From Thermoplasmata archaeon (GTDB lineage Archaea > Thermoplasmatota > Thermoplasmata > Lutacidiplasmatales > UBA184), in assembly GCA_021809545.1 (NCBI GenBank), contig JAKAYL010000009.1:1-51230 (forward strand): DNA of 51,230 bases, in the 5' to 3' direction. Below are positions 1-51,230 of this stretch, piece by piece. The position numbers and the translations under genes are program-made. The notes beneath the pieces were generated by a model. The model saw only the letters and a list, made by a program, of their open reading frames with translations. It was not told the DNA's origin and ran no database searches. Each line of letters opens with the position of its first letter. Positions within the stretch are counted from its first letter, which is position 1.

Positions 1-21
1 TCCAAGCTGAGCCACCGGCGC
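1..21 (-). tRNA. tRNA 5' end, cut by window edge (identity unknown)
   Basis: Read on the minus strand from position 21, the bases fit a tRNA 5' end: a 7-nt acceptor half GCGCCGG, then T8 G9, then a D-arm start GCTCAG followed by CTTGGA. The rest of the gene, including the anticodon, lies beyond the window, so the amino acid cannot be named. A TATA-like GATATATC at 85-92 lies about 65 nt upstream and could drive it with a short 5' leader. Only the D-arm pattern supports the call. Confidence 0.5.
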
Positions 22-106
22 AAACCCTTGTCCTTTGCCCTGGGAAGGGCTCGGGAGGGGTAGCACACCTCGAACAGGGAGGTGGATATATCAGTTGAGG
101 CCCCGC

Positions 107-1231
107 TCACGTGGGCTTGTAGGCGTAGCGCATGATGGCAGCGAGCCCGCCGAAGGCCTTGAGGAGCATTTCCCCCTCTTCGCTCTCGGAGGAGATCATC
201 CGGACCTCGGCACCGTTCGCGGAAGCCAACTCGAAGAGCGAGGTCACCAGCTCCTTGTCCTTGAGCGCCTCGGAAACCAGCAGGGTCTTCACTGCTCCCG
301 CCTGCATCGCGGCCTTCGTCTCCTTGAGCCCGTAGATGGCGAGGCTGTCCCGTTGTTTCCGGATCTCGGAGAGCAACTGCTGGATCAGTTTCTTCTCGGC
401 GGTGACCTCGAGGCCGTGGAGCGTGTTCGACGCCTTCTCGACGAGTTCCCGTAGGCCATACTCGTCGGTGTACCCGACATCGAAGAGTGGCTCGACGACC
501 TTCTTCTGCAACTCGTAGTGGAGAAACCCTTCCTTGATGAAGAACTCCTTTGTGGCCCCGGGCCCGCCCACCAGGATCCCCTTGAGGTTGTCCTTGTGGG
601 GGAGGAAGAGCTCGGTGGCCATGTCCCCGCAGCGCACGAAGAACTCGTGGGCCGCGTGCTCGATCAGTCGTTCGAACCGGTGAGCGGACTGCCCTCCCAT
701 GCCGTGCTTGCTCGGTACCTGGGATTGCTTGTTGCGCAGGGGTTCCACTCGCTTGCCGCGCAGCAGCCCGAAGGTCACCTCCTTCCGGTCGATGACGATC
801 AGCCCCCAGGTCTCGGGTTCGTGGACCATGTCGAGGAGCGGGTCGAGGATGAAGTGGGAATCGCATCGGTACATGTAGGTGTTGAGCGGCTCGGGCGGCT
901 CGATCACGAAAGAGACATCCTCGCTGCGGTCCGCCCCGATCGCCTTGGCTCCCACGAAAAGGGCCACGCCGTGCTCCGGGGCTGTCCGGTACTGTTTGAC
1001 CTTGTTCATGAGAGACTCCAGGGAGCCCATCACGTTCTTCCGAGTGACCCGGCTCTTGATGTTTCCCGCCTGGGCGTACTCGTTCCGAAGGTAATTCATC
1101 ACGTCCGCGATGGCCCGGCCCGGGGGAATGTAGAGGGTGATGAGTTCCGTGCCCCGGCCCTCGCACTCAGCGATGTCCTCGAGAAGCCGCTTGAAGTTGT
1201 ACCGCACGAGCTGCGGGTCTTGCGCGTCCAT
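107..1231 (-). CDS. prf1: Archaeal peptide chain release factor aRF1
   Basis: This protein recognises all three stop codons in the ribosomal A site and triggers peptidyl-tRNA hydrolysis. The 374-residue product has the three diagnostic eRF1/aRF1 signatures: NIKS at residues 57-60 and the YxCxxxF motif at 121-127 for stop-codon recognition, and GGQ at 179-181 for hydrolysis. Domain 3 ends with a typical FGGLAAIMRY segment. It is shorter than many aRF1 proteins because the cysteine-rich zinc mini-domain usually found in domain 3 is absent: TLLVSEALKDKE runs straight into the last helix-strand unit. A TATA-like CCTTATTCC at 1257-1265 (minus) precedes the ATG, so a very short leader is likely. 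Confidence 0.97.
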   Translation of the reverse strand: MDAQDPQLVRYNFKRLLEDIAECEGRGTELITLYIPPGRAIADVMNYLRNEYAQAGNIKSRVTRKNVMGSLESLMNKVKQYRTAPEHGVALFVGAKAIGADRSEDVSFVIEPPEPLNTYMYRCDSHFILDPLLDMVHEPETWGLIVIDRKEVTFGLLRGKRVEPLRNKQSQVPSKHGMGGQSAHRFERLIEHAAHEFFVRCGDMATELFLPHKDNLKGILVGGPGATKEFFIKEGFLHYELQKKVVEPLFDVGYTDEYGLRELVEKASNTLHGLEVTAEKKLIQQLLSEIRKQRDSLAIYGLKETKAAMQAGAVKTLLVSEALKDKELVTSLFELASANGAEVRMISSESEEGEMLLKAFGGLAAIMRYAYKPT

Positions 1232-1299
1232 CAGCAGCCCCCCTCAATGCCCGAGGGGAATAAGGCGCGCCCCGAACTAGCCCCGGGGCGGGGCGTCAG

Positions 1300-1617
1300 T
1301 CACAAGAATTTCGACAGGTGTTCCTCGATGATCTCTTGGGGATAGGCACCTACGATGCGGTCGACCAGCTTCCCGTCCTTGTAGATGAGGAGCGTGGGGA
1401 TGCTCATGATCCCGAGCTTCTGGGCGATCTCCATGTTCTCATCCGAGTTCAGTTTTCCGAAGGCGACCTTGCCGCTGTACTTCTGGGCAAGCCGCTCCAC
1501 CACGGGCGAGACCATCCGGCACGGTCCGCACCAGGGGGCCCAAACGTCCACCAGCGCCACACGATTGTCCTGGGAGAACTTGTCAAACTCACCGTTGCTC
1601 AAGTCTGATACTGTCAT
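1300..1617 (-). CDS. trxA: Thioredoxin
   Basis: This is a small cytoplasmic dithiol-disulfide oxidoreductase of 105 residues, the classic thioredoxin size. The active site WCGPC has its redox cysteines at residues 30 and 33, and the cis-proline loop (SIPTLLIY) follows near residue 73. Unlike most neighbours it has both a strong TATA (AAATATATAC, 1653-1663 minus) and a Shine-Dalgarno-like AGGTGAG at about 1622-1630, so it appears to be leadered. It lies just downstream of the nickel superoxide dismutase on the same strand but with its own promoter. A role in reducing oxidised protein thiols fits the context. Confidence 0.96.
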   Translation of the reverse strand: MTVSDLSNGEFDKFSQDNRVALVDVWAPWCGPCRMVSPVVERLAQKYSGKVAFGKLNSDENMEIAQKLGIMSIPTLLIYKDGKLVDRIVGAYPQEIIEEHLSKFL

Positions 1618-1621
1618 CTTG

Positions 1622-1663
1622 TCTCACCTATCGACATTACACAGGTTCCGGGAGTATATATTT
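1622..1663 (-). promoter_or_regulatory. TATA box and Shine-Dalgarno of thioredoxin
   Basis: On the minus strand AAATATATAC (1653-1663) is a good archaeal TATA element, about 41 nt before the thioredoxin ATG. AGGTGAG (about 1622-1630) sits 5-12 nt before the ATG as a ribosome binding site. This spacing predicts a leader of roughly 15-20 nt, in contrast to the leaderless neighbours. Confidence 0.6.
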
Positions 1664-1778
1664 CCTTGGAGATTGTTCCGCGCCGGAACCGGCCCAAAGG
1701 GCCGGGACCCGGACGGGGAGGAGATCGACCTCGGCCGGTCGGTCCACCTCGGAAGGGGAACCTCGGCCGAGGAAAGGT

Positions 1779-2291
1779 TCAGGCGGCGGGGACGACGAGG
1801 TCGCCCCCAGACTTCTGGTGCGAAGGGATCTTCTTGGTCTCGACCTTCTTGGTCTTCCAGAAGATCTCCGCGAACTTCTGCACATCGGCTACCAGCGCGT
1901 TGGCCGCCTCGAGAGAGAACTGTTGGCGTGCCTTGGAGGCATCCCGGAGGATCTTGGCGACGAGGTCATTGACCTCGGGGAACTCTTTGACCATGTCCGC
2001 CGTGAAGTAATCTCCCCAGATGACGCGGACTTGGTGCTTGACGACCTCCGCATGGGCTTCCTTCGTCGCCGTGTACCGGGCGAGCTTGGCGTGGAAGTCG
2101 CGCCGAGCTTCGGCAGAACCCTCGGGTCCGGGGGGAGCGAGGTCGTTGGCCAACTGAACCATCCGGAGGACGGTGAGCGCCCCGATCTGGGCCTCGTGGG
2201 GGTCGTAGATCCCGCAGGGAATGTCACAGTGGGCGAAGACGGGGGTTGCTGGCAGGAGTCGCTCGAACAGGCGCTCTACGAGATTCGTCAT
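1779..2291 (-). CDS. sodN: Nickel-containing superoxide dismutase (precursor)
   Basis: This enzyme disproportionates superoxide to oxygen and hydrogen peroxide with a nickel centre. The 170-residue precursor carries the Ni-hook motif HCDIPCGIYDP at residues 21-31: His21, Cys22 and Cys26 would be the metal ligands (mature residues 1, 2 and 6) and Tyr29 the conserved active-site tyrosine. A 20-residue propeptide ending VFA precedes it, and cleavage between Ala20 and His21 is required by the family mechanism. The four-helix body follows, ending with the family's IFWKTKK. About 20 further residues (VETKKIPSHQ onward) extend past the usual Ni-SOD end. The gene lies just downstream of sodX, its predicted maturation peptidase. 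Confidence 0.93.
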   Translation of the reverse strand: MTNLVERLFERLLPATPVFAHCDIPCGIYDPHEAQIGALTVLRMVQLANDLAPPGPEGSAEARRDFHAKLARYTATKEAHAEVVKHQVRVIWGDYFTADMVKEFPEVNDLVAKILRDASKARQQFSLEAANALVADVQKFAEIFWKTKKVETKKIPSHQKSGGDLVVPAA

Positions 2292-2312
2292 GTCGGCCCT
2301 ATCGGCTCCAGG

Positions 2313-2322
2313 GAATAAAAAG
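2313..2322 (-). promoter_or_regulatory. TATA box of sodN
   Basis: CTTTTTATTC on the minus strand is centred about 27 nt upstream of the sodN ATG. Transcription would start at or next to the start codon, so a leaderless mRNA is inferred, separate from any read-through from sodX. Confidence 0.55.
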
Positions 2323-2384
2323 CTGCGCTCACGCAGGGAACTACGACCCGACCGTCCGCGGGCAATTCAAAGCGGGGTCGCCAC

Positions 2385-2732
2385 CTAGCGGGGATGGGAA
2401 TCCACGACAATCCCAATCACCTGGCTTACCGGGACCGGACCGAAGTGGCGGCTGTCGCGGCTTCGTAGGAGATTGTCTCCCTGAACCTCGACCTGTGCGG
2501 GAGAATCTCCGGCAGCGGGAGTGATTTTGATCACGCGTTTAAGGAGTCGGCGGCGAGGATGCTCTGGGTCCCACAGCACGACGAGGTCGCCGTCCCGGAG
2601 GGGCCGTCCCAACTGGGGAAGGGGAACCGTGAAGAGCCGGTCCCCCGGGACATAGGTGGGGGCCATGCTCCAATCCACGACCCGGAACCTTTGCCGTATG
2701 TTACGGAACAGGAAGGTCATCGGAGCATTCAT
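2385..2732 (-). CDS. sodX: SodX-type nickel superoxide dismutase maturation peptidase
   Basis: This is a small signal-peptidase-I-like serine protease expected to remove the SodN propeptide and expose the N-terminal histidine. From the chosen ATG (115 residues) the catalytic Ser22 lies in DWSMAPTYVPGDR, matching the SxMxPT box, and the general-base Lys65 lies in RRLLKRVIK. No N-terminal membrane anchor is visible, unlike ordinary signal peptidases; this fits SodX, which acts on a cytoplasmic substrate. An in-frame upstream ATG at 2786 is rejected because the TATA element at 2788-2794 would place the transcript start downstream of it. The gap to sodN is 93 nt, on the same strand. Confidence 0.88.
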   Translation of the reverse strand: MNAPMTFLFRNIRQRFRVVDWSMAPTYVPGDRLFTVPLPQLGRPLRDGDLVVLWDPEHPRRRLLKRVIKITPAAGDSPAQVEVQGDNLLRSRDSRHFGPVPVSQVIGIVVDSHPR

Positions 2733-2787
2733 CCAAGTTCCCCTTATGAAAGGGTTCCTTCTCCAATTTTCGCATCTTGCTCCCATG

Positions 2788-2794
2788 CTATATA
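2788..2794. promoter_or_regulatory. TATA element CTATATA of sodX, possibly bidirectional
   Basis: TATATAG on the minus strand puts the sodX transcript start near 2765, upstream of the ATG at 2732. Read on the plus strand the same bases (CTATATACC) could start a transcript near 2818 heading toward the DoxX gene. The direction of use is not proven. Confidence 0.45.
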
Positions 2795-3005
2795 CCCGCG
2801 GTTCCCTTGTATGTTGAGAACGCTCTGTGGGGTCATGTTCGGTGGTGGGCAGACGGTAATGGAGTTCGGTAGCCTGGGAAGCATCCCCTTCAGAGCTACT
2901 TGTTCGGGCGTCCTACTCGTGTGATCTGAGAAAAGGGTCCATGATCCGACACACCTTCTTGGCCAACCATCCCGAGTCCCCGGAAACCGACCCTCCCGCG
3001 GGTCC

Positions 3006-3024
3006 CCCGGCTTCCAAAGCCGGG
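3006..3024 (+). terminator. Perfect 8-bp hairpin with T-rich 3' flank
   Basis: CCCGGCTT, loop CCA, AAGCCGGG forms a perfect 8-bp stem followed by TTCTTCGTT. It lies between the possible plus-strand TATA at 2788 and the DoxX start at 3055. It could end a short RNA of about 200 nt or be a leader structure of the DoxX mRNA. It argues against translation starting at the earlier in-frame ATG at 2941. Confidence 0.35.
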
Positions 3025-3054
3025 TTCTTCGTTCGTCGGTCAAGGGGGATCTCG

Positions 3055-3627
3055 ATGACTGCCCGAATCATCTTCGGCATCATCGTCATGGTCTCTGGGA
3101 TGGACAAGCTCGAACCTGGGGCCGCACTTCGGTATGCCGGAATGGTGCCTTCTGGACCGGGGATATGGTACGCCTTCTGGTCCTCTGTCGCCATGGCCAA
3201 TCCAGTGGTTTTCACATCGATCATTGCGGGAGTGGAGATTACCCTCGGGATTGCGGTGCTCTCGGGATTTCTTCGCAGGATCTTTTATCTGACAGGCATC
3301 GTTCTTGGTCTCTTTCTCTGGCTGGTCCCCGAGGGGGTCACGGGGATGCAAACGCTCCACGGTATCTCTGTCTCCGGAGGTCTGTTCTACGTGGTGGGGC
3401 TCCTCCTTCTCATCTCCCTGGAAACTGTGTATGGGCCAGATCGTTTCACGATCGACTACTATCTCATCCGCCAGTGGGCAGGCTGGGCTCGCCTCTCCAG
3501 TTTCGTGGGAAGTCTCGAACCACTCCCGCCCCCAGAATACATGGTCGCCTTCGCCCCGGTCCTACACCGGCTGAGCAAAGCGGAGAAAAAGGTCGCCTCC
3601 GAGCCTCGTCGAGAACGCCCAAGATAG
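3055..3627 (+). CDS. DoxX-like membrane protein
   Basis: The 190-residue product has four predicted membrane helices: residues 2-15, about 43-66, 72-90 and 98-120. The first runs into GMDKLEPG, the conserved sG..KL signature of the DoxX/MauE family. Members are small inner-membrane proteins, some tied to respiratory or thiol redox chemistry, but the function here is unknown. The C-terminal 60 residues are hydrophilic and basic. An upstream in-frame ATG at 2941 would add 38 non-membrane residues across a hairpin. The chosen ATG has an AGGGGGAT stretch 5-12 nt ahead that can serve as a Shine-Dalgarno. The gene stands alone between convergent and divergent neighbours. Confidence 0.7.
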   Translation: MTARIIFGIIVMVSGMDKLEPGAALRYAGMVPSGPGIWYAFWSSVAMANPVVFTSIIAGVEITLGIAVLSGFLRRIFYLTGIVLGLFLWLVPEGVTGMQTLHGISVSGGLFYVVGLLLLISLETVYGPDRFTIDYYLIRQWAGWARLSSFVGSLEPLPPPEYMVAFAPVLHRLSKAEKKVASEPRRERPR

Positions 3628-3707
3628 AGCGCCCTCTTCCGTGCGATGGGATCTTCCCTACGGGAACCATGACCCCGGACGCAACGTTCGGGGGTACGTC
3701 GTGTTGG

Positions 3708-4367
3708 TTAAGCGTAGCCGAACTGGCGTTTGGCGAACTCGCTCATCCGGTCGGGGCCCCAGGGGGGTTCCCAGACGACTTCCACGGTGGAGAGGTTGCC
3801 GCCCAGGGCATCGTCGGCCACCCGCTTGACTTCCTCGACGAGGATGTCCGCGACCGGGCAACCGGGGCTGGTCATCGTCATCCGGATGTTCAGGGAGCCG
3901 CTGTCGTTCCATTCCATCGAATAGATGAGCCCAAGGTCCACGATGTTCATGGGGATCTCCGGGTCGAACACCTTCTTGAGCGCTTTTCGCACACTGTCCT
4001 CCTTTTCCTTGGGTGAGGCGGTGGTGGGCACGATCTTCTCTGCGGGGGCACCCTTTGACTCCACATCTTCGGGCACGTTGGGCCCGGTGATCTTGAACGC
4101 GGGTCCTTCGGCGTCCATCACGCAGTCCACGGTCGCCTCGTCGAGGTATCGGGTGCTCAGGGCATCCACCAGGAAGCCAACCCCGACCATCTCCAACCGC
4201 TGGTCGCCGGGTTTCACCGTGTCCAGGTTCATGTGGATGGTGGGGTAGATCCCTGCCACCACATAGAGCCGGACATCCATCGGCTTCTTCTGCTTGGAGA
4301 GGAGTTCCTTGAGTTCCTTCTCCGCGGTGGGGGTAACATGGATGGTGAGTTTCTTCTCTTCGGTCAT
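3708..4367 (-). CDS. Fusion of cysteine-less IscA/HesB-like domain and MIP18/SufT domain
   Basis: The protein (219 residues) joins two Fe-S assembly folds. Residues 6-98 follow the A-type carrier (Fe-S_biosyn) pattern from LTIHVTPTAEKELKELL through DVRLYVVAGIY to FKITGPN, but the GCSG and CGCG ligand cysteines are absent; only Cys82 remains. Residues 120-219 are a MIP18 family (DUF59, SufT/PaaD) domain with DPEIPMNIVDLGLIY, the conserved cysteine in TSPGCPV (Cys170) and a WEPPWGPDRMS ending. MIP18-family proteins help transfer Fe-S clusters to client proteins. The N-terminal half may have become a scaffold or partner-binding module. No suf genes adjoin it. A TATA-like GCTAAAAAG at 4389-4397 lies about 26 nt before the ATG, which suggests a leaderless mRNA. 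Confidence 0.85.
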   Translation of the reverse strand: MTEEKKLTIHVTPTAEKELKELLSKQKKPMDVRLYVVAGIYPTIHMNLDTVKPGDQRLEMVGVGFLVDALSTRYLDEATVDCVMDAEGPAFKITGPNVPEDVESKGAPAEKIVPTTASPKEKEDSVRKALKKVFDPEIPMNIVDLGLIYSMEWNDSGSLNIRMTMTSPGCPVADILVEEVKRVADDALGGNLSTVEVVWEPPWGPDRMSEFAKRQFGYA

Positions 4368-4388
4368 GGCCTTCTTACTTGCACAAGA

Positions 4389-4397
4389 CTTTTTAGC
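4389..4397. promoter_or_regulatory. AT-rich promoter element between divergent genes
   Basis: CTTTTTAGC (GCTAAAAAG on the minus strand) is the only AT-rich element between the divergent starts at 4367 (minus) and 4426 (plus). It lies about 26 nt from the former and 33 nt from the latter. It is a good TATA for the Fe-S fusion gene and may also serve the aminotransferase. Confidence 0.45.
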
Positions 4398-4425
4398 TTC
4401 TACGTGCCTTGCGTTCGACAGGTCG

Positions 4426-5814
4426 ATGTCGGCAACGGTGGCGCCACCTCACGTGGCTGGAAAAGAGAACTCTCAAAGCAAGCGGCAGGTCAAGATCCTC
4501 ACGCCGGTCCCCGGGCCCAAGGCCCGAGAGATCATGGAGCGGGACGCCAAGTACCTCATGACCTCGACCAAGAGCGGCCCAGTGGTCGCCGAGAAGGGCG
4601 AAGGGGTCGTTATCACGGACGTGGACGGGAACACCTTCCTGGACTTTGCGGCCGGTGTCGGGGTCCTGAATACCGGCCACTGCCATCCGGACGTGGTCCA
4701 GGCCGTCAAGAAGCAGACCGACCGGCTGATGCACTTCGCGGGGACGGACTTCTATTACGATGTTCAGGCCACGCTCGCAGAGCGCTTGGCCAAGTCTGCT
4801 CCCGGGACCGATGCGAAGAAGGTCTTCTTCACGAACTCGGGTGCGGAGAGCGTGGAGGCGGCCTTGAAGATGGCCCGCTGGGACACTGGGCGGTCGATCA
4901 CCCTCGGGCTCATCGGGGCCTTCCACGGCCGGACGATGGGAGCCCTCACGATGACCGCGAGCCGACCCGTCCAGCGGAGGAAGTTCAACGCTTTCGTCGG
5001 GGGAGGCACGCACATCCCGGCTCCCTACTGCTACCGGTGCCCCTACAAGATGGAATACCCGAGCTGCGGCCTCTACTGTATCAAGATCCTCGACGAGCTC
5101 TACTTCAACAGCGTTCTCCCTCCGGAGGACGTGGCGGCCTTCATCGCTGAGCCCGTGATGGGGGAAGGCGGATACGTCGTCCCACCGAAGGACTATCTTG
5201 CGACTGCCCAGAAGATTCTGAAACCCCATGGCATCCTCCACATCGACGATGAGGTGCAGGCCGGGATGGGCCGCACCGGCAAGATGTGGGCCGTGGAGCA
5301 CTTCGGTGTGGTCCCCGACATCCTCACCACCGCGAAGGCCCTCGGAAGCGGGATCCCGATCGGCGCCGCGATCTTCGACGCGAAGCTGGACTACACGGTC
5401 CAGGGAGCCCACTCCAACACCTTCGGAGGCAACCTCGTGGCCTGCGCCGCCGCCAACGCCACGCTCGACATCATGGACCGGGAGAAGCTCCTGGCCAATG
5501 CAAGCAAGCAGGGGGCCTACCTCAAGAAGCGCATGGAGGAGCTCATGGTCAAGTACGTCCAGATCGGGGACGTCCGGGGCCTGGGCCTCATGGTCGCCAC
5601 CGAGTTCGTGAAGGACCGGCGCACGAAAGAGCCCGCGACGGCTTTCCGGGACGCGGTGGAGCAGGAAGCCTACCGCCGCGGTCTGATCCTCCTCGGGTGC
5701 GGAAAGTCGGCCATCCGCTACATCCCGCCCCTGATTGTCCAGGAATCGCAGATCGACGAGGCCGTGGAAATCCTTGAGGCGTCTATGAACGCCGTGCTCA
5801 AGTCGGGCGGATGA
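4426..5814 (+). CDS. Class III pyridoxal-phosphate aminotransferase (GabT/ArgD family)
   Basis: This is a fold-type I PLP enzyme of 462 residues, close to the usual 430-460. It shows the class III features: NSGAESVEAALKMAR in the phosphate-binding region, FHGRTMGALTMT, the cofactor aspartate in HIDDEVQAGMGRTG and the Schiff-base lysine Lys304 in TTAKALGSG. A cysteine cluster CYRCPYK..PSCGLYC before the active-site half occurs in GabT-like members. The amino donor could be 4-aminobutyrate, ornithine or acetylornithine, and archaeal relatives include amino-acid racemases, so the substrate stays open. The ATG at 4426 is preferred over upstream in-frame ATGs because the promoter element lies between them. 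It overlaps cbf5 by 4 nt (ATGA), so the two are translationally coupled. Confidence 0.9.
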   Translation: MSATVAPPHVAGKENSQSKRQVKILTPVPGPKAREIMERDAKYLMTSTKSGPVVAEKGEGVVITDVDGNTFLDFAAGVGVLNTGHCHPDVVQAVKKQTDRLMHFAGTDFYYDVQATLAERLAKSAPGTDAKKVFFTNSGAESVEAALKMARWDTGRSITLGLIGAFHGRTMGALTMTASRPVQRRKFNAFVGGGTHIPAPYCYRCPYKMEYPSCGLYCIKILDELYFNSVLPPEDVAAFIAEPVMGEGGYVVPPKDYLATAQKILKPHGILHIDDEVQAGMGRTGKMWAVEHFGVVPDILTTAKALGSGIPIGAAIFDAKLDYTVQGAHSNTFGGNLVACAAANATLDIMDREKLLANASKQGAYLKKRMEELMVKYVQIGDVRGLGLMVATEFVKDRRTKEPATAFRDAVEQEAYRRGLILLGCGKSAIRYIPPLIVQESQIDEAVEILEASMNAVLKSGG

Positions 5815-6770
5815 GTGGCAAGGGGAGCGGGAAGCCCCCCCTACCGGTCTCCCCTGACGGAGCCTTCCTCCTCGTGGACAAGCCACGGGGACCGAGCTCC
5901 CATCAGGTCACGGCTTGGGTTCGGGACGTGCTCGGGGTATCCCGAGCGGGCCATGCCGGCACGCTCGACCCCGGGGTCAGTGGCCTCTTGGTCATCGGTA
6001 TCGGGAGGGCCCTGAGGCTCATCCCCCTCGTCTTGACCCTGCCCAAGCGCTACATCGGGGTCGTCCAATTCCACGGAGCCGTCTCTCGCACGGCCCTCCA
6101 GGGGGCCCTGGGAGAGTTCGAGGGGCCGGTCTTCCAGACCCCCCCGGTCCGTTCGGCGGTCAAGCGCGAACGGAGGGTCCGGAAGATCCATTCCCTGAAG
6201 CTCCTTGAATTCGCCGAGAATTCCGCTCTCATCGACGTTTCCTGCGAGTCGGGGACCTACGTGCGCACGCTGGCCGTGGACCTGGGAGAGGTCCTAGGAG
6301 TGGGCGGCCATCTAGCGGAGCTCCGAAGGGTCGGAACAGGCCCGTTCACCGAGCTCGAGATGGTGTCGCTCAGCATGCTCTCCGATGCGATGGCGATGCT
6401 CGAGGAGGGCAATCCCTCCCTCATCCGCGGGATGCTCCACGACCCCTCCCGGGTCTGGAAGAAGGTCCCCATGGTCTACGTGAAGGATTCGGCGGTCGAC
6501 GCTCTGGCGCACGGGGCCGACCTTGCCGCTGCCGGGGTCACCGGTGTCTCGGCCCCCTTCGGGCCCGGGGACCGGGTGGCGATCGTCACCGCCAAAGAGG
6601 AACTGGTGGCGACCGGGAAGGCCCTGGTCTTGTCCCAGAGCCTTCGGGAGGCCAAGAGCGGATGGGTCGTGGACGCGGACAGTGTGTTCATGGCCCCCGG
6701 GGTCTACCCCCGTCTGTGGGGCACCGCCTCGGGCGGGCGCAAAGGTGAAAAGTCCCCCCCGTCTATATAA
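5811..6770 (+). CDS. cbf5: Cbf5/TruB-type RNA pseudouridine synthase
   Basis: Archaeal Cbf5 (dyskerin homolog) is the catalytic subunit of H/ACA guide RNPs that convert uridine to pseudouridine in rRNA, and it can also modify tRNA U55. The 319-residue protein opens with FLLVDKPRGPSSHQVTAWVR, then the catalytic motif GHAGTLDPGVSG with Asp53. It continues with the TruB core (ESGTYVRTLAVDLGE) and a C-terminal PUA RNA-binding domain (about 225-310, VDALAHGADLAAAGV to TGKALVLS). The ATG overlaps the aminotransferase stop as ATGA. Partners Nop10, Gar1 and L7Ae are not in this window. Confidence 0.95.
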   Translation: MSGKGSGKPPLPVSPDGAFLLVDKPRGPSSHQVTAWVRDVLGVSRAGHAGTLDPGVSGLLVIGIGRALRLIPLVLTLPKRYIGVVQFHGAVSRTALQGALGEFEGPVFQTPPVRSAVKRERRVRKIHSLKLLEFAENSALIDVSCESGTYVRTLAVDLGEVLGVGGHLAELRRVGTGPFTELEMVSLSMLSDAMAMLEEGNPSLIRGMLHDPSRVWKKVPMVYVKDSAVDALAHGADLAAAGVTGVSAPFGPGDRVAIVTAKEELVATGKALVLSQSLREAKSGWVVDADSVFMAPGVYPRLWGTASGGRKGEKSPPSI

Positions 6771-6771
6771 A
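6762..6771 (+). promoter_or_regulatory. TATA box of the membrane protein at 6793
   Basis: TCTATATAAA overlaps the end of cbf5 and is centred about 27 nt before the ATG at 6793. Its position fixes that ATG as the start and predicts a leaderless mRNA. Confidence 0.6.
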
Positions 6772-6792
6772 CCTCAGGGGAACGCATCTGAA

Positions 6793-7491
6793 ATGACCTC
6801 GTCTCTGCTCTACCTGGCCGAGATCATCGCCTTCCCCGCCGCGGTCGCGGGCGGCCTTACTTACCTTACGGTCACCGAATCCGAACGCTTTCTGAAGTCC
6901 CGCAAGACGAGCGCCATCATCGAATCCGAACTGCAGAACGAGAACATGGACCCGGGGGTCCAGAGCACCGCCAAATGGCTCCTGTTCGCACTCTACTTCA
7001 ATCTGACCTACATGACCGTCAACATCGCCCTGGTCCAGGAGACGCTCTTCAACACGCCTTACGTCTATGCCGCTGCGATCGCGGCCTTCGTCATCGCCAC
7101 GTTCATCGCCCTGTCCTTTGCCTTCCGCTTCCACGAGAAACGGTACGTCATCACCGGGGTTGCCTTTTCCGTCCTCGGGACGGTGGTGATCCTCGCCTCC
7201 CTCCAATTGGGCTTCGGTCACTGGACCGCTTACGGTTCCTCCGCCAGCAGCGCTTCTACCGGGACCACGCTCACGGGGCGCACACAAGACCTCATCGTCC
7301 CCATCGTGATGGCGGGAGTGGCCTGGGCGATCACCCTGGTCTCCTTCCTGCTCGACCTCAACCTGATCGAGCATCATTTGCCCTTCCGCTTCGAGCGACC
7401 GGGGAGTTACAATCTCCTGATGGCCGCCGTGGTGATCGGGTACATCGGAGTGACCCTTTCGGTCCTCCACCCCTTGCTCAGCCTTCTGTGA
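6793..7491 (+). CDS. Unknown membrane protein, about six helices
   Basis: I do not recognise this 232-residue protein. It starts with a hydrophobic segment (LLYLAEIIAFPAAVAGGLTYL), followed by a charged stretch (residues 25-55). Further membrane segments lie near 60-78, 88-112, 118-140, 175-195 and 205-230, and a Ser/Thr/Gly-rich loop (SSASSASTGTTL) lies near 150-165. No catalytic motif or metal ligand pattern is visible. The start is set by a strong TATA (6762-6771). The 3' end overlaps the convergent AbrB-PhoU gene by 14 nt. A transporter or structural role cannot be told apart. Confidence 0.65.
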   Translation: MTSSLLYLAEIIAFPAAVAGGLTYLTVTESERFLKSRKTSAIIESELQNENMDPGVQSTAKWLLFALYFNLTYMTVNIALVQETLFNTPYVYAAAIAAFVIATFIALSFAFRFHEKRYVITGVAFSVLGTVVILASLQLGFGHWTAYGSSASSASTGTTLTGRTQDLIVPIVMAGVAWAITLVSFLLDLNLIEHHLPFRFERPGSYNLLMAAVVIGYIGVTLSVLHPLLSLL

Positions 7492-8545
7492 ACCGGGAGC
7501 CTTCCGGAGAGGGCGGGGGCGGCCGTTCGCTGTTCACCGCGTGGTTGAGGGCGATCTCCGCCAGATCCGCCGCGTAGAGTGCGGTGCGTTCCAGGCTCTC
7601 GAGCACGTAGGCCAGAGCGACCGCGACCCGACCCTTCTTGGCAAAGATCTGTTCGAGCTCAGGACCTCGTGAGATCAGCGTCTTTCCCACCCCGTCGATG
7701 ACCTCGTTGGCCTTGTCGATGTCCCCGGTGAAGATGGTCTCGACGGCCGAGTCTAGGAAGACCAGGGCCTCCTCGGAGAGCTTCGCGAGTTGCTCTACCT
7801 GGGTGGCGGGAAGACGGACGTCCGAGACCATCGTGGTGACCCGTGAAATACGGACGGCGTGGTCCGCGATGCGCTCGAGGGTCTTCGAGGCGAGGTCGTA
7901 GGTCAGGCAATCGGGGAGAGTGATGCTGAGCGTGGGGAGGAGACGGGGGTCCTTGAGGGCCATCACGACCGTCTTGTTGACGAACCAGTGGAGCCGGTCG
8001 ATCTCCCAATCTCGGTCCGCCACGTCCCGGGCGATCGAGGCGTCCTGGCCCCGGAAGCCGGTCATGGCGTCGGACTGCATCTCCCGGGCCATGAGGTGCA
8101 TGCGTCGGAGAACGGAGGGGAGCGGCATGGGATTGGAGCTCACCATGTCCTGCAGCACGACCCCGGTCGGGGTCTCCTCGAGGATCTCGGGCCCGATCAC
8201 CTGCTGGACGAACTTCCGGACGACCTCCCGGGTCGACGGGTCCATCCGTTCCTTCGTGCGGACCTCCACAAGGGGAGCTCCCGAGATATAGACGGAGACC
8301 AGCCGTCGGAAGATGTGGTCGGGAGGGGTCTTGTTCGTTACCAGGCAGACCCGGCGCACCTTCTCCAGCTTCGGGACCTCCTCGGTGTAGACGGAGAGCG
8401 AGCCGTCCTCCCTCGGCAAGAAGTAGACGAGGGCTCCCCGGGTGAGGTTGTTGGCCCTCACCCAGGCCTTGGGGAGCGAGACGGCGAAGGTGCTTCCCCC
8501 GGTCTGCTGGATTCTTCTCCCTTCGTAGCCCCTCGGGGTTTTCAT
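7478..8545 (-). CDS. AbrB-PhoU domain regulator (archaeal phosphate-uptake regulator type)
   Basis: The 355-residue protein starts with a SpoVT/AbrB-type DNA-binding swapped hairpin (RRIQQTGGSTFAVSLPKAWVR, residues 10-30, with the GGST..VSLPK signature). Two PhoU-like helical repeats follow at about 140-230 and 235-345. Archaeal proteins with this architecture are annotated as phosphate uptake regulators, thought to sense phosphate-transport status and bind DNA. No pst or phosphate-channel genes adjoin it, so the regulon is unknown. A TATA (GTATATACT, 8569-8577 minus) centred 28 nt before the ATG predicts a leaderless mRNA. Confidence 0.85.
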   Translation of the reverse strand: MKTPRGYEGRRIQQTGGSTFAVSLPKAWVRANNLTRGALVYFLPREDGSLSVYTEEVPKLEKVRRVCLVTNKTPPDHIFRRLVSVYISGAPLVEVRTKERMDPSTREVVRKFVQQVIGPEILEETPTGVVLQDMVSSNPMPLPSVLRRMHLMAREMQSDAMTGFRGQDASIARDVADRDWEIDRLHWFVNKTVVMALKDPRLLPTLSITLPDCLTYDLASKTLERIADHAVRISRVTTMVSDVRLPATQVEQLAKLSEEALVFLDSAVETIFTGDIDKANEVIDGVGKTLISRGPELEQIFAKKGRVAVALAYVLESLERTALYAADLAEIALNHAVNSERPPPPSPEGSRFTEG

Positions 8546-8568
8546 ACGGCTACATAGTTAAATAGGAA

Positions 8569-8613
8569 AGTATATACATCTTGCTCACGCCCTTTCGAAC
8601 GGCTGTTTATAAG
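8569..8613. promoter_or_regulatory. Two back-to-back TATA boxes of divergent genes
   Basis: AGTATATAC (8569-8577) serves the minus-strand AbrB-PhoU gene and GTTTATAAG (8605-8613) serves the plus-strand gene at 8638. Each is 28-29 nt from its start codon, so both mRNAs should be leaderless. Any operator between 8578 and 8604 could affect both. Confidence 0.6.
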
Positions 8614-8637
8614 GTCCATCCGACTCACCCTGGGGCG

Positions 8638-9426
8638 ATGGAGGCACGTTCCGGGATCACGGTGGAAGCCGGCTGTCTCGTGCTCCTCGTGCTCCTTCTT
8701 CTTCCCGGGGTCTTCCCGGCTGCCTCGGCCGCTCCTCCACCGGTGTTGCCCCCGAACTTCGGGGAGCGGGCCCTGTCGCTGTCCTCCGGGACCATCGCTT
8801 CCGGGGCCAGCGGTTCGTTCCAAGCGACCTTCACCAACCCCTTCTCCCAGAGCTTGGCCTCGGTCTCCCTCACCTTCCAGATCTACAACTGGTCGGCGGC
8901 GGACAATAGCAGCGGAGGGACCCTGGGTCCTTCGGATGGTTGGGCCCCCTCCTTTGCGAACGCCGGAAGCAATCCCCGGTTGTTGCAGGTGTCCCTGTCC
9001 TCCGTGGCCGCGGGAGCCTCCGAAAACATCGAGCGATCCGTGACGGTGCCCTCCGGGTGCCCTGCCGGGTCCTACTTTGTCCGGGACCAGGGGAACCTGA
9101 CGCTCGCCAACGGGACCCGGTATGTCTTTCTCTCCCGGGGGTACTTTTCCGATGCCCTATGGGCCAAGGCCACCCAGGGGGCAGGCAACACTTCGAAGTT
9201 GAACCTCACCGTGCTCAACGTCTCCGGGATCTTCCCGGAGAGCGCGATCGTGGTGAGCTCCGGTGCCTTGGCCACGTGGATCTGGGCGTTCTTGGCCCTC
9301 TCGCTGGTCCTGGCGGCGATCGGAGGGTACCTTTGGGTGAAGACCCGTCCTCAACCGGCCAGCACGTCCGGGGCCAAACCCCGCTTCCTACGGAAGAAGG
9401 CGGACAGGGCTTTCGGGAAGAGGTGA
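8638..9426 (+). CDS. Secreted, C-terminally anchored surface protein of unknown function
   Basis: The 262-residue protein has a Sec-type signal peptide (hydrophobic LVLLVLLLLPGVFPAASA, about residues 14-31). An extracellular beta-rich domain follows with a CARDB- or NEW3-like flavour (SGSFQATFTNPFSQSLASVSLTF). Several N-glycosylation sequons (DNSS, GNLT, NGTR, KLNLT) are present. A membrane anchor (about 214-236) precedes a basic cytoplasmic tail. The orientation is thus outside domain, one anchor, short inside tail. The start is set by the TATA at 8605. It converges on the geranylgeranyl reductase with a 76-nt overlap. Partner and function are unknown. Confidence 0.7.
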   Translation: MEARSGITVEAGCLVLLVLLLLPGVFPAASAAPPPVLPPNFGERALSLSSGTIASGASGSFQATFTNPFSQSLASVSLTFQIYNWSAADNSSGGTLGPSDGWAPSFANAGSNPRLLQVSLSSVAAGASENIERSVTVPSGCPAGSYFVRDQGNLTLANGTRYVFLSRGYFSDALWAKATQGAGNTSKLNLTVLNVSGIFPESAIVVSSGALATWIWAFLALSLVLAAIGGYLWVKTRPQPASTSGAKPRFLRKKADRAFGKR

Positions 9427-10592
9427 ACCAGGGAGGGGGACTGCCCCAGCAGTTCCCGTATCGTGAGGGTGGGAAAATCGATGTCCCCGAAGGCCACGAT
9501 GGTGGAAATGAGCTTGGATTCCTTCAGCACTTCGAGAAGCCGGTCCAGATCGGCATCGCTCAATTGGACGAAGAGCCTGCGGAAGAAGAGGGCCCGGTCC
9601 ATCTCATCGCCCATCTCGTGGGCCCACTGGCGGTCGTACTCCCGGAGCCGTTGGGCCGAAAGGTTTCCCTCCTCCAAGGCGGCCGAGGCCACTCCGGCAG
9701 CGAGCTCGGCGGCTCGCATTCCGGTGAAGATCCCTCCTCCGGAAAGGGGTTTCACTTGGGCCGCGGCATCCCCGACGAGGAGGCCATGGTCGGTAGAAAT
9801 GACGGGGACCTGTCCGACCGGGATCCCGCTCACGATCGTGCGGATCGGGGACGGGAGCTTCCGACCGTAGCGTCGCTCCATGCGGCGGACGAGCTCGCGG
9901 TACCCGTCGAGGGCCAAGAGGCCGTTTCTTGCGTTGAGACCCACCCCCACCCGCACGTTGCCCTCCCCGTCTGGGATCGACCAGCCGAAGAACCCGGGGG
10001 CGAGGTCCCGTCCCAGGTAGATCTCCACCTGGTCCTGGGGAGCGTCCCGGAACGGGAGGTCGGCCTCAAAGGCGGGCAGGATCTCGATGGGCCGCCGGAG
10101 CCGCAGCTTCCGAGCGACCGTACTCGCCACCCCGTCGCTCCCGACCAGGAGGCGGGTCGTCAGCTCTGCGGGTCCTGTGGGAGACTCGGCCCCAAGGACC
10201 ACCTTGCCGTCGGGAGTGTTGGGGCGTTCCCGAATATCTTTGAACTTCCAGCCCGTGAGGACCTGCACTCCGGCACGAGCGGCCCGTTCCGCCAGCAGGA
10301 AGTCGAGCATCTCGCGGGAGATGACGTGGGCCCGGGTCTCCCCGGCCGCGAACTCTATCTTGCCCATCGAGGGGCCCCAAACAATGGCTCCCCCCATCGG
10401 ACGCTGCACCATCTTGGACGTCCCGGCCATGTCCAGCACCCGCTGGCTGACGAGACCCGCACACTGGACAGGGCGCCCTATCAGCGGATGCTCCTCCAAC
10501 AGGGTCACCGACCATCCCTTCTTTGCGAGATGGTAGGCCAGGGTGCTCCCTGAAGGTCCCGCACCTACTATCACCACGTCCGTCGTCGGCAT
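9351..10592 (-). CDS. Geranylgeranyl reductase family FAD enzyme (archaeal ether lipid saturation)
   Basis: Members reduce the geranylgeranyl chains of archaeal membrane lipids to phytanyl chains. The sequence has the N-terminal FAD Rossmann motif VVIVGAGPSGSTLAYHLAKKG, the GRPVQCAG equivalent of the family's PxxC substrate loop, and the second FAD motif GDAAAQVKPLSGGGI. The chosen ATG gives 413 residues, within the family range. It lies about 29 nt downstream of a TATA-like GGAGTTAAAG at 10617-10626, so the upstream ATG at 10610 is less likely. The 3' end overlaps the convergent surface-protein gene. A related FAD oxidoreductase function is possible but less likely. Confidence 0.88.
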   Translation of the reverse strand: MPTTDVVIVGAGPSGSTLAYHLAKKGWSVTLLEEHPLIGRPVQCAGLVSQRVLDMAGTSKMVQRPMGGAIVWGPSMGKIEFAAGETRAHVISREMLDFLLAERAARAGVQVLTGWKFKDIRERPNTPDGKVVLGAESPTGPAELTTRLLVGSDGVASTVARKLRLRRPIEILPAFEADLPFRDAPQDQVEIYLGRDLAPGFFGWSIPDGEGNVRVGVGLNARNGLLALDGYRELVRRMERRYGRKLPSPIRTIVSGIPVGQVPVISTDHGLLVGDAAAQVKPLSGGGIFTGMRAAELAAGVASAALEEGNLSAQRLREYDRQWAHEMGDEMDRALFFRRLFVQLSDADLDRLLEVLKESKLISTIVAFGDIDFPTLTIRELLGQSPSLVHLFPKALSAFFRRKRGLAPDVLAG

Positions 10593-10711
10593 CGGAGGGC
10601 GCAGGGGCATCTCTCGCTTTAACTCCTTCCGGGTCTCAGCCCGGGTCTACACCGAACGCCGGCCCCCCCGGTCCTCCACCGTGGGCACGAAGCCGTTCCG
10701 AGCACAATCAA

Positions 10712-10719
10712 GATATACC
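10712..10719 (+). promoter_or_regulatory. TATA box of the gene at 10740
   Basis: GATATACC is centred about 25 nt before the ATG at 10740, which implies a leaderless mRNA. Confidence 0.55.
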
Positions 10720-10739
10720 CGGATGACCTCGGACCCGGT

Positions 10740-11174
10740 ATGGTCGTCGTGAAGGCGTTCACCGGGCACATCGTCCTGAGCGAGAGGTACAGCTACAAGA
10801 ATCTCACCGAGGTATACCCCGACATCCACCGCAAGGTCATCGAAGCGGGCGCGAGCACCGCAACCCAAGAGGACCCGTCGGTCGTTGACCTCCTCTTGGA
10901 CGACAACATCCGTGCGATGAAGGCCGACAAGAAGCCGGCCGGTATCAACCGGTTCGACCTGGGCGGGGTCCGTCTCATCTTCCCGATCCGGGAGGACGGT
11001 CAAGTGGAGTTCTACATCAGCAAGCATTCCCGGTGCCCCGAGGTCGTGGGCCTGACCGAGTCGATCTCTTCGATCCTGAAGAAGGCGGGCCTGAAGCACA
11101 CCACCCTCTACGACAGATCTCCGATGCTGAATTCGCGCTCCACCTTCCAGGCGAGCGCTCCCGCAGTGCATTAG
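10740..11174 (+). CDS. Unknown 144-residue soluble protein
   Basis: I do not recognise this protein. It is soluble with mixed alpha/beta composition: beta-type segments (KAFTGHIVLSER, GVRLIFPI, VEFYISKH) alternate with helices (SVVDLLLDDNIRAMK, VVGLTESISSILKKAG), and a polar, disordered tail closes it. There is one cysteine (Cys101 in KHSRCPEVV) and no obvious catalytic motif. Codon usage and a clean TATA support it as a real gene. Only 6 nt separate it from the CPBP protease gene downstream, so the two are likely cotranscribed. Confidence 0.7.
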   Translation: MVVVKAFTGHIVLSERYSYKNLTEVYPDIHRKVIEAGASTATQEDPSVVDLLLDDNIRAMKADKKPAGINRFDLGGVRLIFPIREDGQVEFYISKHSRCPEVVGLTESISSILKKAGLKHTTLYDRSPMLNSRSTFQASAPAVH

Positions 11175-11180
11175 TCGCCG

Positions 11181-12074
11181 TTGCCGGTCGATCAGCGGAT
11201 CCTCTACGCGCTAGCGACCGGCGCGACCGCCGCCGCGGTCATCTCCCAGTACTTCATCCCGTCCTCTTGGATCCCGGGAGGTTGGCTGGGCTTTGTCCTC
11301 GGGCTCCTGCTCGTCTACGGTATCGGACTGGCCCTGTTCTTCGCCTTCTTCCGGCTGAAACCGCTCCGGAACTACGTCCGGAGACCCCGGCTGGGAGCCA
11401 AGGAAACGGCCCGTTGGTACGGCATCTTCGGCCTGCTCGGCCTCTTCCTCGCGCTGGCCCTCGCCGTGGTGTACTTCGCCTTCGAACCCACCCGGACCAA
11501 GGACCTCCTGGAGAAGTCCACTCCGGTGATACAGGCGGGCTCGGCGAACCCGCTCTTCTACATACTCTTCTCGATCTTCTTCGTTGGATTCACCGAGGAG
11601 ACGCTCTTCCGGGGGTACCTGCTGGGTTCGATCCTCTCCATTGAGGGGACCCGCCGCTGGCAACTCCACGCCCTCTGGACCAGCCTTCTTTTTGGCGGGA
11701 TCCACATCTACTACGCCCAGACCTACCTCGAGATATCTCCCATCTTCTACGTCCGGCTCGTCACGCTCGGCCTCGTCTTCTCCTATGCCTACGTCTATTC
11801 CGGAGGCAACATCCTCTTCATCGCGCTGTTGCACGGGGCGTTCGACGCAACGGCCTTCCTCCAGTTGGTGCCCTCCATGACCAACTTGGCCGCGGGATTG
11901 TCCTACCTTTTGCTCTTCGGGTGCGGGGCGTACGCCCTGGTGCGGTATCTTCAGCAGAACGGGTTCCCTCAGCCCACCTGGGATGGCTCCCCGCTCGTGG
12001 GTCCTGGGGAGTGGCCCCCGCTGCCGAGACCCCAAATTGCCTCCTCCTTTCTCCTTCCCCCACCCCCTGCGTAG
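11181..12074 (+). CDS. CPBP family intramembrane metalloprotease (Abi/Rce1 type)
   Basis: This is an integral membrane protein of 297 residues with about eight helices. The CPBP signatures are present: FTEETLFRGYLLGS (EExxxR) around residue 137, GGIHIYYA with a putative metal histidine near 173, and ALLHGAFDATAF near 214 with the last histidine. The family includes CAAX-type prenyl proteases and bacterial self-immunity proteins; substrates in archaea are unknown. The start is a TTG six bases after the preceding stop, which implies coupled expression. The C-terminal tail is proline-rich. Confidence 0.85.
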   Translation: MPVDQRILYALATGATAAAVISQYFIPSSWIPGGWLGFVLGLLLVYGIGLALFFAFFRLKPLRNYVRRPRLGAKETARWYGIFGLLGLFLALALAVVYFAFEPTRTKDLLEKSTPVIQAGSANPLFYILFSIFFVGFTEETLFRGYLLGSILSIEGTRRWQLHALWTSLLFGGIHIYYAQTYLEISPIFYVRLVTLGLVFSYAYVYSGGNILFIALLHGAFDATAFLQLVPSMTNLAAGLSYLLLFGCGAYALVRYLQQNGFPQPTWDGSPLVGPGEWPPLPRPQIASSFLLPPPPA

Positions 12075-12127
12075 GGCCCGAAATCCCTGGGGGCCGCCCT
12101 GTGACCCCGCTACGGCGGCGCTATCTG

Positions 12128-12138
12128 TCTTTATAATG
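12128..12138 (+). promoter_or_regulatory. TATA box of arginine deiminase
   Basis: TCTTTATAATG sits about 32 nt before an in-frame TTG (12165) and 56 nt before the ATG at 12189. The transcript start falls near 12160, leaving a short leader with a G-rich stretch ahead of the ATG. Confidence 0.5.
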
Positions 12139-12188
12139 GGCCCCCGCTTGAGGGACCCAAGTTCTTGGGTGAAAAAGGGGGGTTGAAA

Positions 12189-13475
12189 ATGGGGCGGGCG
12201 AAGGCGGTTGCAGAATGGCGGCAACTCAAGCGGGTCGTGGTCCGGCGCCCGGGCATCGAAGCGCTCTTCGGCCTGTTGGAACCCTTCTCTTCGCTCTACG
12301 AGCGCGTCTTCAGCCTGGAAAAGGCGCAGCGAGAGCACGACGACCTGGTGAAGACGCTCAAACGTGAGTTCGGAGTCACGGTCGAGTACCTTGACGAACT
12401 CCTCTTGGAAGCCGCCGGCCGGTCCCGGGATGTCTACGAGGAGTTGGCCCATCGCGCCACCGAGGCGATGCAGTACTCCGGCTACGGGGCACGCAGGGCC
12501 AAGCGGGAGTTCCTCGAGAATCTCCCCCTCCTCGAGCGGGATGTGCTCCTGCAGATCCTGATCCTGGCCCCCTCGATCTCCTTCGTCAAGCGGAAGGGGA
12601 CGAGGAGCATCCTCCCTTTCACCACCCTCCGCGTGCCGCTTACCAACCTGTTCTTCATGCGGGACCAGCAGGCGGTGGGCGACCAGGGGATCATCATCTC
12701 CCGGATGGCGAAGCCTCAACGTCGCCGCGAGACGGAGTTGACCTCCTTCGCGTGGAACTCCATTGGGGAGACCCCCACGACCACCGTCCGCAAGGGAACC
12801 TTCGAGGGGGGGGACTTCATCCCCTGCGGGAGGTTTGCCCTGATCGGGACAGGGGATAGGACCAGCCCTGCCGCCGTCGCCGAGATCCTCGCCAGCGGGG
12901 TCGGCTTCCCGGAGGTCGGGGTGGTCCACCAGCCCCACCACCCGCTCCTGCGGACGCAGGACCCGATGGTCAACATGCATCTCGATACGTACCTCAACTT
13001 CCCCGGGGAGGGGCTCGCCGTCGGTTACCCGGAGATGCTGAACAGCGCCCGGGTGGAGGTCTACCGGAGAACGGAGGACGGGCGATACCACTTCACCCGG
13101 AGGACCCGCTTGTCGATGTACCTTACAGGGAACGGCTTCACGATCATCCCCATCACGACGCTCGAGCAGATGTGCTACGCCACCAACTTCCTCACGATCA
13201 AGGACCGGACTATCCTGGTCCCGGATGTCGCCAGCAATGCGGAGAAGGTGCTCGCCAACCTGAAGCGCGCGGACGACACGAACCCCTGGAAGTACCACGA
13301 CCTATTCGTGCGGGCGAGCATGGACTACAGCGAGCTCCGGTCGACCGGGACCTTCTTCCCGAACAAGCCCCTGGCCCACGACTACTCCATCCGGGCGGAG
13401 AAGATACGTCTCTCCAACATCACGGGAGCCTTCGGGGGAGCGCACTGCCTGACCGCCACGGTCGAGCGGTCCTGA
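12189..13475 (+). CDS. arcA: Arginine deiminase
   Basis: This enzyme hydrolyses arginine to citrulline and ammonia in the cytoplasm. The 428-residue protein shows the guanidino-group-modifying fold signatures: LTNLFFMRDQQ (LPNxxFxRDP equivalent), GTFEGGDFIPCG with the catalytic Glu-Gly-Gly-Asp, NMHLDTYLN with the catalytic histidine and aspartate, and the nucleophile cysteine in GGAHCLTA near the C-terminus (about residue 420). Ornithine carbamoyltransferase and carbamate kinase are not adjacent, so an ATP-yielding arc pathway is not shown here. An upstream in-frame TTG at 12165 would add eight residues. The gene converges on the HAD/ECH gene, 16 nt away. Confidence 0.92.
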   Translation: MGRAKAVAEWRQLKRVVVRRPGIEALFGLLEPFSSLYERVFSLEKAQREHDDLVKTLKREFGVTVEYLDELLLEAAGRSRDVYEELAHRATEAMQYSGYGARRAKREFLENLPLLERDVLLQILILAPSISFVKRKGTRSILPFTTLRVPLTNLFFMRDQQAVGDQGIIISRMAKPQRRRETELTSFAWNSIGETPTTTVRKGTFEGGDFIPCGRFALIGTGDRTSPAAVAEILASGVGFPEVGVVHQPHHPLLRTQDPMVNMHLDTYLNFPGEGLAVGYPEMLNSARVEVYRRTEDGRYHFTRRTRLSMYLTGNGFTIIPITTLEQMCYATNFLTIKDRTILVPDVASNAEKVLANLKRADDTNPWKYHDLFVRASMDYSELRSTGTFFPNKPLAHDYSIRAEKIRLSNITGAFGGAHCLTATVERS

Positions 13476-13491
13476 AGGGCCCTCTTCCGGT

Positions 13492-15381
13492 CTACCGTCC
13501 CTTGAACTCGGGCTTTCGCTTCTCCAGGTAGGCTTTCATGCCTTCCCGAAGGTCCTCGGTGGTGAAGGTGTAGGTGGCGAGCTGCTTCTCCAGGGCAAGC
13601 CCCGAGGGAAGAGGGGCCTCGATACCGAAGTCGACCGCATCCTTGGCCAGGCGCACCGCGACCGGGGCCCGGGAAGCGATGGTGAGGGCCAGTTCCCGGG
13701 CCTCGTCCTTGAGCTTCTCAGCAGGGTAGGTGCGGGCGACCAAGCCCATGGCGCAGGCCTCTGGGGCCCGGACATGGGTGCCGGTCAGGATCATCAGCTT
13801 GGCCCGGGAATCTCCTATCCGGCGGGCCAGCCGCTGCGTGCCCCCGAACCCCGGGATGATCCCAAGGGAGACCTCGGGGAGACCGAGATTGGCCTCCTCG
13901 GAAGCGAGGATGAAATCCGCAGAGAGGGAGAGCTCGAGGCCCCCTCCCAGGGCATAGCCGTCGACCACGGCGATCACGGGCTTCTCCAGGGTGTCGATGA
14001 GACTGAGGACGCGGTGACCGAGGGTGGTATAGGCCAGGGACTCGGCAGGGGTCTTGGTGACCATCTCCGCGATATCGGCTCCGGCCGCGAAGTTGTTCGA
14101 CGTGCTGGAGAGGAGCAGGACGTGCACCCCGGCATCCGAGGCCGCTTCCTTCACGGCACGCTCCAGGTCCAAGAGCACCTTGGAATTGAGGGCGTTGAGC
14201 GCATCGGGGCGGTCCAGGAGGATCCAGGCGATGGGCCCGTCCTTTTCGAGCCGGACCGTGGTGAGGGGCCAGGGCTCGTTGGAGATCGCCACTTCCGCGA
14301 GGCGCGAGGAGACGGGGAAGGCCCCGCCCCAGTGCCGGTGGATCTTGTCCACCTGCTCGTAGCCCGAGATCGTGCCCATCTCATTGAGGAGCGAGAAGGG
14401 TCCGACCCGCCAGGCGAGCCCGATGCGGGCACCCCGGTCGGTCTCTTCGGCCGTGGCAACGCCCTCCTCGACAAGCCGTGAGGCGATGCCTAGGAGGACC
14501 CCGGCGAGGTGGCCCTTTGCGGCCTCCTTCTGAGCCGGGTTCGCCTCACCCTCGATCTTCCATTTCTCCCCCTTCTCGAACTGCTCCTTGAGGAGCGCCG
14601 AGGGGTGGTAGTACTTCCCGAGGGCCTTTCCGAGGGTCGAGTTGGAGTGGTAGGCGATGGGGATCCCGGTGACGTTCATCAATTCGAAGGGACCCATCTT
14701 CGTCCCCAGGAGCTCGTTCGCCGCGGCCTCGATGGTGGGGATGTCGGCGACCTTGTCCTCCAGCAGCCGGGTCGCCTCGTTGAGGAAGGGCACGAAGAAC
14801 CGGTTGATGCAGAAGCCGGGGGAGTCGCGGACGCGGATGGGGATCTTCTTGATCGAGTAGCTGATCGAGAGGAGGCTCTCCATCGTGGCTTTCGAGGTGT
14901 TCGGTCCGGGAATGATCTCCACGAGCCGGTTGACGGAGGCGGGGAAGAAGAAGTGCAGTCCCGCGCACCGCTCCGGGAGGGGGAACCCCTCGAAGAGATG
15001 ACTCACCGAAAGGCTCGAGGTGTTGGTGACCACGAGGGTCTTCTCTCCCACGAGGGGGGCCAGTTCGGCGAACAGGGTCTTCTTGACCTTCTCCTCCTCA
15101 AAGACGGCTTCGATGACCAGGCGCGCGTTCTTCGCGGCCACCTTGAGTTCGGTCGTGAACTCGATGGCCGAGAGGACCTGATCCCGCTTCTCGGGCCGCA
15201 GACGGCCGCGTTCCACGGAACGGTTGAGGTTCCGCTCGATCGTCTCCCGTCCCCGGGCGAGCTCCTTCTCTGTCAGGTCCCGGACGACGACGGGATATCC
15301 TGCGGAAGCAAAGGCCTGGGCGATGCCCGAGCCCATGTTGCCGGCGCCAAGCACTGCGATGTGTTCCTTTTGCGAGGGCAT
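13492..15381 (-). CDS. 3-hydroxyacyl-CoA dehydrogenase / enoyl-CoA hydratase fusion
   Basis: This bifunctional enzyme hydrates enoyl-CoA and oxidises the 3-hydroxyacyl-CoA with NAD+. The order is dehydrogenase first: NAD-binding LGAGNMGSGIAQAFASAG at residues 10-27, HFFFPASVNRLVEIIPG with the catalytic histidine near 143, and SPGFCINR; a second dehydrogenase C-domain follows. The hydratase begins near residue 375, with both catalytic glutamates in DGYALGGGLELS and LPEVSLGIIPGFGGTQRL. This order is the reverse of bacterial FadB and is typical of archaeal fusions. It is the last gene of the apgM-trm5-ppsA operon, 14 nt after ppsA. Beta-oxidation or crotonyl-CoA hydration is possible; the direction is not decided by sequence. 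Confidence 0.93.
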   Translation of the reverse strand: MPSQKEHIAVLGAGNMGSGIAQAFASAGYPVVVRDLTEKELARGRETIERNLNRSVERGRLRPEKRDQVLSAIEFTTELKVAAKNARLVIEAVFEEEKVKKTLFAELAPLVGEKTLVVTNTSSLSVSHLFEGFPLPERCAGLHFFFPASVNRLVEIIPGPNTSKATMESLLSISYSIKKIPIRVRDSPGFCINRFFVPFLNEATRLLEDKVADIPTIEAAANELLGTKMGPFELMNVTGIPIAYHSNSTLGKALGKYYHPSALLKEQFEKGEKWKIEGEANPAQKEAAKGHLAGVLLGIASRLVEEGVATAEETDRGARIGLAWRVGPFSLLNEMGTISGYEQVDKIHRHWGGAFPVSSRLAEVAISNEPWPLTTVRLEKDGPIAWILLDRPDALNALNSKVLLDLERAVKEAASDAGVHVLLLSSTSNNFAAGADIAEMVTKTPAESLAYTTLGHRVLSLIDTLEKPVIAVVDGYALGGGLELSLSADFILASEEANLGLPEVSLGIIPGFGGTQRLARRIGDSRAKLMILTGTHVRAPEACAMGLVARTYPAEKLKDEARELALTIASRAPVAVRLAKDAVDFGIEAPLPSGLALEKQLATYTFTTEDLREGMKAYLEKRKPEFKGR

Positions 15382-15395
15382 GGGGTACCTCGGGT

Positions 15396-17753
15396 TCAGG
15401 TCCTGCGGGCCGCAGCCAGGAGGAGCTTCTGCTCGGCGGCGGCGATGGTCCGGAGGGTCGGGGTCACCGTGTCCGCGTTGAGCGAGATAGAATCGATCCC
15501 CTCATCCACGAGGAACTCGGCGAACTCCGGGTAGACGCTCGGTGCCTGGCCGCAGATCCCCACGGTAGCGCCCGCTTCGTGGGCGTCCCGGATGAGCATC
15601 TGGATGGCCGTCTTGACGGCGGGGTCCCTCTCGTCGAAGTATCCCATCTTGCCGAGGATGTCTGAGTCCCGGTCCGCTCCCATGACGAGCTGCGTCAGGT
15701 CGTTCGAGCCAATCGAAAAGCCGTCCGCGAACTTGGCGAAGTCCTTGGCCCGGAAGATGATGCTGGGCACCTCGGCCATGAGGTAGAGCTTGAGGTCCTT
15801 GGAGCGCCGGAGGCCCTTCTCCTGCATCATCCGCCCGATGAGCTCCAGCTCCTCCGTGTTGCGCACGAAGGGGAGCATGATCTGGGCGTTGCGGAGTCCG
15901 CGGGCGTTCCGCACATGCTCGATGGCCTCGAGTTCCAGCATGAACGCCTCCCGGTAGTCCTTCGATACGTACCGCGAGCAACCTCTCCAGCCGATCATCG
16001 GGTTGGCCTCCACGGGCTCGAACTCGGACCCGCCCGGCATGCCCCGGTATTCGTTGGTCTTGAAATCGCTGGTCCGGATGATGACCGGCCGGGGATTGAA
16101 GGCTTCGCAGACCTCCTCGATACCCCGGGCGAGCTTCTCGACGAGTTCCTTCCCCCGGCCCTGTTTGATCAGGGAGAGGGGGTGGACCTTCACATAGCTC
16201 GTGAAGAGGAACTCTATCCGGAACAGTCCGACACCCTGAACGGGCAGCTGGGCGTACTCTCGGGCCTTCTCTGGGATGGAGACGTTCACGTAGATCTTCG
16301 TGGTGGTGACCGGGTGGTGCACGCTTCCGGAACCGGAGGAGCTGGCGGAGGTGGCCGCAGGCTTGGTCTCCAAGGCAACGAGACCATCGTAGACGAGGCC
16401 GAGCTTGCCATCAACGGTGATCTTGGCCCCGGTCTTCAAAATGTGGGTGGCTTCCCGGGTCCCCACGATACAGGGAACTCCGAGCTCACGAGAGACAATG
16501 GCGGCATGGCAGGTCATTCCCCCCTCGTCGGTGACGATGGCGGCGGCCTTGGTCATGGCGGGGACCATGTCGGGCGTGGTCATCGTCGTGACCAGCATCT
16601 CTCCGGTCTGCATCTTGTTGATCTCCGCGGCCCCGGACAGGAGCTTGACGCTTCCAGAGGCGACGCCCGGGCTGGCTCCTAGCCCCTTGAGCAGGATCTG
16701 AGCCTGTCCCTGGGTCTTGGGAGCAGCGACCGAGGTGGAGGGACCCGCGAGGGTCGTGATGGGGCGGGCTTGTACGATGTAGGGCTCGCGGCCCTCGATG
16801 CACCATTCGACGTCCATCGGGCGTCGGTAATGCGACTCGATGAGCTTTCCGAGAGAGACCAGGCGCAGGAGCTGAGGGTCCTGGAGCTTGGCCGCTCCTT
16901 GGAGGGTCTCGTCGATGGCGACCCGCTGGTTGCCGCCCCCTTCCTTGCGAATGAGCTTGACGGCCTGCTTCGAGACGTTCCTGAGTATGATCTTGGAGGT
17001 GGCAGGGTCCACCACGTAGTGATCCGGGGTGACTTCCCCGCCCACCACGAGTTCCCCGAGGCCCCAGGCGGCTTCGACGATGGTCCTCTTTTCCCCGGTG
17101 TTCGGATCCGCGGTGAAGAGCACGCCGGAAACATCGGAGGCGACCATCTTCTGGACGAGCACCGCGAGCTTGACGCCCGCATGGGCGATCCCCTTCCGCT
17201 TCCGGTAGACCAGGACCCGGGGGGTGAAGAGCGATCCCCAACACTTCTTGATGTTGAGGAGAACGTCCTCGGCGGAGGTGACGTTGAGGTAGGTCTCCTG
17301 AAGGCCTGCAAAGCTTGCGTCCTCGAGATCCTCGGCCGTGGCCGAAGAGCGCACGGCGGAGTACTTGGCCGAATGCGCGGAGCTGAACTTCCGGTGATAC
17401 GCGAGGAGCGTCGCTTCCAGGTCCTCCGGCATGGCGGTCTCCTCGAAGAGCTTGCGCAGGTTGGCGCTGACAACGTCCGCGTTATCGTCGCCCGCCCCCG
17501 AAAGGTGACTGAGCTCCTCTTCGATCTTCTTGTCAATACCGGTGCCCTTGACGAAGGCATCGTAGGCGTGGGTCGTCACCACGTAGGCGGGAGGAATGGG
17601 AATGCCCACCTTGACGAGGTCTCCGAGCTTCGATGCCTTGCCTCCGGCCAAAGCGAGGTCTCTCTCTACGACGTCCTCGAGGGGCACCACTAGCGGCTCG
17701 TTTCCCTTCACGGCCTTCGGTTCATGATTCGCGTGGGTTCTTGATTTCTCCAT
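15396..17753 (-). CDS. ppsA: Phosphoenolpyruvate synthase
   Basis: This enzyme converts pyruvate, ATP and water to phosphoenolpyruvate, AMP and phosphate, a gluconeogenic step. The 785-residue length is typical. The N-terminal ATP-grasp domain starts with LAGGKASKLGDLV (about 36-48) and includes FAGLQETYLN. The swivelling domain carries the phosphohistidine in GGMTCHAAIVSRELGVPC. The C-terminal TIM barrel has SIGSNDLTQLVMGADRD and a catalytic cysteine in VGICGQAPS. The ATG lies inside the 3' end of trm5 (32-nt overlap), which indicates translational coupling. Clustering with apgM suggests coordinated lower-glycolysis or gluconeogenesis flux. Confidence 0.95.
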   Translation of the reverse strand: MEKSRTHANHEPKAVKGNEPLVVPLEDVVERDLALAGGKASKLGDLVKVGIPIPPAYVVTTHAYDAFVKGTGIDKKIEEELSHLSGAGDDNADVVSANLRKLFEETAMPEDLEATLLAYHRKFSSAHSAKYSAVRSSATAEDLEDASFAGLQETYLNVTSAEDVLLNIKKCWGSLFTPRVLVYRKRKGIAHAGVKLAVLVQKMVASDVSGVLFTADPNTGEKRTIVEAAWGLGELVVGGEVTPDHYVVDPATSKIILRNVSKQAVKLIRKEGGGNQRVAIDETLQGAAKLQDPQLLRLVSLGKLIESHYRRPMDVEWCIEGREPYIVQARPITTLAGPSTSVAAPKTQGQAQILLKGLGASPGVASGSVKLLSGAAEINKMQTGEMLVTTMTTPDMVPAMTKAAAIVTDEGGMTCHAAIVSRELGVPCIVGTREATHILKTGAKITVDGKLGLVYDGLVALETKPAATSASSSGSGSVHHPVTTTKIYVNVSIPEKAREYAQLPVQGVGLFRIEFLFTSYVKVHPLSLIKQGRGKELVEKLARGIEEVCEAFNPRPVIIRTSDFKTNEYRGMPGGSEFEPVEANPMIGWRGCSRYVSKDYREAFMLELEAIEHVRNARGLRNAQIMLPFVRNTEELELIGRMMQEKGLRRSKDLKLYLMAEVPSIIFRAKDFAKFADGFSIGSNDLTQLVMGADRDSDILGKMGYFDERDPAVKTAIQMLIRDAHEAGATVGICGQAPSVYPEFAEFLVDEGIDSISLNADTVTPTLRTIAAAEQKLLLAAARRT

Positions 17754-18783
17754 GCTTCTCCAGCGTGAAGGCCATCAGGAGGGTCGAGGGGGAATAGGGG
17801 TGGACGACCCTTTCTTCCTCCAAGCTCCACGGGGAACTGCCTTCCGCGGGGCCGAGCGCAGCCTGCACCGAAGTCGCGGCCAAGTTCCGTTGGTCCCGGT
17901 GAAACAGACCGTAGAAGTGGAGCCTCCCAGAGCTCTTCACGTGGGCCCCCACTGACCTCAGGTACTTATACCCTTCGCGAGGGAGGTTCATTATCACCCT
18001 GTCGAAGAGGGCCGGACGGCCCAGAAAGTCCTCCGCATCCTCGGCGTAGGCCTCGAGACGGGACTCGACCTTCAACCGGGCGGCATTCTCGCGCAGGAGC
18101 GCGATGGCTTGGGTGTTGGCATCGACCGCCACCGCGGTCGTCTTCGGATGTTGCCGGAGGCTGGTCAGTGCAAAGGGACCGAAGCCGCAAAAAAGATCCA
18201 GGATCCTCTCCCCGTCTTGGACCTGCGCCGCGACCCTCCCGTGCTCCCGGGCCAGCCGGGGAGAGAAGTAGACGGTCTCGAGATTGACCTTGAAGGTGAT
18301 GCCGTTCTCCCGGTAGAGAGTGACGAGCGGGGGCGTACCCGCGATCACCTCGAGTTCGCGGAGGCGTGCCTTGCCATGGACCCCGCGGTCGAGCGCCACG
18401 ACCCGCACTCCGGGCACGAACTTCCGGAGCGCTTCTCCGATCTCCGCCCGATGCGGGAGGAGTTCGGGTTCCAACCGGAGGGCGACGATCTCCCCGATCA
18501 CGTCGAAGGACTTGGGGAGCTTCTTTCGTAGGGGTTCTTCGAGCTCGAGCAGGTCCGTGTAGGACGTGGGGTGGCTCGAGCGGGGGGGAAAGTCCTGCTG
18601 AACGGTCTCCACGCCCGGGAAGGAAAACTCCCCCAGCAGCGGAAAGACCACGTGTCCTTCCTCATGGAGGGGCTCAAGGGAGGGAGACAGCAGTCCCTGG
18701 GCGGAGAGCGCTCGACGTACCTTTTCTGCGCTCTGGTGCGGAACCCGGGCACCCGTGGCGAGCGTCATCCGGATGTCGGCCAT
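17722..18783 (-). CDS. trm5: tRNA (guanine37-N1)-methyltransferase Trm5 type
   Basis: Trm5 places N1-methylguanosine at position 37, next to the anticodon, and prevents frameshifts. The 353-residue protein has an N-terminal domain (about 1-100) and the central RNA-binding segment VNLETVYFSPRLAREHGRV, a Trm5 hallmark. The class I SAM site is DLFCGFGPFALTS with the acidic loop VAVDAN, and the motif IV equivalent is VIMNLPREGYKYL. It is embedded between apgM (19-nt overlap) and ppsA (32-nt overlap), so expression is tied to central carbon genes. A related wyosine-pathway Trm5 paralog is the main alternative. Confidence 0.9.
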   Translation of the reverse strand: MADIRMTLATGARVPHQSAEKVRRALSAQGLLSPSLEPLHEEGHVVFPLLGEFSFPGVETVQQDFPPRSSHPTSYTDLLELEEPLRKKLPKSFDVIGEIVALRLEPELLPHRAEIGEALRKFVPGVRVVALDRGVHGKARLRELEVIAGTPPLVTLYRENGITFKVNLETVYFSPRLAREHGRVAAQVQDGERILDLFCGFGPFALTSLRQHPKTTAVAVDANTQAIALLRENAARLKVESRLEAYAEDAEDFLGRPALFDRVIMNLPREGYKYLRSVGAHVKSSGRLHFYGLFHRDQRNLAATSVQAALGPAEGSSPWSLEEERVVHPYSPSTLLMAFTLEKHGEIKNPRES

Positions 18784-20105
18784 TCCCCGCGCAGGAGATA
18801 CGGAAGGAGCTCCTTTCCAAGATGCTCCCCGAGCGTACCCTTCCAGGCGAAATCTTCCGTATACCGCACGTTCTTCGAGGGGTCCTGCACTTTGCCTCGC
18901 GTGGAGACCAGCAGTGGGACGGGATCGTCGCTGTGTCCCCGGAGCACGCAGGGGGTGGAATGATCCGCAGTGACCGCCACGGTCACTCGGGAAAGATCGA
19001 GCCCGTCCAGGAAGGGACCCATGAAGTGCTGGTCCAGGTCTTCCACGATCTGCTTCTTGCGGAGGGCATCTCCGTCGTGACCGGGTTCGTCGGGTCCCTT
19101 GAGGTGCACGTAGACGAAGGGGCGATGCTCCTGGTCCAGTTCTCGGCGGACCATCTCGGCGCGGTGCCGCAGTGCTCCCGGGACGTCCTTTCCCATGGGG
19201 CCGACGAAGACGTCCGCGAGCCCGAGCAGGAGGGCGATGCCGCGTTCCACGGGCATCTCGGTGACAGCGGCCCCGTGAAGTCCGTGCCGAGCTGCAAAGG
19301 ACGGAAGCCCCTGAGGGAGCGTCCCTGCGTCCCGGACGATTAAGTTGTTGGCCACCAGGGCTCCCCTGGCCTTCCTGAAATGGTTGACCTCCTGCTCCGG
19401 CAGGAGGTTCGCCACGCGAGCGGAGAAGAGGTTGAGCGCGCGGGAGGTACGGACTGCGGACGGGGTGGAATTTTGGGGAAGGACCTCCTTGACCCGGGGT
19501 TCCTTCGGCTTGACCGCGTGCCCCGCCCGGCCCGCCCTCTCGTAGAAGGGGTCCGAGTTCGTGACATCGGGCGAGAGTTCCTCGGGAGTCAGGCTCGTGA
19601 GCCGGAGCACCCCTCTGTGGCCCACCGTGGCCGACACGGTGGCCTCGATGCCTTCGGATTCCAGCAGACGGGCCTGCGTGAGTGCCTCGGCAAGGGCGGC
19701 GGCTTCTTCCGTGGCCAGGTTCCGGCCCACCCTCTGGTCCACGATCTTGCCCGAGGCATCGGTCGTGGCGAAGTTGAAACGAAGGGCCACGTCGCCGGGA
19801 CGGAGGTCGAGGGAGATGCCCATGGCTTCCAGCACTCCCCGGCCGGGAGATTCCTGTTCCGGATCGTATCCGAGCAGTCCAAGGACCCCGGCGTCGGATT
19901 CGGGAGCCACGCCCTTTCGAACCGGGTCAAGGAGACCCAGTTCCGATCGCTGGGCCAGCGCATCAAGATGCGGCGTAGTGGCCGCACCCAAGGGGGTGTT
20001 TCCTTGGAGCGAGGGGTGAGGGAGGTCTCCGAGACCGTCGAGTACGATCAGAACGTACTGTCCCCTAGTCTCTGGATTTCCCTGCAGGCCGTCCCGCCCC
20101 TTCAT
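18765..20105 (-). CDS. apgM: Cofactor-independent phosphoglycerate mutase, archaeal type
   Basis: This enzyme interconverts 3- and 2-phosphoglycerate without 2,3-bisphosphoglycerate and belongs to the alkaline phosphatase superfamily. The 446-residue protein has the metal site VLIVLDGLGDLPHPSLQG, the nucleophile serine in PESDAGVLGLLGYDP, the metal ligands of KGPDEPGHDGD and the closing TADHSTPCV. The ATG at 20105 is chosen over one at 20132 because a TATA-like AGTCTTATGTA (20128-20138 minus) is centred 28 nt upstream of it. It heads the operon apgM-trm5-ppsA-HAD/ECH. Confidence 0.94.
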   Translation of the reverse strand: MKGRDGLQGNPETRGQYVLIVLDGLGDLPHPSLQGNTPLGAATTPHLDALAQRSELGLLDPVRKGVAPESDAGVLGLLGYDPEQESPGRGVLEAMGISLDLRPGDVALRFNFATTDASGKIVDQRVGRNLATEEAAALAEALTQARLLESEGIEATVSATVGHRGVLRLTSLTPEELSPDVTNSDPFYERAGRAGHAVKPKEPRVKEVLPQNSTPSAVRTSRALNLFSARVANLLPEQEVNHFRKARGALVANNLIVRDAGTLPQGLPSFAARHGLHGAAVTEMPVERGIALLLGLADVFVGPMGKDVPGALRHRAEMVRRELDQEHRPFVYVHLKGPDEPGHDGDALRKKQIVEDLDQHFMGPFLDGLDLSRVTVAVTADHSTPCVLRGHSDDPVPLLVSTRGKVQDPSKNVRYTEDFAWKGTLGEHLGKELLPYLLRGEWPTSG

Positions 20106-20312
20106 GGTTCGACCCAAAACGGGAAGGTACATAAGACTCCTCGGACAGAGCGGTCATGGCGGTCGCTTCACAGGTGGACGGGGGCCCTAGAAAGGGGCCG
20201 CGTTTCCTCTCTTGCGTGCCAACCGTGACCTGGCAGTTTCCCTAAAAGAGGACTTCCCGGGTAGGGGAGCCCTGGGGAGGAGGTACGCAGGTCGAGTCTC
20301 GCTTTGCGACAT

Positions 20313-20320
20313 CTTAAAGA
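20313..20320 (+). promoter_or_regulatory. TATA box of the zinc-ribbon membrane protein
   Basis: CTTAAAGA is centred about 27 nt before a GTG at 20343. This places the transcript start at that GTG and argues against the earlier TTG at 20304. Confidence 0.5.
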
Positions 20321-20342
20321 ACGAACCGGTTTGTACTCGGCC

Positions 20343-21434
20343 GTGCCGACCTTCAAGGAGAAGCTCGAGTCCTTCGCCCAGAAGCCCATCGGTTACGTGT
20401 CGATCGTGGCCATGATCATCGTCCTGACCGCCCTTTCGCTCTACTTCACGGGAATCCTCTTCGGGGCGATCATCATGATCTTCCTCACCTTCGGGATCCC
20501 GATCTACATCGGATGGAACAAATCCTTCCGTACGCTCCTCGTCGTCGCCATCGTGGTGACGGCCGGTGTAGCTCCCGTGTGGGCCGCGCTCACGAACAAT
20601 CAGCTCTTCACCCCCTACACCCCGCTTTCCTCGGTCGATGGGAACAATTCGAACTCCCACATTCTCCAGGACGCCGGGGTGACCCCTTTCTCGGGAGGCC
20701 CGGGTTCGGGGGGCAAATACCAATTCAGTATCACCACCGTAAACCAAAACGTGAGTTATAATGCTACGGTGAGTAGCGGGATCCACGTGACGTCCGTCTA
20801 CCTCTGGGTGACGAATTGTGCGTACGATGGGTTCAACGCCACGAACGGGTGCGGCGGGAACCCCGACTACTTCCACCTCTTCGGCCCCGAGTACCTCGGA
20901 AACCAGACGTTCTCTCGGGCCAGGAACGTCGTGACGTTCGACGAGAAGCTCCCCGCGAACCAGATCATGTACTACGTCTTCACCGCGAACTACTCCTACA
21001 ATCAGAGCAACCTCGGCTATGCCTGGTCTTGCCTGGGTTACTGCGATATCGCCCAGGGGATCGCGGCCCCTGTCGCCCAGCAGAGCTACTACTGGAATGA
21101 GGGACCGATCACGGGAAGTTGGGCCTACATTTACGCGGTCAAGCTGCTCCCGAGCTTCTATCTCCTGACTGCCGCGCTGGGGGCGATCCTCGTGGTGATC
21201 CTCTTCGTCTACCGGTGGCTCAAGATTCGGGAGAAGAGCCGCATGGCCCAGGCGGCGGCCTCGGCCGGTGGGACTTCGGAAGAACCCGAAGGGAAGTGCG
21301 ATGCTTGTGGCGCAGAGATGCGACCCGGTGAGCTCTTCTGTTGGAAGTGTGGCAAACAGATGCAACCTCCCAAGCCCAAAGAGGCGGAACCGGTGCCGAC
21401 TGAGAAGGACCCCGCAAGCCAATCCCTTAAATAG
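20343..21434 (+). CDS. Membrane protein with extracellular domain and C-terminal zinc ribbon
   Basis: The 363-residue product starts (GTG, leaderless) with three hydrophobic helices (about 17-35, 37-57, 62-80). A secreted-side domain of about 180 residues follows, rich in Asn-X-Ser/Thr sequons and paired cysteines (NCAYDGFNATNGCGG; SCLGYCDI). Another membrane helix (about 270-292) follows. The cytoplasmic tail has a two-knuckle zinc ribbon, CDACGAEMRPGELFCWKCG. Such ribbons often mediate protein contacts. No family name can be given. It lies alone upstream of a small unknown gene (27-nt gap). Confidence 0.75.
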   Translation: MPTFKEKLESFAQKPIGYVSIVAMIIVLTALSLYFTGILFGAIIMIFLTFGIPIYIGWNKSFRTLLVVAIVVTAGVAPVWAALTNNQLFTPYTPLSSVDGNNSNSHILQDAGVTPFSGGPGSGGKYQFSITTVNQNVSYNATVSSGIHVTSVYLWVTNCAYDGFNATNGCGGNPDYFHLFGPEYLGNQTFSRARNVVTFDEKLPANQIMYYVFTANYSYNQSNLGYAWSCLGYCDIAQGIAAPVAQQSYYWNEGPITGSWAYIYAVKLLPSFYLLTAALGAILVVILFVYRWLKIREKSRMAQAAASAGGTSEEPEGKCDACGAEMRPGELFCWKCGKQMQPPKPKEAEPVPTEKDPASQSLK

Positions 21435-21455
21435 GGAAGGCCAATCGGGTGGAGG
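21426..21455 (+). promoter_or_regulatory. TATA and Shine-Dalgarno of the gene at 21462
   Basis: CTTAAATAG (21426-21434) is a TATA centred 32 nt before the ATG, and GGAGG (21451-21455) is a Shine-Dalgarno 6 nt before it. The predicted transcript start overlaps the GGAGG, so whether the mRNA is leadered is unclear. Confidence 0.45.
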
Positions 21456-21461
21456 CACAGC

Positions 21462-21893
21462 ATGAGGATTAAGAGAGTAGAGGGCGTCAAGCAGGTCCAG
21501 GTGGTCTCACTCAAACCCCAACCGCAAATCTACGTGAGCTACGACGGTGTCGTCGGGCTCTCTGAGCGACCGATCCTCCGGGATATCCTGGAAGAGATCG
21601 ACCGTGGTACCGTCCGTCTCCGGGAGGTTACCCCCGCCAAGGGAGGGGGCTCCCTTCTCACGAAGCAGCAGCTCATTTCCAGCCTCCGTGCCAACGGCTG
21701 GGGCAAGGTCTTCGTTTACTTCAACGACTACGTCTCCTACGGTGCCGGCGCTGGGGAAGAAGTGGCGGAATTCTATTTCCGCAGCATGCTCCTCCTCTTC
21801 AAGGAGGCCAACCCCCAGACGGGAGAGCCCGAGAAGTTGCTTCTGCAGCACGCCACGAACTCCCTCGAGGAGCTCCCCGCGGGCGGCGAATAG
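21462..21893 (+). CDS. Unknown 143-residue soluble protein
   Basis: I do not recognise this protein. It is soluble, with an alternating strand/helix pattern: KQVQVVSLKPQPQIYVSYDG, then ILRDILEEID, a Gly-rich linker near residue 63, KVFVYFNDYVSYG, and a helix EEVAEFYFRSMLLLFKEA. It has no cysteine and no recognisable catalytic motif. Own TATA and GGAGG signals and intact codon structure support it as a gene. The 153 nt after it up to the K+ channel gene show nothing recognisable. Confidence 0.65.
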   Translation: MRIKRVEGVKQVQVVSLKPQPQIYVSYDGVVGLSERPILRDILEEIDRGTVRLREVTPAKGGGSLLTKQQLISSLRANGWGKVFVYFNDYVSYGAGAGEEVAEFYFRSMLLLFKEANPQTGEPEKLLLQHATNSLEELPAGGE

Positions 21894-22046
21894 TCCTCTC
21901 GGAGACGTAAGGTCCTCCCGGACCCCACGAACTCGCAGTTCTCTCTCTTCCGCTAAGTCGGTGGAGCGGACAACGGGCTCCGCGGTGTTGCTACTGGTAC
22001 CAATGCAGGCTTGGGAAAGTGCCTGCCCGCTATTCTGGGACCCAGG

Positions 22047-23159
22047 TCACGGGTGGATACGTTCCCGCCCTGCCTTGACCCCGAGGTACTTTTCCAGGCT
22101 CTCCTCGCTCCGGGCGGAGGGGGTCAGCGCCAGGAGGTAGCTTTCGGCTTCCAAGCGGACGTCAGGAGAGGGAGCCATCGACACCGTGTAGCGAACGTGG
22201 GAGTTGCCCGGGTTCCGCTGGGCCATACCGACCAGGATTGCCCCCGAGTTCTTCCGGAGCACCTCCGCCGCCTCCCCGAAGGTCTTGCCAGCCAGGGGGG
22301 ATCCGGAAGGCACGATGTACTCGTTGATGGCGGCTCCCTTGCCTCCGCTGGTCATCTGGTCGAGGGAAATGGCCACCTCGGGCTGAAGCGCCGCTTCGGC
22401 AAGGACCCTTCCTCCCATCTCGGAAGGGCTGATGACGTAGGTGACCCCCGCGGCTTGGAGCGTCTCCCGGAAGTGCTCCCGGATCAGGGCGACCACGATC
22501 CGGAGGTGGGGGGCGAGTTCCTTCAGGATGAGGGAGGTCATGACATTGTGCGCGTCGTCGTCGCTAGCGATGACCGCCTTGGCCGCACCCTCGAGGTTCA
22601 GGTGCGCCAGTGCGCTCTTCTCCGTATAGTCCCCGTAGCCGATGTAGATGTTCGTGAGGGGGGTGACTCGGTCCCGCAGCTCAGGGTCCTTCGAAGAGTG
22701 GGAAATGAGATGGGTGATGTAGGTGCGGATCTCCACGACGGCCTCCTGCTTCCGGGTCATGAGGGCGACCTTCTCCCCGGAGAGGATGAGTTCCGTCAGC
22801 GTTGATTTGGCCGTCTGGGTCCATCCGAGGAGAACCGTATGGCCCGTCATCTTCGTGCCTCCGGTGCCGAGCAGCTCCTCTTCGCGTGCCTGCATGGCCA
22901 ACATCGTGATGGTCGAGACCAGATAACCTATGACCCCGACCGTGGTCAACATGAGGGTCATGGCAAAGATCCGGGCGGGGGTGTTTGTGGGGACCACGTC
23001 CCCATATCCCACCGTGGAGAGCGTCGTGAGCCCCCAGTAGACCCCGGTGAACCAGGAGACCCCTTCGGTGAGGACGAAGCCTGCGGTGCAGAATGCGAAG
23101 ACCGCCACGATCACCGAGAGCGGTTTCCAGATCCGCTGGAGTACTCGCTTAAAGTCCAT
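22047..23159 (-). CDS. Two-helix potassium channel with RCK (TrkA-N/TrkA-C) gating domain, MthK-like
   Basis: The 370-residue protein has two membrane helices (about 14-30 and 62-86) around a pore loop with the K+ selectivity filter TLSTVGYGDVVP. A cytoplasmic RCK domain with a TrkA-N Rossmann fold follows (GHTVLLGWTQTAKSTLTELI to DDDAHNVMTSLILKEL), then a TrkA-C domain (about 275-350, PSGSPLAGKTFGEA). This is the MthK layout: a tetrameric channel whose RCK domains form a ligand-gated ring, calcium-gated in MthK itself; the ligand here is unknown. A TATA-like GTAATATCC at 23178-23187 (minus) gives a leaderless start. Confidence 0.92.
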   Translation of the reverse strand: MDFKRVLQRIWKPLSVIVAVFAFCTAGFVLTEGVSWFTGVYWGLTTLSTVGYGDVVPTNTPARIFAMTLMLTTVGVIGYLVSTITMLAMQAREEELLGTGGTKMTGHTVLLGWTQTAKSTLTELILSGEKVALMTRKQEAVVEIRTYITHLISHSSKDPELRDRVTPLTNIYIGYGDYTEKSALAHLNLEGAAKAVIASDDDAHNVMTSLILKELAPHLRIVVALIREHFRETLQAAGVTYVISPSEMGGRVLAEAALQPEVAISLDQMTSGGKGAAINEYIVPSGSPLAGKTFGEAAEVLRKNSGAILVGMAQRNPGNSHVRYTVSMAPSPDVRLEAESYLLALTPSARSEESLEKYLGVKAGRERIHP

Positions 23160-23185
23160 CGGGTCCTTCTAAGGCCCCGCGGATA

Positions 23186-23515
23186 TTACCTCTTTCTTCG
23201 AGCGCCTTTCGTGCGCTTGGTCAGTGTTCGTCCCGCCCTCGTCTTTCCTTCCTGGAGGAGACGGGACATGACCGAGACCCCGAACTCCGGGCGGAGGCCC
23301 TCGGACCGTGACCAGCGTCGGGACCGGGTCAATACTTTGGCTTCCTGTTCGGGGTCATGGAAGGGAAGCTCCGCCCGGACCTTCAGGAGCCATATCTCCT
23401 GAACGAGGCGTACCCTCTGGGACATGAGTCGGATGAGCTTCCGGTCGATCTCTGCGATCTTGCGGCGCTTCCTCTCGAGACTACTTCTTGATCCACTCGC
23501 CCCGCGTGACACCAT
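23186..23515 (-). CDS. Chorismate mutase, AroQ type
   Basis: AroQ enzymes convert chorismate to prephenate, the committed step to phenylalanine and tyrosine. After a short N-terminal stretch the protein follows the three-helix AroQ pattern: ERKRRKIAEIDRKLIRLMSQR with the active-site arginines, VRLVQEIWLLKVRA with the lysine, then FHDPEQEAKVLTR. The start is uncertain; the ATG at 23515, overlapping the GNAT gene by 35 nt, gives 109 residues, and ATG 23527 is possible. A basic C-terminal tail (KRTKGARRKR) is unusual. It is the last gene of a four-gene operon with no other aromatic-pathway gene. Confidence 0.8.
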   Translation of the reverse strand: MVSRGASGSRSSLERKRRKIAEIDRKLIRLMSQRVRLVQEIWLLKVRAELPFHDPEQEAKVLTRSRRWSRSEGLRPEFGVSVMSRLLQEGKTRAGRTLTKRTKGARRKR

Positions 23516-24065
23516 AGACAAAAACATCGTGCCAGTCCCCGTGGTGGAAGAGGGCCCGACGCAGCGTGCCTTCCCTCCGGAACCCCAGGGATTCCAGCAG
23601 CCGATAGGAAGACTCGTTCTCCACATCACTGGTCGCTCCGACCCGCTCCGACCGGGTGTGGGCGAAGAGAAAATCCAGCGTCAATCCCACGGCCTCTTTT
23701 CCGTACCCCTTTCTCCGCTCCGAGACGTCACAGAGGGCATACCACAGGTCGTATCCTTCGAAGACAGGATGGGCCCGGTAAAAACCCACGACCCCGATCG
23801 GCCGGTCGTCCTCGATCTTGGCGATGACAAATCGGGGATACAACGAGCCGTCGTCCTCTGAGGATGAATGGAGGTTCTTCTCAAAGGAGGCGTAGCTGTC
23901 GAGGGAAAAGCGGTCCCAGGGAGCCGTGAGCTCCGGGGTGTTCAGCCATTGGAAAAGCAACGTCGTCTCGCCGGGCAGCGGCGGGCGAAGACGGACGTGC
24001 GTTCCGGTGAGGTCTCCCTTGAGTCGCGAACGCCGAGCGGGGTCAGTGTTCTTCGCGCTTGCCAT
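23481..24065 (-). CDS. GNAT-family N-acetyltransferase (RimJ/RimL-like)
   Basis: The 194-residue protein matches the RimJ/RimL-like GNAT pattern: an N-terminal VRLRPPLPGETTLLFQWLN strand-helix, a central PIGVVGFYRA strand, the acetyl-CoA pyrophosphate loop region ERRKGYGKEAVGLTLDFLF, then ENESSYRLLESLGFRREGTLRR and a closing WHDVFVYGVTRGEW. This subfamily acetylates protein N-termini or small molecules such as antibiotics or polyamines; the substrate is unknown. It overlaps the winged-helix gene by 23 nt and the chorismate mutase start by 35 nt, so the set is coupled. Confidence 0.88.
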   Translation of the reverse strand: MASAKNTDPARRSRLKGDLTGTHVRLRPPLPGETTLLFQWLNTPELTAPWDRFSLDSYASFEKNLHSSSEDDGSLYPRFVIAKIEDDRPIGVVGFYRAHPVFEGYDLWYALCDVSERRKGYGKEAVGLTLDFLFAHTRSERVGATSDVENESSYRLLESLGFRREGTLRRALFHHGDWHDVFVYGVTRGEWIKK

Positions 24066-24363
24066 CTCCCGCGATGATCTTCTTGGATTGCAAGCGGCCG
24101 CTCGAAGTGAGAAGGTAGATCACCTTGGGCTCGTTGTAGCCTACGACGTATTGGGTTTGGCGGGCCACCAGCCGTCGGTTCTCCAAGTCCTGGAGCGCGA
24201 CGCGGACCCGGTGGGTCCCCATCCAACGGAACGCCCGCATGATGGAAAACTCGGTGACGTTCTTGTCCATTTCAAACCGGCTCTGATGGGCACGGTGGGC
24301 CAACAGGTGGATCAGAATGTCGTTCTTGGCGTCCTGGACCGACTCCCGGTTCCCGCCGATCAT
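24043..24363 (-). CDS. Winged-helix DNA-binding protein, likely transcription regulator
   Basis: The 106-residue protein consists almost wholly of one winged-helix fold. Helices NDILIHLLAHRAH, SIMRAFRWMG and THRVRVALQDLENRRLV (recognition helix region) are followed by a beta wing (RQTQYVVGYNEPKVIYLLT) and a basic tail. It may regulate its own operon. It lies 15 nt downstream of the 74-residue gene and overlaps the GNAT gene. Confidence 0.72.
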   Translation of the reverse strand: MIGGNRESVQDAKNDILIHLLAHRAHQSRFEMDKNVTEFSIMRAFRWMGTHRVRVALQDLENRRLVARQTQYVVGYNEPKVIYLLTSSGRLQSKKIIAGDGKREEH

Positions 24364-24378
24364 CTAGGGACTCAGGAC

Positions 24379-24603
24379 TTAGGCGATGGTAGTGACTTCG
24401 TAATTCAGGTGGAGGCCCCGAATCCGGCCATGCATGTTGCTCACGAGCTTCAGAACCTCGTCGATAGCCGCCTTGTTCTTCCACTTGTAGACGAAATCGT
24501 GCATGCCCATCGACTCCTCAAAGCCAAGCTCGCGCATGACCTTGGTGACTTCTTGTGGGTCCGCTCCTTCCGAATTGAAAATTACTCGCACGTAGGTTCT
24601 CAT
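24379..24603 (-). CDS. Unknown 74-residue protein, ferredoxin-like fold pattern
   Basis: The product has a beta-alpha-beta-beta-alpha-beta pattern: TYVRVIFNSEG, DPQEVTKVMRELGF, MHDFVYKWKN, AAIDEVLKLVSNMHG, LHLNYEVTT. This suggests a small ferredoxin-like (ACT-like) fold, without cysteines or a known motif. I cannot name the family. The ATG at 24603 is chosen because a TATA (CTTATATATC, 24649-24659 minus) would start transcription near 24627; in-frame ATGs further upstream lie before it. It is the first gene of a four-gene operon. Confidence 0.7.
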   Translation of the reverse strand: MRTYVRVIFNSEGADPQEVTKVMRELGFEESMGMHDFVYKWKNKAAIDEVLKLVSNMHGRIRGLHLNYEVTTIA

Positions 24604-25144
24604 ACCGATTTCGCACCACCGTATTGCGGAATCGAACCAAGGTCCGCCGATATATAAGTCCCACCCAGAACGCCCTGCAATCGGCCTCGCGAGCGGGTCC
24701 CGAGAGAGCCAAATGTGGAGTCCCAAGTGCCACTTCTTCGAGGTTCCGACCCTCTTGCTTCGGGGAAGATCCCGAAGTCTTCTCTTCTAATGGCGCAAGC
24801 CCCAGAGGCTCGGGGCCGGCGGTGCGGAGGGCTGGGCCTTCCAAAATCCATCCCGTCAATGAAACGTCATCGGGTCGCACCTTTGGGTCCCGTACACGTG
24901 AGCGGAAGAGGTTAAGCGTAAGAATGCATAGGGTCATCGGACAGCAACGACCTTTCCTGACAAGCAAAGAAACTTGGAATGACCCAATCGCGACCTATGA
25001 ACGAACCAACGAACCTAGCCCCTGGGGGGGCTCTTGCCTTTCCCACCGTGGCGCCGAACTGGCCCTGAAACCGATGCGAACATCTTCTGAACAAAAACAA
25101 TTCCCTCTGCCTTTTCCCTCGGGGAAAGGGAACGTGAGCTACCC
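24604..25144. other. 541-nt intergenic region, no gene recognised
   Basis: It holds the TATA GATATATAAG (24648-24657), which reads well in both directions: minus to the 74-residue gene, plus toward a start near 24680. A perfect 7-bp hairpin CTTCGGG-gaagat-CCCGAAG (24758-24777) with a pyrimidine-rich 3' flank could end a short plus-strand RNA. The rest has several G/C inverted repeats but no signature of RNase P RNA, SRP RNA or tRNA. Open frames crossing it lack protein-like composition. The 3' part should contain the promoter of the CDIN1-like gene; no strong TATA is visible. Confidence 0.5.
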
Positions 25145-26017
25145 ATGGCGCAACTGAGCCGCTCCGAGTATCTCGCGCTCTACCGCGAGTTAGCCACCTA
25201 CGACGACGTAGTGCGCATCCACGAGCAGCGAGGCATGGACAAGGACCTCCTCCTCATCATCTACACTCATCGAGTGACGCGCGACGCGACCAAGCGATAC
25301 TACTCCGTCCTCAACCACACGCGCGAAATGCTCAACGAGTGGAACCACGGGAAGAGCTACACTGAGATCGCCCGAAAGTGGAACTTCCCTCCCGTGCTCA
25401 TCGCCCAGATGATCGAGAAGACGAAGAACACCCCGCGCAAGGTCTTCTGGGACGGTTTCCGTCGTCCCTCGGAAATTTCTGACATCCGCATCCGCCGGGA
25501 GGTCGAGGAAGCAATGGTCGCCGACTGGATTTACTCCCCGAAGGGAGGGGAGATCCAGAGGGAACGGGGGATCCGGGGCGAGGACCGTCTCCACAACTGG
25601 CTGGAGAAGCACCACATCGGGTACCGCACAGAGAAGGAGTTGCGCGGAAGCTTCACCAAGACCCCTGACGCCCTCCTGTCGAATCCCATCTGGATCGACG
25701 GCCAGGAGGTGCAGTGGATCGAGTCGAAGGCCAACTTCGGGGACGAGGTAGAGGTGGGTCGCAATCTGCGGAAGCAGCTCATCCCCTACGTGCAGCTGTT
25801 CGGCCAAGGGATCGTGGTCTACTGGTTCGGATACGTGACCGGCCAAAGGCCCCCACCGAAAGGGATCATGGTTTTGGACGGGGACGAGTTCGAGCAGAAG
25901 GCACCCTCGAAGCCCGGGGATGCCCCTCCGGTGCGGGTCGCGGCAACTCCCGTGCGCGCACCGACGGAAGCTAAGCCACCGAGACGGCCGTCCGTTGACC
26001 GGTCGGCATACTTCTGA
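25145..26017 (+). CDS. CDIN1/C15orf41-type predicted PD-(D/E)XK nuclease (TPD domain)
   Basis: The 290-residue protein matches the TPD-motif family that includes human CDIN1 (C15orf41), linked to congenital dyserythropoietic anaemia and predicted to be a Holliday-junction-resolvase-like nuclease. Residues 1-100 are helical and contain helix-turn-helix-like units (YTEIARKWNFPPVLIAQMI). The nuclease core runs from GIRGEDRLHNWLEKHHI (Glu146) through TKTPDALLS (Asp175) to VQWIESKANFGD (Glu193, Lys195), a complete PD-(D/E)XK set. The last 50 residues are Pro/Ala-rich and look disordered. It stands alone. DNA repair or chromatin-linked roles are inferred from the family. Confidence 0.85.
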   Translation: MAQLSRSEYLALYRELATYDDVVRIHEQRGMDKDLLLIIYTHRVTRDATKRYYSVLNHTREMLNEWNHGKSYTEIARKWNFPPVLIAQMIEKTKNTPRKVFWDGFRRPSEISDIRIRREVEEAMVADWIYSPKGGEIQRERGIRGEDRLHNWLEKHHIGYRTEKELRGSFTKTPDALLSNPIWIDGQEVQWIESKANFGDEVEVGRNLRKQLIPYVQLFGQGIVVYWFGYVTGQRPPPKGIMVLDGDEFEQKAPSKPGDAPPVRVAATPVRAPTEAKPPRRPSVDRSAYF

Positions 26018-26276
26018 GCACGACCTTTCCTTCGGCCGGTGCCTTGGGCAGGCCCGTAAACGGGAATTTGTCGTCCGTTCTCTTACCTCCTTGAGTCGGA
26101 CGGGGAGACTTTTCTGTAGAGGGTTGGCCCAGAAGGCGGTGTCGGGCAAAAGGCTGTCGCGGAAACTTGGCAGCGTTCGAAAAAAGGATCCGTCTCTCAT
26201 CAGGTGCTGGATACTTGAGAAGGGCCCGCTCCTCTTACGAGAGGGGGTCGGCGTGTCTTCAGGAATGGGGGCAGGG

Positions 26277-26285
26277 AATTTATAG
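26277..26285 (+). promoter_or_regulatory. TATA box of the large surface protein
   Basis: ATTTATAGG is centred about 27 nt before a GTG at 26307, which supports that GTG as a leaderless start. The rest of the 289-nt gap (26018-26306) shows nothing else recognisable. Confidence 0.5.
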
Positions 26286-26306
26286 GGGTCCTCCTTCGTA
26301 CTCTTC

Positions 26307-28052
26307 GTGCTGAGCTTCCAACTTCGTCTCACCTTGTCCGTTCTGATCCTCCTTACCGTGATCTCAGCCTCGGCACCGACCACCATGGCAAGCCTCCCTT
26401 CCCCGACCCATCTCAGCTTAGCACCGCCCGCACGATCCTCGTCGGTATTCACGGTCCCTTCTGTCGTCCCGTCCAGCAGTTCCACGCCGATCACCGGAAT
26501 AGAACCTAACTGCACCGCCGTGCAAAACGGGCCGGCCTCGGCGATCATCACCATCAATTACAGCAACAAGTGCGTGTGGAACAACAGCACTCTCGCCGGC
26601 ATCCTCTCCGTGTTCGACAACAGCAAGACCCTGGTGAACATCTCGAACCTGGCGATCGAGGGAGGCGGGGTCGTGAACGTCACGGGACCCTGGAACATCA
26701 CCATCGAAGGAGAACTGTCCGTGGAGAACGCTTCCACTCTCAGCTTCAACCGCTCGGACCATCTGGTCTTGGGGGCACGTTCCTTTTCCGGGATCGTCGT
26801 CGACTCAGGATCCCGGCTTCTCCTCAACTCCATTCCCATCAGCATGTCGGTAGGGTCCGGCAGTGTTAGCGGGGGATATACCGGGGGCTACATCACGATC
26901 AACAATGGGACCCTCTACGGCGGGTCCCACGCCTTGGCCAAGACTTCCCCGCCCACGGTCACCGAGGTGGCCATCCAGGGACCGGGCAAACTGAAATCCA
27001 TCTCGGTGACCGGGAGCGCCGTTTCCTATCTCAACGTCTCGGTCAACGTGAGCAGTGTGACCTTGATCGGGACCTTCTCCAAGCCTGCCCGCGTCGACAA
27101 TCTGAATGCGAGCTACAGCTCGATCGAGAACCTGCGGGCGGACAACGTGATCCTGACCAACACCTCGATCGGCCACGTTACGAATCTCACGGTTGGCAAC
27201 GGTTCCACCCCATCCCCGGATTACGGTTTCGTCTACAATCTCTTTGTCTCCGGCGTCGTCTCCGCCACTGCCCAATTCTCCCACACGACCCTTAGCCGGC
27301 TTTCCTGGAGCGGGGCCACCGACGTCCTCCTGACCAACTCAACGGTGCTGAACGGCTCCGCCCGCATCACCGATGCTTCGAGCTCGTTCGTGGCCACGGG
27401 CGGTTGTCTCTTTAAGTTCCCCCTAGTCTTCAACGGGACGAGTCAGGTCCGGCTCGTGAACGTAACGGCTCCCTCGTTGGTCTTTAACGGAGCCACGGCG
27501 GCGAGCATCTACAACTGGAGAGAGAACACGTCGGTCGTTTCCGGAAGCGTGGCCAACCTTCCGGGTATCACGGTGAAGAACCAAAGCGCCTCTGTGCTGG
27601 TCTATCGTTTTGTGACGGTGCTTGTCCGGGGGCAAGGAGGAGCCGTCGTCCCGCCCGGCTCTCGGCTCACGATCACGGACACCCTCGTTCCGGCGTCCCC
27701 GACCTACGATTACTCCCTCCCGAACAGCGGCACGCTCTACCTCTTCCTGCTGACCGACAATGTGAGCGTGGGAGGCGACAGTTTTGTCGGTTCCTATGAG
27801 TTCACGGCCAGCACTTCCTCAGGGACTGTCTCCTCCTCCGTCACTCTCACCACGGAGATGCAGGTGATCCTCCAGGTCCCGTCTCCTCCGGCCATCCTTC
27901 CCTTCAACGACCAGGATATCTTCCTGGCCGAGACCGCGGCCCTCGCAGCGACCCTACTGGGTGTGGCGTACCTGACCCTGCGGAACCGCCGGATGTCCCG
28001 CTCGGCAAAAGCCGAGCCTTCCGAGGAAAAGCCGATGCCGCCTAGTCCCTGA
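26307..28052 (+). CDS. Large secreted surface protein with C-terminal membrane anchor
   Basis: The 581-residue protein has a Sec signal peptide ([20 protein letters not shown]). A long exodomain of short repeating beta strands follows ([55 protein letters not shown]), suggestive of a right-handed beta-helix. There are very many Asn-X-Ser/Thr sequons, one membrane helix near 542-562 ([16 protein letters not shown]), and a short basic tail. It is probably heavily N-glycosylated and exposed. Attachment, S-layer or polysaccharide-binding roles are possible. The 3' end overlaps radA by 11 nt in convergent orientation. Confidence 0.78.
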
Positions 28053-29022
28053 TCCCTTCGCCGGTGACCGAGAAGACCGCCTCCCCTTCGGGGAGGTTCG
28101 GCGAGTCCACCAGGCGGGCGATGCGGTGGGGCGGTTTGGAGCGGCGCAGGTAGACACGGTAGGTGGCCGTGTGACCGACGATGTTCCCTCCGATGGGCCC
28201 CGTGGGGTCCCCGAAGAGCACGTCGGGACGGGCGCTCACTTGGTTTGTGCAGATGATCGCCGCGTTGAACACGTCCGAGAAGCGAAGCAGCTCGTGCATG
28301 TGACGGTTGAGGCGCTGCTGGCGGTCGGCGAGCGCTCCTCGTCCGAGGAACTCGGCCCGGAAGTGGGCAGTAAGGGAGTCGACTATCAGGAGACGAACGG
28401 GACGATCGTGGGCGAGCTCGAACGCCTTGGGCACCAGGAGTTCCTGATGGTTGGAGTTGAAGGCCCGAGCCACGTGGACACGGGAAAGTGCCTTGTCGGG
28501 ATCCAGACCGAGGGCCTTCGCCATGTCGGAGAACCGCTCGGCACGGAAGGTGTTCTCGGTGTCGATGTAGACGACGTCCCCATTGAGACCACCCTTCTCT
28601 ACGGGCAACTGCACGGTGACGGCAGCCTGGAGGGCCATCTGGGTCTTTCCGCTCCCGAACTGTCCGTAGAACTCGGTGATGGCCTGGGTCTCGATCCCGC
28701 CCCCGAGAAGCTCGTTGATCGCGTTCGACTGGGCGGAGATGTGCCCGATCCGCTTCCGCCGCTCAAGAATCTCGGCGCCAGACTCAAAGCCACCGATCTT
28801 GGCGCGCTTACGGGCCTCAAGGATGATCTTCTGGGCGATGCCCTCCCCGACGTCGGCGGCTGCGGCCAGGTCGTCCGGAGAGGCGACCGCCACCTCCATG
28901 AAATCTCGATAGCCTGCCTCGCGGAGCTTCTCGGCGGTGGTGTGGCCCACGCCAGGCAGGTCCTCAAGAGAATCCTCTTCGGTCGACTTCTCTTCTTCGC
29001 TCTTGGTTGGTTTTCCGGGCAT
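28042..29022 (-). CDS. radA: DNA repair and recombination protein RadA
   Basis: RadA is the archaeal RecA/Rad51 recombinase that forms filaments on single-stranded DNA and exchanges strands. From the ATG at 29022 the 326-residue protein has an N-terminal helix-hairpin-helix domain ([20 protein letters not shown], 18-37), the polymerisation linker, Walker A GQFGSGKT (120-127), Walker [20 protein letters not shown] and DNA-binding loops ([22 protein letters not shown]). The length is standard. Upstream in-frame codons overlap purC and are not protein-like. The gene lies 4 nt downstream of the purC stop on the same strand, so the two are probably cotranscribed. Confidence 0.97.
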
Positions 29023-29026
29023 GAAT

Positions 29027-29986
29027 TCACGCAGACCGCACGGGGCGGAAGGGCTCACCGGTAAGGCGCTCGTAGATGGACCGGTACATCTTGCTGACCT
29101 CCTCGACCATCTGGGGAGGCAGTCCCGGGATCGGGGGCTCCTCGCCACCGTGCTCCCGGGCCTTCATGAGTTGTTCGTGATAGCCGCTCTTGCGATAGTA
29201 CTGTCGGACGAACTCCTTCGAGAAGTCCTCGAAACGGCCCCGCTCCATTTCCTTGGTGTCCCAGAAACGGTCCTCGTCGCCCGTGCCGAAAGTGTCCACG
29301 ATCATGACCTGACCCTCGGCATCGAAGGCAAACTCCTTCTTCCCATCGACATGGATGAGCCCCCGGGGGTGGATATCCTTCTCGATGCCGCGGTCGACCG
29401 AGAGGATGACCTCTTGGATCTCGTTCACCTGCTTGCGAGTGATACCTCCGATCTCCATGGCCTCCTTTTCCGAGAGAAGACGGTCGATGTGTTCGAGCTT
29501 CGTGGTCATCTCGAAGTGAGGGGTGGGAAGCTTCTCCCCGTAGGTGATGGTGTGGTGAGCGGGGAGTCCGAGCTCTCCCGGGTGGGTCTTCCCCTTCTGG
29601 ATTCGGTCCCAGAGGGTTCCCGCCACGTAGTAGCGGACGATGAATTCGAGGGGGATCAACACGCTCTTCTTGGCGTGGTGGGCCATGTCGGCCGAGACGT
29701 CGACCCTCCGGACCTGCATCCGGTTCCCGTCCATCAGTTCGAGGAAGTGGTGTCGGATCCCCAAGCGGGAGCACATTCGGAACCAATGGGCACTGGTCCG
29801 GGCCAGCGTCTCCCCCTTGTGCGGAATCGGGCTCGGGATCTTCTTGTCGAAGACACTGATATCATCAGTGAAACGGAACTCAAGGACTTCATCCGAGACC
29901 TCGTAGATCTCCTTCACTTTACCCCGGCGAAGGAACTTCAGGCTCGACTTTCCACCCCCACTCCCCTTTCCCGTTTCCGCGACCAT
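29027..29986 (-). CDS. purC: Phosphoribosylaminoimidazole-succinocarboxamide synthase (SAICAR synthetase)
   Basis: PurC joins aspartate to CAIR with ATP in purine synthesis. The 319-residue protein starts with the family hallmark [20 protein letters not shown] and continues with [19 protein letters not shown], then [33 protein letters not shown] and [14 protein letters not shown] near the C-terminal third. The ATG at 29986 is chosen because a TATA-like TTTTAAACC (30008-30016 minus) is centred about 26 nt upstream; an earlier in-frame ATG at 30115 lies before it. No other pur gene is adjacent. Confidence 0.93.
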
Positions 29987-30007
29987 GGTCTCCTGCACGT
30001 GGGGCGG

Positions 30008-30016
30008 TTTAAAACA
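30008..30016 (-). promoter_or_regulatory. TATA box of purC-radA
   Basis: TTTTAAACC on the minus strand is centred about 26 nt before the purC ATG, which predicts a leaderless purC-radA mRNA. Confidence 0.55.
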
Positions 30017-30101
30017 ATGACGCCCCTCCGCCCGTACGCCTCGTGAGTGCGCCCTGATTTGGCAACGATTATGAGCAAAGCAGGGTTGACGGTCTGCCAC
30101 C

Positions 30102-30872
30102 ATGGTTCCGGACACTGCTCCCTCCCAGGTTCCCCATGAACCTCATCCCAGCCGCCGAATAGGCGCCCTGCTGGAGAACGCGGTTTTCGGGTTCATGGAC
30201 GGCCTGGTGACCGATCTCGCGGTGGTCGCCGGGGTCGTGGCCGCTCCCAATTCCTCCATCTATTTCGTGGTCGTTGCCGGAATCGCGGCCACCCTGGCGA
30301 GTTCGGTGAGCATGTTCCTGGGGGCCTATATTGCCGCCGAGACCCGATACCGCTACACGATGCGGGAGATGGCCCGGGAGATCCGCGAAGTGGAGGAGAT
30401 GCCGGAGATGGAGCGGCAGGAGATACGGGACATCTATCTTCAGCAGGGGTTCTCGGCCGAGGAGACCGAACCGATCGTGCAGAAGATCACGGCGGACAAG
30501 TCCCTCTGGGTCAAGACGATGATGCGCGAGGAGCTGGGCTTTGGGGAGGACGAGATGGAACCCCCCAGCCTCCTGAGGGAAGCCGCTGTCGGGCTCACCA
30601 CGCTTCTTGGTTCTTCCCTGCCCCTCCTCCCGTTCGTTGTGACCCTGCTTCTTCCCAACTTAGCCTCGGGTTTAGGGATACCGACGGACGACGTCGCGTT
30701 CCTGGGATCCCTGGCGCTTTCGTCGGTGGCCCTCGCTGCGGTGGGGGTACTGAAGGAGCGCTATGGCGAGAACCGACCCCTCAAGGGCGCCCTGCAAACT
30801 TTGGCCCTCGGATTGGGCGGGGCCGCGGTCGTCTACCTTATCGTCAACGGTATAGGCTACCTGCTCCATTAG
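30102..30872 (+). CDS. VIT1/CCC1-family iron or manganese transporter
   Basis: Family members export Fe2+ or Mn2+ across membranes by proton antiport. The 256-residue protein has the signature first helix NAVFGFMDGLVTDLAVVAGVVA (about 26-47) and a second helix ending in a long cytoplasmic metal-binding helical domain rich in Met and Glu (EMAREIREVEEMPEMERQEI, about 88-107). Three further helices (about 165-185, 200-215, 232-255) follow. This layout is that of VIT1. Proximity to oxidative-stress genes elsewhere in the window hints at iron detoxification. A TATA-like GATTATGAG at about 30066 precedes the ATG. grpE follows after 8 nt. Confidence 0.85.
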   Translation: MVPDTAPSQVPHEPHPSRRIGALLENAVFGFMDGLVTDLAVVAGVVAAPNSSIYFVVVAGIAATLASSVSMFLGAYIAAETRYRYTMREMAREIREVEEMPEMERQEIRDIYLQQGFSAEETEPIVQKITADKSLWVKTMMREELGFGEDEMEPPSLLREAAVGLTTLLGSSLPLLPFVVTLLLPNLASGLGIPTDDVAFLGSLALSSVALAAVGVLKERYGENRPLKGALQTLALGLGGAAVVYLIVNGIGYLLH

Positions 30873-30880
30873 CTGGAAAC

Positions 30881-31462
30881 ATGAAGTCGAAGGCGTCCGA
30901 ATCCCCGCAGGAAAAAGTTCCCCGGCCCGGTCCTCCGGAAGGAGACCCCTCCGAGGGAGCCCAGGCGTCTTCCGAAAAGGAGGACTCTCCCCCTATGGCC
31001 CCGACGGAAGCCCCCGCACCTCCGGCAATCGATTGGGAACAGCGGTACAAGTATCTCCTGGCCGACTTCGACAACTACCGCAAGCGCAGCGACCGGGAAA
31101 GGGATCAGGCCGTGCGCTCCGCCGTGGGAAGGCTCCTGCTCCGCATCGTCGACCTTCACGAGGGGATCGAGGAGACGATCTCCAAGCTGCCCCCGGAAGC
31201 AAAAGTGGTGAAGGATGGGCTCCAGATGGTGATGAAGAACCTCGAGAACGTCCTGAAGGATGAGAGGGTCCGCCCCCTTGCGCAAGTCGGGGACCGGTTC
31301 TCGCCCGATCTGCATGAGTCGGTCGGTAACGTGCCTCGGGTCGAGGGTGCCAAGGAAGAGTGCATCGCCCACGTGGTTCAGCAGGGATACTCTGTCGACT
31401 CGGTCGTGCTCCGGCCCGCGAAGGTCCTGCTCTACCGGGACGGCCCACAAGAGACGGAATGA
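30881..31462 (+). CDS. grpE: Nucleotide exchange factor GrpE
   Basis: GrpE speeds ADP release from the chaperone DnaK. The 193-residue protein has a disordered acidic/proline-rich N-terminus (1-50) and a coiled coil (WEQRYKYLLADFDNYRKRSDRERDQ, about 52-76). A second helix and the conserved beta domain follow (DERVRPLAQVGDRFSPDLHESVG, then HVVQQGYSVDSVVLRPAKVLLYR). dnaK and dnaJ are not in the window, which is unusual since they commonly adjoin. The gene sits between an iron transporter and a membrane glycosyltransferase and overlaps the latter by 4 nt. Confidence 0.93.
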   Translation: MKSKASESPQEKVPRPGPPEGDPSEGAQASSEKEDSPPMAPTEAPAPPAIDWEQRYKYLLADFDNYRKRSDRERDQAVRSAVGRLLLRIVDLHEGIEETISKLPPEAKVVKDGLQMVMKNLENVLKDERVRPLAQVGDRFSPDLHESVGNVPRVEGAKEECIAHVVQQGYSVDSVVLRPAKVLLYRDGPQETE

Positions 31463-33240
31463 GCGGCGTGCGGATTCCGCGCTTTCTTCGCTCTCGCCTC
31501 TGGATCGTTCTCCTTCTTGGGTCCCTTGTCCTTTCGGTTCTTTCCGTCCCCTATTTGCTCTCCTATCCCGGTCAGAACGAGAAGGTCGTCACCAACTCCC
31601 TGGGCACCTTCACGCTGACCCCTTCTTCTGTTTTGTACTCCGGGACCTCACTCTCCTACGTCACCATCCAACTGGAAGGGATGCTGGGACAACCGTTCAC
31701 GGGGGAGGTCACCCTCTACCAGGGAACCGGTGGACCGGGAGGCGGAGGGACCCCGCTCGTGTCCCACCTACTCGTCAACAGCAGCTACTTCCTGCTGTCC
31801 TTCGCCTCGAACCAGATCCCCTCGGGCTCAACGCAGCTCTCCGTGTTCCTGGGTGCGTCCCGAGCGGTCAGCTTGCCGATATCGCTTCAGCCTCAGGCGA
31901 CCCTGGTCTGGTTGGACGCGATCGCGGTGGCGATCCCGCTCCTTTTCACGGCCGGTGTGTGGATGGCTCCCCGGAAGCCCGTCTGGATGCTGGCCGCGGC
32001 CGTCCCCTTCTATCTCATGGCCGCCGCGCTCTTCGGACAGCGCTTCGACCTCTTCTTTGTGGCAAGCTCCGGGTTGCGATTCATGGCCCACGTCAATCCG
32101 TTCATCCCCTCGGCCTCGCTCCCGGCGAACCTACGATGGGTCTATCCCCCCCTCTACGTTCCCTACAGCAGTCTCAGCGGAGCCCTCTACCAGTCACTTT
32201 CCGGAAACCCGCTTCCCTCCAACGCTGCCCTCAATTTTCCGGGAGCGCCCGCGGGAAGCACGATGGAGCAGTGGAGCATGCTGGTATCCCCCCAACTGCC
32301 CCTGTACTTCGTCCTCCTGAAGATCCCCATGGTTCTGGCCACGCTCGGCACCTATCTTCTCCTGCGGGACCGGTTCCAGCTGAAGAACGCCGAGAAGCTC
32401 TGGCTCCTGAATCCCTTCGTGATCTTGGTAGGAGTCGCCTGGGGACAGCTGGACGTGATGGCCGCCTTCTGCCTTGCCCTCTCCGTCTTTGAGTTCCAAC
32501 GGGGGAATACCTTCCGTTCTTCCCTCTACGCCTCCGTGGGGGCGGCGATCAAGATCTTCCCCGGGCTTTTCCTGCCGTTCATCCTGATCCGCAGCGCCCG
32601 CAAGGGACGAGATTTCCTGCCGGTGCTGGCCCTGGGCGGCCTCTCCCTCGGGCTCTATGCGCTCTCAGGGAACGTGCCCCTGGACCTGGTCAACCTGTTC
32701 TACACCAATGCCCAGCCGCACTTCACCGGGGCTTTCGTCTCGAACGGCATCACCTGGCAGCAGTTCGTCCCGATCGCGAATTTCCCGCCCCTCCTCATCT
32801 ACCTCTTCCTGCCCTTCTACGTCTACGAGGTGATCCGATACTGGAGAGCACCGAGGAACCCCGTGCCGATCCTCGTGGAGACCTTCCTCGTCTTTTTCTT
32901 GACGAACAATTTCGTCAACCCCCAGTACTTCCTCTATCCGGTCCTGTTGCTGATCATTTCCCGGGATGTCAAGTGGGCGCTCATCTTCTCCGCCATTCCG
33001 CTGGTGGGCCTGGAGATCTCCAACAGCCTGACCTTCTGGGTGAACCCGTACTACTCGTACCAGGACCTCTCCTCACCGATGGGTCAGGCCGAGCAGCTGC
33101 AACTGAACTTTTTCTCCTCGGTGCACCTTTTCATGGTCCTCGTGGTGGCGGCCACAGGGATATATCTGTACCGTTACGTTCGTTCAGAGGGGTTCCATGT
33201 TCTTATCGGGGACGTGCGTCGTGCTTTTCTCTTACGATGA
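31459..33240 (+). CDS. GT-C-type membrane glycosyltransferase, predicted
   Basis: The 593-residue protein has an N-terminal signal anchor (LWIVLLLGSLVLSVLSVPYLL) and an outside beta domain of about 110 residues (residues 35-145, sequon NSSY). About ten membrane helices follow. Conserved-looking loops NPFIPSASLPANLRWVYPP and LLNPFVILVGVAWGQLDVMAAF resemble GT87/mannosyltransferase-like GT-C enzymes that use lipid-linked sugars. The ATG overlaps the grpE stop (ATGA) and the 3' end overlaps a GT2 gene by 44 nt. A role in glycolipid or glycoprotein assembly is inferred; the exact sugar is unknown. Confidence 0.75.
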   Translation: MSGVRIPRFLRSRLWIVLLLGSLVLSVLSVPYLLSYPGQNEKVVTNSLGTFTLTPSSVLYSGTSLSYVTIQLEGMLGQPFTGEVTLYQGTGGPGGGGTPLVSHLLVNSSYFLLSFASNQIPSGSTQLSVFLGASRAVSLPISLQPQATLVWLDAIAVAIPLLFTAGVWMAPRKPVWMLAAAVPFYLMAAALFGQRFDLFFVASSGLRFMAHVNPFIPSASLPANLRWVYPPLYVPYSSLSGALYQSLSGNPLPSNAALNFPGAPAGSTMEQWSMLVSPQLPLYFVLLKIPMVLATLGTYLLLRDRFQLKNAEKLWLLNPFVILVGVAWGQLDVMAAFCLALSVFEFQRGNTFRSSLYASVGAAIKIFPGLFLPFILIRSARKGRDFLPVLALGGLSLGLYALSGNVPLDLVNLFYTNAQPHFTGAFVSNGITWQQFVPIANFPPLLIYLFLPFYVYEVIRYWRAPRNPVPILVETFLVFFLTNNFVNPQYFLYPVLLLIISRDVKWALIFSAIPLVGLEISNSLTFWVNPYYSYQDLSSPMGQAEQLQLNFFSSVHLFMVLVVAATGIYLYRYVRSEGFHVLIGDVRRAFLLR

Positions 33241-34132
33241 CCTGCCTTCGCTGAAACGTATCGTCCCCAAGGTGCTGTCGTCGGAAGTGGAGAGGGTCGT
33301 CGTGGTCTGCGAGGGGTCCTCCTCCCTCCGGGAGTACCTTACCGGGCTCCAGGACCCCCGTCTCCACATATCCTATCAAGCCAAGAGGGTGGGCAAGGCG
33401 AGGGCCTACAACCGCTCGCTCGCGCTTCTCGGGGGCTCGTCCATCGTCTTCCTGCTCTCCACCGACATTGACTTCGACCCCTCGATATTCCAAGAGGTAC
33501 TGTCAAGGTTCGACCGTCCCAAGACCGGCGTGGTCGTGCCCAAGGTGCTGCCCCTTCGCTCTCAGGGGCTTTCGGGCCACATGGGCGCCCTGTTGTGGGC
33601 CGTCCACGACACGACCCTCGCCCGACTTTCCTCCTCCGGGAGCCGGGTCCATGGCGGAGAATTCATGGCGATGCGACGGGAACTCCTAGTTCCGCTACCG
33701 GAGGACGTGGTGAACGACGATGCCTATCTGTGCCTCTATGCGGAGTCTCTGGGGTTTGCGCTGGTGTACGCCCGCGAATGCACGGTCAGGAACTCGCTGC
33801 CCCACACGCTCTACGGACTCTTCGTCCAGCGACGGAGGGTGGCGTTCGGCCACCTGCAATTGGTGAGGCAGGGGAAAGGGCCCGAGATCTTGACCCTGAT
33901 GGTCTTCGGCCGGACCCGAGCCTTGGGACGGGCCGGGGCCCTCCTCCTTGACACCGCCCAGAGATACCCCTTCGAAATGCTGTGGCTCCCCTTCCTGGTG
34001 CTCGAGGAAGTGGTCGCCAACTTATTAGCCCGAAGGGATATCCGCCGTTCGGGAGACCATTCCGTGTGGAGGACGGTGAGCAGCGTCGAACCGGATTCTC
34101 ACACAAGTACCTCCCGAACCAAGAACCCATGA
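33197..34132 (+). CDS. GT2-type glycosyltransferase
   Basis: The 311-residue protein begins with the GT-A nucleotide-binding strand CVVLFSYDDLPSLKRIVPKV. It continues with VGKARAYNRSLALLGGSSIVFLLSTDIDFD, where DID is the DxD-like metal and sugar-nucleotide site, and with MRRELLVPLPEDVVNDDAYLCL, the acceptor-side acidic motif. A C-terminal region with one or two hydrophobic segments suggests membrane association. It overlaps the GT-C gene before it (44 nt) and ends in an ATGA overlap with the HMG-CoA reductase start. The product likely adds sugars to a lipid carrier. Confidence 0.85.
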   Translation: MFLSGTCVVLFSYDDLPSLKRIVPKVLSSEVERVVVVCEGSSSLREYLTGLQDPRLHISYQAKRVGKARAYNRSLALLGGSSIVFLLSTDIDFDPSIFQEVLSRFDRPKTGVVVPKVLPLRSQGLSGHMGALLWAVHDTTLARLSSSGSRVHGGEFMAMRRELLVPLPEDVVNDDAYLCLYAESLGFALVYARECTVRNSLPHTLYGLFVQRRRVAFGHLQLVRQGKGPEILTLMVFGRTRALGRAGALLLDTAQRYPFEMLWLPFLVLEEVVANLLARRDIRRSGDHSVWRTVSSVEPDSHTSTSRTKNP

Positions 34133-35427
34133 GCGAGAGAAACTCCGAGTTGCCGGGATTCTACAAGCTGAGTGTCGAGGAACGCCGGAAGAAGGTGGCC
34201 GAGATCGCCGCGCTTAACGCCGCCGAGATGGAGGTCCTGGGGCCCCACACCGGGGCCGAGATCGCCCAGCTCAACCGCATGATCGAGAACGTGGTAGGGG
34301 CTTTTTCTCTACCTCTCGGGATCGCCTCGAACTTCCGAGTGAACGGAAAGGACTACCTGGTCCCTATGGCCATCGAGGAACCGAGCGTGGTCGCGGCGGC
34401 GAGCCACGCAGCGAAGATCGCTCGGGCCGGTGGAGGATTCCACGGCGGGATCTCCGGGACCCGGATGATCGGACAGGTGCAGCTTCTCGGCGTGAAGGAC
34501 CCCCACGGGGCCGCTCTGCGGATCCTGGAGGAACAGAAGCGCCTGCTCGAACTTGCGAATTCCAAGGATCCCATCCTGACGAAGCTGGGAGGAGGGGCCC
34601 TTGCCCTTGAGACCCGTGTCCTTGATTCTCCCCGGGGTGCCATGCTGGTGGTCCACGTGGTGGTCGATGTTAAGGACGCCATGGGTGCGAATGCCGTGAA
34701 CACCATGTCGGAGGCCCTTGCCCCGGAACTGGCCCGTCTGTCGGGCGGACGACGCCACCTTCGGATCCTCTCCAACCTCGCGATCTATCGTCTCGCCCGC
34801 TCTCGGGCGGTCTTCCCCAGCTCGGCCCTCGCGTTCGGGACCTGGAAGGGGGACGACGTGGTCGAGGGTATCCTGGATGCCTGGGCCATGGCCTCCGCCG
34901 ATCCCTTCCGGTGTGCCACCCACAACAAGGGGATCATGAACGGAGTCTCCGCCGTGGCGATCGCCACCGGGAACGATTTCCGGGCCCTGGAGTCGGGTGC
35001 TCATTCCTACGCCGCCTGGAAGGCGCCCCGGGGCGGTGTCATCGCACCCCTCTCCACCTACGAGAAGGATGCCAATGGCGACCTCGTCGGGACGATCGAG
35101 ATGCCGATGGCCGTTGGGGTGGTTGGGGGCGCGACCGCCTCTCACCCGGTGGCCAAACTGGCCCTGAAGATCTTGGGGATCACGGGAGCCGAGGAACTTG
35201 CCACCGTCATGGCGGCCGTGGGCCTGGCCCAGAACTTTGCTGCGCTACGAGCTCTCTCAACTGAGGGCATCCAGAAGGGTCACATGGCCCTCCACGCGCG
35301 GAACGTGGCGATCGCTGCCGGGGCTACGGGCGCAGAGATCGACCAGGTGGCCGAGGAGATGGCCCGGACGGGCACCGTGCGGGTCGATGTTGCGAAAGAG
35401 GTCCTTTCGCGCATCCGATCCGGCTGA
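34129..35427 (+). CDS. hmgA: Hydroxymethylglutaryl-CoA reductase, class II (bacterial type)
   Basis: The enzyme reduces HMG-CoA to mevalonate for isoprenoid lipids. The 432-residue protein follows the class II (Pseudomonas mevalonii) pattern. It has ENVVGAFSLPLGIASNFRVN, the catalytic glutamate in IEEPSVVAAASH, the lysine in THNKGIMNG, the aspartate in ATGNDFRALE and the C-terminal histidine in IQKGHMALHARN. All four catalytic residues are present. Most archaea use class I, but class II is known from Thermoplasmatales and Archaeoglobus, where it was acquired from bacteria. In archaea it serves the biosynthetic direction. The start overlaps the GT2 stop as ATGA; pdxT follows 2 nt after the stop. 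Confidence 0.95.
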   Translation: MSERNSELPGFYKLSVEERRKKVAEIAALNAAEMEVLGPHTGAEIAQLNRMIENVVGAFSLPLGIASNFRVNGKDYLVPMAIEEPSVVAAASHAAKIARAGGGFHGGISGTRMIGQVQLLGVKDPHGAALRILEEQKRLLELANSKDPILTKLGGGALALETRVLDSPRGAMLVVHVVVDVKDAMGANAVNTMSEALAPELARLSGGRRHLRILSNLAIYRLARSRAVFPSSALAFGTWKGDDVVEGILDAWAMASADPFRCATHNKGIMNGVSAVAIATGNDFRALESGAHSYAAWKAPRGGVIAPLSTYEKDANGDLVGTIEMPMAVGVVGGATASHPVAKLALKILGITGAEELATVMAAVGLAQNFAALRALSTEGIQKGHMALHARNVAIAAGATGAEIDQVAEEMARTGTVRVDVAKEVLSRIRSG

Positions 35428-35429
35428 AC

Positions 35430-36032
35430 ATGCCCCGCACTGCCCTCGCCGGCGTCCTTGCCTTGCAAGGAGACGTGCCGGAGCACAAGGCCGTCCTGGT
35501 CGAGCTCCTGGGCCAGGAGCGGGTGGTCGCCGTCCGTAGCAAGGAGGACCTGGCCAATGTGGCGGCCCTCATCATCCCCGGCGGGGAGAGCACCACGTTC
35601 TCTCGCCTGCTCGATGCGACCGGTCTCCGCTCGGAGGTGCTCCACCGGGTCAAGGATGGCATGGGGATTCTCGCCACCTGCGCCGGGCTCATCCTGGTCG
35701 CCACCCAGGTGGAGCGCTCCCGGTCGGGCAACGACCCGAAGCCGTTGGGACTCTTGGACGTGTCCGTCCGGCGGAACGACTATGGCCGCCAAGTCGATTC
35801 TTTCGAAGCGCCGCTCGAGTTCGAGGGTTTGAAGGGAGAGCCCTTGATGGCGAGTTTCATCCGTGCCCCCCGGATCCTCAAGGTAGGGAAGCAGGTCCAC
35901 GTTCTTGCCCTGTACGAAGACTCCCCGGTGGCGGTGAGGCAGGAGAATGTCTGGGGCCTGACCTTTCACCCAGAGATCAGCGGGGACACTCGCGTGCACC
36001 GACTCTTTCTTCAGGCCTGCAAGATGTTCTGA
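35430..36032 (+). CDS. pdxT: Pyridoxal 5'-phosphate synthase glutaminase subunit PdxT
   Basis: PdxT frees ammonia from glutamine and passes it to PdxS for PLP synthesis. The 200-residue protein has the N-terminal VLALQGDVPEH, the oxyanion loop GGESTTFSRLL, the nucleophile Cys84 in LATCAGLIL, and the catalytic His-Glu pair in GLTFHPEISGD. In this enzyme class the base before the cysteine is usually GTC; here it is ATC. pdxS is not adjacent in this window. The gene follows the HMG-CoA reductase with a 2-nt gap, so they share a transcript. Confidence 0.93.
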   Translation: MPRTALAGVLALQGDVPEHKAVLVELLGQERVVAVRSKEDLANVAALIIPGGESTTFSRLLDATGLRSEVLHRVKDGMGILATCAGLILVATQVERSRSGNDPKPLGLLDVSVRRNDYGRQVDSFEAPLEFEGLKGEPLMASFIRAPRILKVGKQVHVLALYEDSPVAVRQENVWGLTFHPEISGDTRVHRLFLQACKMF

Positions 36033-36118
36033 GCGGCCTCTTTCGCCGCCGTTGGATGCTTCGGCATCTCCTCACCGAAGTATCTCCACCGCGGGGTGAG
36101 TGGTCTTCTTCCAGAGGA

Positions 36119-37135
36119 TTACGCGACAGGGGTCTCAACTCTCTCCGTGGACGACAATCTACGATGATGCCCGAAGTCGGAAAAAGCGCGGAGCACATTT
36201 TGGAATCGCTCTCTCTTTCTGTCGAGTAGTGGAATCGCACCTACCGTCCCCGATATCTGCGCCGCCAGGATGTTCGTCACCTCTCCGGGATATCTTGAGA
36301 ACCACTTGCTGGCGAATTGCAGGGTGTCTCTTTCGATCCAATAGGACCGGAGAGGACTGTAGGTTCGCAGGTTGACCGGTCTTCCCAGGATCTTGTGCTG
36401 GAGATACTTTCCCTGTCGGTGTCGTAGGGTCGCCCGATCGTCCAGGAGTAATCGGTACCCGTGGCTCCGAAGGCGTAGTGAATAGTCATAATCGATGGCG
36501 TCGAGGAACAGGGCCTCATCGAACGGACCCACCTTGTCGACCACGGCCATCGGCAGGAGAGTTCCAGAATTCGTGAAGGTCTTAACCTCCCGGAGATGAC
36601 CCTCCCGGAACATCTTGCCACGGAGGTACTCCTTCTGATTGCGTAAGTTGCGCAGTCGTAGATGGATTGGCTCCAGGCCCACATTCACCACTACTTCCTC
36701 GAGGTTGTTACAAGACAAGGCACCAATCGGCAATCCGGACCCTGCTCCGTTCCAGTGGCGTAGCAAGCTTGCAATGGCTCCATCCTCCAGCACGGAATCC
36801 TGGTCGAGCAGGAGCACGAATCGAGCGCCCATTTGCTTAGCTTGCCGGAGTCCCTGGTTGTAGGCCAGAGACAGTCCCTCGTTCCGTTGGTTCGCGATGA
36901 GGTGCACTCGGCCTGCGCCCGTGGTGGATGAGAGGGCACCAAGCTCTGCCGTCATCGCAGTGACGGTGCGTTGCGCCAGGGGCTCGGTCGAGTTGTCCAC
37001 TACGATCACTCGTCCCGTCTCGTGCAGCGCCTGCCGAAGCACCGCCTTGAGTTCCGTCGAGTCGGGGTGATAGGTTACGATCAGCGCACAGACCTCCCCC
37101 GGAACACTGGGTTCGCGCACGACCTTCGGATTCAC
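36119..37135 (-). CDS. GT2 glycosyltransferase, rhamnosyltransferase-like
   Basis: The 338-residue protein matches the WbbL/RfbF-like GT2 pattern: VCALIVTYHPDSTELKAVL, then VIVVDNSTEP, NEGLSLAYNQGLRQAK, the DxD site FVLLLDQDSVLEDGAI and the acceptor motif FDEALFLDAIDYDYSLRLRSHG. Such enzymes extend surface polysaccharides or glycans. Its start is a GTG 6 nt after the large membrane gene upstream, so they form one operon. Base composition looks slightly less GC-rich than neighbours, and the protein resembles bacterial O-antigen enzymes, which may point to transfer. Confidence 0.85.
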   Translation of the reverse strand: MNPKVVREPSVPGEVCALIVTYHPDSTELKAVLRQALHETGRVIVVDNSTEPLAQRTVTAMTAELGALSSTTGAGRVHLIANQRNEGLSLAYNQGLRQAKQMGARFVLLLDQDSVLEDGAIASLLRHWNGAGSGLPIGALSCNNLEEVVVNVGLEPIHLRLRNLRNQKEYLRGKMFREGHLREVKTFTNSGTLLPMAVVDKVGPFDEALFLDAIDYDYSLRLRSHGYRLLLDDRATLRHRQGKYLQHKILGRPVNLRTYSPLRSYWIERDTLQFASKWFSRYPGEVTNILAAQISGTVGAIPLLDRKRERFQNVLRAFSDFGHHRRLSSTERVETPVA

Positions 37136-37141
37136 GTCTTC

Positions 37142-39817
37142 CTACCACTCCGCGGGTTTGACAGGCTCTTTCGTGACGGGCGAGGGGGGCGTGACCGGGG
37201 GAGGTGGCTGGGCAGAAGAGAGTGCTCTCGGACCCTGTCGGCGACGCAGGAATTGGACCCCAATAACGAGCAGACCGTAGGGGGCCAGAACAACGAAGAA
37301 TTCGGGAACCAGGGTGAAACGGTCGCTGGAATACTGAGTCACCGAGAACTGGTGGAAAGCGATCTCCACGGTGTAGGACCCCGAGACAAACTTTCCCACG
37401 GATAGGACGGAGGTGGGCCGAGCAGATTGATAAGATCGTCCCTCGACCGTGAGCGCCGTTCCCGCGCTGGTCGAGTGCAGCGAGAAGCTGATGGAGCTAT
37501 CGCTCAAACGGCTGGGGGTAGTGGTGTTCCCGACTTCGGCAAAGTACTGAGGGACCAGCGAGAAATTCTGGGCAGAAAGATAGAGCGGCGTGGTGGCTCC
37601 CCTGAGGGCAAAGCCGGTGCCGTTGGGTTCGAATGGGACACCGAGTCGGAGGGAAAGAGGGGCCCCAGCGAAGAGATCCACTGGGACGCGAATGTCGTGA
37701 CCTGCGATCTCCAACCAGACCGAACTTGGTCCGGCCTGAAGACTCAGATAACTCGTGGCGTTGATCGTGGTGTTGTTCTCCAAGAGGAATTTCGAGTAGG
37801 TCATTCCGGTGGCCGGTCCTCCGGTGACCGCCAAGAGCTGGGAGGGGTACTGCACCACTGCGAAGAAACCCTGAGGAGTGTCGAGGTGCAGGAGGTTCGT
37901 GCCGTTCGGATTCGGGGCCGATAGTTGGTAACCAAAGGTGAGGTAGCGGTTCAAGAACTCCGCCTGAGTGAAGTTGTAATCCACCGAAGTGTTTCCGTGG
38001 AACCTCATCACCGTCCCATTGTACCCCTGGATCGGGATGGGCAGCGTGGCAGGGGCTTCGGTCAGGTTCGTGGAGAAATTCTCAGTCAAGGGGGAGAGCC
38101 CCGTCACATCCGGACCGGTGTAGTTGTAGAAGGTCACGTTGAAGGGTGAGCCGGTGAGCACCGGAGTCATTTGGGGGATCTTCCCCCCCAGGCTCTCTTC
38201 CGCAGAGAAAGTGACTCCCTGGCCTTCGAACCATCGGCTGAACTGGAAGGGAAGGGCATTCTCCGCGATGTTCACCCTGTTTCCGCTCTCCGTGAACGTC
38301 TCGTTCGGGATAGGACGTATCACATTGCCATTGTCGGGAATGAATAATGGCAGGATCGTGTACAGAGGTGGGTTCCCTGAGCCATTGTACTGAATGGCAT
38401 TCGGAAGCAGAACGTTGAACGCAAGAGCGCCGGCCATCAGCACGGCGAAGATGACGGCCCCCTTGATGGCCCTTTGCCTCCAGGCCCGCGGCTTCCTCCG
38501 ACCGGCAGGGAGAGACGGGGAACGTCTCGGCCGAGAGTCCGCGGGGGACCGGTCCCCCCGACTGCTCAGCACCACGGTCAGGATGGCGGCCAGGACCGCT
38601 ATCGTCGTGATGACGTTGAAGGCCACTAGGAACGTGTTGGTGGCGCTTTGGGTGGTGAGGAAGCGGACGTTGTTACCGAAGATGTCGTACCCAAAGAAGA
38701 AGATCCCGACGCCGTCGGGCTGACCATTGGAGATGAAGAAGTTGACCAGAATCAAGCCCGTCAGCGGGTAGGCGATACTCACCCAAAGTCGTCGCCAGGG
38801 AACACGCTGGAGCCCAGGTGTCACCAGGGCCAGGACGGCGAAGGGAAAAGCGAAAGTGTAGTTGTCCGGCATCGGGACGAACGAGGTGTAGACAAGGAGG
38901 GTGAGGACGACGAACATGGTCGCCGGTTCGCTGACGCGCCACTTCTGCAGAAGCAAGGGGAGGAGAAGGACGATGCCCAGCGTCAGGAGCACGTACCCCA
39001 CGGTGTTCATGTGGGCAAAATACTGGAACCCGAACGACCCCGACCGATTGAGCACCGAGGAGGTGCTGGCCAGCGTACTGGAATAGGTTCCCAGCGAAGC
39101 CCCCAGGAGAAATACGAGGACCACCACCATCACTCCGGCCGTCACCAGCAGCGCCAGGAAGGTCTTCACTCTCTCTTCCAGGTTCTTTGAGTAGTAGAGA
39201 AGGGTTGGAATCACGGCGAGGGGGAACCAGTAGAAGAAAACCCCCACCACTATCATGGCCGCGGAGAGCAGGTGAACCCGTGACTTGGGTCGGTCACCGC
39301 CGTACCTCAGGATAACGTAGCCGAGAGCGAGGAACAAGACGGGAAAGATGTCCCACTCGGTCCAGATGTAATTCACATACAGCCAGATCGGGTTGGCCAG
39401 AGTGAAGATGAGAACGGCGTTGCGCTGTCGGGTCTCGGTGGGGGGGAGATGGGAGACCAGGGTCACCGCAAGGACGATCAACAGCAGGAGGTCAACGGCC
39501 TTGCTGACAGTGTAGGCGGCATAGATCGAGAAACCGGACAAGAGGTATCCCAGATAGATGGGTGTCCAAACGGAACCCACGAAGGGGCCGCCGACCCAGT
39601 TGCCTACCGACAGAACGCCAGAGTGGTTCTGGAAGTGGCTCACGAAGGAGATGGCGAGCGGGATGTTGTTCGAATCGTAGAAGGGGAGGAAGAGAAGCAC
39701 CACATTCAACAGCAAAGCGAGGGTGACTCCCGGGTTCTGCCGCAGGAAACGTCCTGCAGTAGCGAGCCGGCTCATCCAGTACTCCAACGAATGTGTAGAG
39801 GCAACCTGCGGGTCCAT
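37142..39817 (-). CDS. Very large GT-C-like membrane protein with extracellular domain
   Basis: The 891-residue protein has about twelve membrane helices in residues 1-455. It shows GT-C-like features (LANPIWLYVNYIWTEWDIFPVLFLALGYVILR, similar to WGQLD loops in the gene at 31459), then a basic cytoplasmic loop (about 415-445). One more helix precedes a long outside domain (about 475-855) rich in Asn-X-Ser/Thr sequons (NGTVMRF, NFSTNLT, NNTTINATS). A final membrane anchor and proline-rich tail close it. It may transfer sugars and bind surface polymers; the function is inferred only. The upstream TATA-like TTTAGTTAAGC (39846-39856 minus) leaves an 8-nt leader. The GT2 gene follows. Confidence 0.7.
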   Translation of the reverse strand: MDPQVASTHSLEYWMSRLATAGRFLRQNPGVTLALLLNVVLLFLPFYDSNNIPLAISFVSHFQNHSGVLSVGNWVGGPFVGSVWTPIYLGYLLSGFSIYAAYTVSKAVDLLLLIVLAVTLVSHLPPTETRQRNAVLIFTLANPIWLYVNYIWTEWDIFPVLFLALGYVILRYGGDRPKSRVHLLSAAMIVVGVFFYWFPLAVIPTLLYYSKNLEERVKTFLALLVTAGVMVVVLVFLLGASLGTYSSTLASTSSVLNRSGSFGFQYFAHMNTVGYVLLTLGIVLLLPLLLQKWRVSEPATMFVVLTLLVYTSFVPMPDNYTFAFPFAVLALVTPGLQRVPWRRLWVSIAYPLTGLILVNFFISNGQPDGVGIFFFGYDIFGNNVRFLTTQSATNTFLVAFNVITTIAVLAAILTVVLSSRGDRSPADSRPRRSPSLPAGRRKPRAWRQRAIKGAVIFAVLMAGALAFNVLLPNAIQYNGSGNPPLYTILPLFIPDNGNVIRPIPNETFTESGNRVNIAENALPFQFSRWFEGQGVTFSAEESLGGKIPQMTPVLTGSPFNVTFYNYTGPDVTGLSPLTENFSTNLTEAPATLPIPIQGYNGTVMRFHGNTSVDYNFTQAEFLNRYLTFGYQLSAPNPNGTNLLHLDTPQGFFAVVQYPSQLLAVTGGPATGMTYSKFLLENNTTINATSYLSLQAGPSSVWLEIAGHDIRVPVDLFAGAPLSLRLGVPFEPNGTGFALRGATTPLYLSAQNFSLVPQYFAEVGNTTTPSRLSDSSISFSLHSTSAGTALTVEGRSYQSARPTSVLSVGKFVSGSYTVEIAFHQFSVTQYSSDRFTLVPEFFVVLAPYGLLVIGVQFLRRRQGPRALSSAQPPPPVTPPSPVTKEPVKPAEW

Positions 39818-40185
39818 AGGGTTAGTTTATCCCATATCTGGTCGCTTAACTAAATCCTTTGTCGTCGGGGGCATCCATTCCTGATGAGACCCGCACCCCT
39901 TCCCGCGAGAACCCCAGAGACGACCGGGACCCGGATCCTTCCTCGTTGGGAGGGGACGTACTTCAACGAGGGCAAAGGCACGAGCATCGCCTCTTCTGCG
40001 CTGGCAGGATTGACGTGCCTTCGGGACCATCGGGCAGTCGAATCCGGCCGGGGCATAAGCTTGTGCCCGGAAAGGGGTTTCACCGGTAGGAACGGCCCTT
40101 CTTCGCATTTCGTCAGTCCACCCAAAGGAACTCGTCAAGGCACCCTTTCATATAGGCAGAGTTCCGTACGTTTTTTTGGGGCCAA
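39818..40185. other. 368-nt intergenic region with an inverted repeat
   Basis: The region separates the divergent GT-C-like gene (minus) and a small membrane gene (plus). It contains the minus promoter elements near 39830-39856, a plus-strand TATA (TCATATAGG, 40148-40156) and a near-perfect 18-nt palindrome (40051-40068). Open frames crossing it are short and not protein-like. No RNA family signature is recognised. Confidence 0.5.
40048..40070. repeat. Near-perfect palindrome GGGCATAAGCTTGTGCCC
   Basis: The 18-nt core has one non-Watson-Crick pair (T against G) and could be a dimeric regulator's operator, or as RNA a 6-bp hairpin with loop AAGCUU. It lies about 100 nt before the plus-strand TATA at 40148. 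Confidence 0.4.
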
Positions 40186-40743
40186 GTGCGGGCTTTGGAG
40201 CGCCGGGCGATGAGGTCGTACCCAAGGCAATGGCTCCTTCTGTTCTTTTCCGTCTCGCTTCTGCTGCTCGCCCTTCTTGGGGGCAGCCTCGCCGCACCTC
40301 CGTCCGTGCCCGTCCTCTCAATTCCTTACCGCTCCATCGGAGGGAACGGTTCAGGGCTGCCGAGCGCCGGAGATCCCTTGCTGGCTCTGTCGTCCCTCTC
40401 AGCAGCCTCCTCCGGGAACTCCTCGGGAAATCAATCCCTCAACCAAACCTTTCAGGCGTTCACGCATACCATATTTGCCATCGTCTACGGATTGATGATC
40501 GTGGTCTATCTCACGGTCTTCACGCTCATCATCGGCGGGGTCTTGGCCATTCTCTGGGAACGGTGGTACCGAAAGCCCCCTCCGGGGAGGGCCCCCCCCA
40601 CGTCGGCCGTCTTCCCTCCCGCCGCCCCACAGGTGCCTCCCGCCGTCGCCGTGCCCCCTTCACCTCCCTCGATGGGAGTGCTTTCCTCCTTGCCCATTCT
40701 GTGCCGCATCAGCCCGACAGGGCGGGGTTCCTCTTGTCCGTAG
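40186..40743 (+). CDS. Unknown small membrane protein with signal peptide
   Basis: The 185-residue product has a signal peptide (WLLLFFSVSLLLLALLGGSLAAPP), then a Ser/Gly/Asn-rich outside segment with sequons (NGSG, NSSGNQSLNQT), one membrane helix (IFAIVYGLMIVVYLTVFTLIIGGVLAILW, about 95-123) and a proline-rich cytoplasmic tail. The start is a GTG at 40186 near the predicted transcript start; ATG 40210 is the alternative. It overlaps the next gene by 10 nt. I recognise no family. Confidence 0.6.
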   Translation: MRALERRAMRSYPRQWLLLFFSVSLLLLALLGGSLAAPPSVPVLSIPYRSIGGNGSGLPSAGDPLLALSSLSAASSGNSSGNQSLNQTFQAFTHTIFAIVYGLMIVVYLTVFTLIIGGVLAILWERWYRKPPPGRAPPTSAVFPPAAPQVPPAVAVPPSPPSMGVLSSLPILCRISPTGRGSSCP

Positions 40744-41417
40744 TCGCCAAGCGACCGAAGCCGCGGCTCTACCGGATAGCGCGGACGCTACGGCTCTCAG
40801 GAATTTTGGCGTTGGTCCTGGTCCTCGTGTACATCGCCTATGCGGTCGTCTCTATCGCCACACATCCACCCCAGATCACCTTCCCGAGCGGTTCCTCCAG
40901 CGGGGGTAACAGCACCGGCTGTGCGAGCACAGTGAGCGGATCCGCATCGAGCGGAACGGCACGCTGCATGATCAATGTGACGAACCGCGCGAGTTTGCCC
41001 CTCGGGGTTCAGATAGGATATCGAATGGCGGAAGTCCACGGACCCCTTGTTGCGGCGGCGAGCACACCGATGACCCTTATCGGCCCCGGCCAGAGTGCAC
41101 AGATCTCCCTGGTGCTCAAGATCTACTCCCAGCCGGCCCCGGGCTCCAACTACACCGAAGGGATCTGGCTGAACGCGTCCTATGCCTACCTCTTCACCCT
41201 GTATGTGGAACTGGACATGGGCGGGAGCTTCCCCTCGGGGAACGTAACCGGACCACCCGCCCATGCGAATGCGGAGCGCGGGCTCCCCACGGCAGGCTCC
41301 TCGGGAGTTGAGGCCCACGGGGACCGGGGTTGGTTCACCCCTGCCGGGACCCCGACCCTTCCTTACCGTCCCCACCTTCTGTTCCTCGGGCGGCCTTGGG
41401 GGCTGATCCATGGTTAG
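40734..41417 (+). CDS. Unknown secreted or anchored protein, second of three
   Basis: The 227-residue product (TTG start overlapping the previous stop) has one N-terminal membrane helix (SGILALVLVLVYIAYAVVSI, about 23-42). An outside beta-sandwich-like domain follows with sequons and two cysteines (GCAST, ARCMINVTNRAS), which may form a disulfide. The pattern of an upper-surface domain with PGQSAQISLVLKIYSQ resembles CARDB-like folds. The last 40 residues are Pro/Gly-rich. It overlaps the next gene by 8 nt. No function can be given. Confidence 0.6.
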   Translation: MSVVAKRPKPRLYRIARTLRLSGILALVLVLVYIAYAVVSIATHPPQITFPSGSSSGGNSTGCASTVSGSASSGTARCMINVTNRASLPLGVQIGYRMAEVHGPLVAAASTPMTLIGPGQSAQISLVLKIYSQPAPGSNYTEGIWLNASYAYLFTLYVELDMGGSFPSGNVTGPPAHANAERGLPTAGSSGVEAHGDRGWFTPAGTPTLPYRPHLLFLGRPWGLIHG

Positions 41418-42000
41418 TCCGCCGATGGATCCCGCTTCTCCGCCGTCCGAACTCGCCCTGGTCCCAGGTACCACCGCCCCGGATGCGGGTCGCTCCGGAA
41501 CTTTTTCCCCACCGCTCGAGAGCCCTCTCCCGTACCGACCCCCGAATCCCCCCTGGCTCTACACCAAGGGGATCCTCAAGGTGGTTTGGCTCTTCTTCCT
41601 GCTGGTCTATATTCCGTACGAGCTCCTCCAGATGGTCAAAGGGGACGCCATCCTCCGGCTTCCCCTGCCGAGCGATACCCTCCTCCTTGTCGGAGCCCTC
41701 GTCGCCATCCTCGGGGGGGCGAAGACGGTAACAAGACCCACCCGGATCTTCGGGCCCGTCTGCCTGGCCCTCTCCTCGGTGAAGATCGCTTACCTGGTCA
41801 TCTTGGCCACGGATGCCATCGTCGGGATCAGCTTCGGCACGGGACAGTCGGGACACATCTCGCTCGGGATCGGTTTTGTGAATGTCATCCTGCTCATCCT
41901 GATCGGTTCCTTCCTCGCTGCAGCGGCCGCCTTCGTGACCACGGTCGAAGACTTCAAGCACCCGGGCGAGCGGTTACCCTTCGACTATCCTGTGAAGTAG
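41410..42000 (+). CDS. Unknown membrane protein, third of three
   Basis: The 196-residue product begins with a proline-rich cytoplasmic stretch (1-50). Four membrane helices follow (about 55-75, 85-103, 115-135, 150-178). Short loops hold few charged residues and no catalytic motif. Overlaps link it to the two preceding genes, so the three are probably made together and could form a membrane complex. No family is recognised. The convergent GT2 gene begins 24 nt after it. Confidence 0.6.
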   Translation: MVSPPMDPASPPSELALVPGTTAPDAGRSGTFSPPLESPLPYRPPNPPWLYTKGILKVVWLFFLLVYIPYELLQMVKGDAILRLPLPSDTLLLVGALVAILGGAKTVTRPTRIFGPVCLALSSVKIAYLVILATDAIVGISFGTGQSGHISLGIGFVNVILLILIGSFLAAAAAFVTTVEDFKHPGERLPFDYPVK

Positions 42001-42024
42001 GAACGGCGGCTGCCCCGCGCGAGC

Positions 42025-42984
42025 CTAAGGTCGGGTCTCCCCTTGGGAGGATCCCGGGGAGGACAGGGTTCTGGGCTTGGTCGACTCCACGGGGGTCCAT
42101 CCGACCGGGGGCTTGGTGGACATCCGGTAGAAGAGGGCCAACCCTCGACAGAGGGCTTCAATGCCTGCAAACGCTCCGAGATCTGCCCAACCGATCTGCC
42201 CCTCACGAAGAGCCCTCTTCATGGCTCGAAGGACCACCCCGGGGGAAGCGGTCGACGGGACAGTGTGATAGTGGCGGGTGAACCACTGGATGGCACGGAT
42301 GGTGCGGACCCTCTGGGCGACAAGGTCGTGCAGCGTGGAGGGACCATAGATGTGGACCACCGCCTCGGGAACATAGCGGGCCGAATACCCCGACGCCGCG
42401 ATTTCGTGTTGGAGCGCCGCGTCCTCCATGACCGAGTCCACAGGCAGGGAAAGGGGAAGCTTGAGAAAGACCTGGACCACGGTGGTCTTCGGGGCCTCCC
42501 GAGAGATCAGGTCATGGATGGAATACAAGGTGCGCACGATCCGAGCGGCCCAGTTCTCCCGGGTGGAAAGCGGCACGACGCGCGGACCGGCGATCCCAAC
42601 GCCCCGTTCCTGCACCGCCGCCAGGCACAGCGGGATCGCCCCATCCTCCAGGAGGACGTCGGCGTCGATCCTCACGAGAATGTTCCCCTGAGCGGCTGCG
42701 ATCAGCCGGTTCAGCGCGGGCACGAGGCCATCGCGCACGCCGCTATCCAGCACCCGCACCGGGGGGGCCGGATCGACCCGCTTCGAGAGGAGTTCGCGGG
42801 AGTCATCCGTGCTTCCCGAGACGTCCACCAGGATCTCCAAGATCCTCCCCTCGGGGAGGGACATCGATTGAAGGCGATGGATGAGGGGAAGGAGCCTTTC
42901 GCCCTCGTTGTACGCCGGGATGCAAATGCTCACGCGCAACCCGGGAGTACTTGCGGAGGAACTGGGAAACTGGGAGCTCGGCAC
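42025..42984 (-). CDS. GT2 glycosyltransferase
   Basis: The 319-residue protein starts with the classic GT2 opening RVSICIPAYNEGERLLPLIHRL, then ILVDVSGSTDDS, GLVPALNRLIAAAQGNILVRIDADVLLEDGAI with the DAD metal site, and VMEDAALQHEIAASGY as the acceptor or catalytic acidic motif. The C-terminal region includes hydrophobic segments for membrane association. The start is GTG, 34 nt after a TATA-like CGTTAAACCC (about 43014-43022 minus). It probably adds sugars to surface glycans made with the neighbouring GT genes. The 90 nt before the next gene shows nothing else. Confidence 0.88.
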   Translation of the reverse strand: MPSSQFPSSSASTPGLRVSICIPAYNEGERLLPLIHRLQSMSLPEGRILEILVDVSGSTDDSRELLSKRVDPAPPVRVLDSGVRDGLVPALNRLIAAAQGNILVRIDADVLLEDGAIPLCLAAVQERGVGIAGPRVVPLSTRENWAARIVRTLYSIHDLISREAPKTTVVQVFLKLPLSLPVDSVMEDAALQHEIAASGYSARYVPEAVVHIYGPSTLHDLVAQRVRTIRAIQWFTRHYHTVPSTASPGVVLRAMKRALREGQIGWADLGAFAGIEALCRGLALFYRMSTKPPVGWTPVESTKPRTLSSPGSSQGETRP

Positions 42985-43074
42985 GGTTCCGTACCTTAGA
43001 GGGGTTCCTTCCGGGTTTAACGTTGACGCTTCCGGAGGCGGATCAGACTCGCGGTCGCGCAGGGAGGTAGGGAA

Positions 43075-44370
43075 TCACCGCAGAGGAGGAGACAAAGCGA
43101 TCTTCTCCAGCTCCTCGTCTCCAAGACCCGCTAACCGTCCCCGATCCACGACCGGTCTTCCTCCGACGAACACGGAGTTCACCGCGCCCTCGTTCGCCGA
43201 ATAGACGAGGTTGGCCACCGCAGAGGCGGTGTCGACAGGTGCGAGGGAAGGATGGGCCATATCGTAAAGGACGAGGTCGGCCGCCGCCCCAGGAACGATC
43301 GTTCCGAGGAAACCCTCTTGTCCGAGGGCGCGGGCTCCCTCCCGCGTGGCCATGTCAAGGAGGACCTGCGCAGGCAGGCTCTTCGGGTCGTGGCGTGCAT
43401 GCTTGTGGGCGAGGCCGGTCAAGTGAGTCAGCCGCAGCATCGAGAGAGTGTTGCTGCTCGTAGAGGAGTCCGTGCCGATCCCGACCACGGCCCCTTGGGC
43501 CCGGAGCTCGGTCACAGGGCAGAGCCCGCCGCCCCCGGAGGCGAGCTTCATGTTGGACGAAGGACAGTGGGCCGCCGCCACCTTCCGTTGAGCCATGAGG
43601 GCGATCTCATTGTTCTTGAGCCAGACCGAGTGGGCGGCGATCTGCCCAGGCCCGAGGAAACCGATCTTCTCGAGCCACTCCACGGGTCGGAGCCCGTGCT
43701 TTCCTACGTGGTCCTCCACTTCCTTGAGGGTCTCGGACAAGTGATAGTGGACGAGCGACCGCTTCTGGTCGGCGAGTTCCTTGGTCTTGAGCCACGTCTC
43801 TTCACTCACGACGTAAACACCCTGAGGCGCGGGAAGAGGAGTGACCAGTTCGTGGTTCTTCCACCGCCCCATGAACTCCCGGGCATTGTCCACCGGGATG
43901 CCCTTCTGGGTTGTGAACTGGGCATCGAGAACGGCCCACCCCAGGAAGGAGCGGATCCCCAGTCGCTCGCTGGCGCGGCCGACCGCGTCCATTCCGTAGT
44001 ACATGTCGAGGTACGTGGTCGTCCCTCCGAGGAGCATCTCGGCCCCCCCGAGGAGGGCTCCCACCTCGATGTCCGCTTCGGTCCGCTTGGCATCGTAGGA
44101 GAACATCTTTTCCAGGAAGCCGCCGAAATCCAGGTCGTCCGCCACTCCGCGGAGAAGGGTATTGGCGACATGGGTGTGCAGGTTGATGAAGCCCGGGGCC
44201 ACGAGCATCCGGTGGGCGTCGACCTCTACGTCCGCCTTCTGGGGCAGGCTTTTCCCTACCTCCGCTATCTTTCCGTCCGCAATCAGCACGTCCCCGCGCA
44301 GGACCGTCCGCTTCTCGTCCTGGGTCACGATCAGGGCCCCTCGGAGGGCCCGTGTGGGTACCGAACTCAT
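43075..44370 (-). CDS. S-adenosylhomocysteine / 5'-deoxyadenosine deaminase family amidohydrolase
   Basis: The 431-residue protein belongs to the MtaD/DadD amidohydrolases, which deaminate SAH, methylthioadenosine or 5'-deoxyadenosine. Metal ligands are readable: APGFINLHTHVANTLLRG (HxH), HYHLSETLKEVEDH and AAHSVWLKNNE with histidines, and VGIGTDSSTSSNTLSML with the catalytic aspartate. Archaea lacking SAH hydrolase use such enzymes to remove SAH and salvage radical-SAM by-products. The ATG at 44370 fits the shared promoter element 29-30 nt upstream. An earlier in-frame ATG (44466) lies inside the divergent gene and is rejected. Confidence 0.9.
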   Translation of the reverse strand: MSSVPTRALRGALIVTQDEKRTVLRGDVLIADGKIAEVGKSLPQKADVEVDAHRMLVAPGFINLHTHVANTLLRGVADDLDFGGFLEKMFSYDAKRTEADIEVGALLGGAEMLLGGTTTYLDMYYGMDAVGRASERLGIRSFLGWAVLDAQFTTQKGIPVDNAREFMGRWKNHELVTPLPAPQGVYVVSEETWLKTKELADQKRSLVHYHLSETLKEVEDHVGKHGLRPVEWLEKIGFLGPGQIAAHSVWLKNNEIALMAQRKVAAAHCPSSNMKLASGGGGLCPVTELRAQGAVVGIGTDSSTSSNTLSMLRLTHLTGLAHKHARHDPKSLPAQVLLDMATREGARALGQEGFLGTIVPGAAADLVLYDMAHPSLAPVDTASAVANLVYSANEGAVNSVFVGGRPVVDRGRLAGLGDEELEKIALSPPLR

Positions 44371-44395
44371 GGTGGGAAGGGCCAGGGGGAAGCGG

Positions 44396-44403
44396 CTTAA
44401 AAG
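44396..44403. promoter_or_regulatory. Single AT-rich element serving two divergent leaderless genes
   Basis: CTTAAAAG lies at the exact midpoint between the ATG at 44370 (minus, deaminase) and the ATG at 44430 (plus, MFS), about 30 nt from each. It reads as CTTTTAAG on the other strand. It is the only TATA-like sequence between the two genes, so both could use it in opposite orientation. Confidence 0.6.
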
Positions 44404-44429
44404 AAGAGCCCGTAGGCTGCCAGAGGGAA

Positions 44430-45767
44430 ATGGGAGATCAGGGAGGAGCAGCCCCCACGCGTACAAGTGCCATTCTGAGTCGCCCCTGGCTCACCGTCTT
44501 CCTCCCGGTCAACGCCGCGCTCTCGGGTTTCACCGTCATCCTGCCGATTCTCATCCTGTTCACGTACCACGCCGACGTGGTGGCGGTCGCCCTCGCCCAG
44601 ACCCTTTACAACATCTCCCTCATCCCGGCCGCGATGCTCTGGGGGCGGATCTGCGACCGCATGCAGCGCCGGAGACCCCTACTGGCCCTCAACTACCTCT
44701 CGCTCACCGTGATCTTTGCCCTGGTCGCCACGGTGCACGGACTGAACGAGCTCCTGCTGCTCTACGCCGCCTTCGGATGGATCGCACCCTCGGGCGCCGC
44801 GGCCTCGAACCTGCTCATCATGGAGCGCTTCGAGCTCCACGAACGCCCCACGGCCTACGCCTCCTTCTCCGAGATGAACGTGATCGGGGGCACGGTGGGG
44901 ATCTTGGCGGGATATGTCTGGGTGGAGCACTTCTCCGGGAATCTGCCCAGTTTCCTCTACCTGGCTGCGTCCCTCGCCGCTCTGAGCGCCGTGCTCCTCT
45001 TCGTCCTCGTTCCGGAACGCATCACCCGGATGGAACGGACGACGATCGCACGGCACCGGGAAAGTTTGGACTCACGGTTGCGGACGCTCTACCCCTTCTT
45101 CCTGGAGCTGCCGACCTGGACCTACTGGCGCAAGGCCGCCCATTGGATGAGGACGGAGGCGACCCACGACGTGCCCCTCATCCTCGTCGCCTCGTTCCTC
45201 TTCAACTTCGCCGCCAATCTCTTCAACACGTCCTACACGCCCTTCCTCGAATTCCTGGGCCTCGGGGCGGGAGGAATCTTCCTTGTGAACCTCGCGAACA
45301 ACGCGGCGCAGACGGTGGCCCTCCCCTTCAGCGCCTCTGCCTCCGAAGGAAGGAAGGCGGAGACCAGCGTGGTCTCATCGAGCTGGCTCCGAGCCTCCGG
45401 ATATGCCGGAGTCCTGGTCTTCGCCACGCTCATCCCCCTCGGCTTGCTCTCAGCCCACACCAATCACAACGACTACCTGCTGGTCAACGTCGGCTTCTAC
45501 GCTCTGCTGGGGCTGGCGGTCGCCTTCTACAGTACGTCCTCCTCGCTCCTTCTCTTCCGTTCCCTGGAGGGACGGAGCATCGGGAGCTATCTGGGCGCGA
45601 ACAGCGCGTTGGGAGGACTGGCCGCCGTGCTCGGCTCGGGTCTCTCCGGAGTCATCACCTCGCACTTCGGCTTTGCGTTCACCTTCGGGTTGTCGGTGGT
45701 GGCGATGGTCGCTGCCGTGCCGGTATGGATCCTCTCGGCCAAGGCGTTCCGCATGAAAAGGCTTTAA
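44430..45767 (+). CDS. Major facilitator superfamily transporter
   Basis: The 445-residue protein has about twelve membrane helices. A cytoplasmic loop after helix 2 carries the MFS signature RICDRMQRRRPLL. A large, hydrophilic central loop (about 200-245, ERITRMERTTIARHRESL) is typical of the family. Substrate cannot be read from sequence. The start is fixed by the shared promoter element; in-frame upstream codons lie before it. The alpha/beta hydrolase starts 24 nt downstream with its own TATA. Confidence 0.88.
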   Translation: MGDQGGAAPTRTSAILSRPWLTVFLPVNAALSGFTVILPILILFTYHADVVAVALAQTLYNISLIPAAMLWGRICDRMQRRRPLLALNYLSLTVIFALVATVHGLNELLLLYAAFGWIAPSGAAASNLLIMERFELHERPTAYASFSEMNVIGGTVGILAGYVWVEHFSGNLPSFLYLAASLAALSAVLLFVLVPERITRMERTTIARHRESLDSRLRTLYPFFLELPTWTYWRKAAHWMRTEATHDVPLILVASFLFNFAANLFNTSYTPFLEFLGLGAGGIFLVNLANNAAQTVALPFSASASEGRKAETSVVSSSWLRASGYAGVLVFATLIPLGLLSAHTNHNDYLLVNVGFYALLGLAVAFYSTSSSLLLFRSLEGRSIGSYLGANSALGGLAAVLGSGLSGVITSHFGFAFTFGLSVVAMVAAVPVWILSAKAFRMKRL

Positions 45768-45768
45768 G
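45759..45768 (+). promoter_or_regulatory. TATA box of the alpha/beta hydrolase
   Basis: GGCTTTAAGC overlaps the end of the MFS gene and is centred about 27 nt before the ATG at 45791, so the hydrolase mRNA should be leaderless. Confidence 0.5.
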
Positions 45769-45790
45769 CGGAAACCCTTCGAGAAAGTCG

Positions 45791-46786
45791 ATGTCGGATG
45801 AAGACCTGCTGCTACCAGGCACCGAGTCCCGGGAGTTCGGGGCCGGAGTGGTCGGCGTCTGTGACGTCTGCCACAAACGTCAGGCAGTCATCATCCTCAA
45901 CAAGGAACGGTTCAAGCTCTGCGTACTCGACTTTTTGAACAAGAGCTGGATAAAGTCCGAGGAGAAGCCCGCAGCGTTCACCTTCCCGTTCAGTTCTTCC
46001 ACCGATTTCATTCGCACATCGGCAGTTCCCGGTGGGGTCCTGCATGCCATCCGGCTGAAGCCCAGCAAGCTCGTCAAGCACCCCCTCGTGATGATCGTCC
46101 CCGATCCCGTGGGAGTGTCGACCCAGAACATCGAGGCGGCCGTCCGGTTCGCCCGAGCAGGGTATGACGTGGTCATGCCGGACACCGGTCGCATTCCCGG
46201 GCTTTCCTTCGTGGTCGACTACGTTCTCGACCGGGGAACGCGTTTTCTGAAGGGGGCGGTCCTGCTCCCGGCCTCCCGACGACTTCGCCTGCTCCGGGTC
46301 ATGGACGCCTGCCGCCGGCACGTGCTGCAGGACGACATGATCGACCCTTCCCGGCAGGCCATCTATGGGGCCTCGTACGGCGCCACGTTCGCCTTGGCCT
46401 ATGCGGCAGAGTCCGAAGGCATCAAGGCGGTCGCCCTCGCCTACCCCTACGCCGTGACGCCTCTCGGTCGCCTGGCGTCCATCAGCGCTCCGGTCCACGC
46501 CGTCTACGGTAAAAAAGACCGGCGGGCGGGCTTCTCGAGCGATCTACTGGCCCGGGGGTTCTCCAGCTGGGGAATCGAGTACAGCACCACGGTCATCCCC
46601 GGGGTCGACCACAACTTCCTGGGAAGAGACGAGACCTCTTACCGAGTTCGCGGCGCCGAGAAGGGGTGGCAAGCCATCCTCGATTTCGTCCATTCCCGCT
46701 TCGAGCCTCCCCAAGCGGCCACACCGAACCTTCCCCCTGGGGTGCTGGTCACGGCCCCCAAGACAGTAGGCGTTACGTCCCACTGA
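45791..46786 (+). CDS. Alpha/beta hydrolase (dienelactone-hydrolase-like) with N-terminal cysteine module
   Basis: The 331-residue protein has two parts. Residues 18-55 hold a zinc-type cysteine module (VCDVCHKRQAVIILNKERFKLC) before the fold. The rest is a dienelactone-hydrolase-like alpha/beta hydrolase with nucleophile elbow GASYGATFALAYA, acid residue in VYGKKDRRAG and histidine in PGVDHNFLGRD. The substrate is unknown. The N-terminal module is not typical of the family and might bind zinc, nucleic acid or a partner. Confidence 0.8.
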   Translation: MSDEDLLLPGTESREFGAGVVGVCDVCHKRQAVIILNKERFKLCVLDFLNKSWIKSEEKPAAFTFPFSSSTDFIRTSAVPGGVLHAIRLKPSKLVKHPLVMIVPDPVGVSTQNIEAAVRFARAGYDVVMPDTGRIPGLSFVVDYVLDRGTRFLKGAVLLPASRRLRLLRVMDACRRHVLQDDMIDPSRQAIYGASYGATFALAYAAESEGIKAVALAYPYAVTPLGRLASISAPVHAVYGKKDRRAGFSSDLLARGFSSWGIEYSTTVIPGVDHNFLGRDETSYRVRGAEKGWQAILDFVHSRFEPPQAATPNLPPGVLVTAPKTVGVTSH

Positions 46787-46800
46787 GATCGCGGGACCGC

Positions 46801-47556
46801 CTACGCGGTCCTCCAACGATAGAGATAGACCGAGATCAGAATCCCCACCGCCGCCAGTCCTCCCAGGAGGAGGCCGTAGGTGGCCAGTTCGAGGGAAGTG
46901 ACCGGGACCATCCCCATCCCTCCCTTGGCGAATAGCGCCGCGTAGGTCCCGGGGAGGAAGTAGGCCACCTTTTGGAGGTCCGGGGGCAGAACGCTCACGG
47001 GGTAGTAGAGGGGGGAGAGGATGCCCAGGGCCGTGAATACGAAATTCCCCACGGGCCAGATCTCACGGCGGGATTTGATCCGGCTCGAGATGGCGATCCC
47101 GATGGCGGAGAACAGCAACCACAGCACGATGATGGCCATCGCGAGGAAGACCCAGGCCATCGGAGGAACGGGATAGCTGAGCGCGAGCACGATCCCGAGG
47201 GCAACGTAGGCCGGAAGCGCCGCCATGAGGTTCGAGACGGCGATCCCGAAGAGATACTGCACTTTCCCGAGGGGAGAGGCAACGAACATATCCTGCAAGG
47301 CGAGCTGGATGCGCCACGTGGCCGAGTCGCCGAGGACCCAGTTGCCAATGTTCTGGGAGGTGAAGAGCATGGCTCCGATGATCTCTCCTGGGAAGAGATA
47401 GGCGGGGGAGATGATCCTCAGGAAGTACAGGAAGAGGAAGGGTACCAGGACCGGGGCGATGGCCACCGCAGGGTTCCGGGAGATCCACCGCCACCCGATG
47501 ATGACGAAGGCAGGGAAGAGCCGGCCGTTGCGAGGCAGGGAGACCGTGGCCGTCAT
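46801..47556 (-). CDS. ABC-2 type transporter permease
   Basis: The 251-residue protein has six membrane helices, typical of ABC-2 exporter permeases: about 31-50, 58-75, 105-130, 138-160, 170-190 and 222-245. It follows the second permease with a 1-nt gap and has no independent promoter visible. Together with the other permease and the ATPase it should form an exporter. Substrate is unknown; drugs, lipids or polysaccharides are typical for the family. Confidence 0.85.
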   Translation of the reverse strand: MTATVSLPRNGRLFPAFVIIGWRWISRNPAVAIAPVLVPFLFLYFLRIISPAYLFPGEIIGAMLFTSQNIGNWVLGDSATWRIQLALQDMFVASPLGKVQYLFGIAVSNLMAALPAYVALGIVLALSYPVPPMAWVFLAMAIIVLWLLFSAIGIAISSRIKSRREIWPVGNFVFTALGILSPLYYPVSVLPPDLQKVAYFLPGTYAALFAKGGMGMVPVTSLELATYGLLLGGLAAVGILISVYLYRWRTA

Positions 47557-47557
47557 C

Positions 47558-48316
47558 CTACACCCCCTCCCGCGTCCGCTTGCGGGCCCAGTAGATGGCG
47601 AAAGAGCTGAGAAGGAGCGCCTCGACGAGGAGGGCGGTCAGGGCCAACACGATCTCTCCTCCGGAAAGAGGTTCGAGGCCCATCGCGTGGACCACTAGGG
47701 CGGCGCCCGCGCTCGGAGGGAGCAGGAGGGCGAATTCGGTGAGGTAAGAGGGGAACAGGCCCAGAGGATAGAAGACCGGGGGAAGGACCCCGAAGAAATT
47801 GAACAGGAGGGTCGCGTACGGCCAGATGGCCCGCATGTCGATGAAGAAGGTCGACAGTACGTAGCCGAGGCTCGCAGCGATCAGCCAGACGAGGGCCAGG
47901 GTACCCACGAGCACACCCAGGGAGAGGACCGTGAAGGGATGGACAAGCTCACTGAGGACGCCGAGCACGACGAGGGGGGGGAGGTACGCGGCGAGCACCC
48001 CCATTCCCATGCCGAGGAAGTAGGACTCCGGCGTGAGGGGGGAGGCGTGGTACAGCTCGTTCAGCTTGTGGTCGATCCGGATGTACGCGGCCTCGTCAAG
48101 GACCCTTTCCCCCACCACGAAGGAGGAGAAGACCATCGAGCCGACCACGGCGAAGGGCAGGAGCTGCGGAGGCGCCAGGAGCCACACGAAGAAGATGAAG
48201 ATCATCTGGACGAGGACCGTGGTGGCGATGGAAAGGTACTCGTGCAGCTGCACCCGGGCCTCCGTCCCGGCGAAGGCCCAGAGCCCCTTCCAGGAGGGCA
48301 GGAAGTTAGTGTTCAT
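47558..48316 (-). CDS. ABC-2 type transporter permease
   Basis: The 252-residue protein has about six membrane helices, beginning with YLSIATTVLVQMIFIFFVWLLAPPQL, and a polar stretch RVLDEAAYIRIDHKLNELYHASPLTPESYFLGMG, the ABC-2 coupling-helix region. It overlaps the ATPase gene by 11 nt, which shows tight coupling. A heterodimer with the next permease is likely because the two differ. Confidence 0.87.
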   Translation of the reverse strand: MNTNFLPSWKGLWAFAGTEARVQLHEYLSIATTVLVQMIFIFFVWLLAPPQLLPFAVVGSMVFSSFVVGERVLDEAAYIRIDHKLNELYHASPLTPESYFLGMGMGVLAAYLPPLVVLGVLSELVHPFTVLSLGVLVGTLALVWLIAASLGYVLSTFFIDMRAIWPYATLLFNFFGVLPPVFYPLGLFPSYLTEFALLLPPSAGAALVVHAMGLEPLSGGEIVLALTALLVEALLLSSFAIYWARKRTREGV

Positions 48317-49259
48317 CTTCGATCGCCCGGCCCACGAGTTGCAAGAAGGCCTCCTCCAAGGTCACGGGCCCCACCGTGGCCGAGAGCCCCCGGCGAAGGG
48401 CGGTGTTCAGGATCTCGTTGATCTGGGGAGGCTCGGTGATGACGTGGATGACCCCCTCGCCGGTCATGATCCGTCCGAAGCTGGCAAAGTCCTCGCTCTT
48501 GGCGCTGTCCATGGGTATGGTCACCCGGACGGTGCCCCCCACGCTCCGCTTGAGGTCGGAGGAAGTGCCCTGGGCGACGACCTTGCCCTTCTCGATGATG
48601 TAGACCTTGTGGGAGAGGCTCTCCGCCTCGTCGAGATAATGGGTGGTCAGCAGGAGCGTCGACCCCCGGTCGGTGAGCTTCCGCAGCGCCGCCCAGACCC
48701 TCCGGCGGGCGAAGGGGTCCATCCCCAGTGTGGGCTCGTCCAGGAAGAGGAGGGGGGCCTCCGTGGCGAGCACGGTGGCGACCATCGTCCGCTGCTGCTG
48801 TCCGCCGGAGAGGGTCACATTGAGCTGGTCGCGGATGTCGTAGATATCCATGTCCCGGAGGGCGACCTCGGTGCGTTCGCGCGCCGTCTCTCGTGAGAAC
48901 CCTCGGGTGAGGAGGTAGGTGTAGACCTGTTCCCAGGGGGTCAGGTGGTAGAAGGGATGTCCCTCCTGGGGAACAACGGCGATGTATGGGCGGACCTCCT
49001 CAGGGTGGACGCTTACGTCCTTGGAGAAGATCTCGATCCGGCCCGAAGTGGGCATGAGCAGGGTCGAGGCGATCTTGAGGAAGGTCGTCTTCCCCGCCCC
49101 GTTCCTTCCAAGGAGCGCCACGCGCTCGCCCCGTTTCACCGAGAGGCTGAGCCCCCGCAAAGCCTCCACGGAAGGTTTTCCCCGGGTGTGGTAGACCTTG
49201 CGCATGTTCTCGGCGAAGAGGGCGAGGCCTGAGGACGATACGGAATCTGAGACCGACAT
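48306..49259 (-). CDS. ABC transporter ATP-binding protein (exporter type)
   Basis: The 317-residue protein has Walker A ALLGRNGAGKTTFLKI, Q-loop VVPQEGHPF, signature LSGGQQQRT, Walker B PLLFLDEPTLGMDP and the switch histidine in LLTTHYLDEAE. The C-terminal extension (about 230-317) fits exporter ATPases of the DrrA/NatA type. The ATG at 49259 is used; an earlier ATG at 49277 lies inside the rfcL gene end. It starts 14 nt after the rfcL stop, so the exporter may share the rfcL transcript. Confidence 0.92.
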   Translation of the reverse strand: MSVSDSVSSSGLALFAENMRKVYHTRGKPSVEALRGLSLSVKRGERVALLGRNGAGKTTFLKIASTLLMPTSGRIEIFSKDVSVHPEEVRPYIAVVPQEGHPFYHLTPWEQVYTYLLTRGFSRETARERTEVALRDMDIYDIRDQLNVTLSGGQQQRTMVATVLATEAPLLFLDEPTLGMDPFARRRVWAALRKLTDRGSTLLLTTHYLDEAESLSHKVYIIEKGKVVAQGTSSDLKRSVGGTVRVTIPMDSAKSEDFASFGRIMTGEGVIHVITEPPQINEILNTALRRGLSATVGPVTLEEAFLQLVGRAIEDEH

Positions 49260-49273
49260 GCGGTGAGTTCCTC

Positions 49274-50881
49274 TCAATCCTTCGGGGTCGGACCCTTTGT
49301 TCGGGGGTGTTCCCGCGCTTCCTCGAGGAGATAGCTGATCTCGGAAGACTCCAGCTCAAGCCGCTTGGAGAAGGCGGACTGGAGGTCCTGGAATGCCATC
49401 ATTTCGGAATCGTCCAAAGAACCGACGGCGCTGAAAAGCCTTTCCACGAACGGCAGCATTTCACTGGAGGCCCGGCGTCGCGACATGTGCACGTAGCTAC
49501 CGAGTTTGCGGACCAGGGAATCGCGCACCCAACGGCGGTCCCCTCCGCGTCCCCGGAAGAAGGCGGGGAAGTCAACGGTGGGGGCCCGGTAGTAGGGTCC
49601 CGGGGGTCGTCCGTGGAAGAGGGCCGTGGAAACCCCTCCGGTCATGAGCTCGCTCGCGTAGCTCCAAAGGACCCAGACCCTCCAACGGTTCGCCAAAGCA
49701 AGGTGGGCTTCTGCGCTCGCAAGCACCCGGAATCCCTCCGAAAGCCCATCGGCGTCCTCGGCGAAGTTGGGGATGTTCTCCTCGATCCAGGGAAGGATCT
49801 GGTCGGGAGGCACGTCGACCATCCGCATGACCTCGACGGAAGGCAGGAACCGGCCCCCCGAGAGGAACTTCCGGGTCGCCTCGTAGAGATTGCTCTCGAC
49901 CTCACGGACACCCAATACCTCCGCCGGGTCCACCCCAGGCGGGAGGCTGGAGAGCGCCTCCAGGTCGTTCAGGGCGGCCCTCACGTCCCCGTGGTCCCGA
50001 GAAACGATGGCGTCGATGAGCTCACGGCTGACCGTGAGACCCTCGGCACTGGCGACCTTGAGCAGGTGCCCACGAAGAGAGGTCGAATCTACCGAGAGGA
50101 ATTTGACCCTCAGGACCGCGTTTCTGGGAAAGTTCGCGGCCCGGAGCAGGGGATAGGCATCGTTGGCGGTCATGAGGAGGGGTTGCCGGGTCGTGTGCAC
50201 AATCCGGGCCAGCTCGTCCACGGCCCCTTCGTCCCCAAAGCTGACGGCAGCCTTCCGGGAACTCTGCCAGTCACCGATGTCCATTCGAGCCTCTTTGGGA
50301 TAGCGGGCCAACCCGGCGGCGGAGGGTTCCTTGGGGAGTTCATCGAAGGAATCGTACGCGGACTTTCCGGTGAGCTTCCAAGCGCGGTTCAGGTCTTCGA
50401 TCCGCTTGTACCGTCCGTGGAGGAATTCGCGAAAGGGGGTCACGGGGGCTTTCACACTGCGCGCCCCACCGCGGGAGGAGCCCAGGGGGAGTGCGTCGAC
50501 CTCGTCGATGAGCACCAGGCTCCTCTCCCCGAGGGTGGGAGAAAGGAAGCGGCCATCGTCTCCAAAGGAGCTCGTGATCGCGGCCCGTCCCGCCGTCTGG
50601 GCGAGCGCCCCCTCGTTCCGGGCGTCCGAGGCATTCATCTCAACGATGGACCAGCCCATCTCCCGGGCGAGCGCGTAAGCGGCTGAGGTCTTGCCCGTGC
50701 CGGTGGCGCCCTCGAGGATGGCCGCAACGGTCGCCGGGCGGGAACTCCCCTTTCCCCAGGACGTCCCAAAGGCTCGGAGCTTGGCCACAGCGTCCAGCTG
50801 CCCCACGACCCCATCGAGGGTGGAGGGCCGCCATCGCTCGGAGAGCGAGGAGCCTTTCGGAGCGGTAGGGGAACTGAACAT
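49274..50881 (-). CDS. rfcL: Replication factor C large subunit with internal insertion
   Basis: RFC-L is part of the clamp loader that opens PCNA onto primed DNA. The 535-residue protein opens with SLSERWRPSTLDGVVGQLDAV. It has Walker A EGATGTGKTSAA (57-68), the box IVEMNASDARN (79-89), Walker B SLVLIDEVDALP (121-132), sensor region QPLLMTANDAYPLLRA (233-248) and the AAA+ lid (DHGDVRAALNDLEALSSLP). Between SSRGG (135-139) and sensor 1 lies an insertion of about 75 residues (141-215), absent from ordinary RFC-L, that resembles a GH42 segment. The C-terminus lacks an obvious PIP box. A TATA-like AGCTAATACCC (50911-50921 minus) precedes the ATG. Confidence 0.9.
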   Translation of the reverse strand: MFSSPTAPKGSSLSERWRPSTLDGVVGQLDAVAKLRAFGTSWGKGSSRPATVAAILEGATGTGKTSAAYALAREMGWSIVEMNASDARNEGALAQTAGRAAITSSFGDDGRFLSPTLGERSLVLIDEVDALPLGSSRGGARSVKAPVTPFREFLHGRYKRIEDLNRAWKLTGKSAYDSFDELPKEPSAAGLARYPKEARMDIGDWQSSRKAAVSFGDEGAVDELARIVHTTRQPLLMTANDAYPLLRAANFPRNAVLRVKFLSVDSTSLRGHLLKVASAEGLTVSRELIDAIVSRDHGDVRAALNDLEALSSLPPGVDPAEVLGVREVESNLYEATRKFLSGGRFLPSVEVMRMVDVPPDQILPWIEENIPNFAEDADGLSEGFRVLASAEAHLALANRWRVWVLWSYASELMTGGVSTALFHGRPPGPYYRAPTVDFPAFFRGRGGDRRWVRDSLVRKLGSYVHMSRRRASSEMLPFVERLFSAVGSLDDSEMMAFQDLQSAFSKRLELESSEISYLLEEAREHPRTKGPTPKD

Positions 50882-50979
50882 GCAGGAGGACCTGGGAGAA
50901 ACATTCCCCGGGGGTATTAGCTTCATTGGTGCTCTCCGGGCGACAAACCGACGATGCGTGACCTGGGTCGGAGGGGAGA

Positions 50980-51052
50980 AGCCGCCAGGGAGACTTGAAC
51001 TCTCGACCTGCTGATTACAAATCAGCCGCTCTGCCAACTGAGCTATGGCGGC
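50980..51052 (-). tRNA. tRNA-Thr(UGU)
   Basis: On the minus strand the gene runs from 51052 to 50980 (73 nt). The acceptor stem GCCGCCA pairs with TGGCGGC. The D-arm is GCTCAGTTGGCAGAGC. The anticodon stem GCTGA/TCAGC holds loop TTTGTAA with anticodon TGT. The T-arm includes GTTCAAGTC, and the discriminator is U73, as usual for archaeal tRNA-Thr. The 3' CCA is not encoded and there is no intron. A TATA-like CTTAAATC at 51083-51090 precedes it. It is the first gene upstream of rfcL. Confidence 0.95.
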
Positions 51053-51187
51053 ACCGGTTTTCGTCGGTCATTGCGTCAGGGGATTTAAGGAAAGGCGGGC
51101 GAAGCTCTCGTATTCAAAGACCGTAAGCCATTCTAGCCGGCTACCGCCGAAAACCTAATTACTACCTGCGCACTACTCTGGGTGCGT

Positions 51188-51230
51188 ATGTCCTATGTCC
51201 GCACCGTCACCAAGAGGGGTCACAAATACC
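51188..51230 (+). CDS. Start of a probable transposase, cut by window edge
   Basis: The first 14 codons begin MSYVRTVTKRGHKY. Transposases of the IS1634/IS4 type commonly start with a similar MSYIRK..KGK.Y pattern and then YLVES. Only this resemblance supports the call, and no inverted repeat can be confirmed. A TATA-like CCTAATTAC (about 51153-51161) would make it leaderless. Other families with a similar start are possible. Confidence 0.45.
   Translation, partial: MSYVRTVTKRGHKY

Follow-up and report, generated by a model that had tools for sequence, protein, structure and literature searches.

A glycosidase-type helical module inserted in the replication factor C large subunit of one archaeal family

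Clamp loaders, universal and conservative machines, have DNA-facing loops in which there seems to be little scope for change. We ask here what should be made of an archaeal clamp-loader subunit that carries, in such a loop, an extra segment resembling part of a carbohydrate-active enzyme. The gene lies in the window, that is, the whole stretch of 51,230 nucleotides that was analysed (Thermoplasmata archaeon, contig JAKAYL010000009.1, positions 1 to 51,230). If a conserved foreign module does sit at the DNA-facing loop, it amounts to a natural experiment on how much change the DNA chamber tolerates, and a sub-fragment of a glycosidase barrel would prove usable as an independent, transferable building block.

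The identity of the protein is clear. The open reading frame at 49274-50881 on the minus strand, with its start codon at 50881, translates into 535 amino acids plus a stop. It matches the NCBIfam model ‘replication factor C large subunit’ with E 5e-68, the match being broken into two pieces on either side of the insert, and a Foldseek search with its AlphaFold model ranks yeast Rfc1 chains first. The translation contains a Walker A motif GATGTGKT (residues 58-65, 50687-50710, minus strand), of which G58, G61, G63, K64 and T65 are invariant among 47 large subunits (RFC-L), and, as the alignment also indicates, a Walker B motif DEVDAL (residues 126-131, 50491-50506, minus strand; DEVD is 126-129), of which D126 and D129 are likewise invariant in that set. 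SSRGG follows at residues 135-139, and the sensor 1 region TANDAY at residues 238-243 (50153-50170, minus strand; TAND is 238-241). By its AAA+ core motifs, and by its best matches to RFC-L models and Rfc1 structures, the protein is an RFC large subunit. With archaeal RFC-L (NCBIfam PRK04195 series) and yeast Rfc1 it shares the AAA+ core, Walker A and B, sensor 1, lid, collar and C-terminal region; it differs from them in a module of about 75 residues, of glycoside hydrolase (GH) type, that separates Walker B from the DNA-facing helix, and in scoring 229.6 bits against an NCBIfam cut-off of 280. There is a practical side to this, in that RFC-L of this family fall below database cut-offs while the insert can attract a spurious ‘beta-galactosidase’ label.

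The genome of the window yields a single RFC-L match, and an RFC small-subunit-like match is found on a separate contig of the same genome (G000:C27). A search with PF08519, the RFC1 family of Pfam, gave no match there or in the control genomes, and is uninformative. Immediately upstream of the RFC-L gene, and on its strand, is a tRNA-Thr (TGT) gene at 50980-51052. At the other end of the gene (49274-49330), the RFC-L of the window's genus (L001-L004) stop early, without the C-terminal PIP-box-like QRTLF or QRRLGDF that occurs in nearly all complete RFC-L of the family (L005-L030) and in many outgroups.

Where, exactly, does the extra segment sit? The sequence-only reading had placed some 75 residues between the SSRGG of the Walker B region and sensor 1. 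A 75-residue extra segment is indeed present (residues 141-215, 50237-50461, minus strand; RSVKAPVTPFREFLHGRYKRIEDLNRAWKLTGKSAYDSFDELPKEPSAAGLARYPKEARMDIGDWQSSRKAAVSF), and in most other families of the class RFC-L has no insert, the stretch DEADNLFGRE-DRGG being contiguous in the alignment. The segment does not lie directly before sensor 1, however, but before an intervening helix. In the AlphaFold model, the Walker B strand (121-126) is followed by a linker (137-142), by helices at 150-158, 161-167, 189-193 and 196-214, by the DNA-facing helix (220-230), and only then by the sensor-1 strand (235-239). Because it is placed before a helix and not immediately before sensor 1, the insert is distinct from the pre-sensor-1 hairpins of AAA+ proteins, and that identity is ruled out.

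The insert is predicted to form a compact helical mini-domain. Its first helix, FREFLHGRY (residues 150-158, 50408-50434, minus strand), has a block mean pLDDT of 95, and its second, IEDLNRA (residues 161-167, 50381-50401, minus strand), which is followed by W168, has one of 97. A long third helix (residues 196-214, 50240-50296, minus strand) carries D201 and W205. As far as residue 210, the insert helices have block means of pLDDT 85-97 in the model of the full protein, whereas linker 137-142 is below 50; folded on its own, the insert has a mean pLDDT of 79.

The resemblance to GH42 beta-galactosidases had originally been judged by eye, and it is now backed by sequence profiles, by profile-profile comparison and by the predicted fold. 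A Pfam search with the insert alone returns only PF02449, Glyco_hydro_42 (E 2.3e-4, 21.1 bits against a cut-off of 21), the match covering residues 148-189 (50315-50440, minus strand; TPFREFLHGRYKRIEDLNRAWKLTGKSAYDSFDELPKEPSAA) and profile positions 152-193. The same family is matched by 21 of 45 related inserts at E <= 0.1, and a single other family appears once, weakly. When a profile of the 45 inserts is compared with 177,635 distinct PDB sequences, all 12 matches up to E 10 are GH42 beta-galactosidases or beta-agarases, led by 1KWG (E 9.6e-5). A smaller insert profile gives a best E of 5.2e-5, together with one weak match to an RNase P protein (E 1.5). The insert and GH42 have a motif order in common, FxxFL..RY..I..LN.AW, then Y.SF.E..P, then D..DW.

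These searches begin from the insert, and we also compared it with an independent set of GH segments. Nineteen such segments were gathered in two steps, first by the Pfam GH42 model and next by an HMM made from three Victivallales GH42 proteins, neither step using the insert profile; the Victivallales genome behind this set had been reached via an insert match, but the segments themselves were picked independently. In hhalign, the insert profile aligns with the GH-segment profile at a probability of 98.1% (E 1.3e-13, score 66.2) over 54 columns, which include the D..[WF] of the third helix. Over these columns, and at their conserved positions, the insert fits the pattern F..fL..rYg.i..Ln.aW / y.sf.ei / D..[rd][FW]. 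By comparison, the maximum over 100 column shuffles is a score of 17.9 and a probability of 8%, the reversed profile gives 1%, and segments from the rest of RFC-L give at most 0.6%, with one segment that partly overlaps the insert at 84%. The shuffled-column, reversed and other-segment controls rule out chance or composition as the source of the likeness.

The controls leave convergence to be considered, that is, the possibility that two unrelated helical hairpins have arrived at similar core residues. The strongly matching part is short, some 40-55 residues of a helical hairpin, its second half aligns more weakly, and helical hairpins recur in proteins. Against this, a score of 66 stands beside a maximum of 18 in shuffles, searches of the whole PDB with insert profiles return GH-type proteins almost exclusively, and identical core residues occur in identical order across three helices. 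We regard convergence as very improbable, and homology of the insert to a module of GH-A-type enzymes, with its family distribution as described below, as very probable. The insert is a genuine domain insertion.

The predicted fold points in the same direction. A Foldseek search of the insert model (a 77-residue query) against 350,542 PDB chains gives 68 matches up to E 10, and the best 50 of these 68 are all glycoside-hydrolase-type enzymes, aligned over 63-87 columns, and TM by insert length reaches 0.57. They are GH42 beta-galactosidases, GH86/GH50 agarases, an Ignavibacterium beta-1,2-glucosyltransferase, GH167, an entry named ‘GH42 exo-carrageenase’, and beta-amylase. No individual E-value is better than 0.085, a weakness expected for a query of only 77 residues, and the scoring uses sequence besides shape. 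It is the consistency of the matches to the predicted model, and not any single E-value, that constitutes the fold evidence.

The list of enzymes bears on the name of the module. In the GH42 beta-galactosidases (PF02449; the Thermus A4 enzyme 1KWG, residues 157-192 onward) it comprises three helices, FxxxL..RYGxI.aLN.aWG / y.sf.ei / D..rF, in the same order as in the insert. In three GH42 proteins (L171-L173) it follows the acid/base strand, strand 4 in GH42, as NEYG...C..C...FRxWL..RYGTIEALNxAWGT. The top structural overlap, a TM of 0.57 by insert length with an rmsd of 3.1 over 66 columns, is with the module of the GH86/GH50 beta-agarases (4BQ2-4BQ5, 6XJ9), which contains KYKTIAALNNAWGL and which, unlike the RFC-L insert, lies inside a glycosidase barrel. 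About 20 proteins of one Victivallales genome (G603, L150-L193) contain the motif, mostly GH-like open reading frames of 650-1280 residues. One of them, a carbohydrate ABC permease (L149/L150; BPD_transp_1 E 1.2e-13), carries the module, FRDFLRARYGSVEKLAAAWG..SFSEI..P, at residues 349-387 (PF02449, 24.2 bits, above the cut-off). There, as in RFC-L, it is inserted in a protein that is not a glycosidase; the permease differs in being a membrane transporter, in which the module is presumably extracytoplasmic. In the permease gene at L149:1948-3825 (Victivallales bacterium, CALXMJ010000007.1) the module lies within a large insert; near residue 150 there is a further motif, weaker and diverged. The permease copy means that the module can exist outside a glycosidase barrel, so that ‘GH42’ is a convenient label and not a definition. 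The original description of the insert as ‘GH42-like’ holds as to likeness and needs refining as to specificity: the module is recurrent in GH-A-type enzymes (GH42, GH86/GH50 agarases, weakly GH14) and is shared by the permease, and it is no hallmark of GH42.

The anatomy of the insert also excludes a glycosidase function. Only profile positions 152-194 of 376 are matched and the flanks are AAA+, so that a complete (beta/alpha)8 barrel is absent; the catalytic glutamates (acid/base and nucleophile) fall outside the matched stretch, and what precedes the insert is the Walker B loop. Unlike GH42 enzymes, it has no TIM barrel, no catalytic acid/base, no nucleophile and no preceding Cys metal cluster. 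Since the barrel and the catalytic residues are absent, the insert is not an enzyme.

We turn to how widely the insert is distributed, since it could have been a common element of RFC-L; alignment and genome searches confine it instead to one archaeal family (f1). It was found in 82 of the 95 genomes of this family that were searched, including all 33 genomes of the first search set with an RFC-L found, and every RFC-L of the family that was examined has it. Among 305 other genomes of the class there was no convincing insert, the three weak matches being fragments, of which two lie in frames shorter than 40 residues, and in a 390-genome sample of the phylum it was found in f1 only. In four genomes of the family (G004, G010, G020, G035) RFC-L was not found. 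These look like assembly gaps and not like losses of the insert, because no RFC-L was recovered from them and the only collar-like match in G004 lies near a contig end. A frame or assembly error as the source of the insert is rejected on the strength of 30 intact open frames in independent genomes. The insert is thus a trait of the family and not special to the window's genome. Its named carriers are ‘Thermoplasmata archaeon’ genomes and Candidatus Lutacidiplasma silvani, and the family appears to belong to the Lutacidiplasmatales, an order of soil archaea (PMC9287336).

Identities over the insert correlate with identities over the rest of the protein (Spearman 0.70, 406 pairs), and this co-divergence fits a single gain followed by vertical descent. 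As to a source, neither a second copy of the module nor a full GH42 enzyme that might have been the donor was found in the window's own genome, and our searches identified no donor; nor was a viral source found, no viral contig searched encoding the insert.

The same loop has received other material in related families. In another family of the order, RFC-L carries an unrelated, Lys-rich insert of 89 residues at the same position (L065), and two relatives in the sister families have a short acidic one (L064, L066), which makes the loop an insertion hot spot in the order. The Lys-rich insert was considered as a degraded copy of the module, and this was rejected by hmmsearch --max and hhalign. 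That the site tolerates such different insertions lends something to the idea that the module is a functionally neutral surface decoration. Yet the core is not free to vary: R157, Y158, L164, L170, P183 and D201 are invariant in the 45 inserts, W168 is present in 41 and W205 in 43, and most of the invariant residues are those common to GH modules. Moreover, dN in the insert is well below dS in every compared pair (for example, 0.07 versus 1.23), similar to the catalytic flanks, and the insert is kept in every RFC-L found in the family. Neutrality is, in our view, improbable.

What, then, might the module do? The residue that follows it offers a clue. D217-E218-G219 (50225-50233, minus strand), which correspond to the DRGG that opens the DNA-facing helix, align with D433-R434-G435 of yeast Rfc1, so that the insert is directly N-terminal to the equivalent of Arg434; cryo-EM places this arginine in the minor groove of DNA in the RFC chamber (PMC9359705, PMC9293004). 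We infer a single gain, and likewise the position of the module in the assembled loader and its function, as follows. A helical mini-domain of about 70 residues, homologous to the module after the GH-A acid/base strand, would have been gained once in the ancestor of one Lutacidiplasma-like family of Thermoplasmatota, placed in the RFC-L loop that leads from Walker B to the DNA-facing helix, and retained since. Added rigidly to the AAA+ domain at position A, it would lie next to the minor-groove probe and close to the A-to-A' gate by which DNA enters, and could there contact DNA or brace the gate or a neighbouring subunit, altering DNA binding or clamp release. Taken as a whole, this account is the best explanation we have, and we hold it to be somewhat probable; the non-catalytic role at DNA or gate, judged from sequence and considered by itself, we put forward only tentatively. 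The charge of the insert gives no special support for DNA binding, because its mean net charge (+3.0) equals that of GH modules (+2.9).

A different role would be that of a protein-docking module, recruiting polymerase, primase, PCNA or a lineage-specific factor without touching DNA. The insert has conserved positions that are RFC-specific and lie outside the shared core (AWGL, PP.F, GR.AW.RLP), and these could form a docking surface; in addition, the window's genus kept the insert while losing the PIP-box-like tail. But the point of attachment adjoins the residue that faces DNA in yeast RFC (PMC9359705, PMC9293004), and the linkers of the insert are short. Since a rigid module attached beside the Arg434 equivalent would be near DNA or the gate, we favour the brace at DNA or gate and place partner docking second, as a rather unlikely alternative.

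The insert directly follows Walker B, and this suggests yet another possibility: that its role is to tune the hydrolysis of ATP, whether in the A site or at the interface of A and B. It does begin only about 12 residues past the Walker B acids, and in RFC those acids lie at the interface between subunits. Nonetheless, no alteration is seen in Walker A, Walker B or sensor 1, and the low-confidence linker at 137-142 suggests that the module is mechanically uncoupled, which leaves such tuning with little probability. To return to the brace at DNA or gate, its most far-reaching form would have a whole archaeal family replicating its chromosomes with a clamp loader that uses a mini-domain derived from a carbohydrate enzyme as an essential DNA- or gate-contacting element at the minor-groove probe, in a lineage-specific clamp-loading step. 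We offer this as a speculation and think it somewhat doubtful.

In the open-access literature we found no link between clamp loaders and glycoside hydrolases or a module of this kind, most subscription journals lying outside that search. For the RFC-L with a GH-type insert we make a strong claim of homology and a weak one of function. Parallels among large subunits are Elg1, with its locking loops and plug, and Rfc1, with its BRCT domain, where lineage-specific additions to the large subunit likewise alter access to DNA. The plug of Elg1 belongs to the collar, and its loops LL1 and LL2 precede the AAA+ domain or serve as a linker (PMC10906927); unlike the insert, none of the Elg1 additions described in that paper lies between Walker B and the next helix.

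One further peculiarity concerns the window's genus itself. In the window and in its congeners L002-L004, the equivalent of Arg434 is a glutamate (DEG in place of DRGG), whereas other members of the family keep the arginine. The replacement may weaken the contact with DNA at this position.
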